A stretch of 64,000 bases of DNA from Acarospora socialis (taxonomy: Eukaryota > Ascomycota > Lecanoromycetes > Acarosporales > Acarosporaceae): NCBI GenBank assembly GCA_025617375.2, contig JAMYGW020000002.1:1116001-1180000 (forward strand), read 5' to 3'. The notes under the pieces were generated by a model. That model did no database searches. It was not told the origin of the DNA and saw nothing but the letters and a program-made list of their open reading frames with translations. This document shows positions 1-64,000 of the stretch, piece after piece. The first letter of the stretch is position 1. The number at the start of each line of letters is the position of its first letter. The position numbers were made by a program, and so were the translations under genes.

Positions 1-1504
1 TCTTCAGCAGCGGGGCGGGTTCGATGCTGCTTTGGCTGAGTGACAAGGCTGGCCCATCACCCTCTCCCGCCTTCGCCACTAGAAGTTCACTGTTTCTCTT
101 CCACTGCAAGTCTACATCCGCCCACTTTTCGTCCGTGAGCTTGTAGATTTTGGACGTTACCCCGTAATGCTCGCCGGTGCGCACAAGGTGCTTCATGTAA
201 TTACACCGTGCCATGTCCCAGTCGGCTCGCATCTTGTTGCAGGCCTCACTATCAAGGACATCCGGAACGTATGGCTGTGGGTAGATGACAAAGTTTGCAT
301 GGCCCAGTTTATTAGTCCACTCATCAGTAGGGCCACCAACCACCATTGGACGAAGATCGGACGACGCTGTTGGTGGGGTAACTTTTTGCCTGTGGAAAGA
401 CGACACCGAAGGTTTCGAGGAGAGTGGCGGGGACGGCAGACCAGCTACGGGAGCGTTGTCCGTTGGACTGGTGCCCATCAAAAACGAGTTGCGGGCATCG
501 GCAACGGTTGGTGACTGAAGAGGTGACTGTACGGGAACGTCCGCAACATGAGGTGGAAACGCGACCATCAGAGGCGGCAGGAGTGGGGTTGTCGCCAAGT
601 TATCCGGGTCCTCTTCCTCGGTGGAGCAATTGGCTTTCTCGATATCAATGGACGGTGGTAACGCGCCATTATCGGTATGCTCGTCGAAGGTGCTTCTGGT
701 CGGAGTAGGAGGTAGTTGGAAGTCGCGCCGTTCGGAGAGAAGCATCGAACCGGCCATGGAGGACGACCGCGACTTGATAGAATTAGGCGCGGAAAGGTCG
801 GCGTCTCGAGAACCTTCGGGGACCGAGACAGTGTTGCCAGTCTTCCTGATTTTCCACTTCCTCGAGAAAGATGGAAACCTAGTGCCGAGTCTAGATGCCA
901 TTCCCAACAAGGGAGAGTCACCCGCGCGGCGTTTCCTTGCCGATTGCATTGTTGCAAACTCTTCATCTCTATAGGATCCGTCCATGAAGTCATAATCGGT
1001 TGAAGTGGGTATAAACGCGGAAGAGCGCATCGCCGTGTCTGCTTCGTCGTGGTAGCCCGGCACATTACCTGAGAGATGCCGTCAGTCATGAAGGATATTC
1101 TCGCTCAGCGCATGGTGACATTTACGCTGAGCTGGCGCGTGAGACTCACAGAAACAGTCGGGCGCACCATCGGCGTGGTCGAGTATCTCAAAGTCTTCGT
1201 CGCGCTCCTGCGGCTCTTCCTTCACGTCCGTCAACGGCCTCTTCCCGGAGCCGAAGGTATCCATGGAATCGCACAGAACTGGAGACGAAGCTAGCGACGA
1301 AGTTGAGCTTGGAAAGCGCGAATGTCCTCGCAGAGAGAAGGTCGGTGTCACAGGGGACGGATAGTCGGAGGATACGGTCGATTGCGTTAAATGCAGCGCA
1401 TTGCCCGAAGCTCCAAACTCCGGTGAATTGGCCCTCGTTTCAATGTCCTCTTTCCTCCTTGCTTCCACCAATTGAGGCAACTTGAGCTGTCGCAACTCGC
1501 GCAT
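1..1504 (-). CDS. Conserved Ser/Pro-rich fungal protein, 3' end cut by window edge
   Basis: I do not recognise a function. Exon 1 is 1150-1504 (start MRELRQLKLPQLVEARRKE); intron 1069-1149 (GTGAGT..CTCAG, 81 bp); exon 2 runs from 1068 to the left edge with no stop, so the C-terminus lies outside the window. About 474 residues are visible. The N-terminus is a basic amphipathic stretch, followed by a Ser/Pro/Thr-rich region with SP dipeptides that could be kinase sites. The last part is more ordered: it has PYVPDVLDSEAC and then a helical, Trp-containing stretch (MRADWDMARCNYMKHLV). Exon 1 ends in DCFC, so a Cys-rich piece straddles the junction. The strong coding character in two exons that join in phase makes this a real gene. 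It is probably a nuclear or cytosolic scaffold-like protein, but that is only inference from composition. Confidence 0.72.
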
Positions 1505-4500
1505 GCTTGCTTCAGTAAGGGTTGTTCGGATGCGCTCTGTTCGACGAACGTTGTAGGTCGTAGCCTGGCCGATGCTCGAGAGGTGAAGTCAACGGGCAAA
1601 CATGGTCCTTGTATGGAAAAATAGCTGGCTCGGATGAAGCTCAATATGCCAATACGTGGCTACGTAATGAAGGGACCAGCAGTGTACGGTGTTGATCAAT
1701 GGTCAATGGCTCCACGTATGTTCGGATGCAGGTACCAGCTGTCATAAACAACTGTTTCTCTCTACCAGTCAGCACTCGCGTAATAGGTAGAGAGCAACCA
1801 AAAGATGAGACGCTTTCGCACTCTATTTAGAAACGTGGACGGCGCAAAGAGGATGCTGAGGGAACTCACCGGATCGGGATTCAATGATAGTAAGGTAGTG
1901 AAAGCAAGGAGAATTATTAGGGAGAGAATTCTTATTTGCGAAACTGGGGAAATGCGGGAGGGCTGCGGATTTTGTGGAAGATTTCTGGGTAGGAGGCTCA
2001 GGTAGGGTCGATTCTGGTAAGAATTCGGATAAAATTCCGTAAGCAATTTAAGGTAGGTAGGTATCTTACGGAGGATGTGTAATTTTTCACTCTTGCGCGG
2101 CGCCATGATGGGTGCGGGCATAAGGTCGGTACTTTATGGGATGACTTGCTGAAGGAAGCTGACATTGACACTGACACTGGCAGTGGCAGTGGCTTGTTTG
2201 GCAGTGGCTTTTGGCACTCCCACATTTCAAATAGTCTACTCCGTACTTGATGGCCGTCAAGAAGCTTGATCGGAAGCAAGAACATAACTTACATGTTAAC
2301 ATACCGACATGTATTCGTGATTGTGGTGTACTGTACAGTACGAGTTAGATGGGATGGTGTCGAATGTCCCGCGTCGTTGTCTTCCAAAACACAGAGCCGG
2401 GCGGGCCGCTGTTGCTCCCACCGTAAGCAATCCTTTAGTGTTCAAAACGACTTTTCTTCGTTTCTGTTGGTTGGTCTAGAAAAACGGCTCAAAGCTCTAT
2501 TATTCCCGTCCGAAAGCTGAGGGAAAGTAGCCCGGAGCGCCGGAGCGACAGGGTCGCTAGAGCTGCTTTAGTGTGGTGACCAGGGCCTAGACGGTCGCAC
2601 TCATAATGGCGTCAGTGGCTACGGTGACTTTTCTGGGTGGGTGGGTCGTGTGCATTTCCACTTGGGCAAGATTACTTACCCGTACTTTACAGATACAGTA
2701 CAAAGCTCCAATATCACAAGACCGAACGAGTATCAGTCAGGTGAACTGAGGTTTGGTAACTTATCATACAAGGGTAACTTTCAAAGCAATCCGGCCGGTC
2801 CTTCCATCTGTGGTAAAGCCTTCAGGTATGTTTAGTATCGTATGGTACGAGCAGCCCAGCTGTACGAAGACAGGTATGTACGGTATGAAATCGGCAAGAG
2901 TGTCATATACCTGTCTCGCGTATCTACAGCCCTCTCTGCCGTGTTTGTTAGAGATGGTGCTGCATGATCGGTGTCTGATAGACTGAGGGAATCTGCATCT
3001 CTTTCTTAGTTGCCGGTGGTTGTCCATCAGATAGCTGGCATAACTTGCTTTGAGACTCAGTACGTATACCGCTGTTTCCAATCACATCACATGTATTGTA
3101 ACAACTGCAATGTTAAGTACACATACCGCCGTTCATCGCGCTGGTGCTTCCAAGCCAGAGGAGACGACAAAGCTAAAGAGGAGCCGGCAGTGGATGCTCA
3201 GGTACCTACCTATCTTACCCTGCCCGTAAGGCTTTTCAGGCACGGAGTACCCAAGGCGCGGAGTGGGTCCTTGGGAAAGGTAATGCACATGAGATACCCA
3301 CCTTTTGTGACAATATACCAACTACCTATACCTATATTCCTCCGTACGGACTTTGATGGAAAAAAGCAACTCACGTCCGGTGTGACAGTAATACCCAAGT
3401 AAACGAAGGCAACAGCTGTGGGTACGATCACTTCGTAAGCAGTTGGAAAGTGAGCCGGTCGTTCTCAACCGGCCTGTTCATGGAATCATTCATGCAATAT
3501 CCTTGCTCGGCCTCATGCAGAGGGAAGACCAGAGGGAAGCTCTGGCCGATGGATTTGCGGCGCTAATAGGAAGTTGAGGCAGTCATGCATCGCTTCCATT
3601 CTCTCATGCAACCTGGACTATTCCTATTCATCTCAGGGTCATTTGCTCTCAACCGCAGTTCTGCTGACTTCGATGAGGGATCCTTCGTTGTGACGAGTAG
3701 ATATAAGCGTGCGACCCGAGGCATTTTTGTTGAAAATCGTTGATGTTGTTGTTATTAAAACTAAACGCTGTATGCGTTTTCTATGTAATACACTAAGACA
3801 GGCGAGCGGCTAGGCTCAATTTTCAACAATTCTTGCTCCTAACCACACTGAAGATTTGACTCTTAGGTATGGAGGAACCTGGTAGCAAACCTCCGTGAAA
3901 ACCGTTCCTTGACCGTCCGAACTCTAAATTGGTTCCATTGTTCGTTGGTTTTCCATAGGGCGCCCGCCAAGGTCAAAATTTTGACTCGACCGTTTCTGAA
4001 GTTTTGCCGGGCTAAATTACTGAACCACGCACAAATTGGCTCAAAAGGGCAGGCGGACAAAGAGAACGACCTCGGTGAACTGAAGGCACCAAGGTTACCC
4101 TTAGGTAGCAAATGGACGATATCGTGACTTGTGACAGCCACCTTACGCATTTGAATGTAAACATACAACCTAACAAGAGGTGTACGAGTGCCACACAAAT
4201 CCTATCGGTGGCTTGTCGACAGGACTGGGGAAGTACGAGTCTGACTGCTGCTTTGCCTGGTGATAGTAGAGCGAATCGTAATGAACATTGCGATCCATAT
4301 CGTGCAGCGGTTGCATAACGACCGACACACATTGATGTTGTGCATCCAACCGAGCTCGGGAGCCCTGTACTCGTACTGGTAAAGTGTTGAGTGAGTTACT
4401 CGAGCAGGGTAGCGCCTGTGTACTGGGACCAGTCAGCGCCCTCAGCATGGGTGGCATCTTTGGTACCAGGAGAAGTCCCACCACCTTAGGAAAGCTTAAG

Positions 4501-4842
4501 AATGTACATAACACAAAGCCCTGTGCATTGATTACTGTAATAAAACCAGTGATTGTTGCCGATGGGCTGCAGGCCGACAATTCAAATGCGACTCATCTAA
4601 CGCACCGATGTCGACTAATCGATAATATTGTCTCAAAAGAAGCAAATACTCTGCCCCATTTCAGATGGCTTCAACTCTCAGTAGTCAAATTGAGCCCTCG
4701 TACACTTGATGATTAGGGCGTAGAGAGTCCCCGGTCAGCTTCCTAGATGTTCCATGTCGGTTGGAATCCTACCTTGGTCAGTTTGGGACGTTGGGACGAA
4801 GTCCGGACGACCGTGGCTTTACTGCCGGCTTGTAACACAGGA
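1505..4842. other. Gene-free stretch, about 3.3 kb
   Basis: No frame here shows conserved protein character or joins through plausible introns. It should hold the promoter of the left-edge gene and the 3' UTR of the PNKP gene. It contains TACCTA/AGGTA-type oligomers (near 2053-2070 and 3201-3215), one TACTCCGTA at 2237-2245, and a short imperfect hexamer repeat at 2161-2207. A small leucine-rich open frame on the minus strand around 1762-2121 has no supporting feature. Confidence 0.6.
2161..2207. repeat. Imperfect hexamer repeat (GACACT / GGCAGT)
   Basis: A run of related hexamers (GACATT, GACACT, GGCAGT) reads through about 47 bp with one interruption. It is a small degenerate microsatellite in intergenic DNA. 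Confidence 0.6.
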
Positions 4843-6854
4843 TTAGACCCAGTACCGGCTCCATATTTTGCGTTGTTCATCATTCCCCTCAAACTGCAGA
4901 TATTGTTACCGATGCATATCCTCAAAAGGTAAATTTTACCCTTGACTGGCCCTATTACGGACATGCCACACAGGTTGAGACTGACCTTGAACTCGATCTT
5001 GATGATCTCTTCAAATCCTTCCTTGAGCGCCGGCTCTCGGAACCTAGAGGCAAATCCTGCGAACGCTACTCTTGGTAGCATGGTCCGCTGTTCTGGATTC
5101 ATCAAAGCACCACCTAAGGCTCTAACTGTGTCGTTGTGTTCGCACAACTTCGGCGGGACGGCGAGATAGACACAGCGAATAGGGACTTTGATTCTTCTGG
5201 CAAGTTTGATCCATATGGCTCGTGTGTCCGGGTCGGCATTGGTGTTGTCTAGTGTATCAGGCGTTATGAGGACCGGCTTCCTTGCTTGTGTGCAGAGTGA
5301 AGTCTGAAACATACCTACAGCAACGGCCTTGCCCTCAGAAAGGTACTGGGTAGTAAGTTGGACACACCTGTCTCGCTAATGCAGACAAAGTTACTTCGAT
5401 TCCGTGCAGCATCGGTTAGAGGCAGAGAGCGAGACGACGTACTGTTTTCAACTGATCCTGATTGACACGCTCGTAACCGAGCGGTCTCAAATGATTCCAG
5501 TAGAAGGTGGATTTCCCTGCGTACACGAAGATGAGCTTTCACACTTGATGCATTAAATCGACTCGGCTTTGCTCGGCCTCATTGGCACCACCCGTCTGTG
5601 CAGTTACCGCCAAGAGATGGATGAATAGGTGGATTACCTGCACCAGGACTACCGCATAGAAGCACAATGTCAGGTGTGCTATTTTTGGTGAGCAATGTAG
5701 GTGCTGCTGGCTCGTCAGAAGGTGCAGGACAGCCAATTGAATGGAACTCACTAGGGTTGGCGGCGTTGCTGGAAGTCTCGTCCAGGTAGGTTACTGGCTC
5801 AAAACGTCTAGCAAACGCTTGTGGAGCCTCGCCGAGAAAGAATTCTTCTGGCGTTTTGAAGCTTATACCAACGTTGCTGGCGAAGTCTCTGTAACGTATC
5901 TGAGTGGAGCTGTGTCACGAGTAGAACCCTGCAGACACATACCGATCGGAACACGCGTGATCGATGCCAACCCCTCCTATGCTTAACCTTCCTCCTGCGT
6001 CACCCACAAATAGAGAGCTGTCTAAATCCAGGCTTTCGGATATCTCAAGGTCGTGATCCTCAAGCATCTCGGCCCACATACCAGTCCGGGGCTTTCTGTA
6101 TTGATCGCGCGCAGTTGCCGCGTACATACTGATTGGGAGGTTAAGCTGATTGAAGACTGAGGCGACCTTCCTCTTGAAGTCTGCAAGCCGTTTCTGATCG
6201 CTCTTGACAGACTTGGGATCACTTCTGAGGCTTATGCCACCTTGGTTGCTAAGAATAACGATCTGATACCTGGCCATTCCCCGCAAAAGACCTCAGCATG
6301 GGTCAACCGCAGATATGGTCCCCGTAGTAGGCAGAGCGTAGAAACTCACCCGTCCGCATGAAGGGCTTTCAGTCTTCCAGGCACATTCCTGTGCCACCAC
6401 TTCCAGTCCGTTGCGTCTTTTGCAAACACATTTCCGGAGGCAGATTGTATGAGTGTAGAATCCTGCAATATCCGTGCTCCGTCAGGTCCAGCTTGCTGAA
6501 CGGTGAATGGATGGAGACGGGATGTAATTACGAAATCAAAGCCGGCGACCCGACGGCGCTTTGAAGGAGGCCGTTCTCCATTTTCGTCACCAGCTCTGTA
6601 TCGTCCAATAAGGAGACTGTTGTTCACGATGCGCCATGTGGTCTTCTCCGGCTCCTTTTGAGACAACGGAGTGAAAAAGCTGGCCACAGCATCTTCTGCG
6701 GTACACGTCAGTCCCACCTGTTACTGAGCAAGTCGTTACCCAAAACGTTTTGCCTTGGCTCACTTGTTGTCGTTGACTCAAATTTCCTTTTTAATGGTGG
6801 GGGAGATAGCGAGCCTTCACGGACGCTCACAGGCCGCTTCCGGTAACCCTTCAT
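4843..6854 (-). CDS. pnk1: Bifunctional polynucleotide phosphatase/kinase (PNKP)
   Basis: DNA-end repair enzyme: removes 3'-phosphates and phosphorylates 5'-hydroxyls at strand breaks, in the nucleus. Nine exons: 6764-6854, 6532-6695, 6350-6462, 5943-6269, 5638-5888, 5443-5516, 5315-5375, 4986-5248 and 4843-4893, giving 464 aa with all phases consistent. The N-terminus is basic (PPPLKRK). The HAD phosphatase domain starts with AVASFFTPLSQ; its nucleophile motif FDF|DSTL is split by intron 2. VILSNQGG and FVGDAGGR follow. The kinase P-loop GSPGAG|KSTFYW is split by intron 5. DNTNADPDTRA, PPKLCEHNDTVRAL and FASRFREP are kinase motifs. The last exon adds FEGNDEQRKIWSRYWV. The start could also be an upstream in-frame ATG at 6902. 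Introns 2 (69 bp) and 7 (66 bp) are multiples of three without stops. Domain assignment is secure. Confidence 0.93.
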
Positions 6855-7240
6855 GGTCGAAGATATTTGCCAATACGAATGTCTATGAGTCCGAGTTACC
6901 AAGATAAGTGGAGACCAGTAGGCAAGACGTCGCTGCGCAGCGCACTCACGGAATCCTCTTGATGTTGCTAGCTCGGAAGTGTAGCAATCTAATCACCGGA
7001 ACACGCTAAGCAGATACGCCGCGAAACTAATATAACACGAAGTCACATGACACTTCTAAGTACTTAATCGTACCTTAGGTATATCACCATAAAAGCTCTC
7101 TGCGACGGAGCCAACAAATTCTGGAGATGGCGGCCATTACCCTGAAGGTTAGGCTTCCGTAGTACCTAGCGTGACTTTGGAAGAGCGTTCCTATTTGCTG
7201 CGACTGCCTGAGCTCTTTATGCAAAGCAATGATACAGGCT
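6855..7240. other. Spacer between PNKP 5' end and Med18 3' end
   Basis: 386 bp between two minus-strand genes: promoter of PNKP plus 3' UTR of Med18. It contains a TACCTTAGGTA-like element near 7072-7082. No gene seen. Confidence 0.5.
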
Positions 7241-8139
7241 CTATTTCAACCTAGTGTCAAGGGCAAGCCTGTCACCAATGTCTAGGTCTACTACGCCTCT
7301 CATCATCTCCTTGAAAGCCTTGAGCTCGTTGATCCCCACTGACATACTCTCGGGCTTGCTTCCATCCTGGATGCGTATTGACGCCTGGAGCACATAAGCA
7401 CCGCTCGTGTCCAGCAGCACGAGGCTGTCTAACTCAGGCAGCGCCTTAGACGGAGAACCATGAGCTTCGCCGCCAGTTGAAGACCGCATAACACGGTGTA
7501 ACAGAAGGATCATGTTCTGGTGGATAAAGCGTTGACCTTCGATCACATGTTCTGAGACGTAGCTGTATAGCATCAGTCCAGGCTCGCTATCTGCTTTCCT
7601 TGGCGAGGAACGTACGAGTAGCCCAGTGCGTCCATGAAGGCAATTGCATCCCCGTCGATAATATCAACGCTCGACATCATCCTTGAGGTAACAGGTCTCC
7701 GGCCCGCTACTTCCGGTATATCTCTAAAATGCAATGTCCAAGCCTGTCTTGCTTGCTGATCCTGTTGGCCTTTCAAGTGAGAGCCAGTTTCACTGTCTCT
7801 ATCGCTTTCGACGTCCTTGAGATTAGAATTCTCTTGTTCTGAATCTTTGAGATTGACAGGTATCCGACTGCCGAAGCTGTTGTAACTAACTTCGCCCACC
7901 AGTTGCAGGTAGTACAGTTCGTTGTGCAATTGTACCTGTAAAGCTTGCAGCTGGGCATTCTGCACGCCTTGATTTCCACCCACTTGTGCCGAAGCCTGGC
8001 CCGGCGACCGGTTTGGTTTGAAGATCAGGTGTCTCTCGACCACCCTCTGGGGTTGCATGCCGGTAACGCCGGCTAGTATCTTGAGCAGCTGGTCATACCG
8101 TTGAGGAGGTACTTGCGCGAAGAGCAACAGCTCATGCAT
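7241..8139 (-). CDS. med18: Mediator of RNA polymerase II subunit 18 (Med18/Srb5)
   Basis: Head-module subunit of the Mediator co-activator, nuclear. Exon 1 is 7616-8139 and exon 2 is 7241-7562; the 53-bp intron 7563-7615 (GTACGT..ATACAG) splices ALGYS to YVSEHVIEG and restores one frame of 281 aa, a normal length for fungal Med18. Diagnostic segments are the N-terminus MHELLLFAQVPPQRYDQLLK, MQPQRVVERHLIFKP, then LQASIRIQDGSKPE and the end GVVDLDIGDRLALDTRLK, which matches the conserved C-terminal strand-helix of the family. A central Glu/Ser/Asp-rich insert (about residues 95-130) is variable in this family. The gene is divergent from kgd4 with a 555-bp shared upstream region. Confidence 0.93.
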
Positions 8140-8694
8140 ATCAAGAGCGCCGGTTGTCGGCTTGCGAATGGTGCTTTACAGGGAACCAAGTTGGATATTG
8201 CAAGCACCTGCAGCGCTTTGCGACGTGTATTGGTGGTGGGACTGTGTTACTCGTAGTCCCGAACCAAGATGCGTGTTTTTGAGCACGGGACGTTGAATGT
8301 CGTTGGAGCGGCCGTCGTGTCGCTGTAACCACGCTTCCGTACTCTGACGGTTATCACCAGTCCATATATGAAACATATTGAGTGCTCTCAACGGATAGGT
8401 TTTGCCTATGTATCTCCTCGTTACCTTATGGCTGAAACTGCATAACTGTAACATGAGATGGTTCCGGGCACAAGCCTCAGCCTAGCCGAGGCGTTTCCGA
8501 TAGCTCAATCTATGTATTCCCCGAAGTCCGGAGCTTTAACTACATATCTGTGAACTCTTACTCCGTATTACGCCTTTACATTGAGGACTGCGTTCATTAC
8601 ACGACGTCGGCAGTGCTCCAGGCCACAACATACACCACCTTATATTGACATTGACCCACGATTCTGTCTTGCCGATTCGCAACTATTATCTATC
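8140..8694. promoter_or_regulatory. Divergent promoter region, med18 / kgd4
   Basis: 555 bp between the Med18 start (minus) and the Kgd4 start (plus) must hold both promoters. It contains one TACTCCGTA motif at 8559-8567. No convincing TATA box was seen. Confidence 0.5.
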
Positions 8695-9142
8695 ATGAAC
8701 GCTACGAGAGCGTTGCGGCAGGCGGCAGCTACCCAACAGAGAAGACCACTGATCAAGTTTCTGGGCAAGCGATCCACTCCGAGTAAGTCCGGCATGGCCT
8801 ATCCAGTAACCGACCTCAATACTGATGCCATGCTTAGAGTCGACGGACCACACTCCTCACGTTCATCCGGCCTCCCCAACCGACCACCTCCCCGACTCCT
8901 TTGCGTCGTACCGCTCGAAAGCACAGCAGCATGGTCCATTGAACCACCGGTCCTCGATCTCTACATCCTCTCTGGCGTATGGAGCGATAGGAGGTCACGC
9001 GGGTAGCTCCTTGGGCTCAGTTGAGCCGCCTAAGGGCCAGTACTTCGACCGAAGCGAGCTCCCCGCCCGGTTCGGACGAACGCCGTGGACACAGGCTGAA
9101 ATTGATGCAATTGAAACTGGTGGGGCAAGCATGTTCGCATAG
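8695..9142 (+). CDS. kgd4: Kgd4/Ymr31-type mitochondrial protein of 2-oxoglutarate dehydrogenase
   Basis: Small mitochondrial protein, first named as 37S ribosomal protein YMR-31 and later shown in yeast to be the subunit that holds the E3 component in the 2-oxoglutarate dehydrogenase complex. Exon 1 is 8695-8782, intron 8783-8837 (55 bp, GTAAGT..CTTAG), exon 2 is 8838-9142; 130 aa. The N-terminus (MNATRALRQAAATQQRRP) is an Arg/Ala-rich mitochondrial presequence without acidic residues. The family core follows: TDHTPHVHPASPTDHLPDSF, then a Ser-rich spacer, then EPPKGQYFDRSELPARFGR and the C-terminal TQAEIDAIETGGASMFA. Length and motif order fit the family. Confidence 0.9.
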
Positions 9143-10011
9143 AGGAGAAGTAGCTACAGCGAAGTGGAAGCCGTACGATCAACTGCGACTCTATAGGAAG
9201 CCTGCCAGATCCGGATAGAACCACGGAGGCACCAGAGACAGTTGCATTCGTGTGACAACGGCATGATGGTACAACAGACCCAAACAGATGCCTCTCAACA
9301 ACCGTTCAACACACGGGGTATGATTTGTTGTGCCTTGGTGGCAGAAAGTTCTTTATTTACTCTTTAGGAAAGATGGCGAGGTCTCCCGAGCCTATAGTGT
9401 ATATTACCTACACATCACTCAGAGGAGGCACAATTGTACTTGCGGCTCAAATGGTGGTTCTTGTTGTTGTCGTCGTCATCTACGATGATATACTTAGTAC
9501 AGTCAGGGCATTGACGCCAACAGCTGAAAAGCCTCAACTGCAATCGGACAACAGACAAAATGACTTCCATCCAACTTTCTACTTGCGCACAACCTGGTCC
9601 ATATGCCTCTCACATCAAATTGCTATCACTACATGAATACACCATACTCCCTACACTCTACTCTTGGACTGTTATCATGTTAGGGTTAAGGTTACCTATA
9701 ACGGTCAACCAGGACCCGACTATAAGTTTAACCACTAGTCTCTGCTTTTGCAAAGGACTCGTGAACAACGGCTGTTATGTCGGTCTCAGTTTTGAGAGCA
9801 ACAAGTGGATCATCAAAGACTCGATACCGCTAAAGGTCAAGTTCCCGAGCCGTAGCTGGTGTTCACCCCGCGTTCTGGCTGCCGATCTTGCTTGCCATCC
9901 CTCAACCCCCTGTAGCTACCTATAGTACATAAGCCGACTGGAAAACAACCTCCATCATGTCTTCAACGGAGAACCTCTCAATCGTTCCTTTCTCTATTAC
10001 AGTCCAGCATC
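9143..10011. other. Spacer kgd4 - monooxygenase
   Basis: 869 bp with the 3' UTR of kgd4 and the promoter and leader of the monooxygenase. Open frames near 9325-9925 have no conserved character. Confidence 0.5.
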
Positions 10012-10136
10012 ATGTCGGGCCCGAAATATCACATTGCTATAGTCGGAGCTGGCCTGGGTGGTCTAGCAGCCGCAATAGGAATTGCGCGAGCGGGGCACAG
10101 AGTCACCATCCTCGAACAAGCACCTGCGTTGGGTGA
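9957..10136 (+). promoter_or_regulatory. Possible overlapping upstream ORF of the monooxygenase
   Basis: An ATG at 9957, 55 bp before the chosen start at 10012, opens a 59-codon frame that overlaps the main coding start in another frame and ends at 10134-10136. If the leader is unspliced, this would lower translation of the main frame. A CTCTATTACAG at 9992-10002 could instead be a 3' splice site that removes the upstream ATG from the mRNA. Confidence 0.35.
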
Positions 10137-11443
10137 AGTGAGTCCCTACTTCACAAGAACAACCGAACTGCTGGTGGAGCGCTGACCACTTGGCTCTGAT
10201 AGATTGGCGCAGGGATACAAATTCCACCAAACTCTTCACGAATCCTCAAACGCTGGAACCTTTTGGACAAGATCGAATCCGTCTCGGTGCGGCCGGTGGA
10301 CTTCATCCTGCGCTCCTATCGTGATGGATCTATACTTTCCAAGCAGAACATGGTACCCTACGCTGAAGAGCATTACGGGGCTCCTTATTTACACATCCAC
10401 CGAGCCGACTATCACAAGATCCTGGTAGCCGAAGCTGAAAGACTTGGCGTCGACATACGATTAGGTTGCACCGTTACGAAAGTCGACTTCGAAAGGCCTT
10501 CACTGCATCTTAAAGACAAGCCTGAATTCCACGCGGACATCATTCTCGGCGCTGACGGACTCAAATCAATCTGCCGCGAAGCACTCCTAGGTCATTCGGA
10601 CCCACCACACCTGACTGGCGATTTGGCCTACCGGATCATTGTGAAAGCGGAGGATATGAAGAAACACCCAGATCTGGTGGATCTCGTCGAGAAGCCGGCA
10701 ATCAACTATTGGATGGGTCCCGACGCGCATGCAGTCTGCTACTTGCTCAAGGGTGGGGGGGTCTACAACATTGTTCTGCTCTGCCCGGATAATTTGCCTG
10801 AGATGGTCAACACCGCAAAGGCAGACGTGCAGGAGATGCGTGATATTTTCGAGAAGTGGGATCCGAAACTGAAGACTTTGCTTGGCCTCGTTCAAGAGAC
10901 GAGTAAGTGGAGGCTGCAGAACAGCGAGGAGATGAGAAGCTGGAGACATCCCAGTGGGAAATTTGCTCTTCTCGGCGACGCCTGCCATGCAACGCTACCG
11001 TATCTGTGAGCATATCAGTATCTCCTGATGCTCCATTGCTTGTGGCGCTAACAGATGTTGCTAGAGCTCAAGGCGCGGCGCAGGCGGTCGAAGACGGTGC
11101 TGTACTTGGGGCGCTTTTTTCTAAAATCACACACAAGTCGCAACTACCTGATCTGCTCCTGATCTATGAGACTTTGCGTAAACCACGCACCACCCGCGTC
11201 GTCAAGGGAAGCACGGATCTCCGGGGCATATTCCACATGCACGACGGCGATCGACAGAGAGAGCGAGATCGCCAACTGACCCAGCATGAGCCATTCGAAG
11301 GCTTCCCAAACCGGTGGGCGGACCCGGTTTTCCAGAAGTTCTTGTTTGGATACGATGCGGATAAAGAAGTGGACCAAGCATGGGAGAGATATCAGAGCGG
11401 CACGTTCCCGGGAACGTGGGGCAAATTCAGGGCTATCTTGTAG
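10012..11443 (+). CDS. FAD-dependent monooxygenase, salicylate hydroxylase-like
   Basis: Class A flavoprotein hydroxylase, NAD(P)H- and O2-dependent, probably acting on an aromatic or polyketide substrate; the substrate cannot be read from sequence. Exons 10012-10137, 10203-11005 and 11065-11443 (introns 65 and 59 bp) give 435 aa, the usual length. FAD dinucleotide motif GAGLGG at residues 12-17, ending in acidic E at the end of strand 2 (TILEQAP). The DG motif ILGADGLKS lies near residues 155-163. The GD motif LLGDACHATLPYLAQGAAQAVEDG near 298-320 is completed only after splicing intron 2, which supports the model. There is no membrane anchor or secretion signal. The neighbour Gut2 is unrelated, and no polyketide or other backbone gene is present, so this is a stand-alone catabolic or tailoring enzyme. 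Confidence 0.88.
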
Positions 11444-11989
11444 CCATGGACAAAAGCCCCGGGTAATGCTTGGTTTGACATTGGATTCTAGCGTGCGAAT
11501 ACTGGGTGTCTTTATCGATACGACTTATATTAGGCCGTGTTACATTCCGGAGTCAATGAGACTGTAGTTCAAATTCTCAGGATAAGAATCTTCAGTATTA
11601 TGTCTTAGTATCGTACGTTGTCGCGTTGGAAACATTTTTATGGTGTTTTGCATGTCAGAACCGAGGCAGTTCGACTGGTGCGACAAGCTCGGAACATCCC
11701 AGAGGGAGACGAACAGCGCTGTATGAAAGATTATCGCTCTCAACACCAATTGCTGCTGGACCTTTGATATGGATAACCTCTGAACTTGCCCGAATCGAAC
11801 CATGCCAATATATTCGAGCACAGTAGCTTCGCCTTCGATCCATCAGCATGAGACAGCCGGCCATTAGCATTGTGGCTATTTTGCGTCAACCGGAACCCAT
11901 GTGATATTTCAGTCCTTGTTCAGCCTTCGATTAGTTCCTTCCCCGCCGGTGTTCTCTATTGGCTTCCCAATCGATTTTCTGTCCTCGCC
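11444..11989. other. Spacer monooxygenase - gut2
   Basis: 546 bp between two plus-strand genes, with the 3' UTR of the first and promoter of gut2. No additional gene is seen; in-frame codons upstream of 11990 look like leader sequence. Confidence 0.5.
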
Positions 11990-14314
11990 ATGGCAGCGCG
12001 TCAGTCTCGACGCCTGCTGAGACCCCTCCTTTACACCTCCGCAGCAGCCGCTCTCGGCGGAGGCCTCCTCTACGTATCCTATCGACCCCGCCGTATACCG
12101 GGCTCGGACCCAGCAGCCGTGCCTCCGCCTACCTATGGCGAAGGAGGGACTTTGAATCCGCCACAGTTTCCCTTGATCAAGAGTCGGGAGGCGCAGATTG
12201 CGGATTTGAAGAGGAGTGCGGGTGGCGCGAGGCAGGGTGTCGATAAACTAGCCCTAGCCAAAGGAGGTCTTTTCGGAGGTGTTTTCGGCTCAAGTGCGGA
12301 TAAGGAGAAGGATAGTGGGGATGAAGATGCTGCTGCGGAGTGCCCATATGATCTGCTGATCATCGGTGGGGGTGCGACGGGGTCCGGAATCGCGCTTGAT
12401 GCAGCGACGAGAGGACTCAAAGTCGCGCTTGTGGAGAGGGACGATTTCAGTAGTGGGACGAGTAGCAAAAGTACCAAATTGGTGCATGGCGGGGTGCGGT
12501 ATCTGGAGAAGGCGGTTTGGGAGTTGGATTATAATCAGTATGCTCTCCGCCAAAAGATCATTGATGTGAGGCAGAGATGGCTGACGTTCGGAAAGATACA
12601 AGCTTGTGAAGGAGGCGTTGCGGGAACGGAAATATTTCTTGGATACGGCGCCGCATCTGTCGATGTGGTTACCTATCATGCTGCCGATCCAGCACTGGTG
12701 GCAGGCGCCTTACTTTTGGGCTGGGACGAAGTTTTACGACTTGTTGGCTGGATCAGAGGGCATTGAAAGCTCGTACTTCTTGACTAAAAGCAAAGCATTG
12801 GATGCGTTTCCGATGCTGAAGAAAGATAATCTTTTCGGCGCTTTGGTGTACTATGGTAAGCGTTCCTTGTGTCGAGAAAGTATATCACGGGCTGAACGTA
12901 AGCAGATGGAGCACATAACGACTCGCGCATGAATGTCTCATTAGCAATGACAGCAGCGCTGTACGGAAGTACAGTCGTGAACCACTTAGAGGTCACAGGC
13001 CTTGAAAAAGACGCATCAGGTAGACTCAACGGCGCCAAGGTCAAAGATCTGATCCAAGAGAAAAACGGAAAGAAGGCGGAAGAGTTCACTATCCGAGCGA
13101 AAGGGATTATCAACGCCACCGGGCCTTTCACAGACTCTATCCGCATGATGGATAATCCGAAGGTCGACGAAATAGTGGCACCGAGTTCGGGCGTGCATGT
13201 GATCCTACCAGGATATTACAGCCCCGCGAACATGGGATTGATCGACCCCTCGACATCGGACGGGCGAGTCATCTTCTTTCTGCCGTGGCAAGGCAACACC
13301 ATAGCAGGAACCACCGACGCCGCCACGAACATAACGCAGAACCCCATCGCAGGCGAGGAAGAAATCAACTGGATCCTCTCCGAGATCCGAGGCTACCTCG
13401 CCCCAGACATCAACGTGCGAAGGAGCGACGTCCTGGCCGCGTGGTCGGGTATCAGACCACTAGTCCGCGACCCTAAAGCCCGCAACACCGAATCTCTCGT
13501 CCGGAACCACCTCGTTACCGTCTCCGACTCCGGCCTCCTGACCTGCGCCGGCGGCAAATGGACGACCTACCGACAGATGGCCGAAGAGTCCGTTGACGAA
13601 GCCATCAAGCTCTACAACCTGCACCCAGGACCCGTAACCGGCGTCCCCGACATCAGCGGCACGGAGATGATCGACGACGCCGCCACCCTCGACGGCACCT
13701 GCCAGACGCACCAAGTACGCCTGATCGGCGCCCACGGCTACTCCAAAACCCTCTTCATCCCTTTGATCCAGCACTTTGGCCTCGAGACCGACGTCGCCCG
13801 GCACCTGGTCGAATCCTACGGCGACCGGGCCTGGACCGTCGCGTCCCTCTCGGCCCCCACCCACGCTCGCTTCCCCGTCCGCGGCCTGCGCATCTCCGCC
13901 CTGTACCCCTTCGTCGACGGCGAGGTGCGCTACGCCGTGCGGCACGAGTACGCGCAGACGGCCGTCGACGTCCTGGCGCGGCGGACGCGCCTCGCCTTCC
14001 TGAACGCCCAGGCTGCCCTCGACGCCCTGCCGACGGTCATCGACCTGATGGCCGAGGAGCTGGGCTGGGGCAAGGCCCGCCGCGAGCTCGAATGGAGAGC
14101 GTCGGTGCACTTCCTGGCCAGCATGGGCTTGCCCAAGAGCAAGCTGGGCGTTACGCGGGCGGACGTCGAGAGCGGGCGGGCGGCGCGCTTCGACGAGCAC
14201 GAGAGGAAATTGGCGTCGAGGGACGCGAGGCCGACGGATGTGTTGGAGAGCGATTCGAGGTTCGAGGAGGGGCATAATCCGGTTATTGGGAAGGAGTCAG
14301 CGGCGAATCGGTAG
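11990..14314 (+). CDS. gut2: FAD-dependent glycerol-3-phosphate dehydrogenase, mitochondrial
   Basis: Oxidises sn-glycerol 3-phosphate to dihydroxyacetone phosphate and passes electrons to ubiquinone at the mitochondrial inner membrane (glycerol use and G3P shuttle). Exons 11990-12537, 12596-12855 and 12906-14314 (introns 58 and 50 bp) give 738 aa. The N-terminus is Arg-rich and precedes a hydrophobic segment ([15 protein letters not shown], residues about 18-32), consistent with import and membrane anchoring. The FAD motif [21 protein letters not shown] is near residues 121-141, followed by [15 protein letters not shown]. After splicing, [19 protein letters not shown] and [15 protein letters not shown] are restored, as in family members. 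The C-terminal helical domain ([19 protein letters not shown]) is present. The last third is markedly richer in G/C third positions than the first. Confidence 0.94.
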
Positions 14315-15256
14315 AGGAGCAAAAAATAAAGAGTCTATCCAATACCCCTTTCGGTGCCGTGCGCGCCTTGGTGAAAGAATGGGTGTTCGTCGTCCGCATA
14401 CATAGGATACGACGCACTCGGAACAGGAGACGTTCCCGGAGGGAAATTCAACCCTCCTCGGCGCCTAGGATACTCTCCATGACGGACCCAATAACTTGGA
14501 TCAGAGACACACGCCTAACTACACCTACCATATCATACGCTACTATACCTCAATCCTCCCCGTCTTAGCCCCCAGGTAGGTAGGTACGTAGCCAAGAGTC
14601 GCTCTCTTACACAATCGAGCGCCGGACTACCTGACTTTACTTTCCTTAATTTGCCATCCTTTCTTTGAATACCGGAGTGTGCTCCTGCTCTCGGCAATAG
14701 AATGGGAAGGATCGAAAGACGCCCTCTGCCAGCATTGTGGCTGCCAAGAACGGAGGCGATAGCCGTCGACGAGGATAGCATCAAGCCCGTCCTTCGTTCC
14801 CGGGAGGGGAGCAGGAGGGAGTACTCTACCGGTCCTGGGTGAGGCGCAGCTTTATCCCGAACCGCAAGCCAGCAGATACGGGAACGCTATGTAATTTCCA
14901 CGACGGGTACCAAAGGACGTGTTATGTTTACAAATCGCACCAGACTCGTGTCCAAAAACGAGTGAGTCGGAAAGAAGCAAAAAGTCCGAACGCCTTCGCT
15001 TCGAGGCCAAACCTAACTGTACACGCACGCTCTAGCATAGCATAACATACGAACAGAGCGCTTGAATCGAGCAAAACGCGTCTATCAAGCTCTCTTCCAT
15101 TACGCTCGCCGGCCAAAAGGCCGGTTGTTGTTCGTAATGGGATCAAAGAACACCCCCGGAAAAGTCCTGACCACCCAGATGAAACGCCTACCCCTCCCCA
15201 CCATACCCCGTTTCCCCGGGTGTGTCCGCTAATGGCGCAAATGACTCGAATCAAAG
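14315..15256. other. Convergent spacer gut2 / zinc-cluster regulator
   Basis: 942 bp between the 3' ends of two convergent genes. An AATAAA lies at 14325-14330 just after the gut2 stop. AGGTAGGTAGGTACGTAG at about 14573-14591 belongs to the recurrent intergenic oligomer family. No gene seen. Confidence 0.5.
14325..14330 (+). terminator. Candidate poly(A) signal of gut2
   Basis: A perfect AATAAA starts 11 bp after the gut2 stop codon. Fungal poly(A) signals are loose, and this one is unusually close to the stop, so the call is tentative. Confidence 0.3.
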
Positions 15257-17659
15257 TTAGCTCTCACGCTGCGCCCAGTCGTCGTAGAAGACGGGTTGGC
15301 CGAGGACGGGATCATTGATGGAGGCCATCTTGAAGCCGTCGCGGTTGAACTGCTCCCAGTCGTTGAGACGCACGTCCAACATGGCCGTGATGTCCATGGG
15401 GCCCGACTCGGGATTGGCCTGCAGCGGCATGGTGTGGTCGGGGAACGGCGTCCAGAAGAGATCCCACGGGTTGCCGGCGGCTGCAGAAGGGGCGGATGTG
15501 ACGGACGAGGTGTTGTTGGTGGAGGTCGTGGTGGTGATGGGCATGATTTCTTCCGTGGCCGAGTGGCGCCGGCCGTGGTTGGGCCGATGTGGCTCGTTTT
15601 GTTGCAGCGGGGCGAAGAATTCGTCCGAATCGGGCGTCGGCAGCATCATTTCTGGGCTGACGGCCGCGGTTGCCTCCTGCACTTCACTGGGAAGGTTGAT
15701 GCCCCATTTGTTGCCGAGGCTGATGATTATGCGGAGGCAGCGGCCGGCGAAGCCGCTGTTCAACGACATTTCTCTCAGAGCTCGGATGCCGTCGGCTAGG
15801 CCGCGGGTTGCTGATGGGGTTGGGAGGTTGAGAAGATGAACGGTCGAGGATGATAGGATGATGTGGTTGAGGATGACGCACACTCGGCGGAGCCCGTAGA
15901 GATTTCGATATCGGGCAACCAAAGATGACACGCTCTCGGCTGATTGGGTGCATATGTCTCGAGGCGACAACTTCGAATCCAGGAGATCGACCTTCAAGAA
16001 AGGTCGGAAAAGGTGGAGAACAACCGTGTGGTAGTACATACTATGCCTTGATCAGGGGACGGCAAAGGTGACGGTGATTGGTACAACTCACTGGAGAAGC
16101 AAGACCTGAGGAAGGGATGTATGCTCGAGTTGCAAGCACTGCGGTAGCGCCTTATACCATCGCGTGTATCGTGAGTTGAAATCTAAAAGTTTTTTGCTGG
16201 TAAATCTTTCTCGAGGTGCGTAGAACATGTAAACACTATCGTTGACAATTTCGGACAGAAGCCCAAACTGAAGTAGAATCCTATTTGTGTGGCTGGGTCC
16301 CTCGGGGCCGTCTGGTACCGTGTTGTTTGTCTCAGTGTACGGCTTCCATGTCTTGAGCTCGATTTGATCAACCAGTGCCGGCTTGTCCAGACTAATGGCG
16401 GCGCGTGGAACCTGACAGATGCGGCCGATACTGATTGCCCATGCACTACGAGAGGGTCAGCTTTCAAAAAAGTAACTGATGCATCATGGCTGGACGTACG
16501 TTTCGAGGGTGAAACAACCCCAGAAGGTGATCTTGCGCACTTCAATCTCCGTTGGCGTGAGGGCGTTGTTACCTGCTGTTTTGAAACAGAGGTGGAGTCC
16601 GAGCTCAAGCGCCATCCTGATACATCTTCCAGAATACTGGTAACCGCTGCTATCTCGGCCACAAGTCCCCTCTCTTATTCCCATTATCGCAAGTGCCTGC
16701 ACGGTGGTCAAAGTCGAGCGTTCGTTTTCGTAGAGTAATCGTCTTGCTTCGGCGAAAAAATGATCGCCGGCGGTATGCGGATCGCTTGGATTCGTCCGTG
16801 CTTCCGGTCGGTCGGAGAAGATACAGGCAACTGAGAGTAAGGCATTCACGAGCAATGGGCTACAGTACTTTGACCGACCCCGTGCCATATCATACAAGAA
16901 GCACTCCTTGGAGAAGAGAACGTAGAATGGATGTTGCCAGCAAAAGTACAACCCCAACAGATGTCCGACGAAATCGGCGTCCCGAGTGACTTTGGTCCAC
17001 GATTCCGATGACACGTCGGGCCGTAGCGGGATTGCGTCGCTGGAGGGCACGAGACCTAAATTCGAGCTGTGCCCGTAATGCCGTGTCTCGCCCGCTTCGT
17101 CCCGCGCCGGTTTCCCCATCAGATCGGAGAAGTCACCCTCGAGTGTCTGTGAATCCGATCGGTCGGGTAATGGTATGCTCTTTTTCAACGATTCCGCGAT
17201 GGCCTCCAAGTTCTCGTCCGCCCGGATTTGTTGCACGATGTCGGCGACCTCGGCCTCCGACGACGACCGGATCGAGGCGACGATGATGCCCAGCGCGCCA
17301 TTGCGCTCTCGCAACGTTTGAATGTCCCGTTTCAATGCGCCCTTCCGTCGGTGATCGCTGTCAATGTCATAGACGCATTCGGTGTGGTAAACGGCAGTAC
17401 ATGTGGAACAAGATGGAGTGCCGCCGTCGCACTGTCTCGTCCAGAGATTGCGTTAGCCTCACAACTGTTGATGAACAGGGCAGGTCTACCAACGGATGGG
17501 GCTATTGGATGTGCTGCATCGTACCTTGGACTTTCGTTTCCGGCACGGAATACATGCGCTGGAGACGCATCTCCGCTTGGAGGAACGAGCCTCAGGGACA
17601 CCATCCAAGTCGGGCGGAGACTCGCCCTGCTCCTCTTTGGGCAGAATCGGTCGTACCAT
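15257..17659 (-). CDS. Zn(II)2Cys6 transcription factor, NirA-like
   Basis: Fungal binuclear zinc-cluster regulator, nuclear. Exons 17525-17659, 16500-17431, 16092-16445 and 15257-16040 (introns 93, 54 and 51 bp) give 734 aa. The cluster is ACIPCRKRKSK|CDGGTPSCSTC..C, with cysteines at residues 36, 39, 46, 53, 56 and 64 (C-x2-C-x6-C-x6-C-x2-C-x7-C); intron 1 sits exactly before the third cysteine. After it comes YDIDSDHRRKGALKRDIQTL, characteristic of the NirA/nitrate-regulator-like branch, and a coiled linker. The fungal-specific regulatory domain spans roughly residues 180-580 (GLYFCWQHPFYVLFSKE, RCIRMALELGLHL, WAISIGRICQVPRAAISLDKP, HMYYHTVVLHLFRPFLK). The tail is Gln/Thr/Ser-rich and probably activating. 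It is transcribed away from the hexose transporter across 2 kb, so it may control that gene; this is inference. Confidence 0.88.
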
Positions 17660-19712
17660 GATCAAGCTCCAACGTTGCTCTTTACCCTGGCATGTCACTT
17701 TAGGATGGAACAGATTGGACAGGGGCCATGATGTATGTAGCAGTATGGTATCATGTACAATGGTAATTCTTGAGTCCGATTGAAAGGCACGAATTGAAAA
17801 GGCGAAGGAGATGGACGCACGGAGCAAAGTCCGGTCTTGACTGGCCTTATAGATGTTAAATCAGACGCTATCTTCGGGTGAGGAGCATGCAGCGCAATCA
17901 CCTGTGATGAATTCCGCCTTCCAGGTGGTAGGTTAGGTAAGGTAGGCTTACTGGCTAAAGAAAAGGTCGTTTACTGATGATGTAATTATTATAACATGTC
18001 AAGATCATCAAATTGTGACGACTGGTTGGTCATCTGAGATTGGTAATAATGCACTGTAAGTACTCATCCTCGTAAATACCTACTTAGGTAGTCATAATAT
18101 ACACCTGATTACAGTCCGTAAAAATAATAGTTACTGCCATCACCTCATTCTGCTTCGCTTCGACCGGAGGCAAGGTCCGCTTTCCATTTAATTGGCTCCA
18201 GTTGCGACGAAGCCTTGCGCCCCAATACCTCATTCCTTCCCGTCCAGCCATCTGTCCATCCTCTAACATGGTTGACTTTTCATTGCACGGAAGGACCTCC
18301 GCAGGAATAAGGGTTTAACATCGAAGTCCCTGCAGTATGTATGATCCATCGAAGATCGCTCTGTGGGGCCAGGCAGGAATTGATGGGACTGAGCTCCAAG
18401 TTGTGAAGGGCAACAGCCGAGAGTGACTTCTGATTATCTAAGACGAACATGCCGAGCGAACCAGCCGGCATGAAAAAGCAGAATCGACAAAGCGATCTAA
18501 GGAGTCTGTTGAAGGGTGGGTATGTTGGGAATTCTCATTCTAACTGCTTGTGGCCTTGACAGAGAGGTCGTCGGTGAACGACAGGATTAGTAATATCGTC
18601 GGTTGAGTATCTAGTCTACAACTATATTGTACTGTGATAGGTAGCGTGAAACCTAAGAAAGTCTAATATGACTGACTGTCGTTCGTCCTTGGCGGCGAAG
18701 CGATTGGCTGAGAGAATTGACAGCACGTGATTTGAGCCTCATCCCAAGCAGAAATCCACCCACACGGTCCTAGCTGGAGGGCCGAAGGTCCGGAAGTGAA
18801 AGATTGATCTTTGCAAAGAAGTAGTCCCCTGCCTCAGATTCTGAGGTGGCCTCTATGCTTGTACTCCGTACGAGGTCCTCACTGGTCTTAGTCCTGGCAC
18901 TTGAGCATTGTCTTGTTTGTTTACGAATCCAAAGCAGGTAACTGGTCTGAGTCTATCGAGGCGTGAATACGAGAAGAAAGATGTTTGACTGAGGGAGCCG
19001 CATCGATTTCAATTGGGGCTTAGTCAGAACTGTTACCCGTCAGGTAAGAGTACATACACAACCACAAAGGTTTACAACCCTCTAAACCGTAAATGGCAAG
19101 CAAGACGAGGAACGTCGACTACATGTACCGTTGCGACGATGAAGGCCTGTCGGAAATGTCCCATCCGAGAGATGAAGGCTGTTTCGATGGCTTCGCGCAC
19201 CATGACCATTCGAGTCATCCTGTAGCAGGTGGGCAGACACCTGGAAGGGTTCACTTGTTGCTGTGTCGCTCTTTCCTGCCGTCCAAGTTGAGGGAGCGTC
19301 CTTGCATTTCGACAAGTCAAACATAAGCTGAGTCTCCAGGGTATTGCAAGGCTGACTTGGTCGAGCTTTGTATCTGGTAACCGTCTCAGATCCAAGAGCG
19401 TTTGGGATGTGTCAGCCGAGGCTTCCTCTCATAACCATTACACCGTCGTCATTGCAAGATATAGATCCCTTTATTTAAATCTCGTCCGTAAAGTTAGTCA
19501 GTCCGTTTCTTCAAGGGCCTGCCAAGCCCAATGTATGAGAGTTGTTGGTGTGAATGGGCCCGAGCGGGCCGGTAGATATATTCGAGGTAGCTGCAACTTA
19601 GATGATTCGAGTTCCTTCCTCTTTCTCCATGTAGTCGAGATTATTGTTGAACCGAAAGCATGCGTGGCCGACAAACCCGAATTCAACACAATCATTGCCC
19701 TTCTTATCAACA
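17660..19712. promoter_or_regulatory. 2-kb divergent region, regulator / hexose transporter
   Basis: Long upstream region shared by the zinc-cluster regulator (minus) and the hexose transporter (plus). I see no gene. It contains TACTCCGTA at 18862-18870 and several AGGTA/TACCT oligomers (17924-17945, 18076-18091). Long shared intergenic DNA next to a regulator and a sugar transporter is common for strongly regulated fungal promoters. No binding sites could be assigned. Confidence 0.45.
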
Positions 19713-21589
19713 ATGGCAATCCATCCCATGCGGATGTTAGAAACATCTAAGCAAATAGGTGGTGGCGCTTCAGATGAGACGTTGCATCCACCCAGCGGAA
19801 TCGAGGACGGTGGTTATGATATCTCTCCAACTCCGCTGCTGACATGGCGGATGTTCATTCTAGGTGTCCTGGCCTCCATGGGTGGACTGATCTTTGGGGT
19901 AGATTTTTCAAACCAATCAATCATTCAACGCTGTTTCTGACCATGAACAGTATGACACGGGCCAGATTTCAGGCTTCCTGAACATGGAGGACTTTCTTCA
20001 ACGTTTCGGTCAGCTGGATTCCAGTGGGAATTACTACTTCAGTAATACCAGATCCGGTCTTGTCGTTGGCTTAGTATGTGAAGGCGACCTGTGACCTGTC
20101 CACTGTGTTGACATCGGCTGATCTTCAGTAGCTCTCCATCGGTACTCTCATTGGCGCCTTGATCTCCGCGCCGGTAGCAGACCGATTCGGCCGGAAATGG
20201 TCAATCTGCTTCTGGTGCCTCATTTTCGACGTGGGAGTCGTCGTCCAGATCGCTTCCAGTGCGAAATGGTATCAGCTTGCCATTGGCCGCTTGATCGCTG
20301 GTTTTGGCGTGGGAGCGCTCAGTGTCGTAGTTCCCATGTATCAGAGCGAAAGTGCTCCGAGTAAAGTGCGAGGAGCTATAGTCAGGTAAGCTCTGGTCCC
20401 GCAGGCTATCGCATACATTCCGTACATGGTAGTGCCAGCTGCTGACGTTGTCGGTAGTTCGTATCAGCTCTTCATCACCCTTGGGATACTGATCGCCGAG
20501 TGCATCAACTTTGGGACCGAGGCTCGACCGACTTCCCAGTCATGGCGGATACCAATGGGTATCGGTTTTCTGTGGTCTTCAGTATTGGGTATTGGCATCG
20601 TCCTCATGCCAGAGGCCCCAAGATATGCATACCGCAAGGGAAATGTAGATGCAGCGACGAGAACGATGACGCGACTCCACGGTGTCTCCGCCAACCATAT
20701 AACCATTGCCAAGGAACTGGGGGAAATCCAAAAGAAGATCGACGCAGAGCGGGCAGAGGGTCCAGGCCCTTGGTACGAGGTGTTCACCGGGCCAAGGATG
20801 GCCTATCGGACCATTCTTGGGGTTACGCTTCAGGCATTACAACAACTGACTGGCGCCAACTTCTTCTTCTATTATGGGACGAGGTAGCACTTGGCCTTTG
20901 CACCCGGCGCGGAACGTTTGCTGACCATGTACAGTATATTCCGTTCCACTGGCTTGAACAACAGTTATGTAACACAGATGATTCTTGGTACGGTCAACGT
21001 CGTCATGACCTTCCCGGGTCTCTACCTTGTCGAACGCTTTGGTCGTCGAAAATGTCTGATCGCGGGGGCTCTGTGGATGTTTGTGTGTTTCATGGTGTTC
21101 GCTTCCGTCGGCCACTTCGCCTTGGACCAGCGGGCCCCGGAAAACACTCCTCAAGCGGGTGTCGCCATGATTGTATTCGCTTGTCTGTTCATTGCCGCCT
21201 TCGCCAGCACGTGGGGACCGATGGTTTGGGCCGTCGTCGCCGAGCTCTATCCCTCCCGTTACCGGGCAAAGTGCATGGCCATCTCGACTGCCTCGAACTG
21301 GCTCTGGAATTTCCTCATCGCGTTCTTCACCCCGTTTATCACATCGGCTATTGACTTCCGCTATGGGTATGTCTTTGCCGGTTGCTGTCTTGCCGCCGCC
21401 GTCATTGTCTACTTCACTCTCATGGAGAGTCGAGGTAGGACACTCGAGGAGGTAGACACCATGTACACCTTGGGGGTTCCACCTCGGAAGAGTAGCAAGT
21501 ACGTCGCGCCGGAAACCGAGTCGCCGGTAGGGCAGAATGGTGTCAAAGCACAGACTCGAGGGGTCCCAACGACGGAGAAAGTCCAATAG
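19713..21589 (+). CDS. MFS hexose (HXT-type) transporter
   Basis: Plasma-membrane 12-TM sugar/proton symporter of the SP family, most like fungal high-affinity glucose transporters. Exons 19713-19898, 19951-20073, 20132-20385, 20458-20883 and 20935-21589 (introns 52, 58, 72 and 51 bp) give 547 aa with all phases matching. Family marks: GGLIFG|YDTGQISGFLNMEDF after splicing, the loop 2-3 motif DRFGRK, VVPMYQSE, the PESPR equivalent PEAPRYAYRKG, QQLTGANFFFYYGT, the loop 8-9 motif ERFGRRK and AELYPSRYRAKCMAIST. The cytosolic tail is short and charged, without the long C-terminal extension of the glucose sensors Snf3/Rgt2/Rco3, so a true carrier is more likely than a sensor. The start could also be the in-frame ATG at 19728 or 19734. 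It precedes the rhodopsin-FucP fusion on the same strand. Confidence 0.9.
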
Positions 21590-22248
21590 TTCCGGTAGCT
21601 AGACTTGATACCTGACAGTGCTTTAGGTAACTATAACTTTTCGGGTCAACAGTAGTACAGCAATTTCAGTGAAAACTAGCGCTCCATGTGATCGGCGTTA
21701 GGGCAGACAGGTCACATCGATATTTAATAACTCGGTACAAAGTACAGTACCTAAGCAGCTGCCAAACGAACGAGCGTGGAATTCTTCTGCGGGGTAAGGC
21801 ACTCGGGCGAAGTTAAATCACAGTTAAGGCGAACCTAAACAGGCTCACTTTCATGTTGCGGGATCAGGCTGTCGCTTGGTGGGGTTCGTCCTACCTTTAG
21901 GTAATCCGTTACAGAGTAGGTACTCTGTACCTTATCTTGCCCACATGGCAGAGAAACTTGGGGGTCCGAGGTTTTACTTTTAACAGCTGACGTCAGGTAG
22001 CGGGTCAATTCGTCCCTACGCCAAGTCATCCCCAACCAATGCGAGATGAGCTTAAGCTTTCCCTGCTCTTTGGGGGTTGGTTACTTCTCATCCGGTCCGC
22101 CCTCCGCGTATCCTTCATTATTAACAAGCCTGCACTCCGCATTCAAGTGGAGTCGACGAGGTCTATGTCGACGGTGATGGATACCTGGAATAATCCGGCC
22201 GCTCATCAAGCTGGGTAACAGAGCTGCGGGTAATCGGCTGAGGCCCTC
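21590..22248. other. Spacer hexose transporter - fusion gene
   Basis: 659 bp holding the transporter 3' UTR and the promoter of the fusion gene. It contains GTAGGTACTCTGTACCTTA at about 21915-21933 and TACCTTTAGGTAA at 21892-21904. No gene seen. Confidence 0.5.
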
Positions 22249-25063
22249 ATGGCCGACCCTAGTGACGCCATCCAAAACCGAGGACCGGTGGTGCTGGCAG
22301 TCACGACAGCATTGCTGGTCGCATCTTCCGTCTTCGTGGTGTTGCGTTTAGTATCTCGCGTTGGGATCGTGAAAAGGATCTCGTGGGACGATTACTTCAT
22401 AATACTGGCCTGGGTACGTGCAAGCAGATCCATAGGGGCTGCAAGGATCCGGAATCCTGGCTGACAAGCTGTAGCTAATTGCATTCGGGTTTTCCTTCTC
22501 GATATGCTGGGGCACTTCGGTCGGATTGGGGCGTCACGAAGTTGACGTGAAGCCAGGATGGCGCTCTCCGCTCAAGAAGGCCGAGTACGCCTTTTCGGTG
22601 CTCTATGTAAGTTTGACGTTCCAGAGCTGGGCTTCGTGCAACCACACATGCAAGTCCTGACTTGCCCAGAACCCTGCTCTGATGGCGACGAAAACGTCGA
22701 TCCTTGTTTTCTATCTGACGCTCTCGAAAAGTCAACAAGTCTTTCGTCGGTGCACGATCGCCACCTTGGTTGTTGTCAACGCCGCGGGCGTTGCATTGAC
22801 CGCCCTGAACATCTTCCAGTGTCACCCTGTCGGCGCGGTCTTTGAAGAGCCACTGCCATCCTCGGCAACATGTACGGATATTGTGACCTTATACCTATCA
22901 TCAGCACCTGTCAACATCATCACAGACTTGGCAACATTGTTCCTGCCGATGCCGGTGTTGACTGGCATGCGGCTACCACGGAAACAGAAGATCATCTTGA
23001 TCATCACCTTCAGCTTTGGTGCGTTTGTCGCCGTGGTTGATGTCGTTCGCATTGCATACTTGCAGTCGGCGTCACTGGCACGTCTACAACGTGTGGGGAC
23101 GCACAACGGCACCAGCTCGATCGTCACGGAGCAAGATGATTTCTCCTGGTATGCTTCACTGTCGTTTATGTGGTCAGCAGTCGAGGTCAACGTTGGGATT
23201 CTCTGCGCCTGTGTTCCGAGTCTCAAGCCCCTCGTATCCCGCATTCTTCCAAGCCTGCTCACGGATAGAGACGAGCCGAGCGAGAAATCCGAGGTCGGGC
23301 TTGCCGGAACTGCTGGACCGAAGGTGGATATGGGTATGGCCGCTGCTCATCGGATCCCTTCCGTACCGGACAGTCCAGTGAAGACGAGGAACCAGACCTC
23401 TACCGGTGACAGTGGTGAGATGGATATGTTAGAATTCCTTACCACACCCGACATGGTGAACACAGTGACGAGAGCTCCAACTGCCACGACCGTCGCCACA
23501 CGGACCTCTCGTGCCCCTAGCCTGACCTTCTTCGATTTCGTCAACATGAAACAGCCGAAGAGTATGGTGAAGATGAGCGGCAAAGAGTCTTACTTTCCGC
23601 TTGCATTGGTCACCATCCTCTTCTTCTTGTGGGGTTTTGCCTACGGGCTGCTCGACGTCTTGAATTCGCAATTCCAGTTGATTGTCCGCATGAGTAACGG
23701 TCAATCCTTGGGACTTCACAGCGCCTACTTTGGAGCGTATTTTGTCGGCCCACTGACTTTCGGCCGTCTCATCTTGAAGAGATGGGGATTCAGGGCCACG
23801 TTTATCACTGGACTCTGCATTTACGGCTGTGGTACCCTCATCTTTTGGCCGTCTGCCGTCCTGGCGTCTTTCCCAGCTTTCTTGATATCCAATTTCATCG
23901 TTGGTCTGGGTCTTTCCACCCTGGAGATTGCGGCGAATCCATTCATTGCTCTTTGTGGCCCTTCAAAGTACGCCGAAGCCCGGCTCAACCTCGCGCAAGG
24001 TATCCAGGCTGTCGGGAGTGTGGTATCACCTCTTCTCGCCAAGCGAGTGCTCTTCAAGAACCTGCTGGATGCCCCATCACTTATTGATGTCCAATGGACC
24101 TACCTGGGCATTGCCCTCTTCGTTGTGTTGCTCGCCGTCGCCTTCTACTATCTGCCGATACCCGAGGCTTCGGACGACGATCTAGAAGCCGTAGCTGAGC
24201 GTCGACATAGCGTTAACTCGAAAGAAGTTCTGGGTGTAAAGGTAGTCTATGCAACGCTCGCCTTGGGCGTCTTCTCTCAATTCTGTTACGTTGGCGGGCA
24301 AGAAGCCGTGGCCGGAATATATCAGGAATACGTCGTTGCTGCGAATTCGAGGTAACTGAAGATAGAGCCCTCATATTGCATTTAATAAACAACGCTAATA
24401 TGATTAGCTCCTATCTTGGACCATTCGACCTTCAGGTTATCGGACATACAGCATTCGCCGTTGGCCGCTTCCTTTCGGCCTTTGCAGGCTTCATTGTCAA
24501 GCCCCGATGGATTCTCCTGTTCCTCTTCGCCGGGATGATAGTTACCTCTTCTCTCGCCATGGATCTCACAGGCGACTCTGCCGTCTCGATGATTATCCTC
24601 TTGCTGTTCTTTGAGGTAATGTCCCTGCCAAATCCTGCCTGCAGCACGATGTTGACTGCTCTAGTCTGGTGTCTTCTCCATCATCTATGCCATGTGCCTC
24701 CGCGGCCTTGGTGCGCACACCAAGACCGGCTCTGCCTTGATGACCGCGGCCATCTCGGGGGGTGCAATCTTCCCAGTTATCCTCGATCCCGTACAGAATA
24801 GTCGAGGTGTACAGTATTCGTTCTGTGTTATCGTCGCTATCTACGCTTTCGGTGCAACATTCCCAGCCTATCTAAACCTCGTCAACCCTGCGAAAAGGCA
24901 AGTCGACCCTGTCGAGACAGGTCGGTCAGCGCGCACATCTCCGGCAACGTCTGCGAAGCCCTCGAGGGCGCTCGGCGGTGTACTCAGACGCAAGAAGACT
25001 CCGAGTGACCTGCCCACAACGGAGCATGTTGAAGGCAACGATTTAGCTCCGTGGCCAGACTAA
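22249..25063 (+). CDS. Fusion: 7TM fungal rhodopsin-fold domain + FucP-type MFS permease
   Basis: Exons 22249-22413, 22475-22606, 22670-24351, 24408-24615 and 24665-25063 (introns 61, 63, 56 and 49 bp) give 861 aa. Residues about 10-300 are a seven-helix domain of the fungal integral-membrane family (Pth11-type receptors, without CFEM): SWDDYFIILAW, NPALMATKTSILVFYL, FQCHPVG, NIITDLATLFLPMPVL and AVEVNVGILCACVPSLKPL. Residues about 300-400 are a hydrophilic Ser/Thr-rich linker. From residue about 405 the FHS-family L-fucose/glucose permease fold begins (YFPLALVTILFFLWGFAYGLLDVLN, ANPFIALCGP, GQEAVAGIYQEY, HTAFAVGRFLSAF). Exon 3 crosses the junction without an intron, and the frame stays open through 1.68 kb, so a mispredicted merger of two genes is unlikely. 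A receptor-like sensor physically joined to a sugar permease is a reasonable but untested reading. The C-terminus is a basic cytosolic tail. Confidence 0.88.
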
Positions 25064-25787
25064 GGTGCAATGAAGCGGTACCGTTTGTTATTGCTGCTTT
25101 CCAGCGTTGGCGTTCAGGCGGGCCGATGCCCCAGTCCGGCTATGAGGTGAGTGCAAGACATGGCTTTTTATGTAATTAAGTAGATTGTATATATATTCAA
25201 TCCTATTGGTCCTACGATTGCGCCCCAAGACATCTTCCCTTTTTAGTGCCGTTTATATGAATAAGTAATGATTATTGTGATGAAAATCGTTCAAGGGGCG
25301 TATCATAACCGGCAACAGATGTGAAACCCACAACAACGAAGGTGAATAAGTCATATAGTATATCGCTAAAGATGATCTATAAAGAGCTGCAGTTGCTCAC
25401 TTCCACTCAAAAGTATTCTACTGCATTGGTGAAAATATCGGTGTTTATTTTTCTTGAGATTCTGATATCTTGTAACTTAGGTAAGGTTAGTCAGATCGAG
25501 GGAAGTGGATATATCCCACTATCTCCGGCCGGTGCCGTTTTCCCTTATACCCGATCTACCATCTCGACTGCCGGCATCTAATGCATTCTTTTTCTCCACA
25601 AATATATCTATATAAACGCGATCATGGACGTCCACAGATCAACCGATCCATCTCAAGCACAGCCATCGCAGAACCCACACCATCCAACTCGACACCTTTA
25701 CCCACCAACAAACCCATAACCTCCCACATTCCCCCTCATACAACCTACACACTCTCCACCCCAACCAAACCCGACTAAAACCAGAAC
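25064..25787. promoter_or_regulatory. Upstream region of the aldo-keto reductase
   Basis: 724 bp. The left part is A/T-rich; the last 170 bp form an A/C-rich, T- and G-poor leader typical of well-expressed fungal mRNAs. It includes a TATA-like element (separate entry). No gene seen. Confidence 0.5.
25609..25616 (+). promoter_or_regulatory. TATA-like box of the aldo-keto reductase
   Basis: TATATAAA lies 172 bp upstream of the start codon and just before the C/A-rich leader, a plausible core-promoter position for a strongly expressed filamentous-fungus gene. Confidence 0.45.
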
Positions 25788-26946
25788 ATGGCCCCCGCCA
25801 AACTCCCCACCCGCCAGCTCGGCAAAGACGGCCCGCACGTCACGGCGCTCGGCTTCGGCGCGATGGGCCTCTCGGCCTTCTACGGGGCGCCGTCATCGGA
25901 CGCGGAGCGCCTCGCGCTGCTGGACCGGGCGTACGAGCTAGGCGAGCTGCACTGGGACAGCGCGGACATGTACGGCGACAACGAGGACCTGCTAGGGAAG
26001 TGGTTCGCGGCGAACCCGGACAAGCGGGCGGAGATCTTCCTGGCGACGAAGTTCGGCAACGTCGTCAACGCGGACGGCAGCCGCGAGGTGCGGAACGAGC
26101 CGGGGTACGTGAAGGAGGCGTGCGCGAAGAGTCTGCGCCGGCTGGGGCTGGACAGCGTCGATTTGTATTATTGCCATCGGTTGGATGGACGCACGCCGAT
26201 CGAGGAGACGGTCAGGGCTATGGTGGAGTTGAAGAAGTATGTTTCCCCCCCCCCCCCCCCCCCCCCCGGCGCTGCCCTCCCCTTCCCTACTCTCCTCCGG
26301 AACTTTCTCTTTCGACGGCCTTGTGGTCTTGAACACACACGCGCTGACGCTTCCCCGCAGCGAAGGCAAAATCAAATACCTCGGCCTCTCCGAGTGCTCT
26401 TCCTCGTCCCTCCGCCGCGCCCACGCCGTGCACCCCATCTCCGCCGTGCAGGTCGAATACTCGCCCTTCACCCTGGACATCGAGTCGCCACAAGTCAACC
26501 TCCTCTCCACCTGCCGCGAGCTGGGCGTGGCCGTCGTCGCCTACTCGCCGCTGGGGCGGGGCTTCCTGACGGGCGCGTACCAGTCGGCCGACGACTTCGA
26601 GGCGGGCGACTTCCGACGCATGGCGCCGCGCTTCTCGGCGGACAACTTCCCGCGCAACCTGAAGCTCGTGGCGGAGCTGGGCCGGATCGCGGCGCGGAAG
26701 GGGTGCACGACGGGCCAGCTGACGCTCGCGTGGCTGCTGGCGCAGGGCGAGGATGTCGTTCCCATCCCGGGCACGAAGAAGGTCAAGTATCTGGAGGAGA
26801 ACCTGAAGGCGTTGGAGGTCAGGCTGAGTGAGGAGGAGGTGGGGGAGGTGAGGAGGGCGGTGGAGAACGCGGAGGTGCATGGGGGCAGGTATCCGGAGGT
26901 GATGGCGGGGTTGCTGTTTAGGGATAGTCCGCCGTTGAAGAAGTAG
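25788..26946 (+). CDS. Aldo-keto reductase (YakC/AKR13-like)
   Basis: NADPH-dependent carbonyl reductase with a TIM-barrel fold; substrate unknown. Exon 1 is 25788-26236, the intron 26237-26360 (124 bp), exon 2 is 26361-26946; 344 aa, normal for the family. The catalytic tetrad is visible: Asp and Tyr in [16 protein letters not shown], Lys in LATKFGN and His in DLYYCHRLD. The cofactor-binding end is [32 protein letters not shown] and [11 protein letters not shown] are also characteristic. Codon third positions are almost all G or C, very different from the neighbouring fusion gene, and this generates long meaningless open frames on the other strand. The intron holds a 23-base C run. Confidence 0.92.
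26245..26267 (+). repeat. C homopolymer (23) in the aldo-keto reductase intron
   Basis: Uninterrupted run of 23 C residues starting 8 bp after the 5' splice site. Such a run is prone to slippage and to length error in sequencing. It lies inside the intron and does not touch coding sequence. Confidence 0.9.
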
Positions 26947-28245
26947 AGGTTGGGTGCGGGATATCTTATGGGGAGACCCGATGGAGCGAGATAGACGAAG
27001 CCCGGTAGCGGGAACGGGACCTGGGGGCTTGTAGATGGATGGGACAGGACGGAGGGCAGAAAGACAGCTGTACCTACTACCGAATGGTCATATTTGGCTA
27101 GCAGTCCACGTTATCTCTCCCCCTCTCTCCCTTCCTTTCGCCTCCCCTCAACCCTGACTCGCGCAAATCCCATGTCTCCAAGACTTTCCCCCCGTCTCCG
27201 AAGAGCGCCTCGATTCCTCTTCACTCTTCGAGAAACCAACGCCCATACCGCCGAATCCAATTCCATTCCGCCTCCCTCCCGTATCCCCCTTCCCTCATGA
27301 CCGACCAACCCTACCTCAAACTCCCGTTCTTCCAATAACTTTCCCATCCATTGCCAAGCGCCGCGGCAGAGACCCCAGTAACGAGTGCAGGGAGGCAGAT
27401 TTGGGGAGGGAGGTAGTTTGGCGCTATACTGATTTGTGTGCTGTGCTGTGCTGTGGTTTAAGTTTAGGAATGGATGGATTGGATAGATTGGATGACGAGG
27501 AAGGGGAGGATGGGCAAGAGGACCGAGGTGGGAGGAAAGAGAGGGACTGGATGGGTGTCGAGAAAGCGGCATTGGTTGGGTCAGGGTTGATCTGACTTCC
27601 ATCTCGTCTCACGAGGTTAACAGGGCAGTATGCAGTAGGACGGCGGTGTGGTGGTTCCTGGGCGTTCGCCTGCTTCGTGTTGGGCGCGGTGGGGGATTAC
27701 GGGACAGGTGGAACCAGGTTGATATCTCGCCTTGTGACATGATACGAGAGAACTTCTGCATTCGGCCTAGTTATCTGCTTGTCTATCTGCCTATCTGACT
27801 CACCGCCCCATTGAGTCTTGGTATCAGAAGCAGAAGACCTGGAAGAAGATTTACTTGAGATTTTTGAACCTTTCTGTTCGTCACGCGCGAAGAGAACCCA
27901 GTCCAAATGGCGCCTGGCTTGGCTACCTTCTTCCGGCCTTCGGAAGAGAGACTAGAGGACAGACAGACAGACAGTGACTCGAATGCTGCGGGGTATGGTG
28001 ATGAAACACAGATGAAATGCATGCATTATGGTCTAGTATCGGGTAACGGGTACAACGAAGCAAAGATACAATCATCAGCCGTGTGCAAACACGCTGGCGC
28101 AGGTACAAAAGAAGAAAAACGCCAGGTATAGATAGATGGTCGACTGAACACCAGAGTCCCCCACGCTGAAGTGCTGATCACATAATCCCACAACAAACAA
28201 AAGTTACAAGATGAAGGTGATGAGGTGGAGAGAAGGAACGTCACA
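26947..28245. other. Convergent spacer, aldo-keto reductase / RasGEF
   Basis: 1.3 kb between two 3' ends. It contains a pyrimidine-rich block at 27110-27330, GTGCT repeats near 27436-27456 and a GACA tetranucleotide run near 27958-27974. Open frames here are by-products of the skewed composition. Confidence 0.5.
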
Positions 28246-31200
28246 TCAACTCGCCGGAGCCAAGAACTTCTCTCTCGACAGCGACGTCCAAGCCAAGAAG
28301 TCGAATCGATCCTTCGGGACCTCCCTCGCGGTGAAGGTCGAGTGTTGCGACTCGGCAGGTGACGGTCGAACGCTAGCGTGCTCGCGAGGTTCGAGCAACA
28401 GTGACCGCCGATAATAGTTCTGCACGTTACTCTGGGCCGACGACCGAACTCGCACGAGTTGATCTTGCATCCAGGTCTGCAGCTCTGGAACCTCGGTGAG
28501 CCGGTAGGGGATCTGGAAGCGTTGGAGCTCGCTGATGATCTTGGCCGTCTTCATATGCTTATCGAAGTTGATGACGGATATGCCGCCTTCGGGCCCGTCG
28601 CCCGGAAGTTGTCGCGTCGTCTGATTGCCGACGTCGACGAAGGTGAGATCGGTGAGGTAGGTGCCGACGAAAGGGAGACACGGGGGTACGTGGTGTTGTA
28701 ATCGCTGGCGGAGAACGGCGTAGTTCCTTGATACTTCGACGATGCTCCGCAGATTCTCCAACGTGGTCTTGGTCTTTGCGGATACGATGTCCCACGTCCT
28801 CTTCAGCCGGGTGATGGTCGAGGAGTTCAAAGAGCAGATGATGGCCATTAAGGAGTCGTAGTTGTTCAGCTCTAGACACTTGTTGGCGATCTTGACCCAC
28901 TGTTTGATCAGCTTAGCTCTTTGCTTCGGGTCCTCGAGCTGTAGGATGCAATCGGCCACCAAATTCGCCAGGTCTGTAGAAAGAGTCGACATGGCGCGAA
29001 CGTTGACAGCCATGGATCCTGATTTCTTCATCCATTCGGTGGCGAGAAGTTCCTCAGGAAGGATTGAACAAAATATCCTCGACTCTTTGATGGTGAACTG
29101 ACGAGCGAGTTCCAGAGGATCAAAGTCCAGAATGCTGACACTGCCCCCACCTTGTTTCCAACTCCTCAAGGCTGCCAGCTGACTTTTCGATATGAGAGGA
29201 GGTGGGAAGGGAGTGTCAGGTGCGACATATTGAGCGATCGAAGTGTTGGTTTTGCCGATGGACGAGACTAGCCTTGGAACAACCGGACCACCCACCGCTG
29301 CGACCTTCTCGACCAACTCTGTAAGTCGCTTGCTGGCTGATGGAAGGACCGGCCGCAGTTTCTCCGCCGCAAATCTCAAAATCAACTCCAAAGCTACATT
29401 ATCACATTCGTGCCGCCAATGAGACTCCAGCCAGCCTTTGAAGACGTTGTATACCCGTAATCGGACCGGAGCAGCTATCTTAGGTGTTTCGCCAACGTAA
29501 TCGAAACGGTCAATCAGAGTCTTGGCGAATTGAATGGGTGAGGCGAATAAGCGGAACGTAAGGTAGAATGTGGAGACGAACATGGCGTCCGGAGTAGAAT
29601 CGTGTGTCGTCAAGCGCTCAATTAGAGCCGGTAACGTCCCTCCCGCGATCTGACCGTCCTTGTTGTAGATCAGCTCATGTGCAAATGTTTTCTCCATGAT
29701 TTTTGCTTCGGTCTCTTCGCACTCATCTGCAAGCGTCGTTTGGCTGCCAGTGAAGCTTTGATTGAGCGAGGACGTGCCGATACGCTGAGACGAGGACAGA
29801 TCTGGTGTGGTGACGCGAGTCGAAGTCGGAGACGTGACACTGATTTCAGAGTCTTGTATGCTACCGACGTACGTGCTATTGGTGCCTATGCTAGCAACGC
29901 CGACGCTGTCTGTCCGGAAGTCCTTCTCGCGACATGTTTTACACTCACTGTCAGTGGTTGAAGAAGCGTAAGATGACGGGCTACAGTCTCCTTGCGGTAT
30001 CAGAGGACTCGTAAGGTGAGGTGGTAGAGGTGGTAATATTGACTGAAGTGATGAAATATGCGAAGTCGATATAGGAATCCCTATGATTCCCTGTGGTGGT
30101 GTTGGAAAAAGAGGTGAGGTGGGAGTCAGATCAGGTAGTGTTGGTAGAGGTTTCCCTTCCGGTATCACAAGTGGTGGAGGTGGTGGCCGATTTGCTGGCT
30201 CCGGAGGCGGAGGTAACAGCTTTTCGCAAACATCCTCGCGCTCGTCCCTCCGTAAAGTACGGTCATCTTCCATCGGAGTCGCAAAAGCAATGCCATCAAA
30301 GGCGGAGATGCCCAGTCCGACGGGCTCAAAGTCAAAGTCTCCAATTCTCTCCACAACAAATCTGGTCTTCGCAACGCACTCGCCGGCTCCACGAACGCAC
30401 GCGGTAGCCGCGTGTACCAGCCTCTTTCCCTCATCAGGCATAAAGATATCCTCCTCCTCCTCACATCTTGCCGGTCGCAATACCTCTCGCGCAGCCTGAA
30501 CCAGTTCGGTCACTTTCCCGTACATCGCGTCCCGAGCTTCCTCAAGTAAATCTGATCGTCGGTAGTCGCGCTCCCATACTGCTTCGACTACCGCCAATAA
30601 GTTGCGACACGATGTTACAGATTGCTGTGTAGTCAGAAGAAGCTCGGATGAGGATCGAGATTGCAGATGCAAGCCAATGAACGAGCCGAGGAAGCCCAGA
30701 AAGGCGTCGTGATACGCGCCTAGTCTTTCCGACACGAGATTGGCACTCTTCAAGCCGGCTAATTGTCCAGTGCAGGAAAGTCGATGTGATACCGATACTC
30801 TTTTGTTTTGATTGTGAATAGAAGCGGGTCTGAGGAGTTGACGACATGACTGGGAGGTCCCAGGTCGAGTGAATGGTGTTGATGCACGAGTGTCGGAGAG
30901 TCGACTTCCCGTTTGTTCCCGACGTTCACCTGCGTAACACTCGTTTGCAGAAGGGCGGGGGTGACGAGTAATATTCGGTGGAGGGGCACGGCTGGTAATT
31001 GTATGCACGCCCGCATGTTGAAAGGTGGTGATATCTGCAGGGGGTGTAGGCGGAACACTAGCGTCCCCTCTGAGGCTGCTGCCAGCATAACTCGAGTTGT
31101 CGCAGAACTCGCTTGATGCCAAATCATCACTCCATACATCGACGAACTTGACACCTCTCGTGACCAGCTTGAAAGCCTTTAGGACAATCTCATCGAAGAC

Positions 31201-31997
31201 ACTCTCGATAGCTTCATGCGACTGAAGACCATTCGCGATGTCTTGTAAACGCTTCGCCGTCTTGACAAGTGACGACAAGTCCGATAGTAAGGCCTTGCGA
31301 TTTCTGCGTATCTCGGCATGCGCCTGCACCATTGGGGACTCCCTACTCAGACATCCTGATTTGTCCTATGGTATTACAGTCAGCCACTATTCGCGTATTT
31401 CCGTACATTCGGCGTAGCCAGCAGGATCAGCCTTACAAGTAGCAACCGAACACCCGCAATCAGTCCTCTCATATAATCTTGATTGCCAAAGACGGCTAGA
31501 CTGTCATTGGTCCCTCCTCGGATCAGATCCCAGAACGTCGTCAAGGCTTTTAGAAGACTTCGAATCGATTCATGTTCGTAAGCCTCGCAATAGTTGGTAG
31601 GAAGCCATCCACGCGCTCCAGAAACTAACAAGGTACCGTCGGCCCAACCGTTTGTATGGACCGAATGCACGAGTATGACGTCGCCCTCGTTAAGGGGAAG
31701 GGTCACAGTGTCTGACGAGACGGGGTTAATGGGGTGAAATGGGTAAAACGCTCGAAGATAGTTGTGGAACACTGTTTGAGACTGTTCGTCGTGTAATGTT
31801 AATGCTTCTTGGGAGCCATGTGGTGTCAACGGCGGTGTCATCTGTGCCTGCAGTTTCGTAGGTCCCATGTGGTAGTCTTGAAAAGCGGCCCGCGAGTCAA
31901 GGCAGGCGATACCCGACGGTCGTGGCCGAGCTTTAATGATTTGAAGAGGTGCAACGTAAATGCTGGGATGACGCATCTCCTCCATCTCTTGAACCAT
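28246..31997 (-). CDS. cdc25: Ras guanine-nucleotide exchange factor, SH3-RasGEF_N-RasGEF (Cdc25 type)
   Basis: Activates Ras by GDP/GTP exchange and so feeds cAMP and growth signalling. Exon 1 is 31437-31997 and exon 2 is 28246-31365, joined across a 71-bp intron (GTAAGG..CCATAG) that restores LLL|DKSGCLSRESP; 1226 aa. The SH3 domain lies at about residues 75-140 (LRAFYPFHPI, LNEGDVILVHSVHTNGWADG, GARGWLPTNYCE). A helical segment follows (KALLSDLSSLVKTAKRLQDI), then a long Pro/Ser-rich region. The RasGEF N-terminal domain starts near residue 755 (GGTLPALIERLT) and the catalytic domain spans about 930-1175 (FDPLELARQFTI, LNNYDSLMAIICSLNSS, PCLPFVGTYLTDLTF). Order and length match the Aspergillus/yeast Cdc25 group. 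The catalytic part lies in one uninterrupted exon. The start is the first ATG after upstream stops. Confidence 0.93.
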
Positions 31998-34900
31998 AGC
32001 AGCAACTCAATGTTGATACTGAGAAACGGTAGGGTTCTCTCAAGCCGGCGATAGAGCAGGGAGGCTCCTCAAGTCCTCAAAAGAAGTACGAAGCTGAACT
32101 GGTACCGCTGGATTCGATGACGAGTGATGGACTGAAGACAGTGGCGAGGGACTTGAGTCGCGTCAAGAAATAAGCATTGATTCCGGCCGTGACGCAGTCA
32201 GACACCTGCTCAATTGAAGTGAACGTGAAGCAGCAAGACTGGAACGCGTTGGAGCGGTTCGAACAGTTGGTGGTGGTACGACGACCAGGAAGCCCTTCAA
32301 AGAGAAAGCAGCAGCAGCCAGGGCTAGCGTAAAGGTTCGGAAAGAAGCAAGGTTCAAGTTCGCGCAAATCGTTACGCCGTGGTCGTCATACTATACTGCT
32401 AACAGTCAGAACAGAGTCTTTTGTTTTGTTGTGGTGTTGAGTAGTCAAGAATGTAACGTGACGAAGATGGCAGTGGGGAATGCTTGCAATTGATCGGATA
32501 TCTGCATACCAGCAAGGTCACACCACCACTCCTCGACTCGGCGGATAGCTTGCTATAGTCTATGCGCGGGCGTTTGATGTTGTTTCCCGGCTGTACTGAG
32601 ACTTATGACTTGAGATTCAATGGCGAGTTCCCAGCTCTTGCAGACCAAAGACCTGTAAAAGCTATGATGCCGCGAGCGGGTTTTTCTGCAGGGTGAAAAT
32701 GTCCAAAGTCTAGGCTTTGAGGAATCGAGTTTCAAAACCGAGGGTCGTAATCCAAAGTCGTCCCAGATCTGGAAGGGGGTGGGGAATGTCTCCACTCTCC
32801 AAACCGAAAGTCAGGGAGTGCAGTAAAGTAGGAGTTCGAAGCAAGGACGATACTTCTAAAGTCGAAAAGCCCGAACGTTGAGCGAGTCCGAAGCAGGGGC
32901 CGTGCCTGCTATAAACGAAGGTAGGGGAAAGGAACGATTCAATGCCAAGCCAACGAGCAATTGCAACCTGCTAGAATAGTATGACACTGTACAACGATAT
33001 ATATGGGTAAGAGTCGGGAAGTAGGTAAAGAGCAATGAATTGAGGAAGTAGCTGTCTCGAAAAGTGAGTATCATGGAAGGGCGAGGACGAGGACGAGGAC
33101 GAGGATGAGTAGAACTTTTTGGATAGCGCAGACCCGAACGAGACCCGGTACAGGATGCTCTACTTGAGGCTTGAGCTTTGACAGTTTAGGTAGGTACGGT
33201 AACGTGGGTAGCGTCGAACGAAAGGGCCTTGACCAACGACCCTAGATCTTCCGTGTAGCTAGCACACAAGGGTGTTGGATTGGGGAATGTGAGGCCGGCG
33301 TGGGGTGGGGATGTCCCTGACGCCTGTGCATACCTGCCTTACTCCGTACTTGGTACATGATGGCAGCAATGACAGCCAAGATCGTCCAGTGAGGTCAGGG
33401 CATGTGGTCGCACTGCAGTGACTGCACGGCAATGCATTGCACGTACATCATGAGAGGGACCGGGAGGGAGAGGAGGGGGTCGCGGGTTGACTGCAGTCGA
33501 AGATCCTCAAGTTATCCAATAATAATTGCAAAATAACGTTCAATAAATTATCATCGTCTACGAATATTATCGTCCCATTTTACTCAATTGACTTGAACTC
33601 CATCTCAGATAACCCTTGCTCGGGCCGGAAGTCTGATTCGAGGGCTGCGAGAAGCGTCGTGCTTAATCACACCGGGCTCACCTTAGTGCAGGAACAGGCT
33701 GGTGGGATTGGCCTGAGGAACGGCCAACTTCACCGGTTTGTAGAGCAGTGTACCCACATCTTTGCACTAGAAGGGGAGAAGATTGGAGTGCAACAAACTT
33801 CGAAGGGGACCGTTCTCTTGTACTAAGCAAGCCCATGCCGAAGCCAGTAAGACCCAATTGCAAGGCCTGATCGGTCTACCGGCGGTCGTCGTAGGGTCAA
33901 TAATTGCGTATAGTTGAGCAACAAGGGGTATGTTATAGTGAACCACCCCCGGACCTAGGTGATTCTATGCTGCCTGCTCCGCAGGCCTCATGTTCGTTAC
34001 ATGTGCAAAGGTCCTGAGGGTTTCCTCGGATGCTCCCGAAAGAGGCCCTGTATCATACAGGTAAGGATGAATCGTCAGGCAGCATTGTTATTGCCCCACA
34101 TGTCCTCCATCACCATTGTTGATGAACTCTGATAACACGGAGGATGGATAGTTGGAGACACGGGATGAAAATGGCGCCCGGTAACTGGTGGTGGAGGAGG
34201 TAGCCCTTCCCGAAAGGAGGAAGATCAAGGGGTCGACAGCTGAACGGTTCCGAATTAGAATCTGACAGCTCGTGAGTGGACCAATGACAAAACCAGAATA
34301 TTATTAATATATGTGTAAGCAACGCTTCGGAGATTTTATTTGCAGGCAGTGGTGCGATGCGGCGAGCAGCTGCATGGCCAGCATGCACGACGGCAATCCA
34401 GTTGCGCTAGGCCCACAGCTAACATTCTTTCGCCTCTTTCTTTGACTGAGTTTGTGTTTGCTTTCCAAACCTGCAAAGGACCACAGGAAACATATCGAAA
34501 GACACGGTGTCGGATGTGGGGGATACTTTCAGGGTGAGGTATTGAGTAGTTGACAGTATGCCTGGTCTGCATAGGTGACGATGTTTGGACGAACCGCGGC
34601 CCGATCGAGATCACGGTCCGCAGATTTCGGCCTTCTTTGGGTTGTCTTCTGCATTTGAGTTGCAGTTGCGTCTTGCACATGCGATGTGGTGATGTACTCA
34701 TAAGTATGATCTTCATCTAGTACGATAGGAATACGCAGGATTACCCTTACGCAAATCATTACCAGGACAACTCCATTGTTTCTTGACCACGTCGGCCCAT
34801 CCTGCACATGATCACACTCTTGCACACGCGCTGAAGCCTTCAATGCGGATCCATCTTGAGACGCAACTCTGTCGACCCCCTTGCCAGCCTCGCAACTTTT

Positions 34901-36647
34901 GCTCCATTTCCATCAAGATGATATATTACACGTGGCCACCGTTGCTCGTTCTCGCGTTGCGTTTTGACACTTCGCCAGGATCGCTACTTCGGGATCGCAC
35001 TCAACAATCCTATGGCCCGTCTCTCACCCGATTCAAATCATAACCGACAACTTTAGGGAAACCTTCTGTGCTCCTTGGGCTCGACAAGACGATCCGTGCT
35101 GCGTGAAATGTCTCGATCGAAGGCGCAGCTACCGCACCCGACATGACCCCAGACCGGCCTCTTCTCGGACTGCCGATTGATTCGTGTGATGGGGTTCCTT
35201 CAGAATTGTACCTTGACTGACGTATCAGTCTCTGGGCAGGAGCTCAATGTGTATTACAGACCAAGGAGCTGAGTGAAGATCGTTTGTTTTGCAGTTCTAT
35301 GTCCATTTCGAGCATTCCCAAGCCACACCCAGCCGAACCCGTTGCGATCCCGTATTCGAAGCCCTTTCTGACGCCATTGATGTTCATCATCCAGAACAGC
35401 CTCAGCAAGATTATTCGATGTCACTGATACATGTAAAGTATGCTTTCACCAATCCAATCAGTTGGATATCGCGGCAGGCGTTCCGGCGGCAACTAGCTCT
35501 GCAGCATGTGATGAGGGTTGCATCTAGAGCATGCATAGTCTAGCCAAGTTCGAGTCAATCCTTGCCAACGTTGATCCCAATCCGGTCCATAGATCGAGGG
35601 AGGCTTGGAACAGAGCAACGTCTCTTCAAGTACCTGCATCTTCGTCATCTTTCGTAAGCGCACAGACGCCGTGAAGATTGTGGTTCTCCTGCCAGAGGCT
35701 CACGTCGGAATTGAGCAATCATACGCGGTAGGCTTTGTAGCTCGTTTGTGCGATAGATATGCGAGTAGCAAACAATGGAGAGGTTCTGAGAGCCTGACCG
35801 AGATCCCGGCCTTGGATTCTGGCAAATCAATACCCCAGCCAACGAGGATCACCAAGCATTTGTCACCACCACCACCGTGAAACCTCGAAGAAGTGAAGGT
35901 CGTCCCGATCCGCAAGGACCGTGCAGCACTCCCGTCCACGGTCGACAACAGCCATTCCGGTAGATAAGAGCCTCGACCAGCGGTAACAATGGCAGTTACG
36001 GGGTAGTTGTACGCCACAACTGTCGGCAACCCGAGCAGTCTCGAATGAGACAATGATAGTCTCCCACCAGCAACCTTTTGTTAAAAGTTACGAATACGAA
36101 GGCGAGGAGGGTTAAAGATACCTTATGTGTAGATCAAGCATGCACAGCCTTTCGGACAGTCCTAAGTACCTAGGTAGTCTACACGAAAGCTCGCATCTTC
36201 CATGGGCAACCGAATCTTAACCTAACCTTAACATTATCGGCCCGTGGTCTGTGCATACTGGCCCGATCCAGGTTGAAGCTGCAAGACACGCAGAAGCCAC
36301 CTAGGTAAGGTACAGAATATGTGTTGTCCGTCAAGTAACCTTATGACAGTGTACGGAGGCGGTGAGTAAAGTCGAATAGAACGGATCCGTCACCTCGTAA
36401 GCCTTTAGGCACCAACTCCTGAAAAGTACGTGTACCTAAGGTTACCAACCTTATGCCCTTCGCAGAATATCCCTCCTTGGCGCCCTTTACTCTATTGTTT
36501 GATCCGGATGTCTTCACTCACATCATCTTTTGTCCAGCCCGTCTCTCGTATCCTGGCGGAACTGTTCCAGAGCTGTGGTGACGACACCAGGAAATACCTG
36601 TTCCGTTTATGTGTTTCTCTACACCTAACCTCATATCTATCGTCTTC
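31998..36647. other. Gene-free stretch, about 4.6 kb, upstream of the RasGEF
   Basis: The largest gap in the window. It must hold the RasGEF promoter (probably with a long 5' leader) and the Mlh3 3' UTR. I examined both strands for conserved frames and found none; open frames at 32077-32367, 35289-35880 and 35700-36053 show no family character. It contains a GAGGAC hexamer repeat (33082-33109), TACTCCGTA at 33340-33348 and several TACCTA/AGGTA oligomers (33184-33200, 36165-36180, 36300-36312, 36430-36445). A non-coding RNA or a fast-evolving small gene cannot be excluded. Confidence 0.5.
33082..33109. repeat. GAGGAC hexamer microsatellite
   Basis: Four and a half copies of CGAGGA/GAGGAC, the last slightly diverged, in the RasGEF upstream region. 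Confidence 0.75.
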
Positions 36648-39600
36648 CTACATATTCCTCCACCTGCTAAATGCCTCGATAAATGTCGGTTGCTCTGCTT
36701 CTCCTCTCGTAGTGTGCTCTCTAAATGCGCCAAGTGCCGTCAGTCTGGGCTGTTCTGTACTAGAACTGCCGAGATCCACAAGCGGAATCATAGAAGGCCT
36801 GCCATGTGCGCACTGGAACGGAAAGGCACACTGTGCCAGCTTCGATATCAACGTCTGGCACTGTTCTCGAGACAACGGGTCGTTGAACATGATGGCGCTT
36901 CGACAAGCGCGTGAGTTCAGCAAGTCTAGAATCCCTTGAGGGCAGTCTCCAATCCGTTGGAGCCAGCCGTGCTCCTTTGGCTCACTACTTCCGGCCTTAG
37001 TTGAGTTTGGTGTCTCTGCTGGCACGTTGGCATGTGAGGATTCTTTCGCTGGAACGCTTCCTCTACACCGGCGTTTCCCGTTCTCTTTCCAGACTTCGCC
37101 ACGTAAGAGGCTGATAAGATGAGCCGGTTCCGTCTTGCACCTTTCGACAATCGCCGGTGGCAGGCTTTTTATAACAATCCTGCGTTCCTTTTCGAATTCT
37201 TTACTCCCAGCGTTTTTCATGCAGTCAACAACATCGTAGAGTATACCCCAGTCCGCAAAATGTCCTGCGTGTACTCTGAATAGGTCGCTCTCTTGGATAG
37301 AAACCGGAAATGTGATTTGGTTTGATAGTGGAGTGGTGATAATCTGAGATATATGGAGCGTGTTGTAAGAAAGCTTGCTTTCCGGGTCCGGTGGTCTGCA
37401 AAGTCCCGCCATTAGTTCTTCGATACGACAGCGCTCATCAGCCGCGTGCTGGTCAACAAGCACTAGCAAGCGCCCGTCCATATATGAACTACCCTCCAAA
37501 CTGTAAGATGTAGATTCGGCTCCCATCTTGATGAGGACAAACTTGTCATCCACCTGAGCTATGATCTCGGCATCCTTCAAAGCATCTTTTGATAATTTCC
37601 CAGAAAATCTGGTCTGATGCTCGAACATGGGAATGGTACCATTCTGCAGACAGTGAGGCTCCGGGCTATGTGGCGGTAGTGCGGCTTGACCCGTTATCTC
37701 ACACTTCTGGACGTTAGGTATAGCCTCTTCAGTCTGTCGATATACGGGGTTGTCCCAAGTTTCGAGGAATCTCCCAACCCACGAATCTGCCTTTGGGAGC
37801 TTTTTGGAGACTTTCTGAGTTTGTAGGGAGGCCGAATTTCTTCGCCAAACTGAACGAATGCTCCCTGATGTTGTTGACAATCCCGCCGCACTCGGGGGCG
37901 ATATTGCTCTGTCGGTTCGTCGCGGCACAACTATGCCTGTACGTCCATTGATAGCGAGAGTCGCTTTGGAGATAGGGTTCGTCCAAATTAGAACTTCGTC
38001 CGCGGCATTGCATCTCTCGTCCACTTCAGCCGCTTTTGAGGGAGCTTCAGTAGGACTCTGTGGCACTGACTCTTCAAGGGCACCCACTTGGATCGTGCAG
38101 GGAGATAGATGCGATGTCTCGCGCGACACACCCTCATTACAACCCGTTGCTTCATGGCCTTGAGCCTCCAGGGTTGTATGTATAGGTAGCTTCTTAACTT
38201 CGGTCCTTTCGAGTACACGCTTGGTATGAGATACTGAAGAGGATTGCATTGGTCGCTTGCAGACTATGGTTGTTGGCAACCCTGCGTATACATCCTCGGC
38301 CATGTCTCCTTTCCCAGCTTTTATCCTACTCCAGCTACTGAACATATTGTCGTTGTCATTAGACTGCGGCTTGGAAAAGGAGGGTATACGAATGTGGTCG
38401 CCCTTAGAGTTGTCATGGCGTTCAGACCTGCAATCATAGTCATTTGCATTGTCTGTCGCTCCTGCGCAAGGCTTTGTTGGAGAACTTAGCGGCTGGAACC
38501 TGGAACCTGTCCCACTTGGGGGGATCGTCATGGCGTTAGTGTTTCCAGCACGGACGGGTGTACGAAGGGCTGCTTCCAAGGATGAGCTAGTCGGTCTTGA
38601 GGATGTCGAAGATATCGAGCCTCTGCGAGTAGTCTCCGCCATCGTTTTTAAACCTTTCCGTCCCAACCGAAAACGATGTCCTTTGAGGAACTGTATGACC
38701 ATCTCACTCAGAACATCTATTATAGTTTTCAAACTCTGCTCATTCGCAATGATGTCGTCTCTGACTGTCGAGGACGAACGTTCTGCAGTATGCGTATCGA
38801 CCTGAACATAAAACATTGGCCATCTGTCCACACCTTTCCTGCCTCCCTTAAGTCGCTTGTTCGTAGGCCCATTACTTCCAACAGATCTATCTTTGACCGG
38901 TCCATCCTTCCCCAACGCATCGATTTCCGGCTCATCCTCGAGTATCCCAAAGCTTGACGAGGCGAAGATACGATTGATGGAATCATACAACTCGTTGCCA
39001 ACGCCTTCAACGTGTATTGGGCAGATGCCAATGGATATGAATTGTACATGCTTTGATGGCGCAGGCTGGAGCGAGAAAACGCCGCGTACGGTCATCGTCA
39101 TCGTGCGCGCTGAAGTCACAACCCAGCATCCCCAGTCGGAGGGGGAGATGTAAGCTGCCTGCGATAGAATACTGCGAACAGATGACACTTTGAATGAATG
39201 ACTGCTGGCGGTGCTTGTGCTGCTTTCACGTTCGAAAAATCCCTCTGATGGACCACGGATGACGAACTTGCTGTTACCATCCCGGTCCTTAGCTGTGACT
39301 GTAAGTGGCCGTCCCCAACCCAGAAGAAGTGCTACCACACTCTTTTTCAGGTTGATCCATTCCTTATTGTTCTCTTCGTGACCTTGAAACGCCAGCGCAC
39401 GATGCTTGACCCTTACAGGCATATTACCAAACAGATCTCGAACAGTTACCCTCGTACCATGATCTCGGACGGAGAGCTGCTGATGCGAAGGGGCCGGGAC
39501 AAGTCTAGTAATCACTCTCGACCGGTGTAGGTTGATCGTGCAGTATGAACAGTGAGAGGAGTGACGAGAAGTGATAGAAACAAGAGAGACTGCTGCAAGT

Positions 39601-39965
39601 GAAGACAGAAACGCGCCATTGCGGCCGTACATCGGTCCAGCATCATTATACTTGGATGTGTCTAAATTACCGTTAGGAACGTCAAGCAAAAAGAAGGGGA
39701 CTGTCATGTGAGACTGACTGTGTAATTTCCCAAGTCCTCCGTCTTCTCCGAATTCTGCTGGCAGTATGCCCAGTCCATCATCTTCGACTGTACAAGCCCC
39801 ACGGGAAAAATCCACCGTTATGTCCACTTTGCGAGCGTCAGCGTCGAGCGAGTTTCTGACAAGATCCAATACAGCCCCAGCCAGTGACGTGATGGCGGTG
39901 GAGGATTTGATTTGTGCGATCGCATCCGCTGGTAGAGGTCGGATACGGTTTGTGCCTGCAGTCAT
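36648..39965 (-). CDS. mlh3: DNA mismatch repair protein MutL homologue 3
   Basis: Partner of Mlh1 in the MutLgamma endonuclease, for meiotic crossover resolution and mismatch repair in the nucleus. Start at 39965 (MTAGTNRIRPLPADAI). An intron at 39662-39718 (57 bp, GTCAGT..TTTAG, CTAAC branch site) is hidden in the open frame: splicing gives KLHNTSKYN, as in the family, and 1086 aa. The N-terminal GHKL ATPase has LVRNSLDADARKVDITVDF, VEDDGLGI and GRNGAFLSSLAAVSLVSITSRH. A long, poorly conserved Ser-rich linker follows. The C-terminal nuclease motif DQHAADERCRIEE (D-Q-H-A-x2-E-x4-E) lies near residue 820, with SRACRSAIMFNDPLS near 1000 and CAFPFQCAHGRPSMIPLV near 1030, so the metal-binding endonuclease site is complete. 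The last 35 residues are unusually long and divergent for the family. Confidence 0.93.
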   Translation of the reverse strand: MTAGTNRIRPLPADAIAQIKSSTAITSLAGAVLDLVRNSLDADARKVDITVDFSRGACTVEDDGLGILPAEFGEDGGLGKLHSQSHMTVPFFLLDVPNGNLDTSKYNDAGPMYGRNGAFLSSLAAVSLVSITSRHSSHCSYCTINLHRSRVITRLVPAPSHQQLSVRDHGTRVTVRDLFGNMPVRVKHRALAFQGHEENNKEWINLKKSVVALLLGWGRPLTVTAKDRDGNSKFVIRGPSEGFFERESSTSTASSHSFKVSSVRSILSQAAYISPSDWGCWVVTSARTMTMTVRGVFSLQPAPSKHVQFISIGICPIHVEGVGNELYDSINRIFASSSFGILEDEPEIDALGKDGPVKDRSVGSNGPTNKRLKGGRKGVDRWPMFYVQVDTHTAERSSSTVRDDIIANEQSLKTIIDVLSEMVIQFLKGHRFRLGRKGLKTMAETTRRGSISSTSSRPTSSSLEAALRTPVRAGNTNAMTIPPSGTGSRFQPLSSPTKPCAGATDNANDYDCRSERHDNSKGDHIRIPSFSKPQSNDNDNMFSSWSRIKAGKGDMAEDVYAGLPTTIVCKRPMQSSSVSHTKRVLERTEVKKLPIHTTLEAQGHEATGCNEGVSRETSHLSPCTIQVGALEESVPQSPTEAPSKAAEVDERCNAADEVLIWTNPISKATLAINGRTGIVVPRRTDRAISPPSAAGLSTTSGSIRSVWRRNSASLQTQKVSKKLPKADSWVGRFLETWDNPVYRQTEEAIPNVQKCEITGQAALPPHSPEPHCLQNGTIPMFEHQTRFSGKLSKDALKDAEIIAQVDDKFVLIKMGAESTSYSLEGSSYMDGRLLVLVDQHAADERCRIEELMAGLCRPPDPESKLSYNTLHISQIITTPLSNQITFPVSIQESDLFRVHAGHFADWGILYDVVDCMKNAGSKEFEKERRIVIKSLPPAIVERCKTEPAHLISLLRGEVWKENGKRRCRGSVPAKESSHANVPAETPNSTKAGSSEPKEHGWLQRIGDCPQGILDLLNSRACRSAIMFNDPLSREQCQTLISKLAQCAFPFQCAHGRPSMIPLVDLGSSSTEQPRLTALGAFREHTTRGEAEQPTFIEAFSRWRNM

Positions 39966-40708
39966 AGTCACCCAGCTCCAGATATGAATTCTGCCTCCAA
40001 CAATCCCTGGGTTTCTTCCCAAATTCGTTGGTCTGGCGTCGGTAGTGTCTCCAGGACGATTACTTGCAAAGGTATCGACGGCACCTTTAGGGTGGTCGCC
40101 ACTTCCTCCACAGGCAGTCACGGCTTATCGAAGGCATATGAGATTTGGCTAATAATATCGTCTTCCACAAGCTCTGGTTGAGGCTTAGGAGGTCCTTGAA
40201 TCATCAGCTTCAGCAGCCAAGATAGGTTCCTTCTGATTCCCCTTTCCGTTTCCCATCGTTTGGAGATTTTTGTGATTCAAACAATTCCTTGGTGTGATCA
40301 AGAGGGGCTGACAACCTGGCATTGTATATAACTAATCGCTAAGGGAGTCTGGAGAGCAGTGACGAAGCTGTGTGTAGAGTTGTAGACGGCATCCCCCGTT
40401 TTGAAGTAAAGATGCCAACTTCGACCATCACCATTCACTCTTGATCTTAAAGTGCGCCCAATAACATAGACCAGTTATATCTTCCCCCTTGCATGAGCTC
40501 CATTAAATTTGAACAGGCAGCTCCTTGTTCGTCCAACTGCAGGGGTATCGTCAACTTCACTTATCTTACTCATCTTACCTGTCATCCGCAGACTCGGAGT
40601 TTACAATTGTATCACGGCGAGCTTGCCAGCGTATCAGATCTGAGGCATCAAACCTCATCGATTCTCTTTATCTGATCTTCCTCTTTACTTTGGCGCCGTA
40701 ACCTGAAA
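39966..40708. promoter_or_regulatory. Divergent promoter, mlh3 / Ser-rich gene
   Basis: 743 bp between two divergent starts. The frame upstream of the mlh3 start stays open to 40121 but reads as leader sequence. No gene seen. Confidence 0.5.
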
Positions 40709-42151
40709 ATGGCTACTGCCGAAGCTGCAGCCAGACCGCAGGGTACGTTGCACAACCTCAACACTTTGCAACCTATATCTGCTACTTTCACTCCGAGTTG
40801 CCTTCAAGTACACCTCCTTATTTCCTTGAAGCTAAACATTATGACAGACCGGCATTCACGACGACGTCCTTTCTCGGCCTGGATGAAGCGGCTCGCCAAT
40901 CTAAAGAGCTCTTCCTCCGTCAACAGTCCTAACACGTCCGGGAAGGGAACCAACGGGACGTCTGCCCAGAAAGCCAAAAAGACCAACGGTGTCAAGAACA
41001 ACCCATACCACATCTCACAGCAGGCGAAACCTTTCGTTGCTCATGGAGGCGATGGTCACCCCTCATTGTCGACCCACCCCTCCGGGCGCAGCATCAGCTT
41101 TGTCTCACCTACACATAGCAAACAATCTCTCCCGACGTCCAGTGATAGTCAGCAACCACCGACGATCAGCAACAAATCGGCAGCACCTACCGTCGCAACG
41201 AATCCAGACACCTTGAACTCCGACACAGCACAATCCAAAACGGGCACTAGATCCACAGCGGGTGGTGCTTTGAGCTCCACTGGCGGTGGCGAAGGAAGTA
41301 CCTTTTCGTCACCGGCTCCTTCAGTCCGCTCATTGACAACCACTCTCACCACCATCCAGTCCGCAGCCCCCTCGAGCCTCGTACCCGGAGGCGGCAACAA
41401 CCAAACCCAGCCTGGCGTCCCAGGCGTATCTTCCTCGCACAACTCGCACAACAACAGCCACATCCAGTCACCTTCCCATTTTACTCATCAGTTCCCGTCT
41501 TCTCCTCCTGCCTCGGCTGTCCCGTCCCACCTAGCGCCCCAGACTAGCTGTGGCCATCCGGCCACCTACAGCACCGCGACGGCCAACAATATCTTGACCG
41601 ACAACGCCTCCATCCTCACTCTCGCGTCATCGTCAAAGCGACGGCGACGGAATTCTCTAGACACCAACGCCTCCATACGTGCGCTCGCACCATCTTCTTT
41701 GTTTGGCGGTAGCAGGGAAAGCCTCCCGCTTAGCGTGTTGAGCGCCAGCGTAGGAGACCACTCCAGCACGGCAGCATCCGGCGGTCTGTATCAAGGTCGA
41801 CCAAGCATCGGCGGTATTCCCAACCCGGAGCGCGCAAGTGTTTATTCCTCGACCGGAGTCGCGCCTGCATTGAGCAGCGAGCGCAACAGCTACTATGCGG
41901 GCAAGCACGCTAATACAGTCGACGGAGCCAGTGTGAGAAGTGGATTGGTAGGACATGGCCGGAATGATAGCATTACAGGAAGCATTGGCGGTATGGCCAG
42001 CCCACTTGCAAGTCCACGGGACGTTGGTATGACGGGCCGCATCAGCCGGCGAAGCTCAGGTTGGGGAGAAGTTAGTGAAGAAGAGAGCGATGTGGAAAAA
42101 GCCGACGATGGCCGAAATGACATGAAGCGGGTGATGGAAGATGAGAAATGA
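40709..42151 (+). CDS. Conserved fungal Ser-rich low-complexity protein
   Basis: Function unknown. Exon 1 (40709-40742) encodes MATAEAAARPQ and is joined by a 105-bp intron (40743-40847) to exon 2 (40848-42151), giving 445 aa that begin MATAEAAARPQDRHSRRRPFSAWMKRLANLK. The intron is a multiple of three without a stop. The basic N-terminal block RHSRRRPFSAWMKRL and the internal block TATANNILTDNASILTLASSSKRRRRNSLDTNASIRALAPSSLFGGSRESLPLSVL are the ordered, probably conserved parts; the rest is Ser/Thr/Asn/Gly-rich and likely disordered. SSKRRRRNSLD looks like a nuclear localisation and basophilic kinase site. I recall similar fungal proteins carrying a 'polycystin channel' label in databases, but no membrane segment is present here, so that name should not be used. 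Confidence 0.8.
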   Translation: MATAEAAARPQGTLHNLNTLQPISATFTPSCLQVHLLISLKLNIMTDRHSRRRPFSAWMKRLANLKSSSSVNSPNTSGKGTNGTSAQKAKKTNGVKNNPYHISQQAKPFVAHGGDGHPSLSTHPSGRSISFVSPTHSKQSLPTSSDSQQPPTISNKSAAPTVATNPDTLNSDTAQSKTGTRSTAGGALSSTGGGEGSTFSSPAPSVRSLTTTLTTIQSAAPSSLVPGGGNNQTQPGVPGVSSSHNSHNNSHIQSPSHFTHQFPSSPPASAVPSHLAPQTSCGHPATYSTATANNILTDNASILTLASSSKRRRRNSLDTNASIRALAPSSLFGGSRESLPLSVLSASVGDHSSTAASGGLYQGRPSIGGIPNPERASVYSSTGVAPALSSERNSYYAGKHANTVDGASVRSGLVGHGRNDSITGSIGGMASPLASPRDVGMTGRISRRSSGWGEVSEEESDVEKADDGRNDMKRVMEDEK

Positions 42152-42503
42152 TGGAGTTCTGGCGTCTCGGGGCTTCACTTCGTTCGATTTCCGTCCATTG
42201 CAGCGTTTGCTACCACACGATCCAGGGTGCATTCACGTATTGAGATGTTTTTGCTTGCGAGGCTTTCCCTACTAATTGGCTAATCAGCCCCTCAAGGGTT
42301 TGTGGTGGGATGGGATCATGTCTTTTCCTTTCCTTGTTGTGCTATACCCAAGCGCTCATAGCCATGTACTCGTACAAGTGCCGCTCATTTGCAGATCGAT
42401 CTGGCTTTGGATAAGCACAACCCAGGTGAAGCTCTCTAGTATCTACATCCAAGAAGCAAATGTCTATATACAAACTCCACCCAACCGTATTCCCCCCCGA
42501 CAC
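42152..42503. other. Convergent spacer, Ser-rich gene / deoC
   Basis: 352 bp between two 3' ends; nothing else seen. Confidence 0.5.
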
Positions 42504-43295
42504 TCACCCACCCTTCACCTCCACCTCGACCTCCTCCTCTCCAATCCCCCTGCCCCTCGCCTCCTCCAAAATCGCCCCCGTCGCCGACGCCCCCACCCTA
42601 GTCACGCCCAAACTCCGCATAACAATCAACTCATCCAACGTCCTCACGCCCCCCGCCGCCTTAATCTGGACCCCTTCCCCGACATGCTCCTTCATCAAGC
42701 GCACCTGCCTGACCGTTGCGCCCTCATACCCATACCGTCCATCCTGCCCCTTCACAAACCCATACCCCGTACTCGTCTTCACGAACGCGACGCCCACGCG
42801 CGTGCAGATCTCGCACAGCCGCACGATCTCCGCGTCGCCGAGGTAGTCGTTCTCGAAGATGACCTTCAGCAGCCCGCCGCCGCGCACGACGGCGCTGTTG
42901 ACTTGCGCGATCTCGCTCGCCACGTACGTCCAGTCGTGGCTGAGGACTTTGCCGATGTTGACGACCATGTCGATCTCGACTTGGATGCCTTCGTGGGCGC
43001 CGGCGTCGTGCGCGGCGGACGTGGCTTCGGAGACTTTGATGGGGGTGGTGGAGTTGCCGTGCGGGAAGCCGATGACGGGGCAGATGCCGACGGTGGAGGA
43101 GGAGAGGACCTGGCGGGCGAGTGGGGTGCTGTAGGGTTTTATGCAGGCGGTCGCGACGTTGTGGGTCAGGGCGAGGTTGAGACCGTCGGTGATTTCGGCG
43201 TCGGTCATGGTTGGGTGGAGGAGGGAGTGGTCGATCATTTTGGCAATTTGAGGCAGAGATATGCGGAGGGTCTTGGGGGGGTGCGTGGAAGCCAT
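42504..43295 (-). CDS. deoC: Deoxyribose-phosphate aldolase
   Basis: Class I aldolase that splits 2-deoxyribose 5-phosphate to glyceraldehyde 3-phosphate and acetaldehyde (deoxynucleoside catabolism, cytosol). Intronless, 263 aa, normal length. The Schiff-base lysine is in FVKTSTGYG, the second active-site lysine in IKAAGGVRT and the aspartate in VEIDMVVNIG; the N-terminal KMIDHSLLHPTMTDAEI and GFPHGNSTTPIK are also family marks. G/C-rich third positions create a long spurious open frame on the plus strand (42276-43334). The C-terminus is acidic (EEEVEVEVKGG). It lies just downstream of med5 on the same strand, with no sign of a shared function. Confidence 0.94.
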   Translation of the reverse strand: MASTHPPKTLRISLPQIAKMIDHSLLHPTMTDAEITDGLNLALTHNVATACIKPYSTPLARQVLSSSTVGICPVIGFPHGNSTTPIKVSEATSAAHDAGAHEGIQVEIDMVVNIGKVLSHDWTYVASEIAQVNSAVVRGGGLLKVIFENDYLGDAEIVRLCEICTRVGVAFVKTSTGYGFVKGQDGRYGYEGATVRQVRLMKEHVGEGVQIKAAGGVRTLDELIVMRSLGVTRVGASATGAILEEARGRGIGEEEVEVEVKGG

Positions 43296-43667
43296 TGTTG
43301 TTTGTTTCGGGCGGCGGATGGTCTTTGGAGGTAGAGATGGACGGGAACAGCGAAGGAAGGAAGAAGGGAGGGCAGAGGAGGCAGTGGTATGGTGGAGGTA
43401 GAAGACATTTTGTTGAACTCTACGGTGGGGCTCTTGGCTCGTCCAGGGCTACGTGGGGCAGGTGTGCCGAGAGACCGTTTTTCTTGGCTTCACTTTATAT
43501 CGATGGGCATCATGAAAGTATGAATGTTGGTATGAATTCTTGGGGCAGTCATCAATAAATGTATATTTCTTGATCAAGTTGGCGGCCCATGCAATTGACT
43601 TCTGACAACCAGGAGGGCATTCGCATATTGTTCATGATTCTATCTAGGGTAATGAACATCATCCATA
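43296..43667. other. Spacer med5 - deoC
   Basis: 372 bp: med5 3' UTR and deoC promoter. No further gene. Confidence 0.5.
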
Positions 43668-46600
43668 TCATCCCAAATTCATACCTTCGCCGGTGTCCAA
43701 GCCCAAGAAGTCATCTCCAGTCAACATGTCACCTCCAGCAGCCTCTAGAACATCATCTATCGTTTCTGTCGCGCCCAAGTCGATTTGCAACCCTCCAGTC
43801 ACCGTGTCAGCAGCAACGGCGGCGGTCCCTGCATCCATGCTCATGTTCTGCATCATGTCTGGTATCACTTGAGATGTGCCTGCAAGTTGCGCTTCAACCC
43901 TACGATGCAGCCGTACGATTGTCTCTGCGGTCCCGCGGTCAAAGTCCTCCATGGTATGGTCGCTTCCGCTGATTCGACCCAGCGTATCGTCTAGTATCAG
44001 CTTGAGGGCGTCGACGAGACTCAGCCTCGATTTCGGTGCAGGAATCGGTGCTCCATTTGCGTCGAGTGGTGCTGGCAACATTGGGGGGTCTGCTGCGGTC
44101 GGTGCGCATATCATCGTTGCGGCGATCTCCAGAGCCAAGTCCCCGCTGTTGTGTTCCGCCTGGAGTTTGACTTCTTCGACAAGGCCGTGGATGATCCGTT
44201 CGGCACCTAGTATTTTCACCCCGGACAGCAGCTGGCGGTGAGTGTATGGCGGTGTGGTCATGTTCATTTCCGGTGCAGTCGCCCATAGAACAAGTGACTG
44301 GAACGTGTTGCGGATACTGGCCATCAGACCTCCTTGTGTGGATGTCCATGACTCCAACTCGGTATGATGACTGGCAGCGTTACGCTTGAAGAATAAATGA
44401 GGCTTCAAGGCATCGATGATAGGGTCAATGTCAGATCGAGAAGGTTCCAAACGACGACGCTGTTGAAGCGCGTGCTCGAGAGGGTCAGCCACGATGCAGA
44501 GGATGGTGCTGTGCATCGCTTGAGCTTCGCCCGAGATGGAACTGGACTTGATCAACGTTCGGAGAATCTGCATTAGAATGGTAATGTCGCCCTGAGCTTC
44601 CCAGATATTCTTTGTTAGCCAAGTAAAAGCGCCAACTAGTGATGGTAGTAGAGACGGTAAAAGAAGATCTGGGAATTATTAGCGCTTTCTCGTGGAACTA
44701 TAAAAGATCCACCTACATTCCAAACCCCCTTTCAATGTGTTGAAGTCAATCACCCCCTTTTCGCAAGCTAGAAGACTCTGGCTGAAAAGTGTTGGTACGA
44801 GAAGGTAGAAGTCTTGCGGACTACATGATGACATCATATCGTCAATGATACCATCAGTCTCGTAGAGGCTACTGATCCATCCGCTGAAGTGCTGACTCTC
44901 GAGTTCAGACATTGTCTCCGGGCTCATAGGTACCCATCCTCTTTCGATCAGGCGTGTGATGAAAGACTCGCCATCGGCGATGCCGAGATCATATGGAGTT
45001 AGGTCGTAGCGCTTCTGCATAGTAAGGATGAACAGCAGAATGCTACCAAACTCGTCATATACAGGCTGGAACTCGCCTGCTGGACATAAGCACGAGTTCA
45101 GCACGGCAGTCGATAGTGCATACCTTGGTCCGTATCGTATCTCCACTTGTCTAAAAGTTGACAAAGGGGTTGGAGAATCGTAAAGGTCGTATGGAACAGC
45201 AACAGAACATCAAGAGCCTGATGTCTTCTTGACAAGCTGTTGGAAAGGGCCTTTAAGGACATGGTGTCTTTCGTCGCGCAAAGAGTCTGGATGATCTATC
45301 ACAGACTCAGTGCCTGATTGCGTTTTTAGATGCAGTCACCTTACCTCTACCACAGCACCTGCTATTGCACCAGCGTTTCCATCCAAGCCTTCAAGTTCTC
45401 CGACAAATTCCTCTAATCTCTCGGGGTTCACTGAACATTGACCGACCAAATCCTCTTTGGAGTAACGGCCTCCGGCTGGCAAAGTCTGCATAGGTGGTTC
45501 ACCCAGTAGGTGTTCAATGCTATCTTCCGTGATCAGGTCATGGAGAGCACAAGCAAAGAGGAATTCCTGGCGAACGTCGGAGAGCATTCCGCTACCGCTT
45601 AGAGGGCCAAACATTTGCGACAACGAGGGGAAGGCTTGTGGGTCTACATGACCAAGAGCTTCCGTAATACACCATTGAATTGTGAACGGTGGCATGATCG
45701 AAATTGAGAACATGGTAAGGAGGACGGGTAACTTGTTGACCAAGTATGAACGGAGAAGAAACATCGTTTGGCTTGATTCATTGCGATACATAGCGCTCGA
45801 TAGCACATCGAATGCTGCAGTAATCAAATCGATGACAAGATTTGCTACGTCGCCCTAAAACCCCATCAGACCTGACTGAATCCGAACGTCGCAATGCAGT
45901 GCCCACCTTGTACCGCGCGTTGAGATAGCTGAGAAACATACTATCGTCACATAGTGGTCGCCCAACAAGCTATACTATGTCAAAACCGCTCCGACTGTGT
46001 AAGCTGTGGAGGTCCTACCAGTGCATTGAGGTATATGTAGAGACCAGCTCTAGACGTAAGCGGAGGGCCATCTAGAACGCCGTTCTGGAACTGCAGTCCA
46101 GCAAAATCAACGCCTGACATTAAGGTCTCATCAAGCGCCCCGGTAAGTTCCCCATCGAACATGTTGTACTGCTTTTGGATGTTCTCAAGCTGGGCCGCGA
46201 GCACAGGCAGCATTTGTGAGAGCAAAGGTATGAAAAGAGATAATGAGCGTCCGATGGCTTTACGGAGATCTAGATGGCACCATGTGAGTAATGCTGTCTT
46301 TCAAATAATCTAACTCGGAAAGAATTAGGACTAATATCTCTAGGTGCCTGAACCAAAGACCATGGAGGAACGCTAAATCCAACATGAAGCTCCCGAAGCA
46401 TTACAACAGACCTCTGACAAATAACGAAATCAATCAAAGTACCTTCCGGGATTGACGATGCTAAAGGATTATTCGCAGAGTCACGTTCAACAAGAACGGA
46501 GAAGATTGTACCGATTGCAACTGGAATAGCATGTTCCTCGACGTCGTGAGAAGCGGCATAAGTCGCAATACTCGACATCCATTGCGCCATGGCCTTTATA

Positions 46601-47046
46601 AGCCTGAACCATCGAGCTTTCTGTGGCTCCCACCCATTAGCGATAAGTCTGGCGATTCGGTGCAGGACCTCCAAATGGAGATCTTTGATGGTGTCCGTGT
46701 AGCCTTGAGTGACCGGCCGGTTGGGTTGCTTGTCTGACTTCTCTGTGTCGTTGACTGAAGGCTCGGTTTGGGAGCCATAAGGAGAACATTCCAACAAGGA
46801 GAGCAAGACATCGTGGACTTCAAGGCGATCTGATTGGACAAGTCGTTCAACATAGCGTGGTACCAGTGGGTGCGCGAAGGGCGACGGTAGCGAGCGTGGC
46901 TTAAGGATAACTTGGGCGAGTTCGGAGGAGGTAACGGCAGTCACAGTGGATTGGACTTTCACCAGAGACTCGAAGTCCTCGATCGACTTGCGCTTGAGTA
47001 CGCATTGTTCGATGAACCTCGCCCACGCATCGGCTTCGGCACCCAT
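43668..47046 (-). CDS. med5: Mediator of RNA polymerase II subunit 5 (Med5/Nut1)
   Basis: Tail-module subunit of Mediator, nuclear. Seven exons: about 46354-47046, 46019-46297, 45907-45969, 45345-45854, 45124-45295, 44717-45076 and 43668-44668, about 1025 aa. All junctions from exon 2 onward are in phase with good GT/AG sites (introns 47-52 bp). The first intron (tentatively 46298-46353) is uncertain, but an exon beginning TALLTWCHLDLRKAIGRSLS is clearly needed. The protein is almost entirely helical. Segments that match Med5 are [32 protein letters not shown] (restored by splicing), GVIDFNTLKGGLE and ERGWVPMSPETMSELE, and the C-terminal acidic tail ends DDFLGLDTGEGMNLG. Identification rests on this overall pattern, because the family lacks short catalytic signatures. 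Confidence 0.75.
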
Positions 47047-47650
47047 AAGCTCAACTACTCATATTAGCAGCCGCAAGGATACAGATATGTGAAGGCTTCA
47101 GTTATGTGACGCGAGGATCAGCATGAAAGACGAGTTCCTACAATTGGACGAGGTTCGGATAATCCATGCACGTCGGAACAACCCCGGAGGCTCTGCGGGA
47201 CAACTGCGGCCGCCTTCCTCTTTCGGGATGCCTACGTCAGTCAACCATGGTTAACTTACCTACCTAATTGCAGTGGTTACGCAATACGAAGATCACGGTT
47301 CGCAAAGTGTACCTGGCCACTATTTGAACCCCTTGGTGAAGATAAAGGGACCATTCTCACTACTCCAACGACTGAGACATGAGGCGACGGGACTTGCAAT
47401 AATTCTTAGGAGTAGTGATAAATTTCTCGGAAGTAATTGGGACACAGTATTTAGCTCACCCCAATGGTGCTATAGCCATAATCTGTTGCCTCCCTACCTC
47501 AGCTATATTACATTTCAAGTGCCCGTGCTCCGTAAGTCAATCGCTAGCAGAGTGCGTATTCCTGGCCGAGGAGACCTTTCTTTGAAAATGATACCCAACC
47601 ATGAAGCGAGTACTTCGTATGGGGCTGAGCAACGAGACAATGGACCTAGT
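47047..47650. other. Spacer, conserved unknown - med5
   Basis: 604 bp with the 3' UTR of the upstream gene and the med5 promoter; a TACCTACCTAATT element lies near 47260-47272. An open frame on the plus strand crosses this spacer and is not supported. Confidence 0.5.
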
Positions 47651-48379
47651 TCACCGCGCAGTCCTGTGTCTACCCTGAGAACTTTCGTTCATCGACTCGG
47701 GAGCTCTCGATCCAACCATCCAATCCTCCATGGCCAACCACTCACTCCATGTCTTCTCCGCCGCGTCGATCTCTGCGTCCAAAGGGGCTTGCAGTGGGCG
47801 CAAGAAAGGCACGGTCTCGAAGGGCAGCATGTCGTAGTCCTTTTTGACAGAGGCCCAGCCACCACTCTTGGCTGCGAACAGATAGTTGCGTCGTTCCTGC
47901 TCGTGAAGCGAGCCGATTCCTGCGGCCCAATCATCGCCAAAGAAGCCATGCAGTACTCCCGGAAAGTCAAGGCCTGTGACGACGAGCCTCCGAAGGTACG
48001 GAACGAGGGAGATGTGATATGCTGATGGTTGGTACATTGATAACGCGGTCGTACCCGGCCGTAGATGTGGCGCCCTCGAACTGGACAATCCTGCCAGCCC
48101 TGGCAAATGGTTGGTCGATAAGCTCTCCAAAGAGCCTGTTCTTTGAAACGGAAGGTTTATGTTGATGAAGGCTGCGACGGCCTGGACTGGGCCGCTGTGT
48201 TGTGCATGATCTAGGAAGTAGCGCTGGCAGCTCTGATACTTGGGGTACCAGTCGAAGATATCAAACTGAGGGTCGTCCGCCCTCTGGCTGCTGCTGGCTC
48301 TCTGAGGGGCGCTAGATCCCGGAAACGCTGCATGCTGGAATCGCTCCTCCACACCGTTGCCCGAGTTGCGAAAATCCAT
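47651..48379 (-). CDS. Conserved Pezizomycotina protein of unknown function
   Basis: Intronless, 242 aa. The sequence is globular and not repetitive: FDIFDWYPKYQSCQRYFLDHAQHSGPVQAVAAFININLPFQR near residues 40-80, then YHISLVPYLRRLVVTGLDFPGVLHGFFGDDWAAGIG near 125-160 and LPFETVPFLRPLQ followed by TWSEWLAMEDWMVGSRAP near the C-terminus. The aromatic-rich, Trp-containing blocks look conserved and structured, and I believe similar proteins occur across filamentous ascomycetes without an assigned role. There is no signal peptide or membrane helix. The start at 48379 begins MDFRNSGNGVEERFQ. It is transcribed on the same strand as med5. Confidence 0.78.
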   Translation of the reverse strand: MDFRNSGNGVEERFQHAAFPGSSAPQRASSSQRADDPQFDIFDWYPKYQSCQRYFLDHAQHSGPVQAVAAFININLPFQRTGSLESLSTNHLPGLAGLSSSRAPHLRPGTTALSMYQPSAYHISLVPYLRRLVVTGLDFPGVLHGFFGDDWAAGIGSLHEQERRNYLFAAKSGGWASVKKDYDMLPFETVPFLRPLQAPLDAEIDAAEKTWSEWLAMEDWMVGSRAPESMNESSQGRHRTAR

Positions 48380-49770
48380 TCTTATGGACTATATAGAACT
48401 TAATATGTACACATAAATGGGAACTCGTACAACTCACCTTGCTTGGGATGGTGATGTGTTGCTGTTAACTTTAGAGGTAAATCCTCTGGAGGCTACCACG
48501 AGTGGAATAGGTCCGGACAATCAAGTCCTCTCCTCGAGACTCTATTATATAGGTTGGATCAGATATCTATGCCCTTAGTGTCTGACTCAAGTTGTCATGA
48601 TGTATAGACAACTTCCAAGTCATGGGGTGACCAGTGCCTGGCAAAGATGAGATGATAGACCGGCGGAAGTTTGCCGGTACACCCAGAACATTGACGATTT
48701 AAAGAAGTAGGAGAATACACTACAAAGAGACACGCCATGGCACCAACTTTGATCTCGGACGGGCTTTAGAGAGGCCTTCTCATAATACGGAGGGAGAAAG
48801 AGCCGTATTCGCGATACACCGAAAGCTGAAGGGGGGGTCTTCGCCACAACGCCACAGTCCATGTCGATCTGAAGACCCTGACTTAGACCGACAGCCCTGT
48901 TGAAGGAGCCTATTGGATCAGTGCAATAAGTCAGACTGCCCTCTCTTTAGGCAAGCATGTATTTGCATGAAGTGGATTTCTGAACTGATTCAGGACCATT
49001 TTGCGAGCAGTTCGTGACTCAAATGACCTCTTCCAATAGGAGCCCTGGTCTATGGAAGATCATTACTGCTAAGGGGATGATGTGTACAGCGACCGCACGG
49101 ATGTGACCGGCACATGGAGACCCCATGGACCAGGTATGGACCTTATGCACTAAAGACCCTGTTCTACCTAGGTATTGGTGGCATACGTATTCGAATTATT
49201 ATTAACTATTGTTTCGACACTACTCCACCAAGTCGGGTTCACACTGGGTGGGGGGTTTGTCGACACCACAGCGAGAGTAAGTGTGAGTCGGAGCCTGCAG
49301 GCCAAGCTGTTTATGTACCCCACACACGGACATCATATAAGTTTGACATTATATTTCTTCAACGAATGCGCGTCCAGTAGACACTTGCAGTCTAGATGGA
49401 CGAAGGCGATTTTCAAGATTCTCCCCCACCATCAGATATTGCCCTACCTACCAGAGGACCTCCGTCTCAGAGCGACTTGGCCAACATAATGACTATGGCT
49501 TGTCAATATCACATTTTGAGATACTAGCAGTAGAGAAACACATATCTGAGCCTAGTCAGCTGGAATTGTGGATCACTCTATCATTATTCCCTTAGGAGCA
49601 AAAATCCGAAGGTGGCAAAGAATCCTGCAAATCTCCGTCGTACAACTGTAATCACAACAAATCTATTTCCATCACAATTTTGATCAGGGTACGCTTGTTT
49701 GATTTTGTATGCTTCTGAATGTGGCAGCTAAGGGCGGCATTTTCTGGGGTGGACGAGCACTTGTTATTGG
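48380..49770. other. Gene-free stretch, about 1.4 kb
   Basis: No conserved frame on either strand. It marks the left border of the accessory, decayed-looking segment that runs to about 55 kb. Confidence 0.45.
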
Positions 49771-51143
49771 TTAAAAGGGTGTGTATCGGGCGTTGCCCCA
49801 GGTCATCAAGCTCCTTTCTCCAAGCCACCGCCAAAGCCAGTAGACCACAACAACGATCAATGTCAACGGCACGGTCAACACCCAGAAGAACCAGAAATCC
49901 GTCGAGAAATTCGATCTTATGGCTTTCCGAATCGAAGTTGAAAAACTGACTCCCGCAGATACTCTATTCACACTCAGCGCTGCGGCCAATAGAACGTAAG
50001 AAGATGATTCCATACACCCACAGTGGCCGCCGGTAGGAAAATCATCGTGACCACGGCAATCCCTTTCATGGACTGGCTGTCTGACTTCAGGATGCGACTA
50101 TCTTGTTGGTTGACCGTATTGAAGGCCCATGAATGCTTTGAGCTTCGACATTTCCGGCTAGTGTAGAGAGAGGACTCACAAGGTTGATAATGTTCTGAGC
50201 ACGCCTTTCCAGGCTCTGTACTCGGAGTTTGCAACCTTCAAGCAGGCTCAGCTTGTGTTGGAGCAACCCTTCCACGTCGTGCATCAGCTCGGAGGTATGA
50301 GGGTTCTGAGTCCGAGACAATATCTCGTGGTGCTGTCCGCATATGCGATTTGCCGTCAAAATATGCCGCTTCTGAACTTTCTTTGAGAGAGATTATATGC
50401 TTCGCCACATTGTGGATACCGACAAAGTCGACCGGCGACTTTGAACGCTCTCGGTGAGCGGACTGTAATACATTCTGAGCTCGTCAGCCTCTGCCATCTA
50501 CTTACAAAGATAGGTAGCACTGACATTTTCGATCCGTCTGAATACTACAAGTACCGTATTTATTCTGGTATCGGCCTGTTGAAACAGGTCATCCAGTACG
50601 ATTGTTAGCAAGCAATAGGGATTAATGAGGGCTTGCTCCCAATCGGAACGAGCAACAAGTTTGTCCAGGTTCCTTTGCAGCGACTGCGAAGGGCTGAAAA
50701 TGATGAAGTCTACCATCCCACCATCTTCATCGCCAATGGTTGACTGCGTCCACCTCATGAAATGACCAGATCGCCTCCAAGTTCCGTCGTCTTGGCTCAA
50801 TAAAGGACCAAGCGAGTGATCACGCGGGTCCCGTATGAAGGGTTACCCATCTTTCTTATCGACAAGTTCGATGTTTTGGTCAGAGAATGAAGCCAGCAGA
50901 CTACAGAAGCGCGTGAGATGCCATGGTCCCTGCAATCACTCAGTAGGTCTTACCATACTTCGAGTCAGTTTCTCGATGCCAACCGAATGAATGCGTCACA
51001 GAATGTAGACGTTCCGCAATGAATTCAGATGGGATATGAAAATGATAGAACAATGCTTGTAGACCACGGATGGTTTTTGCAGATGTGTGTTCAATGGGGC
51101 AAAACTTTGTAACCTCAGTGATCAGAAGGCTCAGCCAGAACAA
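49771..51143 (-). pseudogene. CorA-like fungal membrane protein, frame not intact
   Basis: Pieces of one fungal membrane-protein family lie in order on the minus strand. From the 5' side: LQALFYHFHIPSEFIAERLHSV (50940-51143), a SGHFMRW..FIIFSPSQSLQRNLDKL domain and LDDLFQQADTRINTVLVVFRRIEN (50498-50770), VDFVGIHNVAKHII (near 50400), HDVEGLLQHKLSLLEGCKLRVQSLERR (50150-50290), FNTVNQQDSRILKSDSQSMKGIAVVTMIFLP (50050-50140) and the last membrane segment FWFFWVLTVPLTLIVVVVYWLW (49810-49880). The end resembles the two-helix C-terminus of CorA-like proteins. Some gaps close with plausible introns, for example GTCAGT..CTCAG after IEN. However, one step near 50385 needs a single-base frame change, a stretch near 50840-50900 has no good splice solution, and no ATG or N-terminal domain is found. 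Decay is the simplest reading; sequence error is possible. Confidence 0.5.
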
Positions 51144-52152
51144 GTTTTACAAAATATCAAAGAATACATCACTCGCATTTTCGGTTTAGCATGTGAAATC
51201 AAGCTGAAACAGACAACGTTGTCAAGTAACCAGCTGTTGAGGATGTTGTGCCCTGACCTTTGAAAGCTGCATTAGCGAGAAGGTCAACAAACACGCACAA
51301 CCCAAGTTTACATACTGGGGACTGGCCATTCCAATATCCTAACTTGGCACTGATCTGAAATCGCGATGTTTCGAACCTGACTTATTCGCTGTCCAAACCT
51401 TGCCATTGCATCCGAGGTGTCGTATACGAAGGACGCCATGAGATCGAGAGATGTGAATTAAGTCGGCATACAATAATGTGCTTCATGAAAACACCTCGCC
51501 CACAGATCATCAACAACGATAGGTGAATGCGATGGAAAAGGCAAAGGACACACCATCTCATTTAGTCATGCATCGATGAGGAAGGAGGAAAGATGATCGT
51601 CAGATAAACAGATTGATTGGCTGCAGCTCTTTGCGTTGCAGGTAAGATGGCTGCGTTGAAACAGAACGGATGCCAGGAGTTCAATCCGGTCGCACAAGTA
51701 AGGTATCCTGCGTACGATCGATGCAGGAAAAGAAGGCAACGGGGCTGAAAGGCTGCAGCATAGCTGAGTCTTCCTGACGACTATATTAGAACCTCACTCA
51801 ACGTCTCTTGAACAGAGACTACCTTTGCCCACTTGGTTATCCATACTCAGCCATTGATGACGACAGGATGGTCTTCGAATCTCTCAGAAAACCAAAACTT
51901 AGCACAGGAAAGGTATTTATTCATAGACTTATCTACCGAAATGAATACTGATCGGAAGGCCACCAGGAGTCAACTGAACCCTACCTACAGGGCCCCACAC
52001 ACGGAGGCGATTTCGATCCCAACGAAGGTACCAACAAACCGACCGATAGCTGGCGTACAGCTCCAACACACGGTGGTGACTACGATCCCAATCAGTTCGA
52101 CCAGAGTCACTTGTCTGGGCAGAGCCGGGGGCAGCAATACGACTTGCGAGCG
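51144..52152. other. Spacer in the accessory segment
   Basis: No intact gene. Within it, 51958-52152 is open in one plus-strand frame and encodes two similar units (THGGDFDPNEG and THGGDYDPNQF, 26 residues apart) that continue into the small gene at 52153, but no splice or start upstream puts an ATG in that frame. Confidence 0.4.
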
Positions 52153-52546
52153 ATGGCATCAAACGCTTTGCAACAGGCATCCTCTGAGGAAGACACCTTT
52201 TACAATACAGGACCAGTCACCAGTTCTGGTAATCCCGTGGGATCGCATCTCAGCGTACGTGCTTCTCTTCATTACGTCGCAGTCATCAGTTGGTTGCATG
52301 CCTGACCCTCCAGAATAGCCCAGTTCCATGCCTTTAGTCGCTGTAGAACATCATCCTATGGACTCGAGTTCCCCGTTGAATTCTCATGGAAGTTCGCAGA
52401 CGCCGTGGGACTCGTCTAACACCAGCGAAGACACACGTCTTCTCTTTCCAAGCAATGCAGATTCTCAGTGGGTAGGACCTATCCCATCACAGAGGAACTC
52501 GTTGGTAACCGAAGGACCTACGGGTCGTCATAAAAAACCGTCATAA
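52153..52546 (+). CDS. Small hypothetical protein, uncertain
   Basis: Two exons, 52153-52254 and 52319-52546, joined across a 64-bp intron (GTACGT..AATAG) give 109 aa beginning MASNALQQASSEEDTFYNTG. The protein is Ser/Pro/Gln-rich with no recognisable domain. The reading frame extends upstream to 51958 with the duplicated THGGD-F/Y-DPN unit, so the true gene is probably longer and its 5' exon is lost or unrecognised. It could equally be the disordered N-terminal part of the HET-like gene that follows on the same strand. Coding support is only moderate. Confidence 0.3.
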
Positions 52547-52660
52547 TAATATGAGGAGCAGATAGTCGATCAGTTGAGTGCCGTCGGAGAACATGGCGGA
52601 ACACACCACCAAGTTAACAAGGTAGATAGAACTGGTCTTAATATATTCATCTCAGGCTGA

Positions 52661-54884
52661 TTATCGCTCGAGCACAAACCATGCGACATATTCTATCACG
52701 GTGACTTCCTTAAAAGACCATACAGAGGGACACGAGATGATCGTTTCCTGAAGCCCAAGAACGGCCGTCTAACTAAGCTGATCATACAATGTAACAGTGG
52801 TGTGCTCAAAAGCAGATCTGAGGCCAGCTGGACTCGTAAGGTGATACGCAACAATAGTCCCTGGCTATTTCGCGTCTCATATTGGGCTACTAGCGCAAAT
52901 GGCACAGCTTTTATTGCCAAATGGATACCGGCATGTCTTGCTCTTACATTTGTTGTGAGTAACGCTCGGGCAGAAGAGTGCGCAACGACAACTGATTCAA
53001 TCCCAGTTGCTGAACCCGTTCCCAGTTACCACGAAAGTCAAGAACAATGGCTTCTTTGAAGCCTTTCCTTACAGGGACTGGCAATATCCATACGACGCAA
53101 GGAACGAATTCGAAAATCCTCCAGAGGGACGAGACGATACAAGATTGCGAACCCCAGCCAATGCGAGATCTGTAAGCCGGCCTCTCGTTGGAAAAATGGA
53201 AAGGACAAGCGAGCCGGAATATCTTTGCCTTGCGGATGAGATGAAACCGATCAAGGTTTAGAACTGGAGAGAAGAACATGGGAAGGAGGCTAAGTTGGAG
53301 TACATATTGGTCTCGTATACTGGTAGCCAGTTCAAAACGGCGGAGTCTTGGAAATATTTACATTCGGTTGGGCAGCATGCTGCTCGGACCGCTAAAGTTG
53401 AGGCATATTGGGTGGGATGCAGCTGCCTAGGAAGCAAAGAAGAGGTGGAGCAGAATGTGTGGCGCATATGTGACGTCGTCCGTGGCACTTTCTCGATATT
53501 GGTAGCTGTTGCAGGATCAGTGGGCTCTCCGGATCTCGAAGGACTGCCGTACGACCTTTTGCACGATTGGGGCAGCCGTGTGTGGACTCTGCCTGAGCTA
53601 CTACTGAAGCCCGAACGCGACGACATCGGAGTCTACACCAACCTCAAACTTGACTCGCCTAAACAGATACACCGCAGGAACTTTGCCCGCTATTGGGATG
53701 ATGACAGCCTTGTTGGACAGCTCATCGATCATTACGAGGGCTCTGTGATTCTTAGCCCATTGGAACTCATGACAATAGCGCTACGTTGTTTGCAGAACCG
53801 ACATACTATCGAGCACCTTCCGGGAGACCTATCCTATGCGCTCATGGGGCTTCTTCGACAAAGGCCCAATGTATGTCACACCGACTCCGCGTTCCAGGCG
53901 TTTGCACGCCTATCCCTTGCGAACGATAGCAATATGCTGCTAGAGCGACTGGTGTGTTTGCTCACACACAATCCATACGATTCCTGGCACTCGCTCCACG
54001 ACCATTGGAACGCTTCGCTCTGGGACATCTATCCAAGGATACAGGTCTGTGGCATTGGACATAATGACTCCGTTACCCTTGATGGCGCCCGAGCTGCAAA
54101 TATCCGATGGAAGTCATTCCCACGCGTAATGTTACAACACAATGACACTAAAAAGCGCCAGGTCGCTCGCATTGCACTTATATTGGTTGGCCCTATGCTC
54201 GTGATAGGGATCCTCTTACTAGTACTGTTAACCATAGAACAAAAGTCATCTCAAGCTCAGGGCGTTTTTGTGCCGAAAAACGATCCCTATTTCCAATCCT
54301 TGCAAATACCTGGAGCAATTCTGGTTGCCTTACCTGCACTTACTATTTTGCTGTCACCGCAGTTAATCAGGACATTATATCGGTAAAATATGGTGGCGCA
54401 GCCATGGTTTATCGGCATAGAGGGTTACATGAGTCTCCCGGACATTGAGCGCCATCTATTCGGAGCGGACCTAGGGAGACTGTCATGGAGTGCTACCGGA
54501 AGCTCGTTGTCACGACACAAGGTCGAAGATTCGCGAGATTTTCACAATTATTGTCAAGGTCAAGATCCATCCACCTATCCGGAGATCAACGCTCGGATCC
54601 AGCAAGCGCAAAATAGCACCGGCGGCGAGGAGAAGATCTTCACGCTTGTGAACACCGATACCATGACTGTCACACTTTTCTCGGCGATCAGGCCTCCCGT
54701 TGCAGTCCTCGTCTGCGGGGAAGAGGGAGGTATGCAAAGAGCGCTTCTGTGTTCTTACGAATGGACGAACAACGCTTTGTACCGCGAGACGGTGCTGAGG
54801 ATGGAAACACAGGTGTTTTGGAGAATGAACCCTGTTGGACGAGTAAGACTCAGCTTGCGGACACGGGCACACTTGGATGTCTAA
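52661..54884 (+). pseudogene. HET-like multi-pass membrane protein, interrupted
   Basis: Belongs to a large conserved Pezizomycotina protein family with a HET-domain-like core; in databases it sometimes carries a misleading dehydrogenase name. Parts in order: membrane segment IPACLALTFVVSNAR (about 52925-52970); DWQYPYDARNEFENPPEGRD and ENARS-like ANARSVSRPL (53076-53190); YILVSYTGSQF, YWVGCSCLGSKEEVEQNVWRICDVVRG, RVWTLPELLLKPERDDIGVY and LPGDLSYALMGLLRQRP (53300-53870); DSAFQAFARLSLANDSNMLLERL; two membrane segments (54165-54240, 54310-54370); WFIGIEGYMSLPDIERHLFGADLGRLSW and RPPVAVLVCGEEGGMQRALLCSYEW (54405-54760). The frame changes near 53040, and in-frame stops occur near 53260 and 54385 without a usable intron. 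It therefore looks like a recently broken copy; its well-preserved protein sequence argues against great age. Confidence 0.62.
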
Positions 54885-55790
54885 ACAGCGAGCGGCTTAT
54901 TACATGAGGCATACGCTCCGAGCTATCGCTGCTGAGGCAAATCTGGAATAGAAACGTGGACATCACGAGGGTGACCCTTCTTTGCATCAGGGGATTGAAT
55001 GCCGAAAACAAGAGTCGAACAAGAATACAAATTTGCTTGACGTGGTATATACTTATATCACATTCATGGCCTTGAATACTTGGAACAGCTGCACGAAGGC
55101 CTCCTACCAAGCTGGGTTGGAAAAACCATTGCCCTGCTGCGCACCTCTGCAGCTCAGGCTACCCTACCTTAAGGTATCTTACCTCGATCGATCGATCTAC
55201 GGTGCCCTGAGGGTCCTTTACTCGTCTCAAGTATCTTAGGTACCTCAGGTAGTCGTAGTTGGGGATGGGAGGTAGAAGTAGATGTACGATCCGTTCCGAG
55301 TATGCCACCTACCGCTTGCTTGCACGTAGAGTACCTTTTGTCTCACCTCACCTAGCCAAAAGGAAATTTCTTCGTACACCTTCGTGGCAGTCGGAAGGGT
55401 AAGCAGGCTTGGCGGCTTCATCTTCGTTGCCCATTCAGCTTAGGTGCGGTCGTGCAAGATATCCCTCAAGAGCTCAACGCACGATTCCCTTGGCGGTCTT
55501 ACATGTGCATATGCTCAGTTCCTTCTTCACATCAATTGTACCTAAACTCTCAATATATCGAGGGCTGGCTGACAATGGCTATCGGACTTGGCGTACGTGG
55601 GCGGAGTGGACTCCAGAAATGTCTTGTGCGGATGGAACATGACAGGATTTATCCCTTATGAAGTCGTCATTTGAGGATAGTGCTTTCCAGTAATTACGGC
55701 TTTTGTCATCTAAATTCCTCGAACGAGGGTTGAGCCTGTTCTACTTTCTCCATGGTCCATCCAGGAACGCCCAAAAACCAACAAGCACCA
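54885..55790. other. Convergent spacer, HET-like / aro2
   Basis: 906 bp without a gene. It contains a dense cluster of TACCT/AGGTA oligomers at 55155-55260 (CTACCTTAAGGTATCTTACC, AGTATCTTAGGTACCTCAGG). Confidence 0.5.
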
Positions 55791-57191
55791 CTAATGACCG
55801 TTCATCAACCCGGGATGCTTCGCCTCCTTGGTCGCCGCATCCTCCACCTCCGTCTGTTCAGCGGGCAGCGTCCGTTTCAACAGCGGTAACCGGCTCCGTG
55901 CTGCCTGCCGGGCCTCTTGCGCCATCAATGCATCCATAACCACTAACGCTGACATTGCTTCAACAATGGGAACGGCCCTAGGTACCACGCAAGGGTCATG
56001 TCTCCCTTTCGCCTCCAGCACGCCCCCTTCGCCACCTTCGTAGGTTGCCGTCATCTGCGCCTGACCGATCGTAGCGGGCGGCTTGAAGGCCACGCGGAAA
56101 TAGACGGGAGCGCCGTTCGTTATGCCGCCCTGGATGCCTCCCGAGTTGTTCGTCTTAGTGGTGAGCCGTGGCCGTGGGGTTGACGTTGAGGATCCAGAGC
56201 CTGTTTGCGCGGATGGAGTAGCTGGAGCTGATATAAATAAGTCATTGTGCTGGGAGCCCGGCACCTCGCAGCCACCGAAGCCTGATCCAATTTCGAATCC
56301 TTTCGTGGCTGGGATGCTGAGCATGGCGTGTGCGAGCATGGCCTCGAGTTTGTCGAAACATGGCTCGCCGAGTCCGATGGGTACGTTCTTGATCACGCAG
56401 GTGACGGTCCCCCCAATACTGTCTTTTCGGTCCCGGTACTCTGCGATTATCTCCGCCATACGTTTCGATGCTGCTTGGTCGGGACATCGGACGGGCAGAA
56501 AGTCGTCTACCGTTCTTCGGTCGATGGATTCGATTAAGGAGAGAAAGGCTGGGTTGGTAGAGGGTGTGGGGTGGCTTGGGGTAGGGGGAAAGAGATGCTC
56601 GTTGCCGACAGAAGAGACGAATGCTGTGATCTGAACACCATGGGCTTCTGCCAGGTACTTCTCCGCGATGGTGCCGGCGGCAACACGACCTTGAAGGCAA
56701 TTAGCACAGATGACAGCACCCCCTTTGAATCTTAAGCTGACCTATGGTCTCCCTCGCACTACTCCTGCCACCACCGCTGCTGGCCTTGACCCCATACTTC
56801 TCGAGGTAGGTAAAATCGGCGTGACTAGGCCTGGGAAATCTATCCATCGTACTCCCTCCATAATCCTTGGGGCGTTGGTCCTCGTTCCTTACCAGTAAAC
56901 CAATTGGCGTACCGAGAGTGATGCCAAACTCTGTGCCGCTATGTATCTCCACCCGGTCTTTTTCGTCTCGCGGTGTCGTCAGTGCGCTTTGCCCAGGTCT
57001 TCTTCGAGTCATCTGTGGCTGTATATCCGCTTCTGTGAGCTCCATTCCTGGTGGACACCCATCCACTATGCACCCCACGGATTTGCAATGTGATTCGCCA
57101 TATCTAGAGCAATACGTCAGCCATTGTACCATCCACTTGAACTGGGGTGGACTTACGTGGTAACCCGGAAAAATTGGCCGAAGGTGGACAT
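55791..57191 (-). CDS. aro2: Chorismate synthase
   Basis: Last step of the shikimate pathway: 5-enolpyruvylshikimate 3-phosphate to chorismate, FMN-dependent, cytosol. Exons 57157-57191, 56742-57103 and 55791-56689 (introns 53 and 52 bp) give 431 aa. The start [31 protein letters not shown] is completed across intron 1. Family signatures follow: [49 protein letters not shown] across intron 2, [39 protein letters not shown] and [18 protein letters not shown]. Two inserts are unusual in size: [13 protein letters not shown] and a Ser/Thr-rich loop after DLFISAP. Fungal enzymes are bifunctional with an intrinsic flavin reductase activity. The gene is head to head with the lipoate ligase, 294 bp apart. 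Confidence 0.95.
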
Positions 57192-57485
57192 GTCCACTTG
57201 ACGGTCCTACCAGTTACTGATGTAAAGCTGGCTGGTGTAATGCATAGACGTAGAATTGTGTAATGAAGTGCACTACTATCTGAAGAGATGTCTATTCGGG
57301 TTTGTTCTTGGTGCAATTGATTGATTCCAGCACACTCGGTGCTGACTTCTTAATACTCTTTTCGAAAACACACTCCGATTGTTTCGTGATGACTGGGTTG
57401 GTACGTCGATGACCGCTATACTTCTAGGATATGTAGCTCGTAAGGCTGAATCTACTCCTCGAGTACCAGGTAGTACGAAGTACCG
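57192..57485. promoter_or_regulatory. Compact bidirectional promoter, aro2 / lipoate ligase
   Basis: 294 bp separate the two start codons, so both promoters must overlap. No clear TATA box; a TACCAGGTAGTACGAAGTACC-like block lies next to the lipoate ligase start (about 57463-57483). Confidence 0.55.
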
Positions 57486-59067
57486 ATGCACCTCGCTAGC
57501 GCCATTGCCCTCGACCTCGAAGTCATGGCACCATCAAGGGGCTCCAAGGTAATCCTGAACACTATACGTACACTGCGACCCCGACACACGCCATTATTTC
57601 TGAAAAGCCGCACTGACTGCTACTCGACACACCCGGCCTCCTTGCTCCCTCAGCTGGCCTGCGATCCCGCCGCAAAACACCAGATCTACATTTCCCGCAG
57701 CAACGATCCGTACGTCAACCTCTCGATCGAGCATTTCCTCCTCCAGAAGACTCCGCCAGACTCAAACATTCTGTTTCTCTACACCAATTGCCCATCCATT
57801 GTCATTGGCCGGAACCAGAACCCGTGGCTTGAGGTAAACCTGCGATTACTGGACGCAGCAAACCGGGCAGACGGCTCTAGACACGCAACATCGGCTTTGG
57901 GGGATGTTCTCCTGGTACGACGCAGATCAGGAGGCGGCACGGTTTTTCACGATGAGGGCAACGTCAACTACTGCGTCATCTGTCCGACGGCCGACTTTAC
58001 AAGGGACAAGCACGCGGAGATGGTTGTACGGGCGTTACGACGGTGGAGCGATCGTGGGGTCAACGCACGGGTGAATGAGCGCCATGACATCGTGCTCGAC
58101 CAAGGCTCTTGGGATCAGGTTGGTCCGAATGCCAGGATAGAGCGGAATGACACGCATAGGTCATTGTTCCAGGAGCAAGGTGCTGGACCACCGCTCAAGA
58201 TCTCGGGGTCGGCGTATAAGTTGACGAGGCTTCGTGCTTTGCATCATGGGACTTGCTTGCTGGCATCGCCTAATCTGGGCTTGATGCATGGCTATCTGGA
58301 TTCGCCTGCTCGACCTTTTATGAAAGCTAGAGGTGTGGAGAGTGTACGGTCTCCTGTCGGGAATCTATGCGCAGATCATGAACACTTCAGTCTTGCATTC
58401 GAAACTTCAGTAGTTTCTGAATTCGGTGAAATGCATGGCATTGAGAGCAGTACCATTAGTCATATCTTGGGAAAGACCAGGGAGCCGGATGAGCTTTATT
58501 CAGATAAGGGGCTATTGTTCGGCAGACTGAGCAGTACCCATGAGCAATGGGCTGACATAGGCAAAGGACTAGCGGAACTAAAGGTGTGGCTTGTTATCGT
58601 GCTTATAGTGACAAGACTGACACCTATGGTTGCGCAGTCAATAGAGTGGACGTACAACCAAACACCTCAGTTCATACTATCAAGTCACCCCTGCGCCGAA
58701 GACCCAAGAGAGAGGCCGCCTTTACCCCCGACAATACCTCCTTCGGTATGTCTATCAACTCGTCACCTCCACCAACGAAGTGCTCCGATCTCATCATCAA
58801 TCAGTCGAAACTAACGAGCCATGAACCTAACAGACGCGCGTCTACCTCAAAGTCAAGTCCGGCGTTGTCTTGGACAGTCGAATCTGTGTTTCGAAAGATC
58901 CAGAAATCGCATCCATAGAAGTCGAAAAGACACACCGCTTCTTGGCTGGTAAACCCGTATATGAGATCCAGGACTGGACAGAATTTCTCCAACGCGCAGA
59001 TGCATTCGAAAATCGTCAAGAGGCCTCTAAGGTAGGTGGTTGGTTGAACAAGATGTTTGGTAGGTAG
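57486..59067 (+). CDS. aim22: Lipoate-protein ligase A family, mitochondrial (Aim22-like)
   Basis: Attaches or transfers lipoyl groups to E2 and glycine-cleavage H proteins in mitochondria. Exons 57486-58583, 58638-58745 and 58834-59067 (introns 54 and 88 bp) give 479 aa. The N-terminus is rich in Arg/Ser/Thr and poor in acidic residues from MAPSRGSK onward (that in-frame ATG at 57525 is an alternative start), fitting a presequence. Family motifs: DPYVNLSIEHFLL, CPSIVIGRNQNPWLEVN, VRRRSGGGTVFHDEGNVNYCV (the RRxSGGG lipoyl-AMP loop), KISGSAYKLTRLRALHHGT and SVRSPVGNL. The C-terminal part SIEWTYNQTPQF (restored by removing the stop-free 54-bp intron 1) and TRVYLKVKSG..EIQDWTEFL matches the accessory domain of the fungal proteins. 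The gene ends 84 bp before the convergent unknown gene. Confidence 0.92.
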
Positions 59068-59151
59068 ATCTTCGCCGCAACATGCGAGACTCACGGAGAC
59101 AGAAAATTCAAAGCTTGAACCCTGTGAATCCAGCTGGAGTAATACTCTAGC

Positions 59152-60504
59152 TTATGTGGTGCTCAATGCTTCAGGTCGGTGGCCTCGTGCCCTTACTTTT
59201 GGCCGGACTATGGGCTCATTTTCAGGTTCCGACTCCTCTTCCTTGCAGAATTTGCGTCTCGCCTCCTTACACTCTTCAAGCATGTCGGCGAACGAATTTG
59301 CCTCCTGCTTGATGACCTCCATCATTGGCGCCCACTCGCATGCACGGAACTCCTCGTCAGCGCTGGTGATACCGAGCGCCTTGGTTAATATATCACTGAA
59401 CATGTCCTTTAGACCGTTCTTATTCACATATCGATGGATCTTGTCTTCTCCGCGTCTCCAGAGTATGTAACACGCCGCCAACCACAACCGGAAGTGCTCA
59501 TAGAACACCATGTGGGGAGACTCATGAGCGTGCTTCTTGCCATACGTCCAGGTTGTGCTATCGCAAGCCAACCAGACTGTGAGAATATTCCGTGCTTTGT
59601 CTCGCAATTTGATGATGTTTCTCCTCATGCAATATATCTCTTGGAGCACGAACTCTATGTCTTGGATCTCTTGCCGAATATATTGCGGAAGACCCAGTGG
59701 CAGCTTGTGGGAGAAGTACGTGAGATCTTCTGGCGGGTAGGCCGGTAGCGCTGCTGTTTCAACCGTGATACCTTGACGGACGTCGTGAATGACCTTCACC
59801 GCCGCTCTCCAATTTTGCTCATATTCCGCCAATGCTACATCGATGGCCACCTTCTTCCGCGGCGGTGGCTTCCCCTTCCCCTCTCGATTCATCCTGCCAC
59901 TCTGCGCCGTCGAATCCAACTTCGCCGACTCGGCGTCAATCTTCGCCAAGAAAGGCGGTTCGCCTAGAAGTCTGGTTCCATGTCTCGCGGCGTGTTCCTT
60001 TCTGATCTCAAAATACTGCTCGGACGCGACATGGAGCGGCTTGTCGGCGTTGAAGGCTTGCACGAAACACAACATCGAGTCCAACTCCTCCCCCATGTGC
60101 ATTACTCGCGCAAGGGTATGGCCACATTCCGCGTCTATTGTGTCATTAACCGCACACCTCTTATCTTGCGCGACATCCATCGACATGACCATGATCTCTT
60201 TGGTTTTATCCCGCCAATCGAAATACACCGGAGCTGCAGCATCGTCCTTTTGCCGCTGGAGTTTCGACTGTTCGGCCAATGCTCGTCGGACGTCTTCTTG
60301 GTACTTCGGAGTGCTTGTCTTGTTGATAAGGTCGGTCCTGATCCAGTCGCCTGGCTTGCTGTTCGCAGCCTGGTCAAACCTGGAATGGCCGCACTTTACG
60401 ATGGAGTCCAAACTTGGCTTGTCGTCTTCCGGATGGAGGGCGAAGAACTCCTGCGTAATGAGCCTGTCGCGCCTGCTTTTGAGAATCTTCTTCTTCCTCG
60501 CCAT
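59152..60504 (-). CDS. Unknown protein, 450 aa, intronless
   Basis: No family recognised. Single open frame from MARKKKILKSRRDRLITQ to a stop at 59152. It is hydrophilic, without signal peptide or membrane helix. The N-terminus is strongly basic (possible nuclear signal). The middle has a Lys/Arg-rich block (GKGKPPPRKKVAI) and helical stretches with many charged residues (LPQYIRQEIQDIEFVLQEIYCMRRNIIKLRDKARN); the C-terminus is Glu-rich then basic (KEEESEPENEPIVRPKVRARG). Trp-Leu-Ala-rich segments (FRLWLAACYILWRR) suggest a folded helical domain. Long overlapping frames on the other strand are less protein-like. It could be a lineage-restricted gene; no neighbour hints at its job. Confidence 0.6.
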   Translation of the reverse strand: MARKKKILKSRRDRLITQEFFALHPEDDKPSLDSIVKCGHSRFDQAANSKPGDWIRTDLINKTSTPKYQEDVRRALAEQSKLQRQKDDAAAPVYFDWRDKTKEIMVMSMDVAQDKRCAVNDTIDAECGHTLARVMHMGEELDSMLCFVQAFNADKPLHVASEQYFEIRKEHAARHGTRLLGEPPFLAKIDAESAKLDSTAQSGRMNREGKGKPPPRKKVAIDVALAEYEQNWRAAVKVIHDVRQGITVETAALPAYPPEDLTYFSHKLPLGLPQYIRQEIQDIEFVLQEIYCMRRNIIKLRDKARNILTVWLACDSTTWTYGKKHAHESPHMVFYEHFRLWLAACYILWRRGEDKIHRYVNKNGLKDMFSDILTKALGITSADEEFRACEWAPMMEVIKQEANSFADMLEECKEARRKFCKEEESEPENEPIVRPKVRARGHRPEALSTT

Positions 60505-61266
60505 CTTTTATGGTTGAGGTTTATCGGATGATGCGCGATTTGGAGGTTGTGCAGTAGGCTCAGCAGAGCTCTTGCTAAAGCTATCAGGTGTAAAGCTTGC
60601 TAAAAGCACTCAGGTGAAAGGTTGTTTGTTGTGTTAGGTAGAAAATTCACGATGCCGCTTGTTGTGGTGAGATTAACACTTCAGGAGCGAGCTTGCGACG
60701 CGTGAAGCACACAGCCTATCTGAGCAAAAGAAGCGCGTCCACGTTCCGTGCAAGAGCTCAGGTGCAATTTCAAGCTCTGAGGTGGATATACTTACGTGTT
60801 CGTTTGTTGTGGGGAATCCTGTGTGTTATAGGTCATCTCCGGTTATAACCCTAATCCAGGCAAGCGAGCCTTTGAATGTCAGCTTCACGTACGCATTCCT
60901 TGATCCTACGATTGCGCTGGCTTTGGTGTCGTGCTTCACTCTCTACTTGTTTGCTCCCGGTAGCTACTCAATCGACTCGACTCGACTCTGCACATAAAGC
61001 AAGCATTCTTCTGAGATCTTATGGACTGCAAGTAGGATCCATAAGAACGGAGGTCATTGACTTAAGGTCTTCCAATCATAAACGTCGATTTACAGCTCCA
61101 AGTATCAATTTAAGCCAACATTTCTCCCTTGATCGCTCTGCTCACGCCATCGCTTAATTCGCAGATTCAATCAACGTCCAGTCCAACCCCCAGATACCCA
61201 TATCTGCCCAAATAACCGTGTACCTCTGTTCGCTAATCCCCCGGATCTACGCCTCTAAATCGACTC
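60505..61266. promoter_or_regulatory. Upstream region of the unknown gene
   Basis: 762 bp between the start of the unknown gene and the 3' end of the kelch gene, both minus strand. It contains a tandem imperfect repeat with CAGGTG cores (separate entry) and a third CAGGTG at 60759-60764. No gene seen. Confidence 0.45.
60571..60621. repeat. Two tandem 25-26-bp units with CAGGTG core
   Basis: Unit 1 (60571-60595) and unit 2 (60596-60621) share CTTGCTAAA..CAGGTG..AAAG with a few differences. They lie 67-117 bp upstream of the unknown gene's start (minus strand). CAGGTG is an E-box variant, so a repeated bHLH site is conceivable. Confidence 0.55.
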
Positions 61267-64000
61267 TCACTCCTCCTGGACTTCTCTCTGCTTCTCTTTC
61301 CCTTTCCCCTTCGTATCTGCCACCCCCTCAGCCGTTTCCTTTTCCAACACTCCACTCTTCACATCTCCTCTCTCGAGAACAGCATCCCCAACATCACTAA
61401 CACTCAACCGATCCACCTCACCATTCACAACCCTCAATTTCTCCTTCGGCACCGTGAACATAACCTGCACCACCCTCCTCTCCACCGCAGCCTCAACGTC
61501 CCATTCATCCTCTGCCCCCGCTTCTTCCCCACCACCACCTCCCTCCTCATGATTACCGCCAGCGTCCAAGGCCCCACCTCCACGGCCCTCAACGTCCCAG
61601 TCCCGCGCTCCCTGTCGTCTCCGCCACAGCATGGCCCCCGCACTCGCCGCGCGCCTCGGTAGATCCGCATCATCGACGCCGGCCTGGTTCTGACTGCGGT
61701 GGTACTTTGTAGGACTCGAGCTCGCGCTGCGTGCGCCGTCGTCCGGACTCGCCGACTGACGCCGTTCTCCACCCCCGCCGGTCAGAGCGCGCCGCATGCT
61801 TCCCATCCAACCCGTCGCTCTGCTACGAGGCTTGATTGGGCTCTCCGGTAGCGTAGAAGCCCAGTCCGGTCGTCCGCCAAGGAGCGCTTCTCCCTCGGTC
61901 TGGAGCTGCGGAAAGGTCGTGGCGGCGGGGTTCGAGGTGTCGGATAGAGTGTGGCCGTGCCGGGAAACGAGCGTCAGCGAGCGCGAGCGACGGTAGTCCG
62001 GACGGGCGTAAGGCGTAGTTGGCGAGCGGCGACCGCCGGCTGCGCTGGATGGGCGGTCGAAGGTTGGTGAGGAGTTGGTGGTGTTGGTGGCAGTCGAGAA
62101 CGGGTTGGTGCTGAAGAAGGCGCCGGACCGCTGAGACATGCTGCGGCTTATTGTGCCTGTTGATCGTTGAACTGAGTGTGTGGAGAGGTCTGAACGCGTC
62201 GACAGCTCGCTGAGGGTTGAGGATGTGCGGTCGGCCTTGTCAGGTGAGGTGCGGCCAGTGTTGTGCAGTAAGGCATCCGCAGCAGTCCAGTCGCTGACCC
62301 AATTCTGGACTTCGAGTTCTCGCTCCCTCGCAGACGAAACAGGTGACGGTGTCCGTGAAGGAACAGGGTGGCTTCCAAGAGGCGCTGGATCCCCGAACGG
62401 ATCTAGATGTGGTGCAGAGCTGACAATGTTGCTTGCCGGTCTATCCCGAGGTACCTCCATTTCAACAGCTACTGGTTCGATCGTATCATTCTCGTGCTCG
62501 TCACGTTCTTCAATTGGATGGATGCTGCTGACGACAAGACTTCGCCGTGGATCATCGAACCGGGAAGCTTGTTGGTAAGCGCCTCTCGAATGCAAACTTC
62601 TTCTCAGCCCTCTTGTAGGGCTTGGTATCTCGACAAGAAGTCCAGTTCTTTCCGCTTCAGTGCCCCCGTATTCTTTCCACCCAGGACCTTCTCCAAAACC
62701 TCCATTTCTGGCTAGCCCTTGAGCATTTCGAGGGACACGCTGTTGCTCACCCATCCAGTCCATAGCAGACTTCTCGCCACCGCGCCCGTCAATGCCGCCA
62801 AGACCAAGACCGGAGGAATGAAACCTTTGTGCTCCCAATGCCAGTTCGCGCAGCTCTTTTTCGCGGGCTTCGCGACGACGTCTCGAGCGGCGAAAGAGCC
62901 AGAACCACACTAGACCAGCTCCAATGATAGCAGCAAGACCGAGGGCCAAACCGGCGCCAATACCTGCTTTCTTTGAGGTCGTCGAACTGTCTGTATTTGC
63001 CTTGGGTGAGCCCGGTGACAGTGAAGGTGGGGGTGGCTTTGTGTAGCTGGACAGCCATGAGTTGGACGTGACGTTGTAGAAGAAGTTGCGAGTATTTAGA
63101 GACATCTCTGCTCGTTTCGTCGGTGACTTGGTCGATGCCGGAATCGCATATCCTCCAACAACCATCATCACCCCACCTGGCAGCATCACCGCACCGTGAC
63201 CATAGACTCCGGTGCCCCTATCGAGTTCAGATCCATTTTGCCTCGGTATAGTCCAAGTCCAATTACCACCACCGCCGTAACCTTTGCCCAGCTCTAGTAC
63301 TACCAGTTGAGGTTCAGCTGGCGTACCTACATCCCCAACCCAGCCACCAAATACAACAAGCCTCTCGCCGTCAGGCGTCAACACTGCGGTATGACCAGAT
63401 CGAGGATCTATATTTGCAATTGGTGAGGGTACATCAACGTCTTGGAAACTCCACGATTCCTCCGGTAGAGAGAACACGGCAACTTGAGACGTATTGATAA
63501 AGGCCTGTTGCGTGTGACCTCCTAGGAGGACGAAATTCTGCTGCCGAATCCCCTCGCCATTGGATGAGTTAGAGAAAGTAGGGTTCAATTCAGTTATACT
63601 GTAACCAGCCTCGGGTATAGGTGGCCCTCGACCAGATGTTATACCTAACTTGTATGTTGACGATGCAGACGGAGTGGAAGAGGATATGGCGGGGGCCAAT
63701 CTGAGCATAGAGTTTGAGTATTCGGCTGAGGACGTCCAGCCATTCGAAGATCCTGTTGCGGCTGGGCACATACCCCCGAAAATGTACAGTCCTGGCGAGT
63801 CTTGACCTTGACCAACAGTACTCGAGAAGGGGATGCCCGTCGATAAGTAGTTAGGCCCAGGCAGTCCATCATTTCCATCGGCATCGGGGATGGAGAGACT
63901 TTCTTTTGCCCAGTTGCCGTCTCCGTTGGCAGTTTTGTTGTCCTGTGTAAACCTCCAGAGCTGACCCCCTCTTGCGTCATCAGCACATGTGCCCGCGTAT
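61267..64000 (-). CDS. Kelch-repeat ectodomain, single TM, long Ser-rich tail; 5' end outside window
   Basis: The frame is open from the right edge to the stop at 61267 (about 910 residues visible). The upstream part continues in frame without an intron (GQLWRF, PGPNYLSTGIPFSS, LYIFGGMCPA). Kelch-like blades are seen as YIFGGMC, QNFVLLGGHTQQAF, ERLVVFGGWVGD and GHGAVMLPGGVMMVVGGYA, so the N-terminal part is a beta-propeller related to galactose-oxidase/kelch proteins. Candidate N-glycosylation sites (NSSN, NTSQ, NWTW, NVTS) lie before the TM helix AGIGAGLALGLAAIIGAGLVWFWLF, which is followed by RRSRRRREAREKE, a stop-transfer cluster giving an extracellular N-terminus. The remaining 500 residues are Ser/Thr/Pro-rich and cytosolic, with many possible phosphorylation sites and an acidic-basic end. 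A cell-surface sensor or polarity protein is likely; the ligand is unknown. Confidence 0.82.
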   Translation of the reverse strand, partial: YAGTCADDARGGQLWRFTQDNKTANGDGNWAKESLSIPDADGNDGLPGPNYLSTGIPFSSTVGQGQDSPGLYIFGGMCPAATGSSNGWTSSAEYSNSMLRLAPAISSSTPSASSTYKLGITSGRGPPIPEAGYSITELNPTFSNSSNGEGIRQQNFVLLGGHTQQAFINTSQVAVFSLPEESWSFQDVDVPSPIANIDPRSGHTAVLTPDGERLVVFGGWVGDVGTPAEPQLVVLELGKGYGGGGNWTWTIPRQNGSELDRGTGVYGHGAVMLPGGVMMVVGGYAIPASTKSPTKRAEMSLNTRNFFYNVTSNSWLSSYTKPPPPSLSPGSPKANTDSSTTSKKAGIGAGLALGLAAIIGAGLVWFWLFRRSRRRREAREKELRELALGAQRFHSSGLGLGGIDGRGGEKSAMDWMGEQQRVPRNAQGLARNGGFGEGPGWKEYGGTEAERTGLLVEIPSPTRGLRRSLHSRGAYQQASRFDDPRRSLVVSSIHPIEERDEHENDTIEPVAVEMEVPRDRPASNIVSSAPHLDPFGDPAPLGSHPVPSRTPSPVSSARERELEVQNWVSDWTAADALLHNTGRTSPDKADRTSSTLSELSTRSDLSTHSVQRSTGTISRSMSQRSGAFFSTNPFSTATNTTNSSPTFDRPSSAAGGRRSPTTPYARPDYRRSRSLTLVSRHGHTLSDTSNPAATTFPQLQTEGEALLGGRPDWASTLPESPIKPRSRATGWMGSMRRALTGGGGERRQSASPDDGARSASSSPTKYHRSQNQAGVDDADLPRRAASAGAMLWRRRQGARDWDVEGRGGGALDAGGNHEEGGGGGEEAGAEDEWDVEAAVERRVVQVMFTVPKEKLRVVNGEVDRLSVSDVGDAVLERGDVKSGVLEKETAEGVADTKGKGKEKQREVQEE

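Follow-up and report, generated by a model that had tools for sequence, protein, structure and literature searches.

Described relatives exist for each part of the locus reported here. According to the sections consulted of a 2026 review, Pth11 has been reported to work via a G protein and the cAMP-PKA pathway, and several of the Pth11-like receptors studied so far are said there to have no known ligand (PMC13308352). A receptor-like domain covalently bound to a sugar carrier would bring its own clue to the ligand. Among fungal members of the FHS family of sugar permeases, the portions of the literature consulted connect RhtA of Aspergillus niger, for which the hexose-transport-null laboratory yeast EBY.VW4000 was used, with L-rhamnose (PMC5161314) and FRT-1 of Neurospora with rhamnose and fucose (PMC10774165), and list a Trichoderma protein annotated as a fucose permease among the transporters induced on cellulose and sophorose. 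For the bacterial member FucP, excerpts of two papers describe Asp46 and Glu135 as acting in the protonation cycle (PMC3824880) and place Asp46 in proton coupling (PMC4882079).

The window, the whole 64,000-nucleotide stretch of Acarospora socialis DNA analyzed here, contains a gene in which domains of both families appear to be joined. The first-pass annotation of the window had placed it at 22249-25063, and rebuilding the gene from the sequence gave exactly these coordinates, on the forward strand, with five exons encoding 861 residues. The four introns, of 61, 63, 56, and 49 bases, each have GT..AG ends, the splice sites having been set by consensus, reading frame, and domain continuity. 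The features are as follows:

22249-25063, forward strand: entire coding region, 861 residues, read as 7TM domain, cytosolic linker, and 12-helix permease from the spliced frame, GT..AG introns, and domain matches
22249-22413, forward strand: exon 1, residues 1-55, with a short N-terminus, TM1, the conserved WDD loop, and the start of TM2
22475-22606, forward strand: exon 2, residues 56-99, with the remainder of TM2, an outer loop, and the start of TM3
22670-24351, forward strand: exon 3, with TM3-TM7, the linker, the N-domain of the permease, and the beginning of its C-domain; spans the join, 1,682 bases without a stop
23285-23572, forward strand: linker, residues 305-400, Thr/Ser-rich and predicted to be cytosolic, from the codon score, shuffle and intergenic controls, and charge pattern
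23573-24351, forward strand: permease part of exon 3, from M401, with the N-domain and the first part of the C-domain; contains D428 and E518
24408-24615, forward strand: exon 4, permease C-domain
24665-25063, forward strand: exon 5, end of the C-domain with the substituted residues S734, I735, D770, and N774, then a cytosolic tail

Two Pfam families matched the 861-residue protein at E ≤ 1. PF20684 (Fung_rhodopsin) covered residues 32-290 over profile positions 1-237 of 237, with 198 bits against a cut-off of 27 (E 2.3e-58, hmmscan), and PF07690 (MFS_1) covered residues 416-764 with 53.7 bits (hmmscan against Pfam). When PDB sequences were searched with phmmer, the two matches at E ≤ 0.01 were both to E. 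coli FucP (residues 405-777, E 1.2e-34), the alignment with the fused permease covering residues 22-409 of the FucP chain. The NCBIfam fucP model (TIGR00885) was matched over positions 4-381 of 410 (E 3.5e-45), with 154.9 bits against an equivalog cut-off of 280.4, and PRK10133, gluP, and NagP were also matched, each under its full-protein cut-off. On these scores we take the permease half to be an FHS-type carrier, yet one outside NCBI's rules for the name FucP. The full-length Fung_rhodopsin match and the FucP-type matches bear out the earlier proposal of a 7TM domain and a complete FHS/FucP-type permease in one frame. Other parts of that description needed adjustment: six of the seven proposed hydrophobic segments appear as clear hydropathy peaks (threshold 1.4), with TM3 (approximately residues 92-115) placed via the family alignment only, and the linker is enriched in Ser/Thr, but moderately so (22.9%; the two domains have 16.4% and 12.6%). 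A CFEM domain (PF05730) was absent from the Pfam results at E ≤ 1, and approximately 12 residues precede TM1.

The 1.68-kb exon proposed to cross the join is indeed stop-free, with the join inside it. To score coding character we used codon log-odds trained on ten other open reading frames of the window (5,394 codons). The linker reached 0.194 in frame, the other five frames giving -0.077 to 0.147, and exceeded the maximum of 0.125 found among 81 overlapping intergenic windows, each taken at the best of its six frames and all drawn from two presumed intergenic stretches only (21590-22248 and 25064-25788). None of 1000 dinucleotide shuffles of the linker attained its in-frame score. For coding windows (n = 144), the 5-95% range was 0.052-0.272, and 78% scored under the linker. 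With a score above the intergenic windows and the shuffles and within the coding range, the linker reads as coding. Of 1412 overlapping intergenic windows of 113 codons, 0 were open; among 1000 shuffled versions of the linker, 13 were open. Along exon 3, frame 0 topped the other plus frames in all 21 windows; a minus frame outscored it in three, which lie where the 7TM part ends and where the permease begins, and in none of the linker core.

Because the 7TM frame has no stop until the permease's own, two separate genes would need an extra, unseen intron, and we rejected them as the main reading on the unbroken frame and the linker statistics. In a variant of that reading, whether as a pair of genes or as a single locus giving two transcripts, a promoter in the linker would drive expression of the permease from an internal ATG, and the 7TM half would be terminated through a different splice. 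Methionine codons do stand in frame at 392, 398, and 401, but the separate receptor again requires the unseen intron and the linker scores outside the intergenic range, and we hold this arrangement to be very unlikely, though an additional shorter transcript starting at M392, M398, or M401 may exist. An assembly or base error that deleted a stop or merged two genes would leave a similar picture; given a coding-like linker of approximately 100 codons, a low-quality signature not seen, and a join lying within a 3.67-Mb contig, such an artefact seems extremely improbable. That the locus encodes one fused protein is in our judgment highly probable.

The charges flanking the predicted helices give an orientation for this protein. 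When the helices of the 7TM part were delimited by hand, 9 K/R and 1 D/E fell in its inner loops, against 8 K/R and 10 D/E in its outer loops. The 123 residues leading to the permease include 15 K/R, and the whole pattern fits a 7TM N-terminus outside and a linker inside. The N-terminus of an MFS carrier lies inside. The topologies of the halves would thus be compatible, the seven helices leaving the chain on the inner side, where an MFS carrier begins. The third outer loop carries a sequon for N-glycosylation at N245. A single-sequence structure prediction of exon 3 alone gave a mean pLDDT of 38.4 and a pTM of 0.25, under usable confidence.

We aligned the permease half with a stand-alone copy from the same genome and with nine bacterial sequences, namely E. 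coli FucP and eight relatives borne on plasmids; plasmid records with bacterial FHS relatives numbered 118. The genome has one other clear FHS locus (C12:1374902-1376178), the stand-alone copy, plus a single weak piece (E 0.01) on C7. The stand-alone gene (L044, 4771-6311) has two exons encoding 493 residues, approximately 50 of which precede the first helix, and a stop lies in frame 45 bases upstream of its ATG; the nearest listed Fung_rhodopsin match on its contig is approximately 300 kb away. Its intron (5064-5122) has no counterpart in the fused gene, and the two permease introns of the fused gene are missing from it.

The residues of the proton cycle are retained, D428 and E518 of the fused permease aligning with Asp46 and Glu135 of FucP. 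As these positions vary among the bacterial relatives (Asp46 kept in seven of nine and replaced by Asn in two, Glu135 kept in five and replaced by Gln in four), their presence is not specific proof of function. FucP Tyr365 corresponds to Phe733, and Phe is found also in the stand-alone copy and in seven of the nine bacteria.

The two domains of the permease differ in their resemblance to the stand-alone copy: identity was 64.1% in the N-domain (181 positions) and 37.5% in the C-domain (216 positions), whereas identity between the stand-alone copy and FucP was nearly equal by domain (32.8% and 30.9%, respectively). Defining conserved sites as those kept in at least eight of the nine bacterial sequences, we found that both fungal copies retained 26 of 35 in the N-domain, each having lost one that the other kept, and that in the C-domain the fused copy retained 14 of 20 and the stand-alone copy 18. 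Five C-domain sites were lost in the fused copy only: L254K (beside a gap), P366S, T367I, G402D, and D406N, in FucP numbers. Uncorrected relative-rate counts for the C-domain were 34:8 with FucP as outgroup (χ2 16.1), 32:15 with Ewingella (6.15), and 30:16 with Rufibacter (4.26), the other six outgroups leaning the same way without significance; for the N-domain, none of the nine outgroups gave a significant result. In an uncorrected sign test over pooled outgroups, the C-domain stood at 42:22 (P = 0.017) and the N-domain at 20:14 (P = 0.39). In both tests some of the outgroups are near relatives. We consider these results moderate evidence for changed constraints on the second half of the fused carrier, and the five losses may impair transport.

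Such a pattern could also mean that the permease half is a sensor and not a carrier, a sugar-binding module that would signal to the cell by way of either the 7TM half or the linker. The yeast proteins Snf3 and Rgt2 are permeases turned sugar sensors. The drop in identity from N-domain to C-domain, the five private C-domain losses, and the pooled sign test all agree with this; against it, just three of the nine outgroups give a relative-rate excess that reaches (uncorrected) significance, the proton-cycle acids are kept, and none of the lost residues is established here as essential for transport. We judge a pure sensor somewhat unlikely.

The 7TM half has many relatives in the genome, where we counted 105 Fung_rhodopsin matches, these being exon pieces and not genes; the best-scoring match elsewhere is 31% identical to the fused domain. 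The linker, searched against its own genome, gave no other match above the limit. For the comparison of conserved sites, 30 of the 105 matches were used and 2 set aside, leaving up to 28 own-genome loci, which were scored on paralogue L016 with conservation defined as at least 75% identity among loci; only residues 94-220 could be scored. The fused domain retained 17 of 23 family-conserved sites, among them the cysteine pair of the loops (C150 and C167), K107, D185, and P192. The six losses comprise two Trp, one Leu, one Val, and two residues at the inner end of TM3, where T116 stands in place of an Arg found in 20 of 25 relatives and S118 in place of a Phe found in 23 of 23. In animal class-A GPCRs the inner end of TM3 carries the DRY motif, a comparison of uncertain validity for the Pth11-like family. 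Loss of the Arg and Phe may impair signaling. With the TM3 Arg lost and the C-domain of the permease drifted, neither a working receptor nor a working carrier is to be assumed.

Unusual substitutions in both halves are also what one could expect if neighboring genes had been joined by chance, with the 7TM half serving at most to anchor the protein in the membrane or aid its trafficking, and with the permease working or decaying alone. Elsewhere in this genome each domain occurs in proteins that lack the other, and a second fusion was not found there at the sensitivity of the searches used, both of which suit a passive fusion, but the linker and both halves have retained an unbroken frame and coding-like codon use, and we regard this explanation as unlikely. 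Even if only passive, the gene would be an instructive fusion and an annotation trap, since it would be counted wrongly in a survey of either family.

The surroundings of the gene include several annotated neighbors. A Zn2Cys6 fungal transcription factor gene (15257-17860, reverse strand), with a Fungal_trans match and Zn_clus just under its cut-off, lies upstream, as does an ordinary Sugar_tr porter on the same strand as the fusion gene, whose last two exons (20390-21589, forward strand) end approximately 660 bases before it. The regulator, the porter, and the fusion gene could possibly form a small uptake cluster. An aldo-keto reductase gene lies downstream; a run of 23 C (26245-26267), where sequencing length errors are likely, is probably in one of its introns. 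A cluster extended to this gene was considered and dropped, as nothing was found that links the neighbors to the fusion gene. A gene for a protein resembling FAD-dependent glycerol-3-phosphate oxidases/dehydrogenases (DAO, DAO_C) is located at 11852-14311 on the forward strand. Within the window we found neither a tRNA nor any Rfam match that reached gathering score, and around the fusion gene we saw no informative repeats.

Our preferred reading, to which we give a probability of approximately 0.4, is that the locus encodes a plasma-membrane fusion of a Pth11-like 7TM domain and an FHS permease in which sugar binding or transport is coupled in cis to signaling or turnover. One gene would then give one membrane protein of approximately 19 helices, in which the Pth11-like domain, with its N-terminus outside and C-terminus inside, is followed by a cytosolic linker of approximately 100-120 residues and a 12-helix FHS permease whose N-terminus lies inside. 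The protein would reside in the plasma membrane, and its permease half would bind, and probably carry, a deoxyhexose-type sugar together with a proton, the tether to the 7TM half passing the effect of binding or transport on to signaling or turnover. The parts of this reading differ in strength. The substrates of RhtA and FRT-1 and the Trichoderma induction record make a deoxyhexose or hexose the likely ligand by analogy. That the permease half binds a sugar is probable, that it has kept a useful rate of transport is about as likely as not, and an influence of the two halves on each other falls somewhat short of that.

The first-pass annotation had gone further and proposed a transceptor, the 7TM half sensing or gating what the permease carries; this is plausible, and a carrier drifting toward a sensor would fit about as well. 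A specific form of the idea, a single-chain receptor-carrier, would have the 7TM half read the conformational state of the FHS permease, so that a plant deoxyhexose is sensed by being bound or carried and the drifted C-domain marks a carrier becoming a sensor; this is rather unlikely as a whole. A natural receptor-transporter fusion would allow a direct test of the transceptor idea, by splitting the halves.

A limited search of the open-access literature, seen in part, found no description of a Pth11-FHS fusion, which does not prove absence, and the literature examined does not give the architecture of the Neurospora FHS proteins NCU03468, NCU04310, NCU05394, and FRT-1. The first-pass annotation also suggested that the architecture may recur in other ascomycetes; the fungal sequence covered here is that of this single genome. 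Scans by exact short peptides are insensitive and uninformative on recurrence in fungi: prokaryote contigs gave 20 pattern matches with the exon 3 query and 46 with the two-permease alignment query, none confirmed in either case even though bacterial relatives exist, and viral contigs gave no pattern match.

In comparison with Pth11-like receptors (fungal GPCR class XIV, PF20684), the fused protein shares the whole Pfam model and most of the conserved sites, but it has no CFEM domain, its C-terminus continues into a permease, and T116 and S118 replace the conserved Arg and Phe. It resembles the FHS family (TC 2.A.1.7; FucP, RhtA, and FRT-1) in aligning with FucP over residues 405-777 and in keeping the equivalents of D46 and E135, and it differs in the 7TM domain in front, the drifted C-domain, and a score under the fucP equivalog cut-off. 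With the yeast nutrient transceptors Gap1, Pho84, and Sul1/2 it would share the proposed union of transport and signaling; those are ordinary transporters that also signal, and none is described, in the sections of the source consulted, as joined to a 7TM receptor domain (PMC3824880). The GPCR-bigrams of oomycetes and other protists, as presented in the parts of their survey consulted, likewise combine a 7TM domain and a second functional domain, usually C-terminal, in one chain; the accessory domains listed are enzymes (PIPK, TKL, INPP, AC, PDE, and AP), whereas the partner here is a 12-helix carrier, and the survey dropped transporter-like proteins (PMC5784254). Both halves of the fused protein belong to common families, and among the published ideas in the sources consulted, the closest to their union is that of the GPCR-bigrams (PMC5784254).
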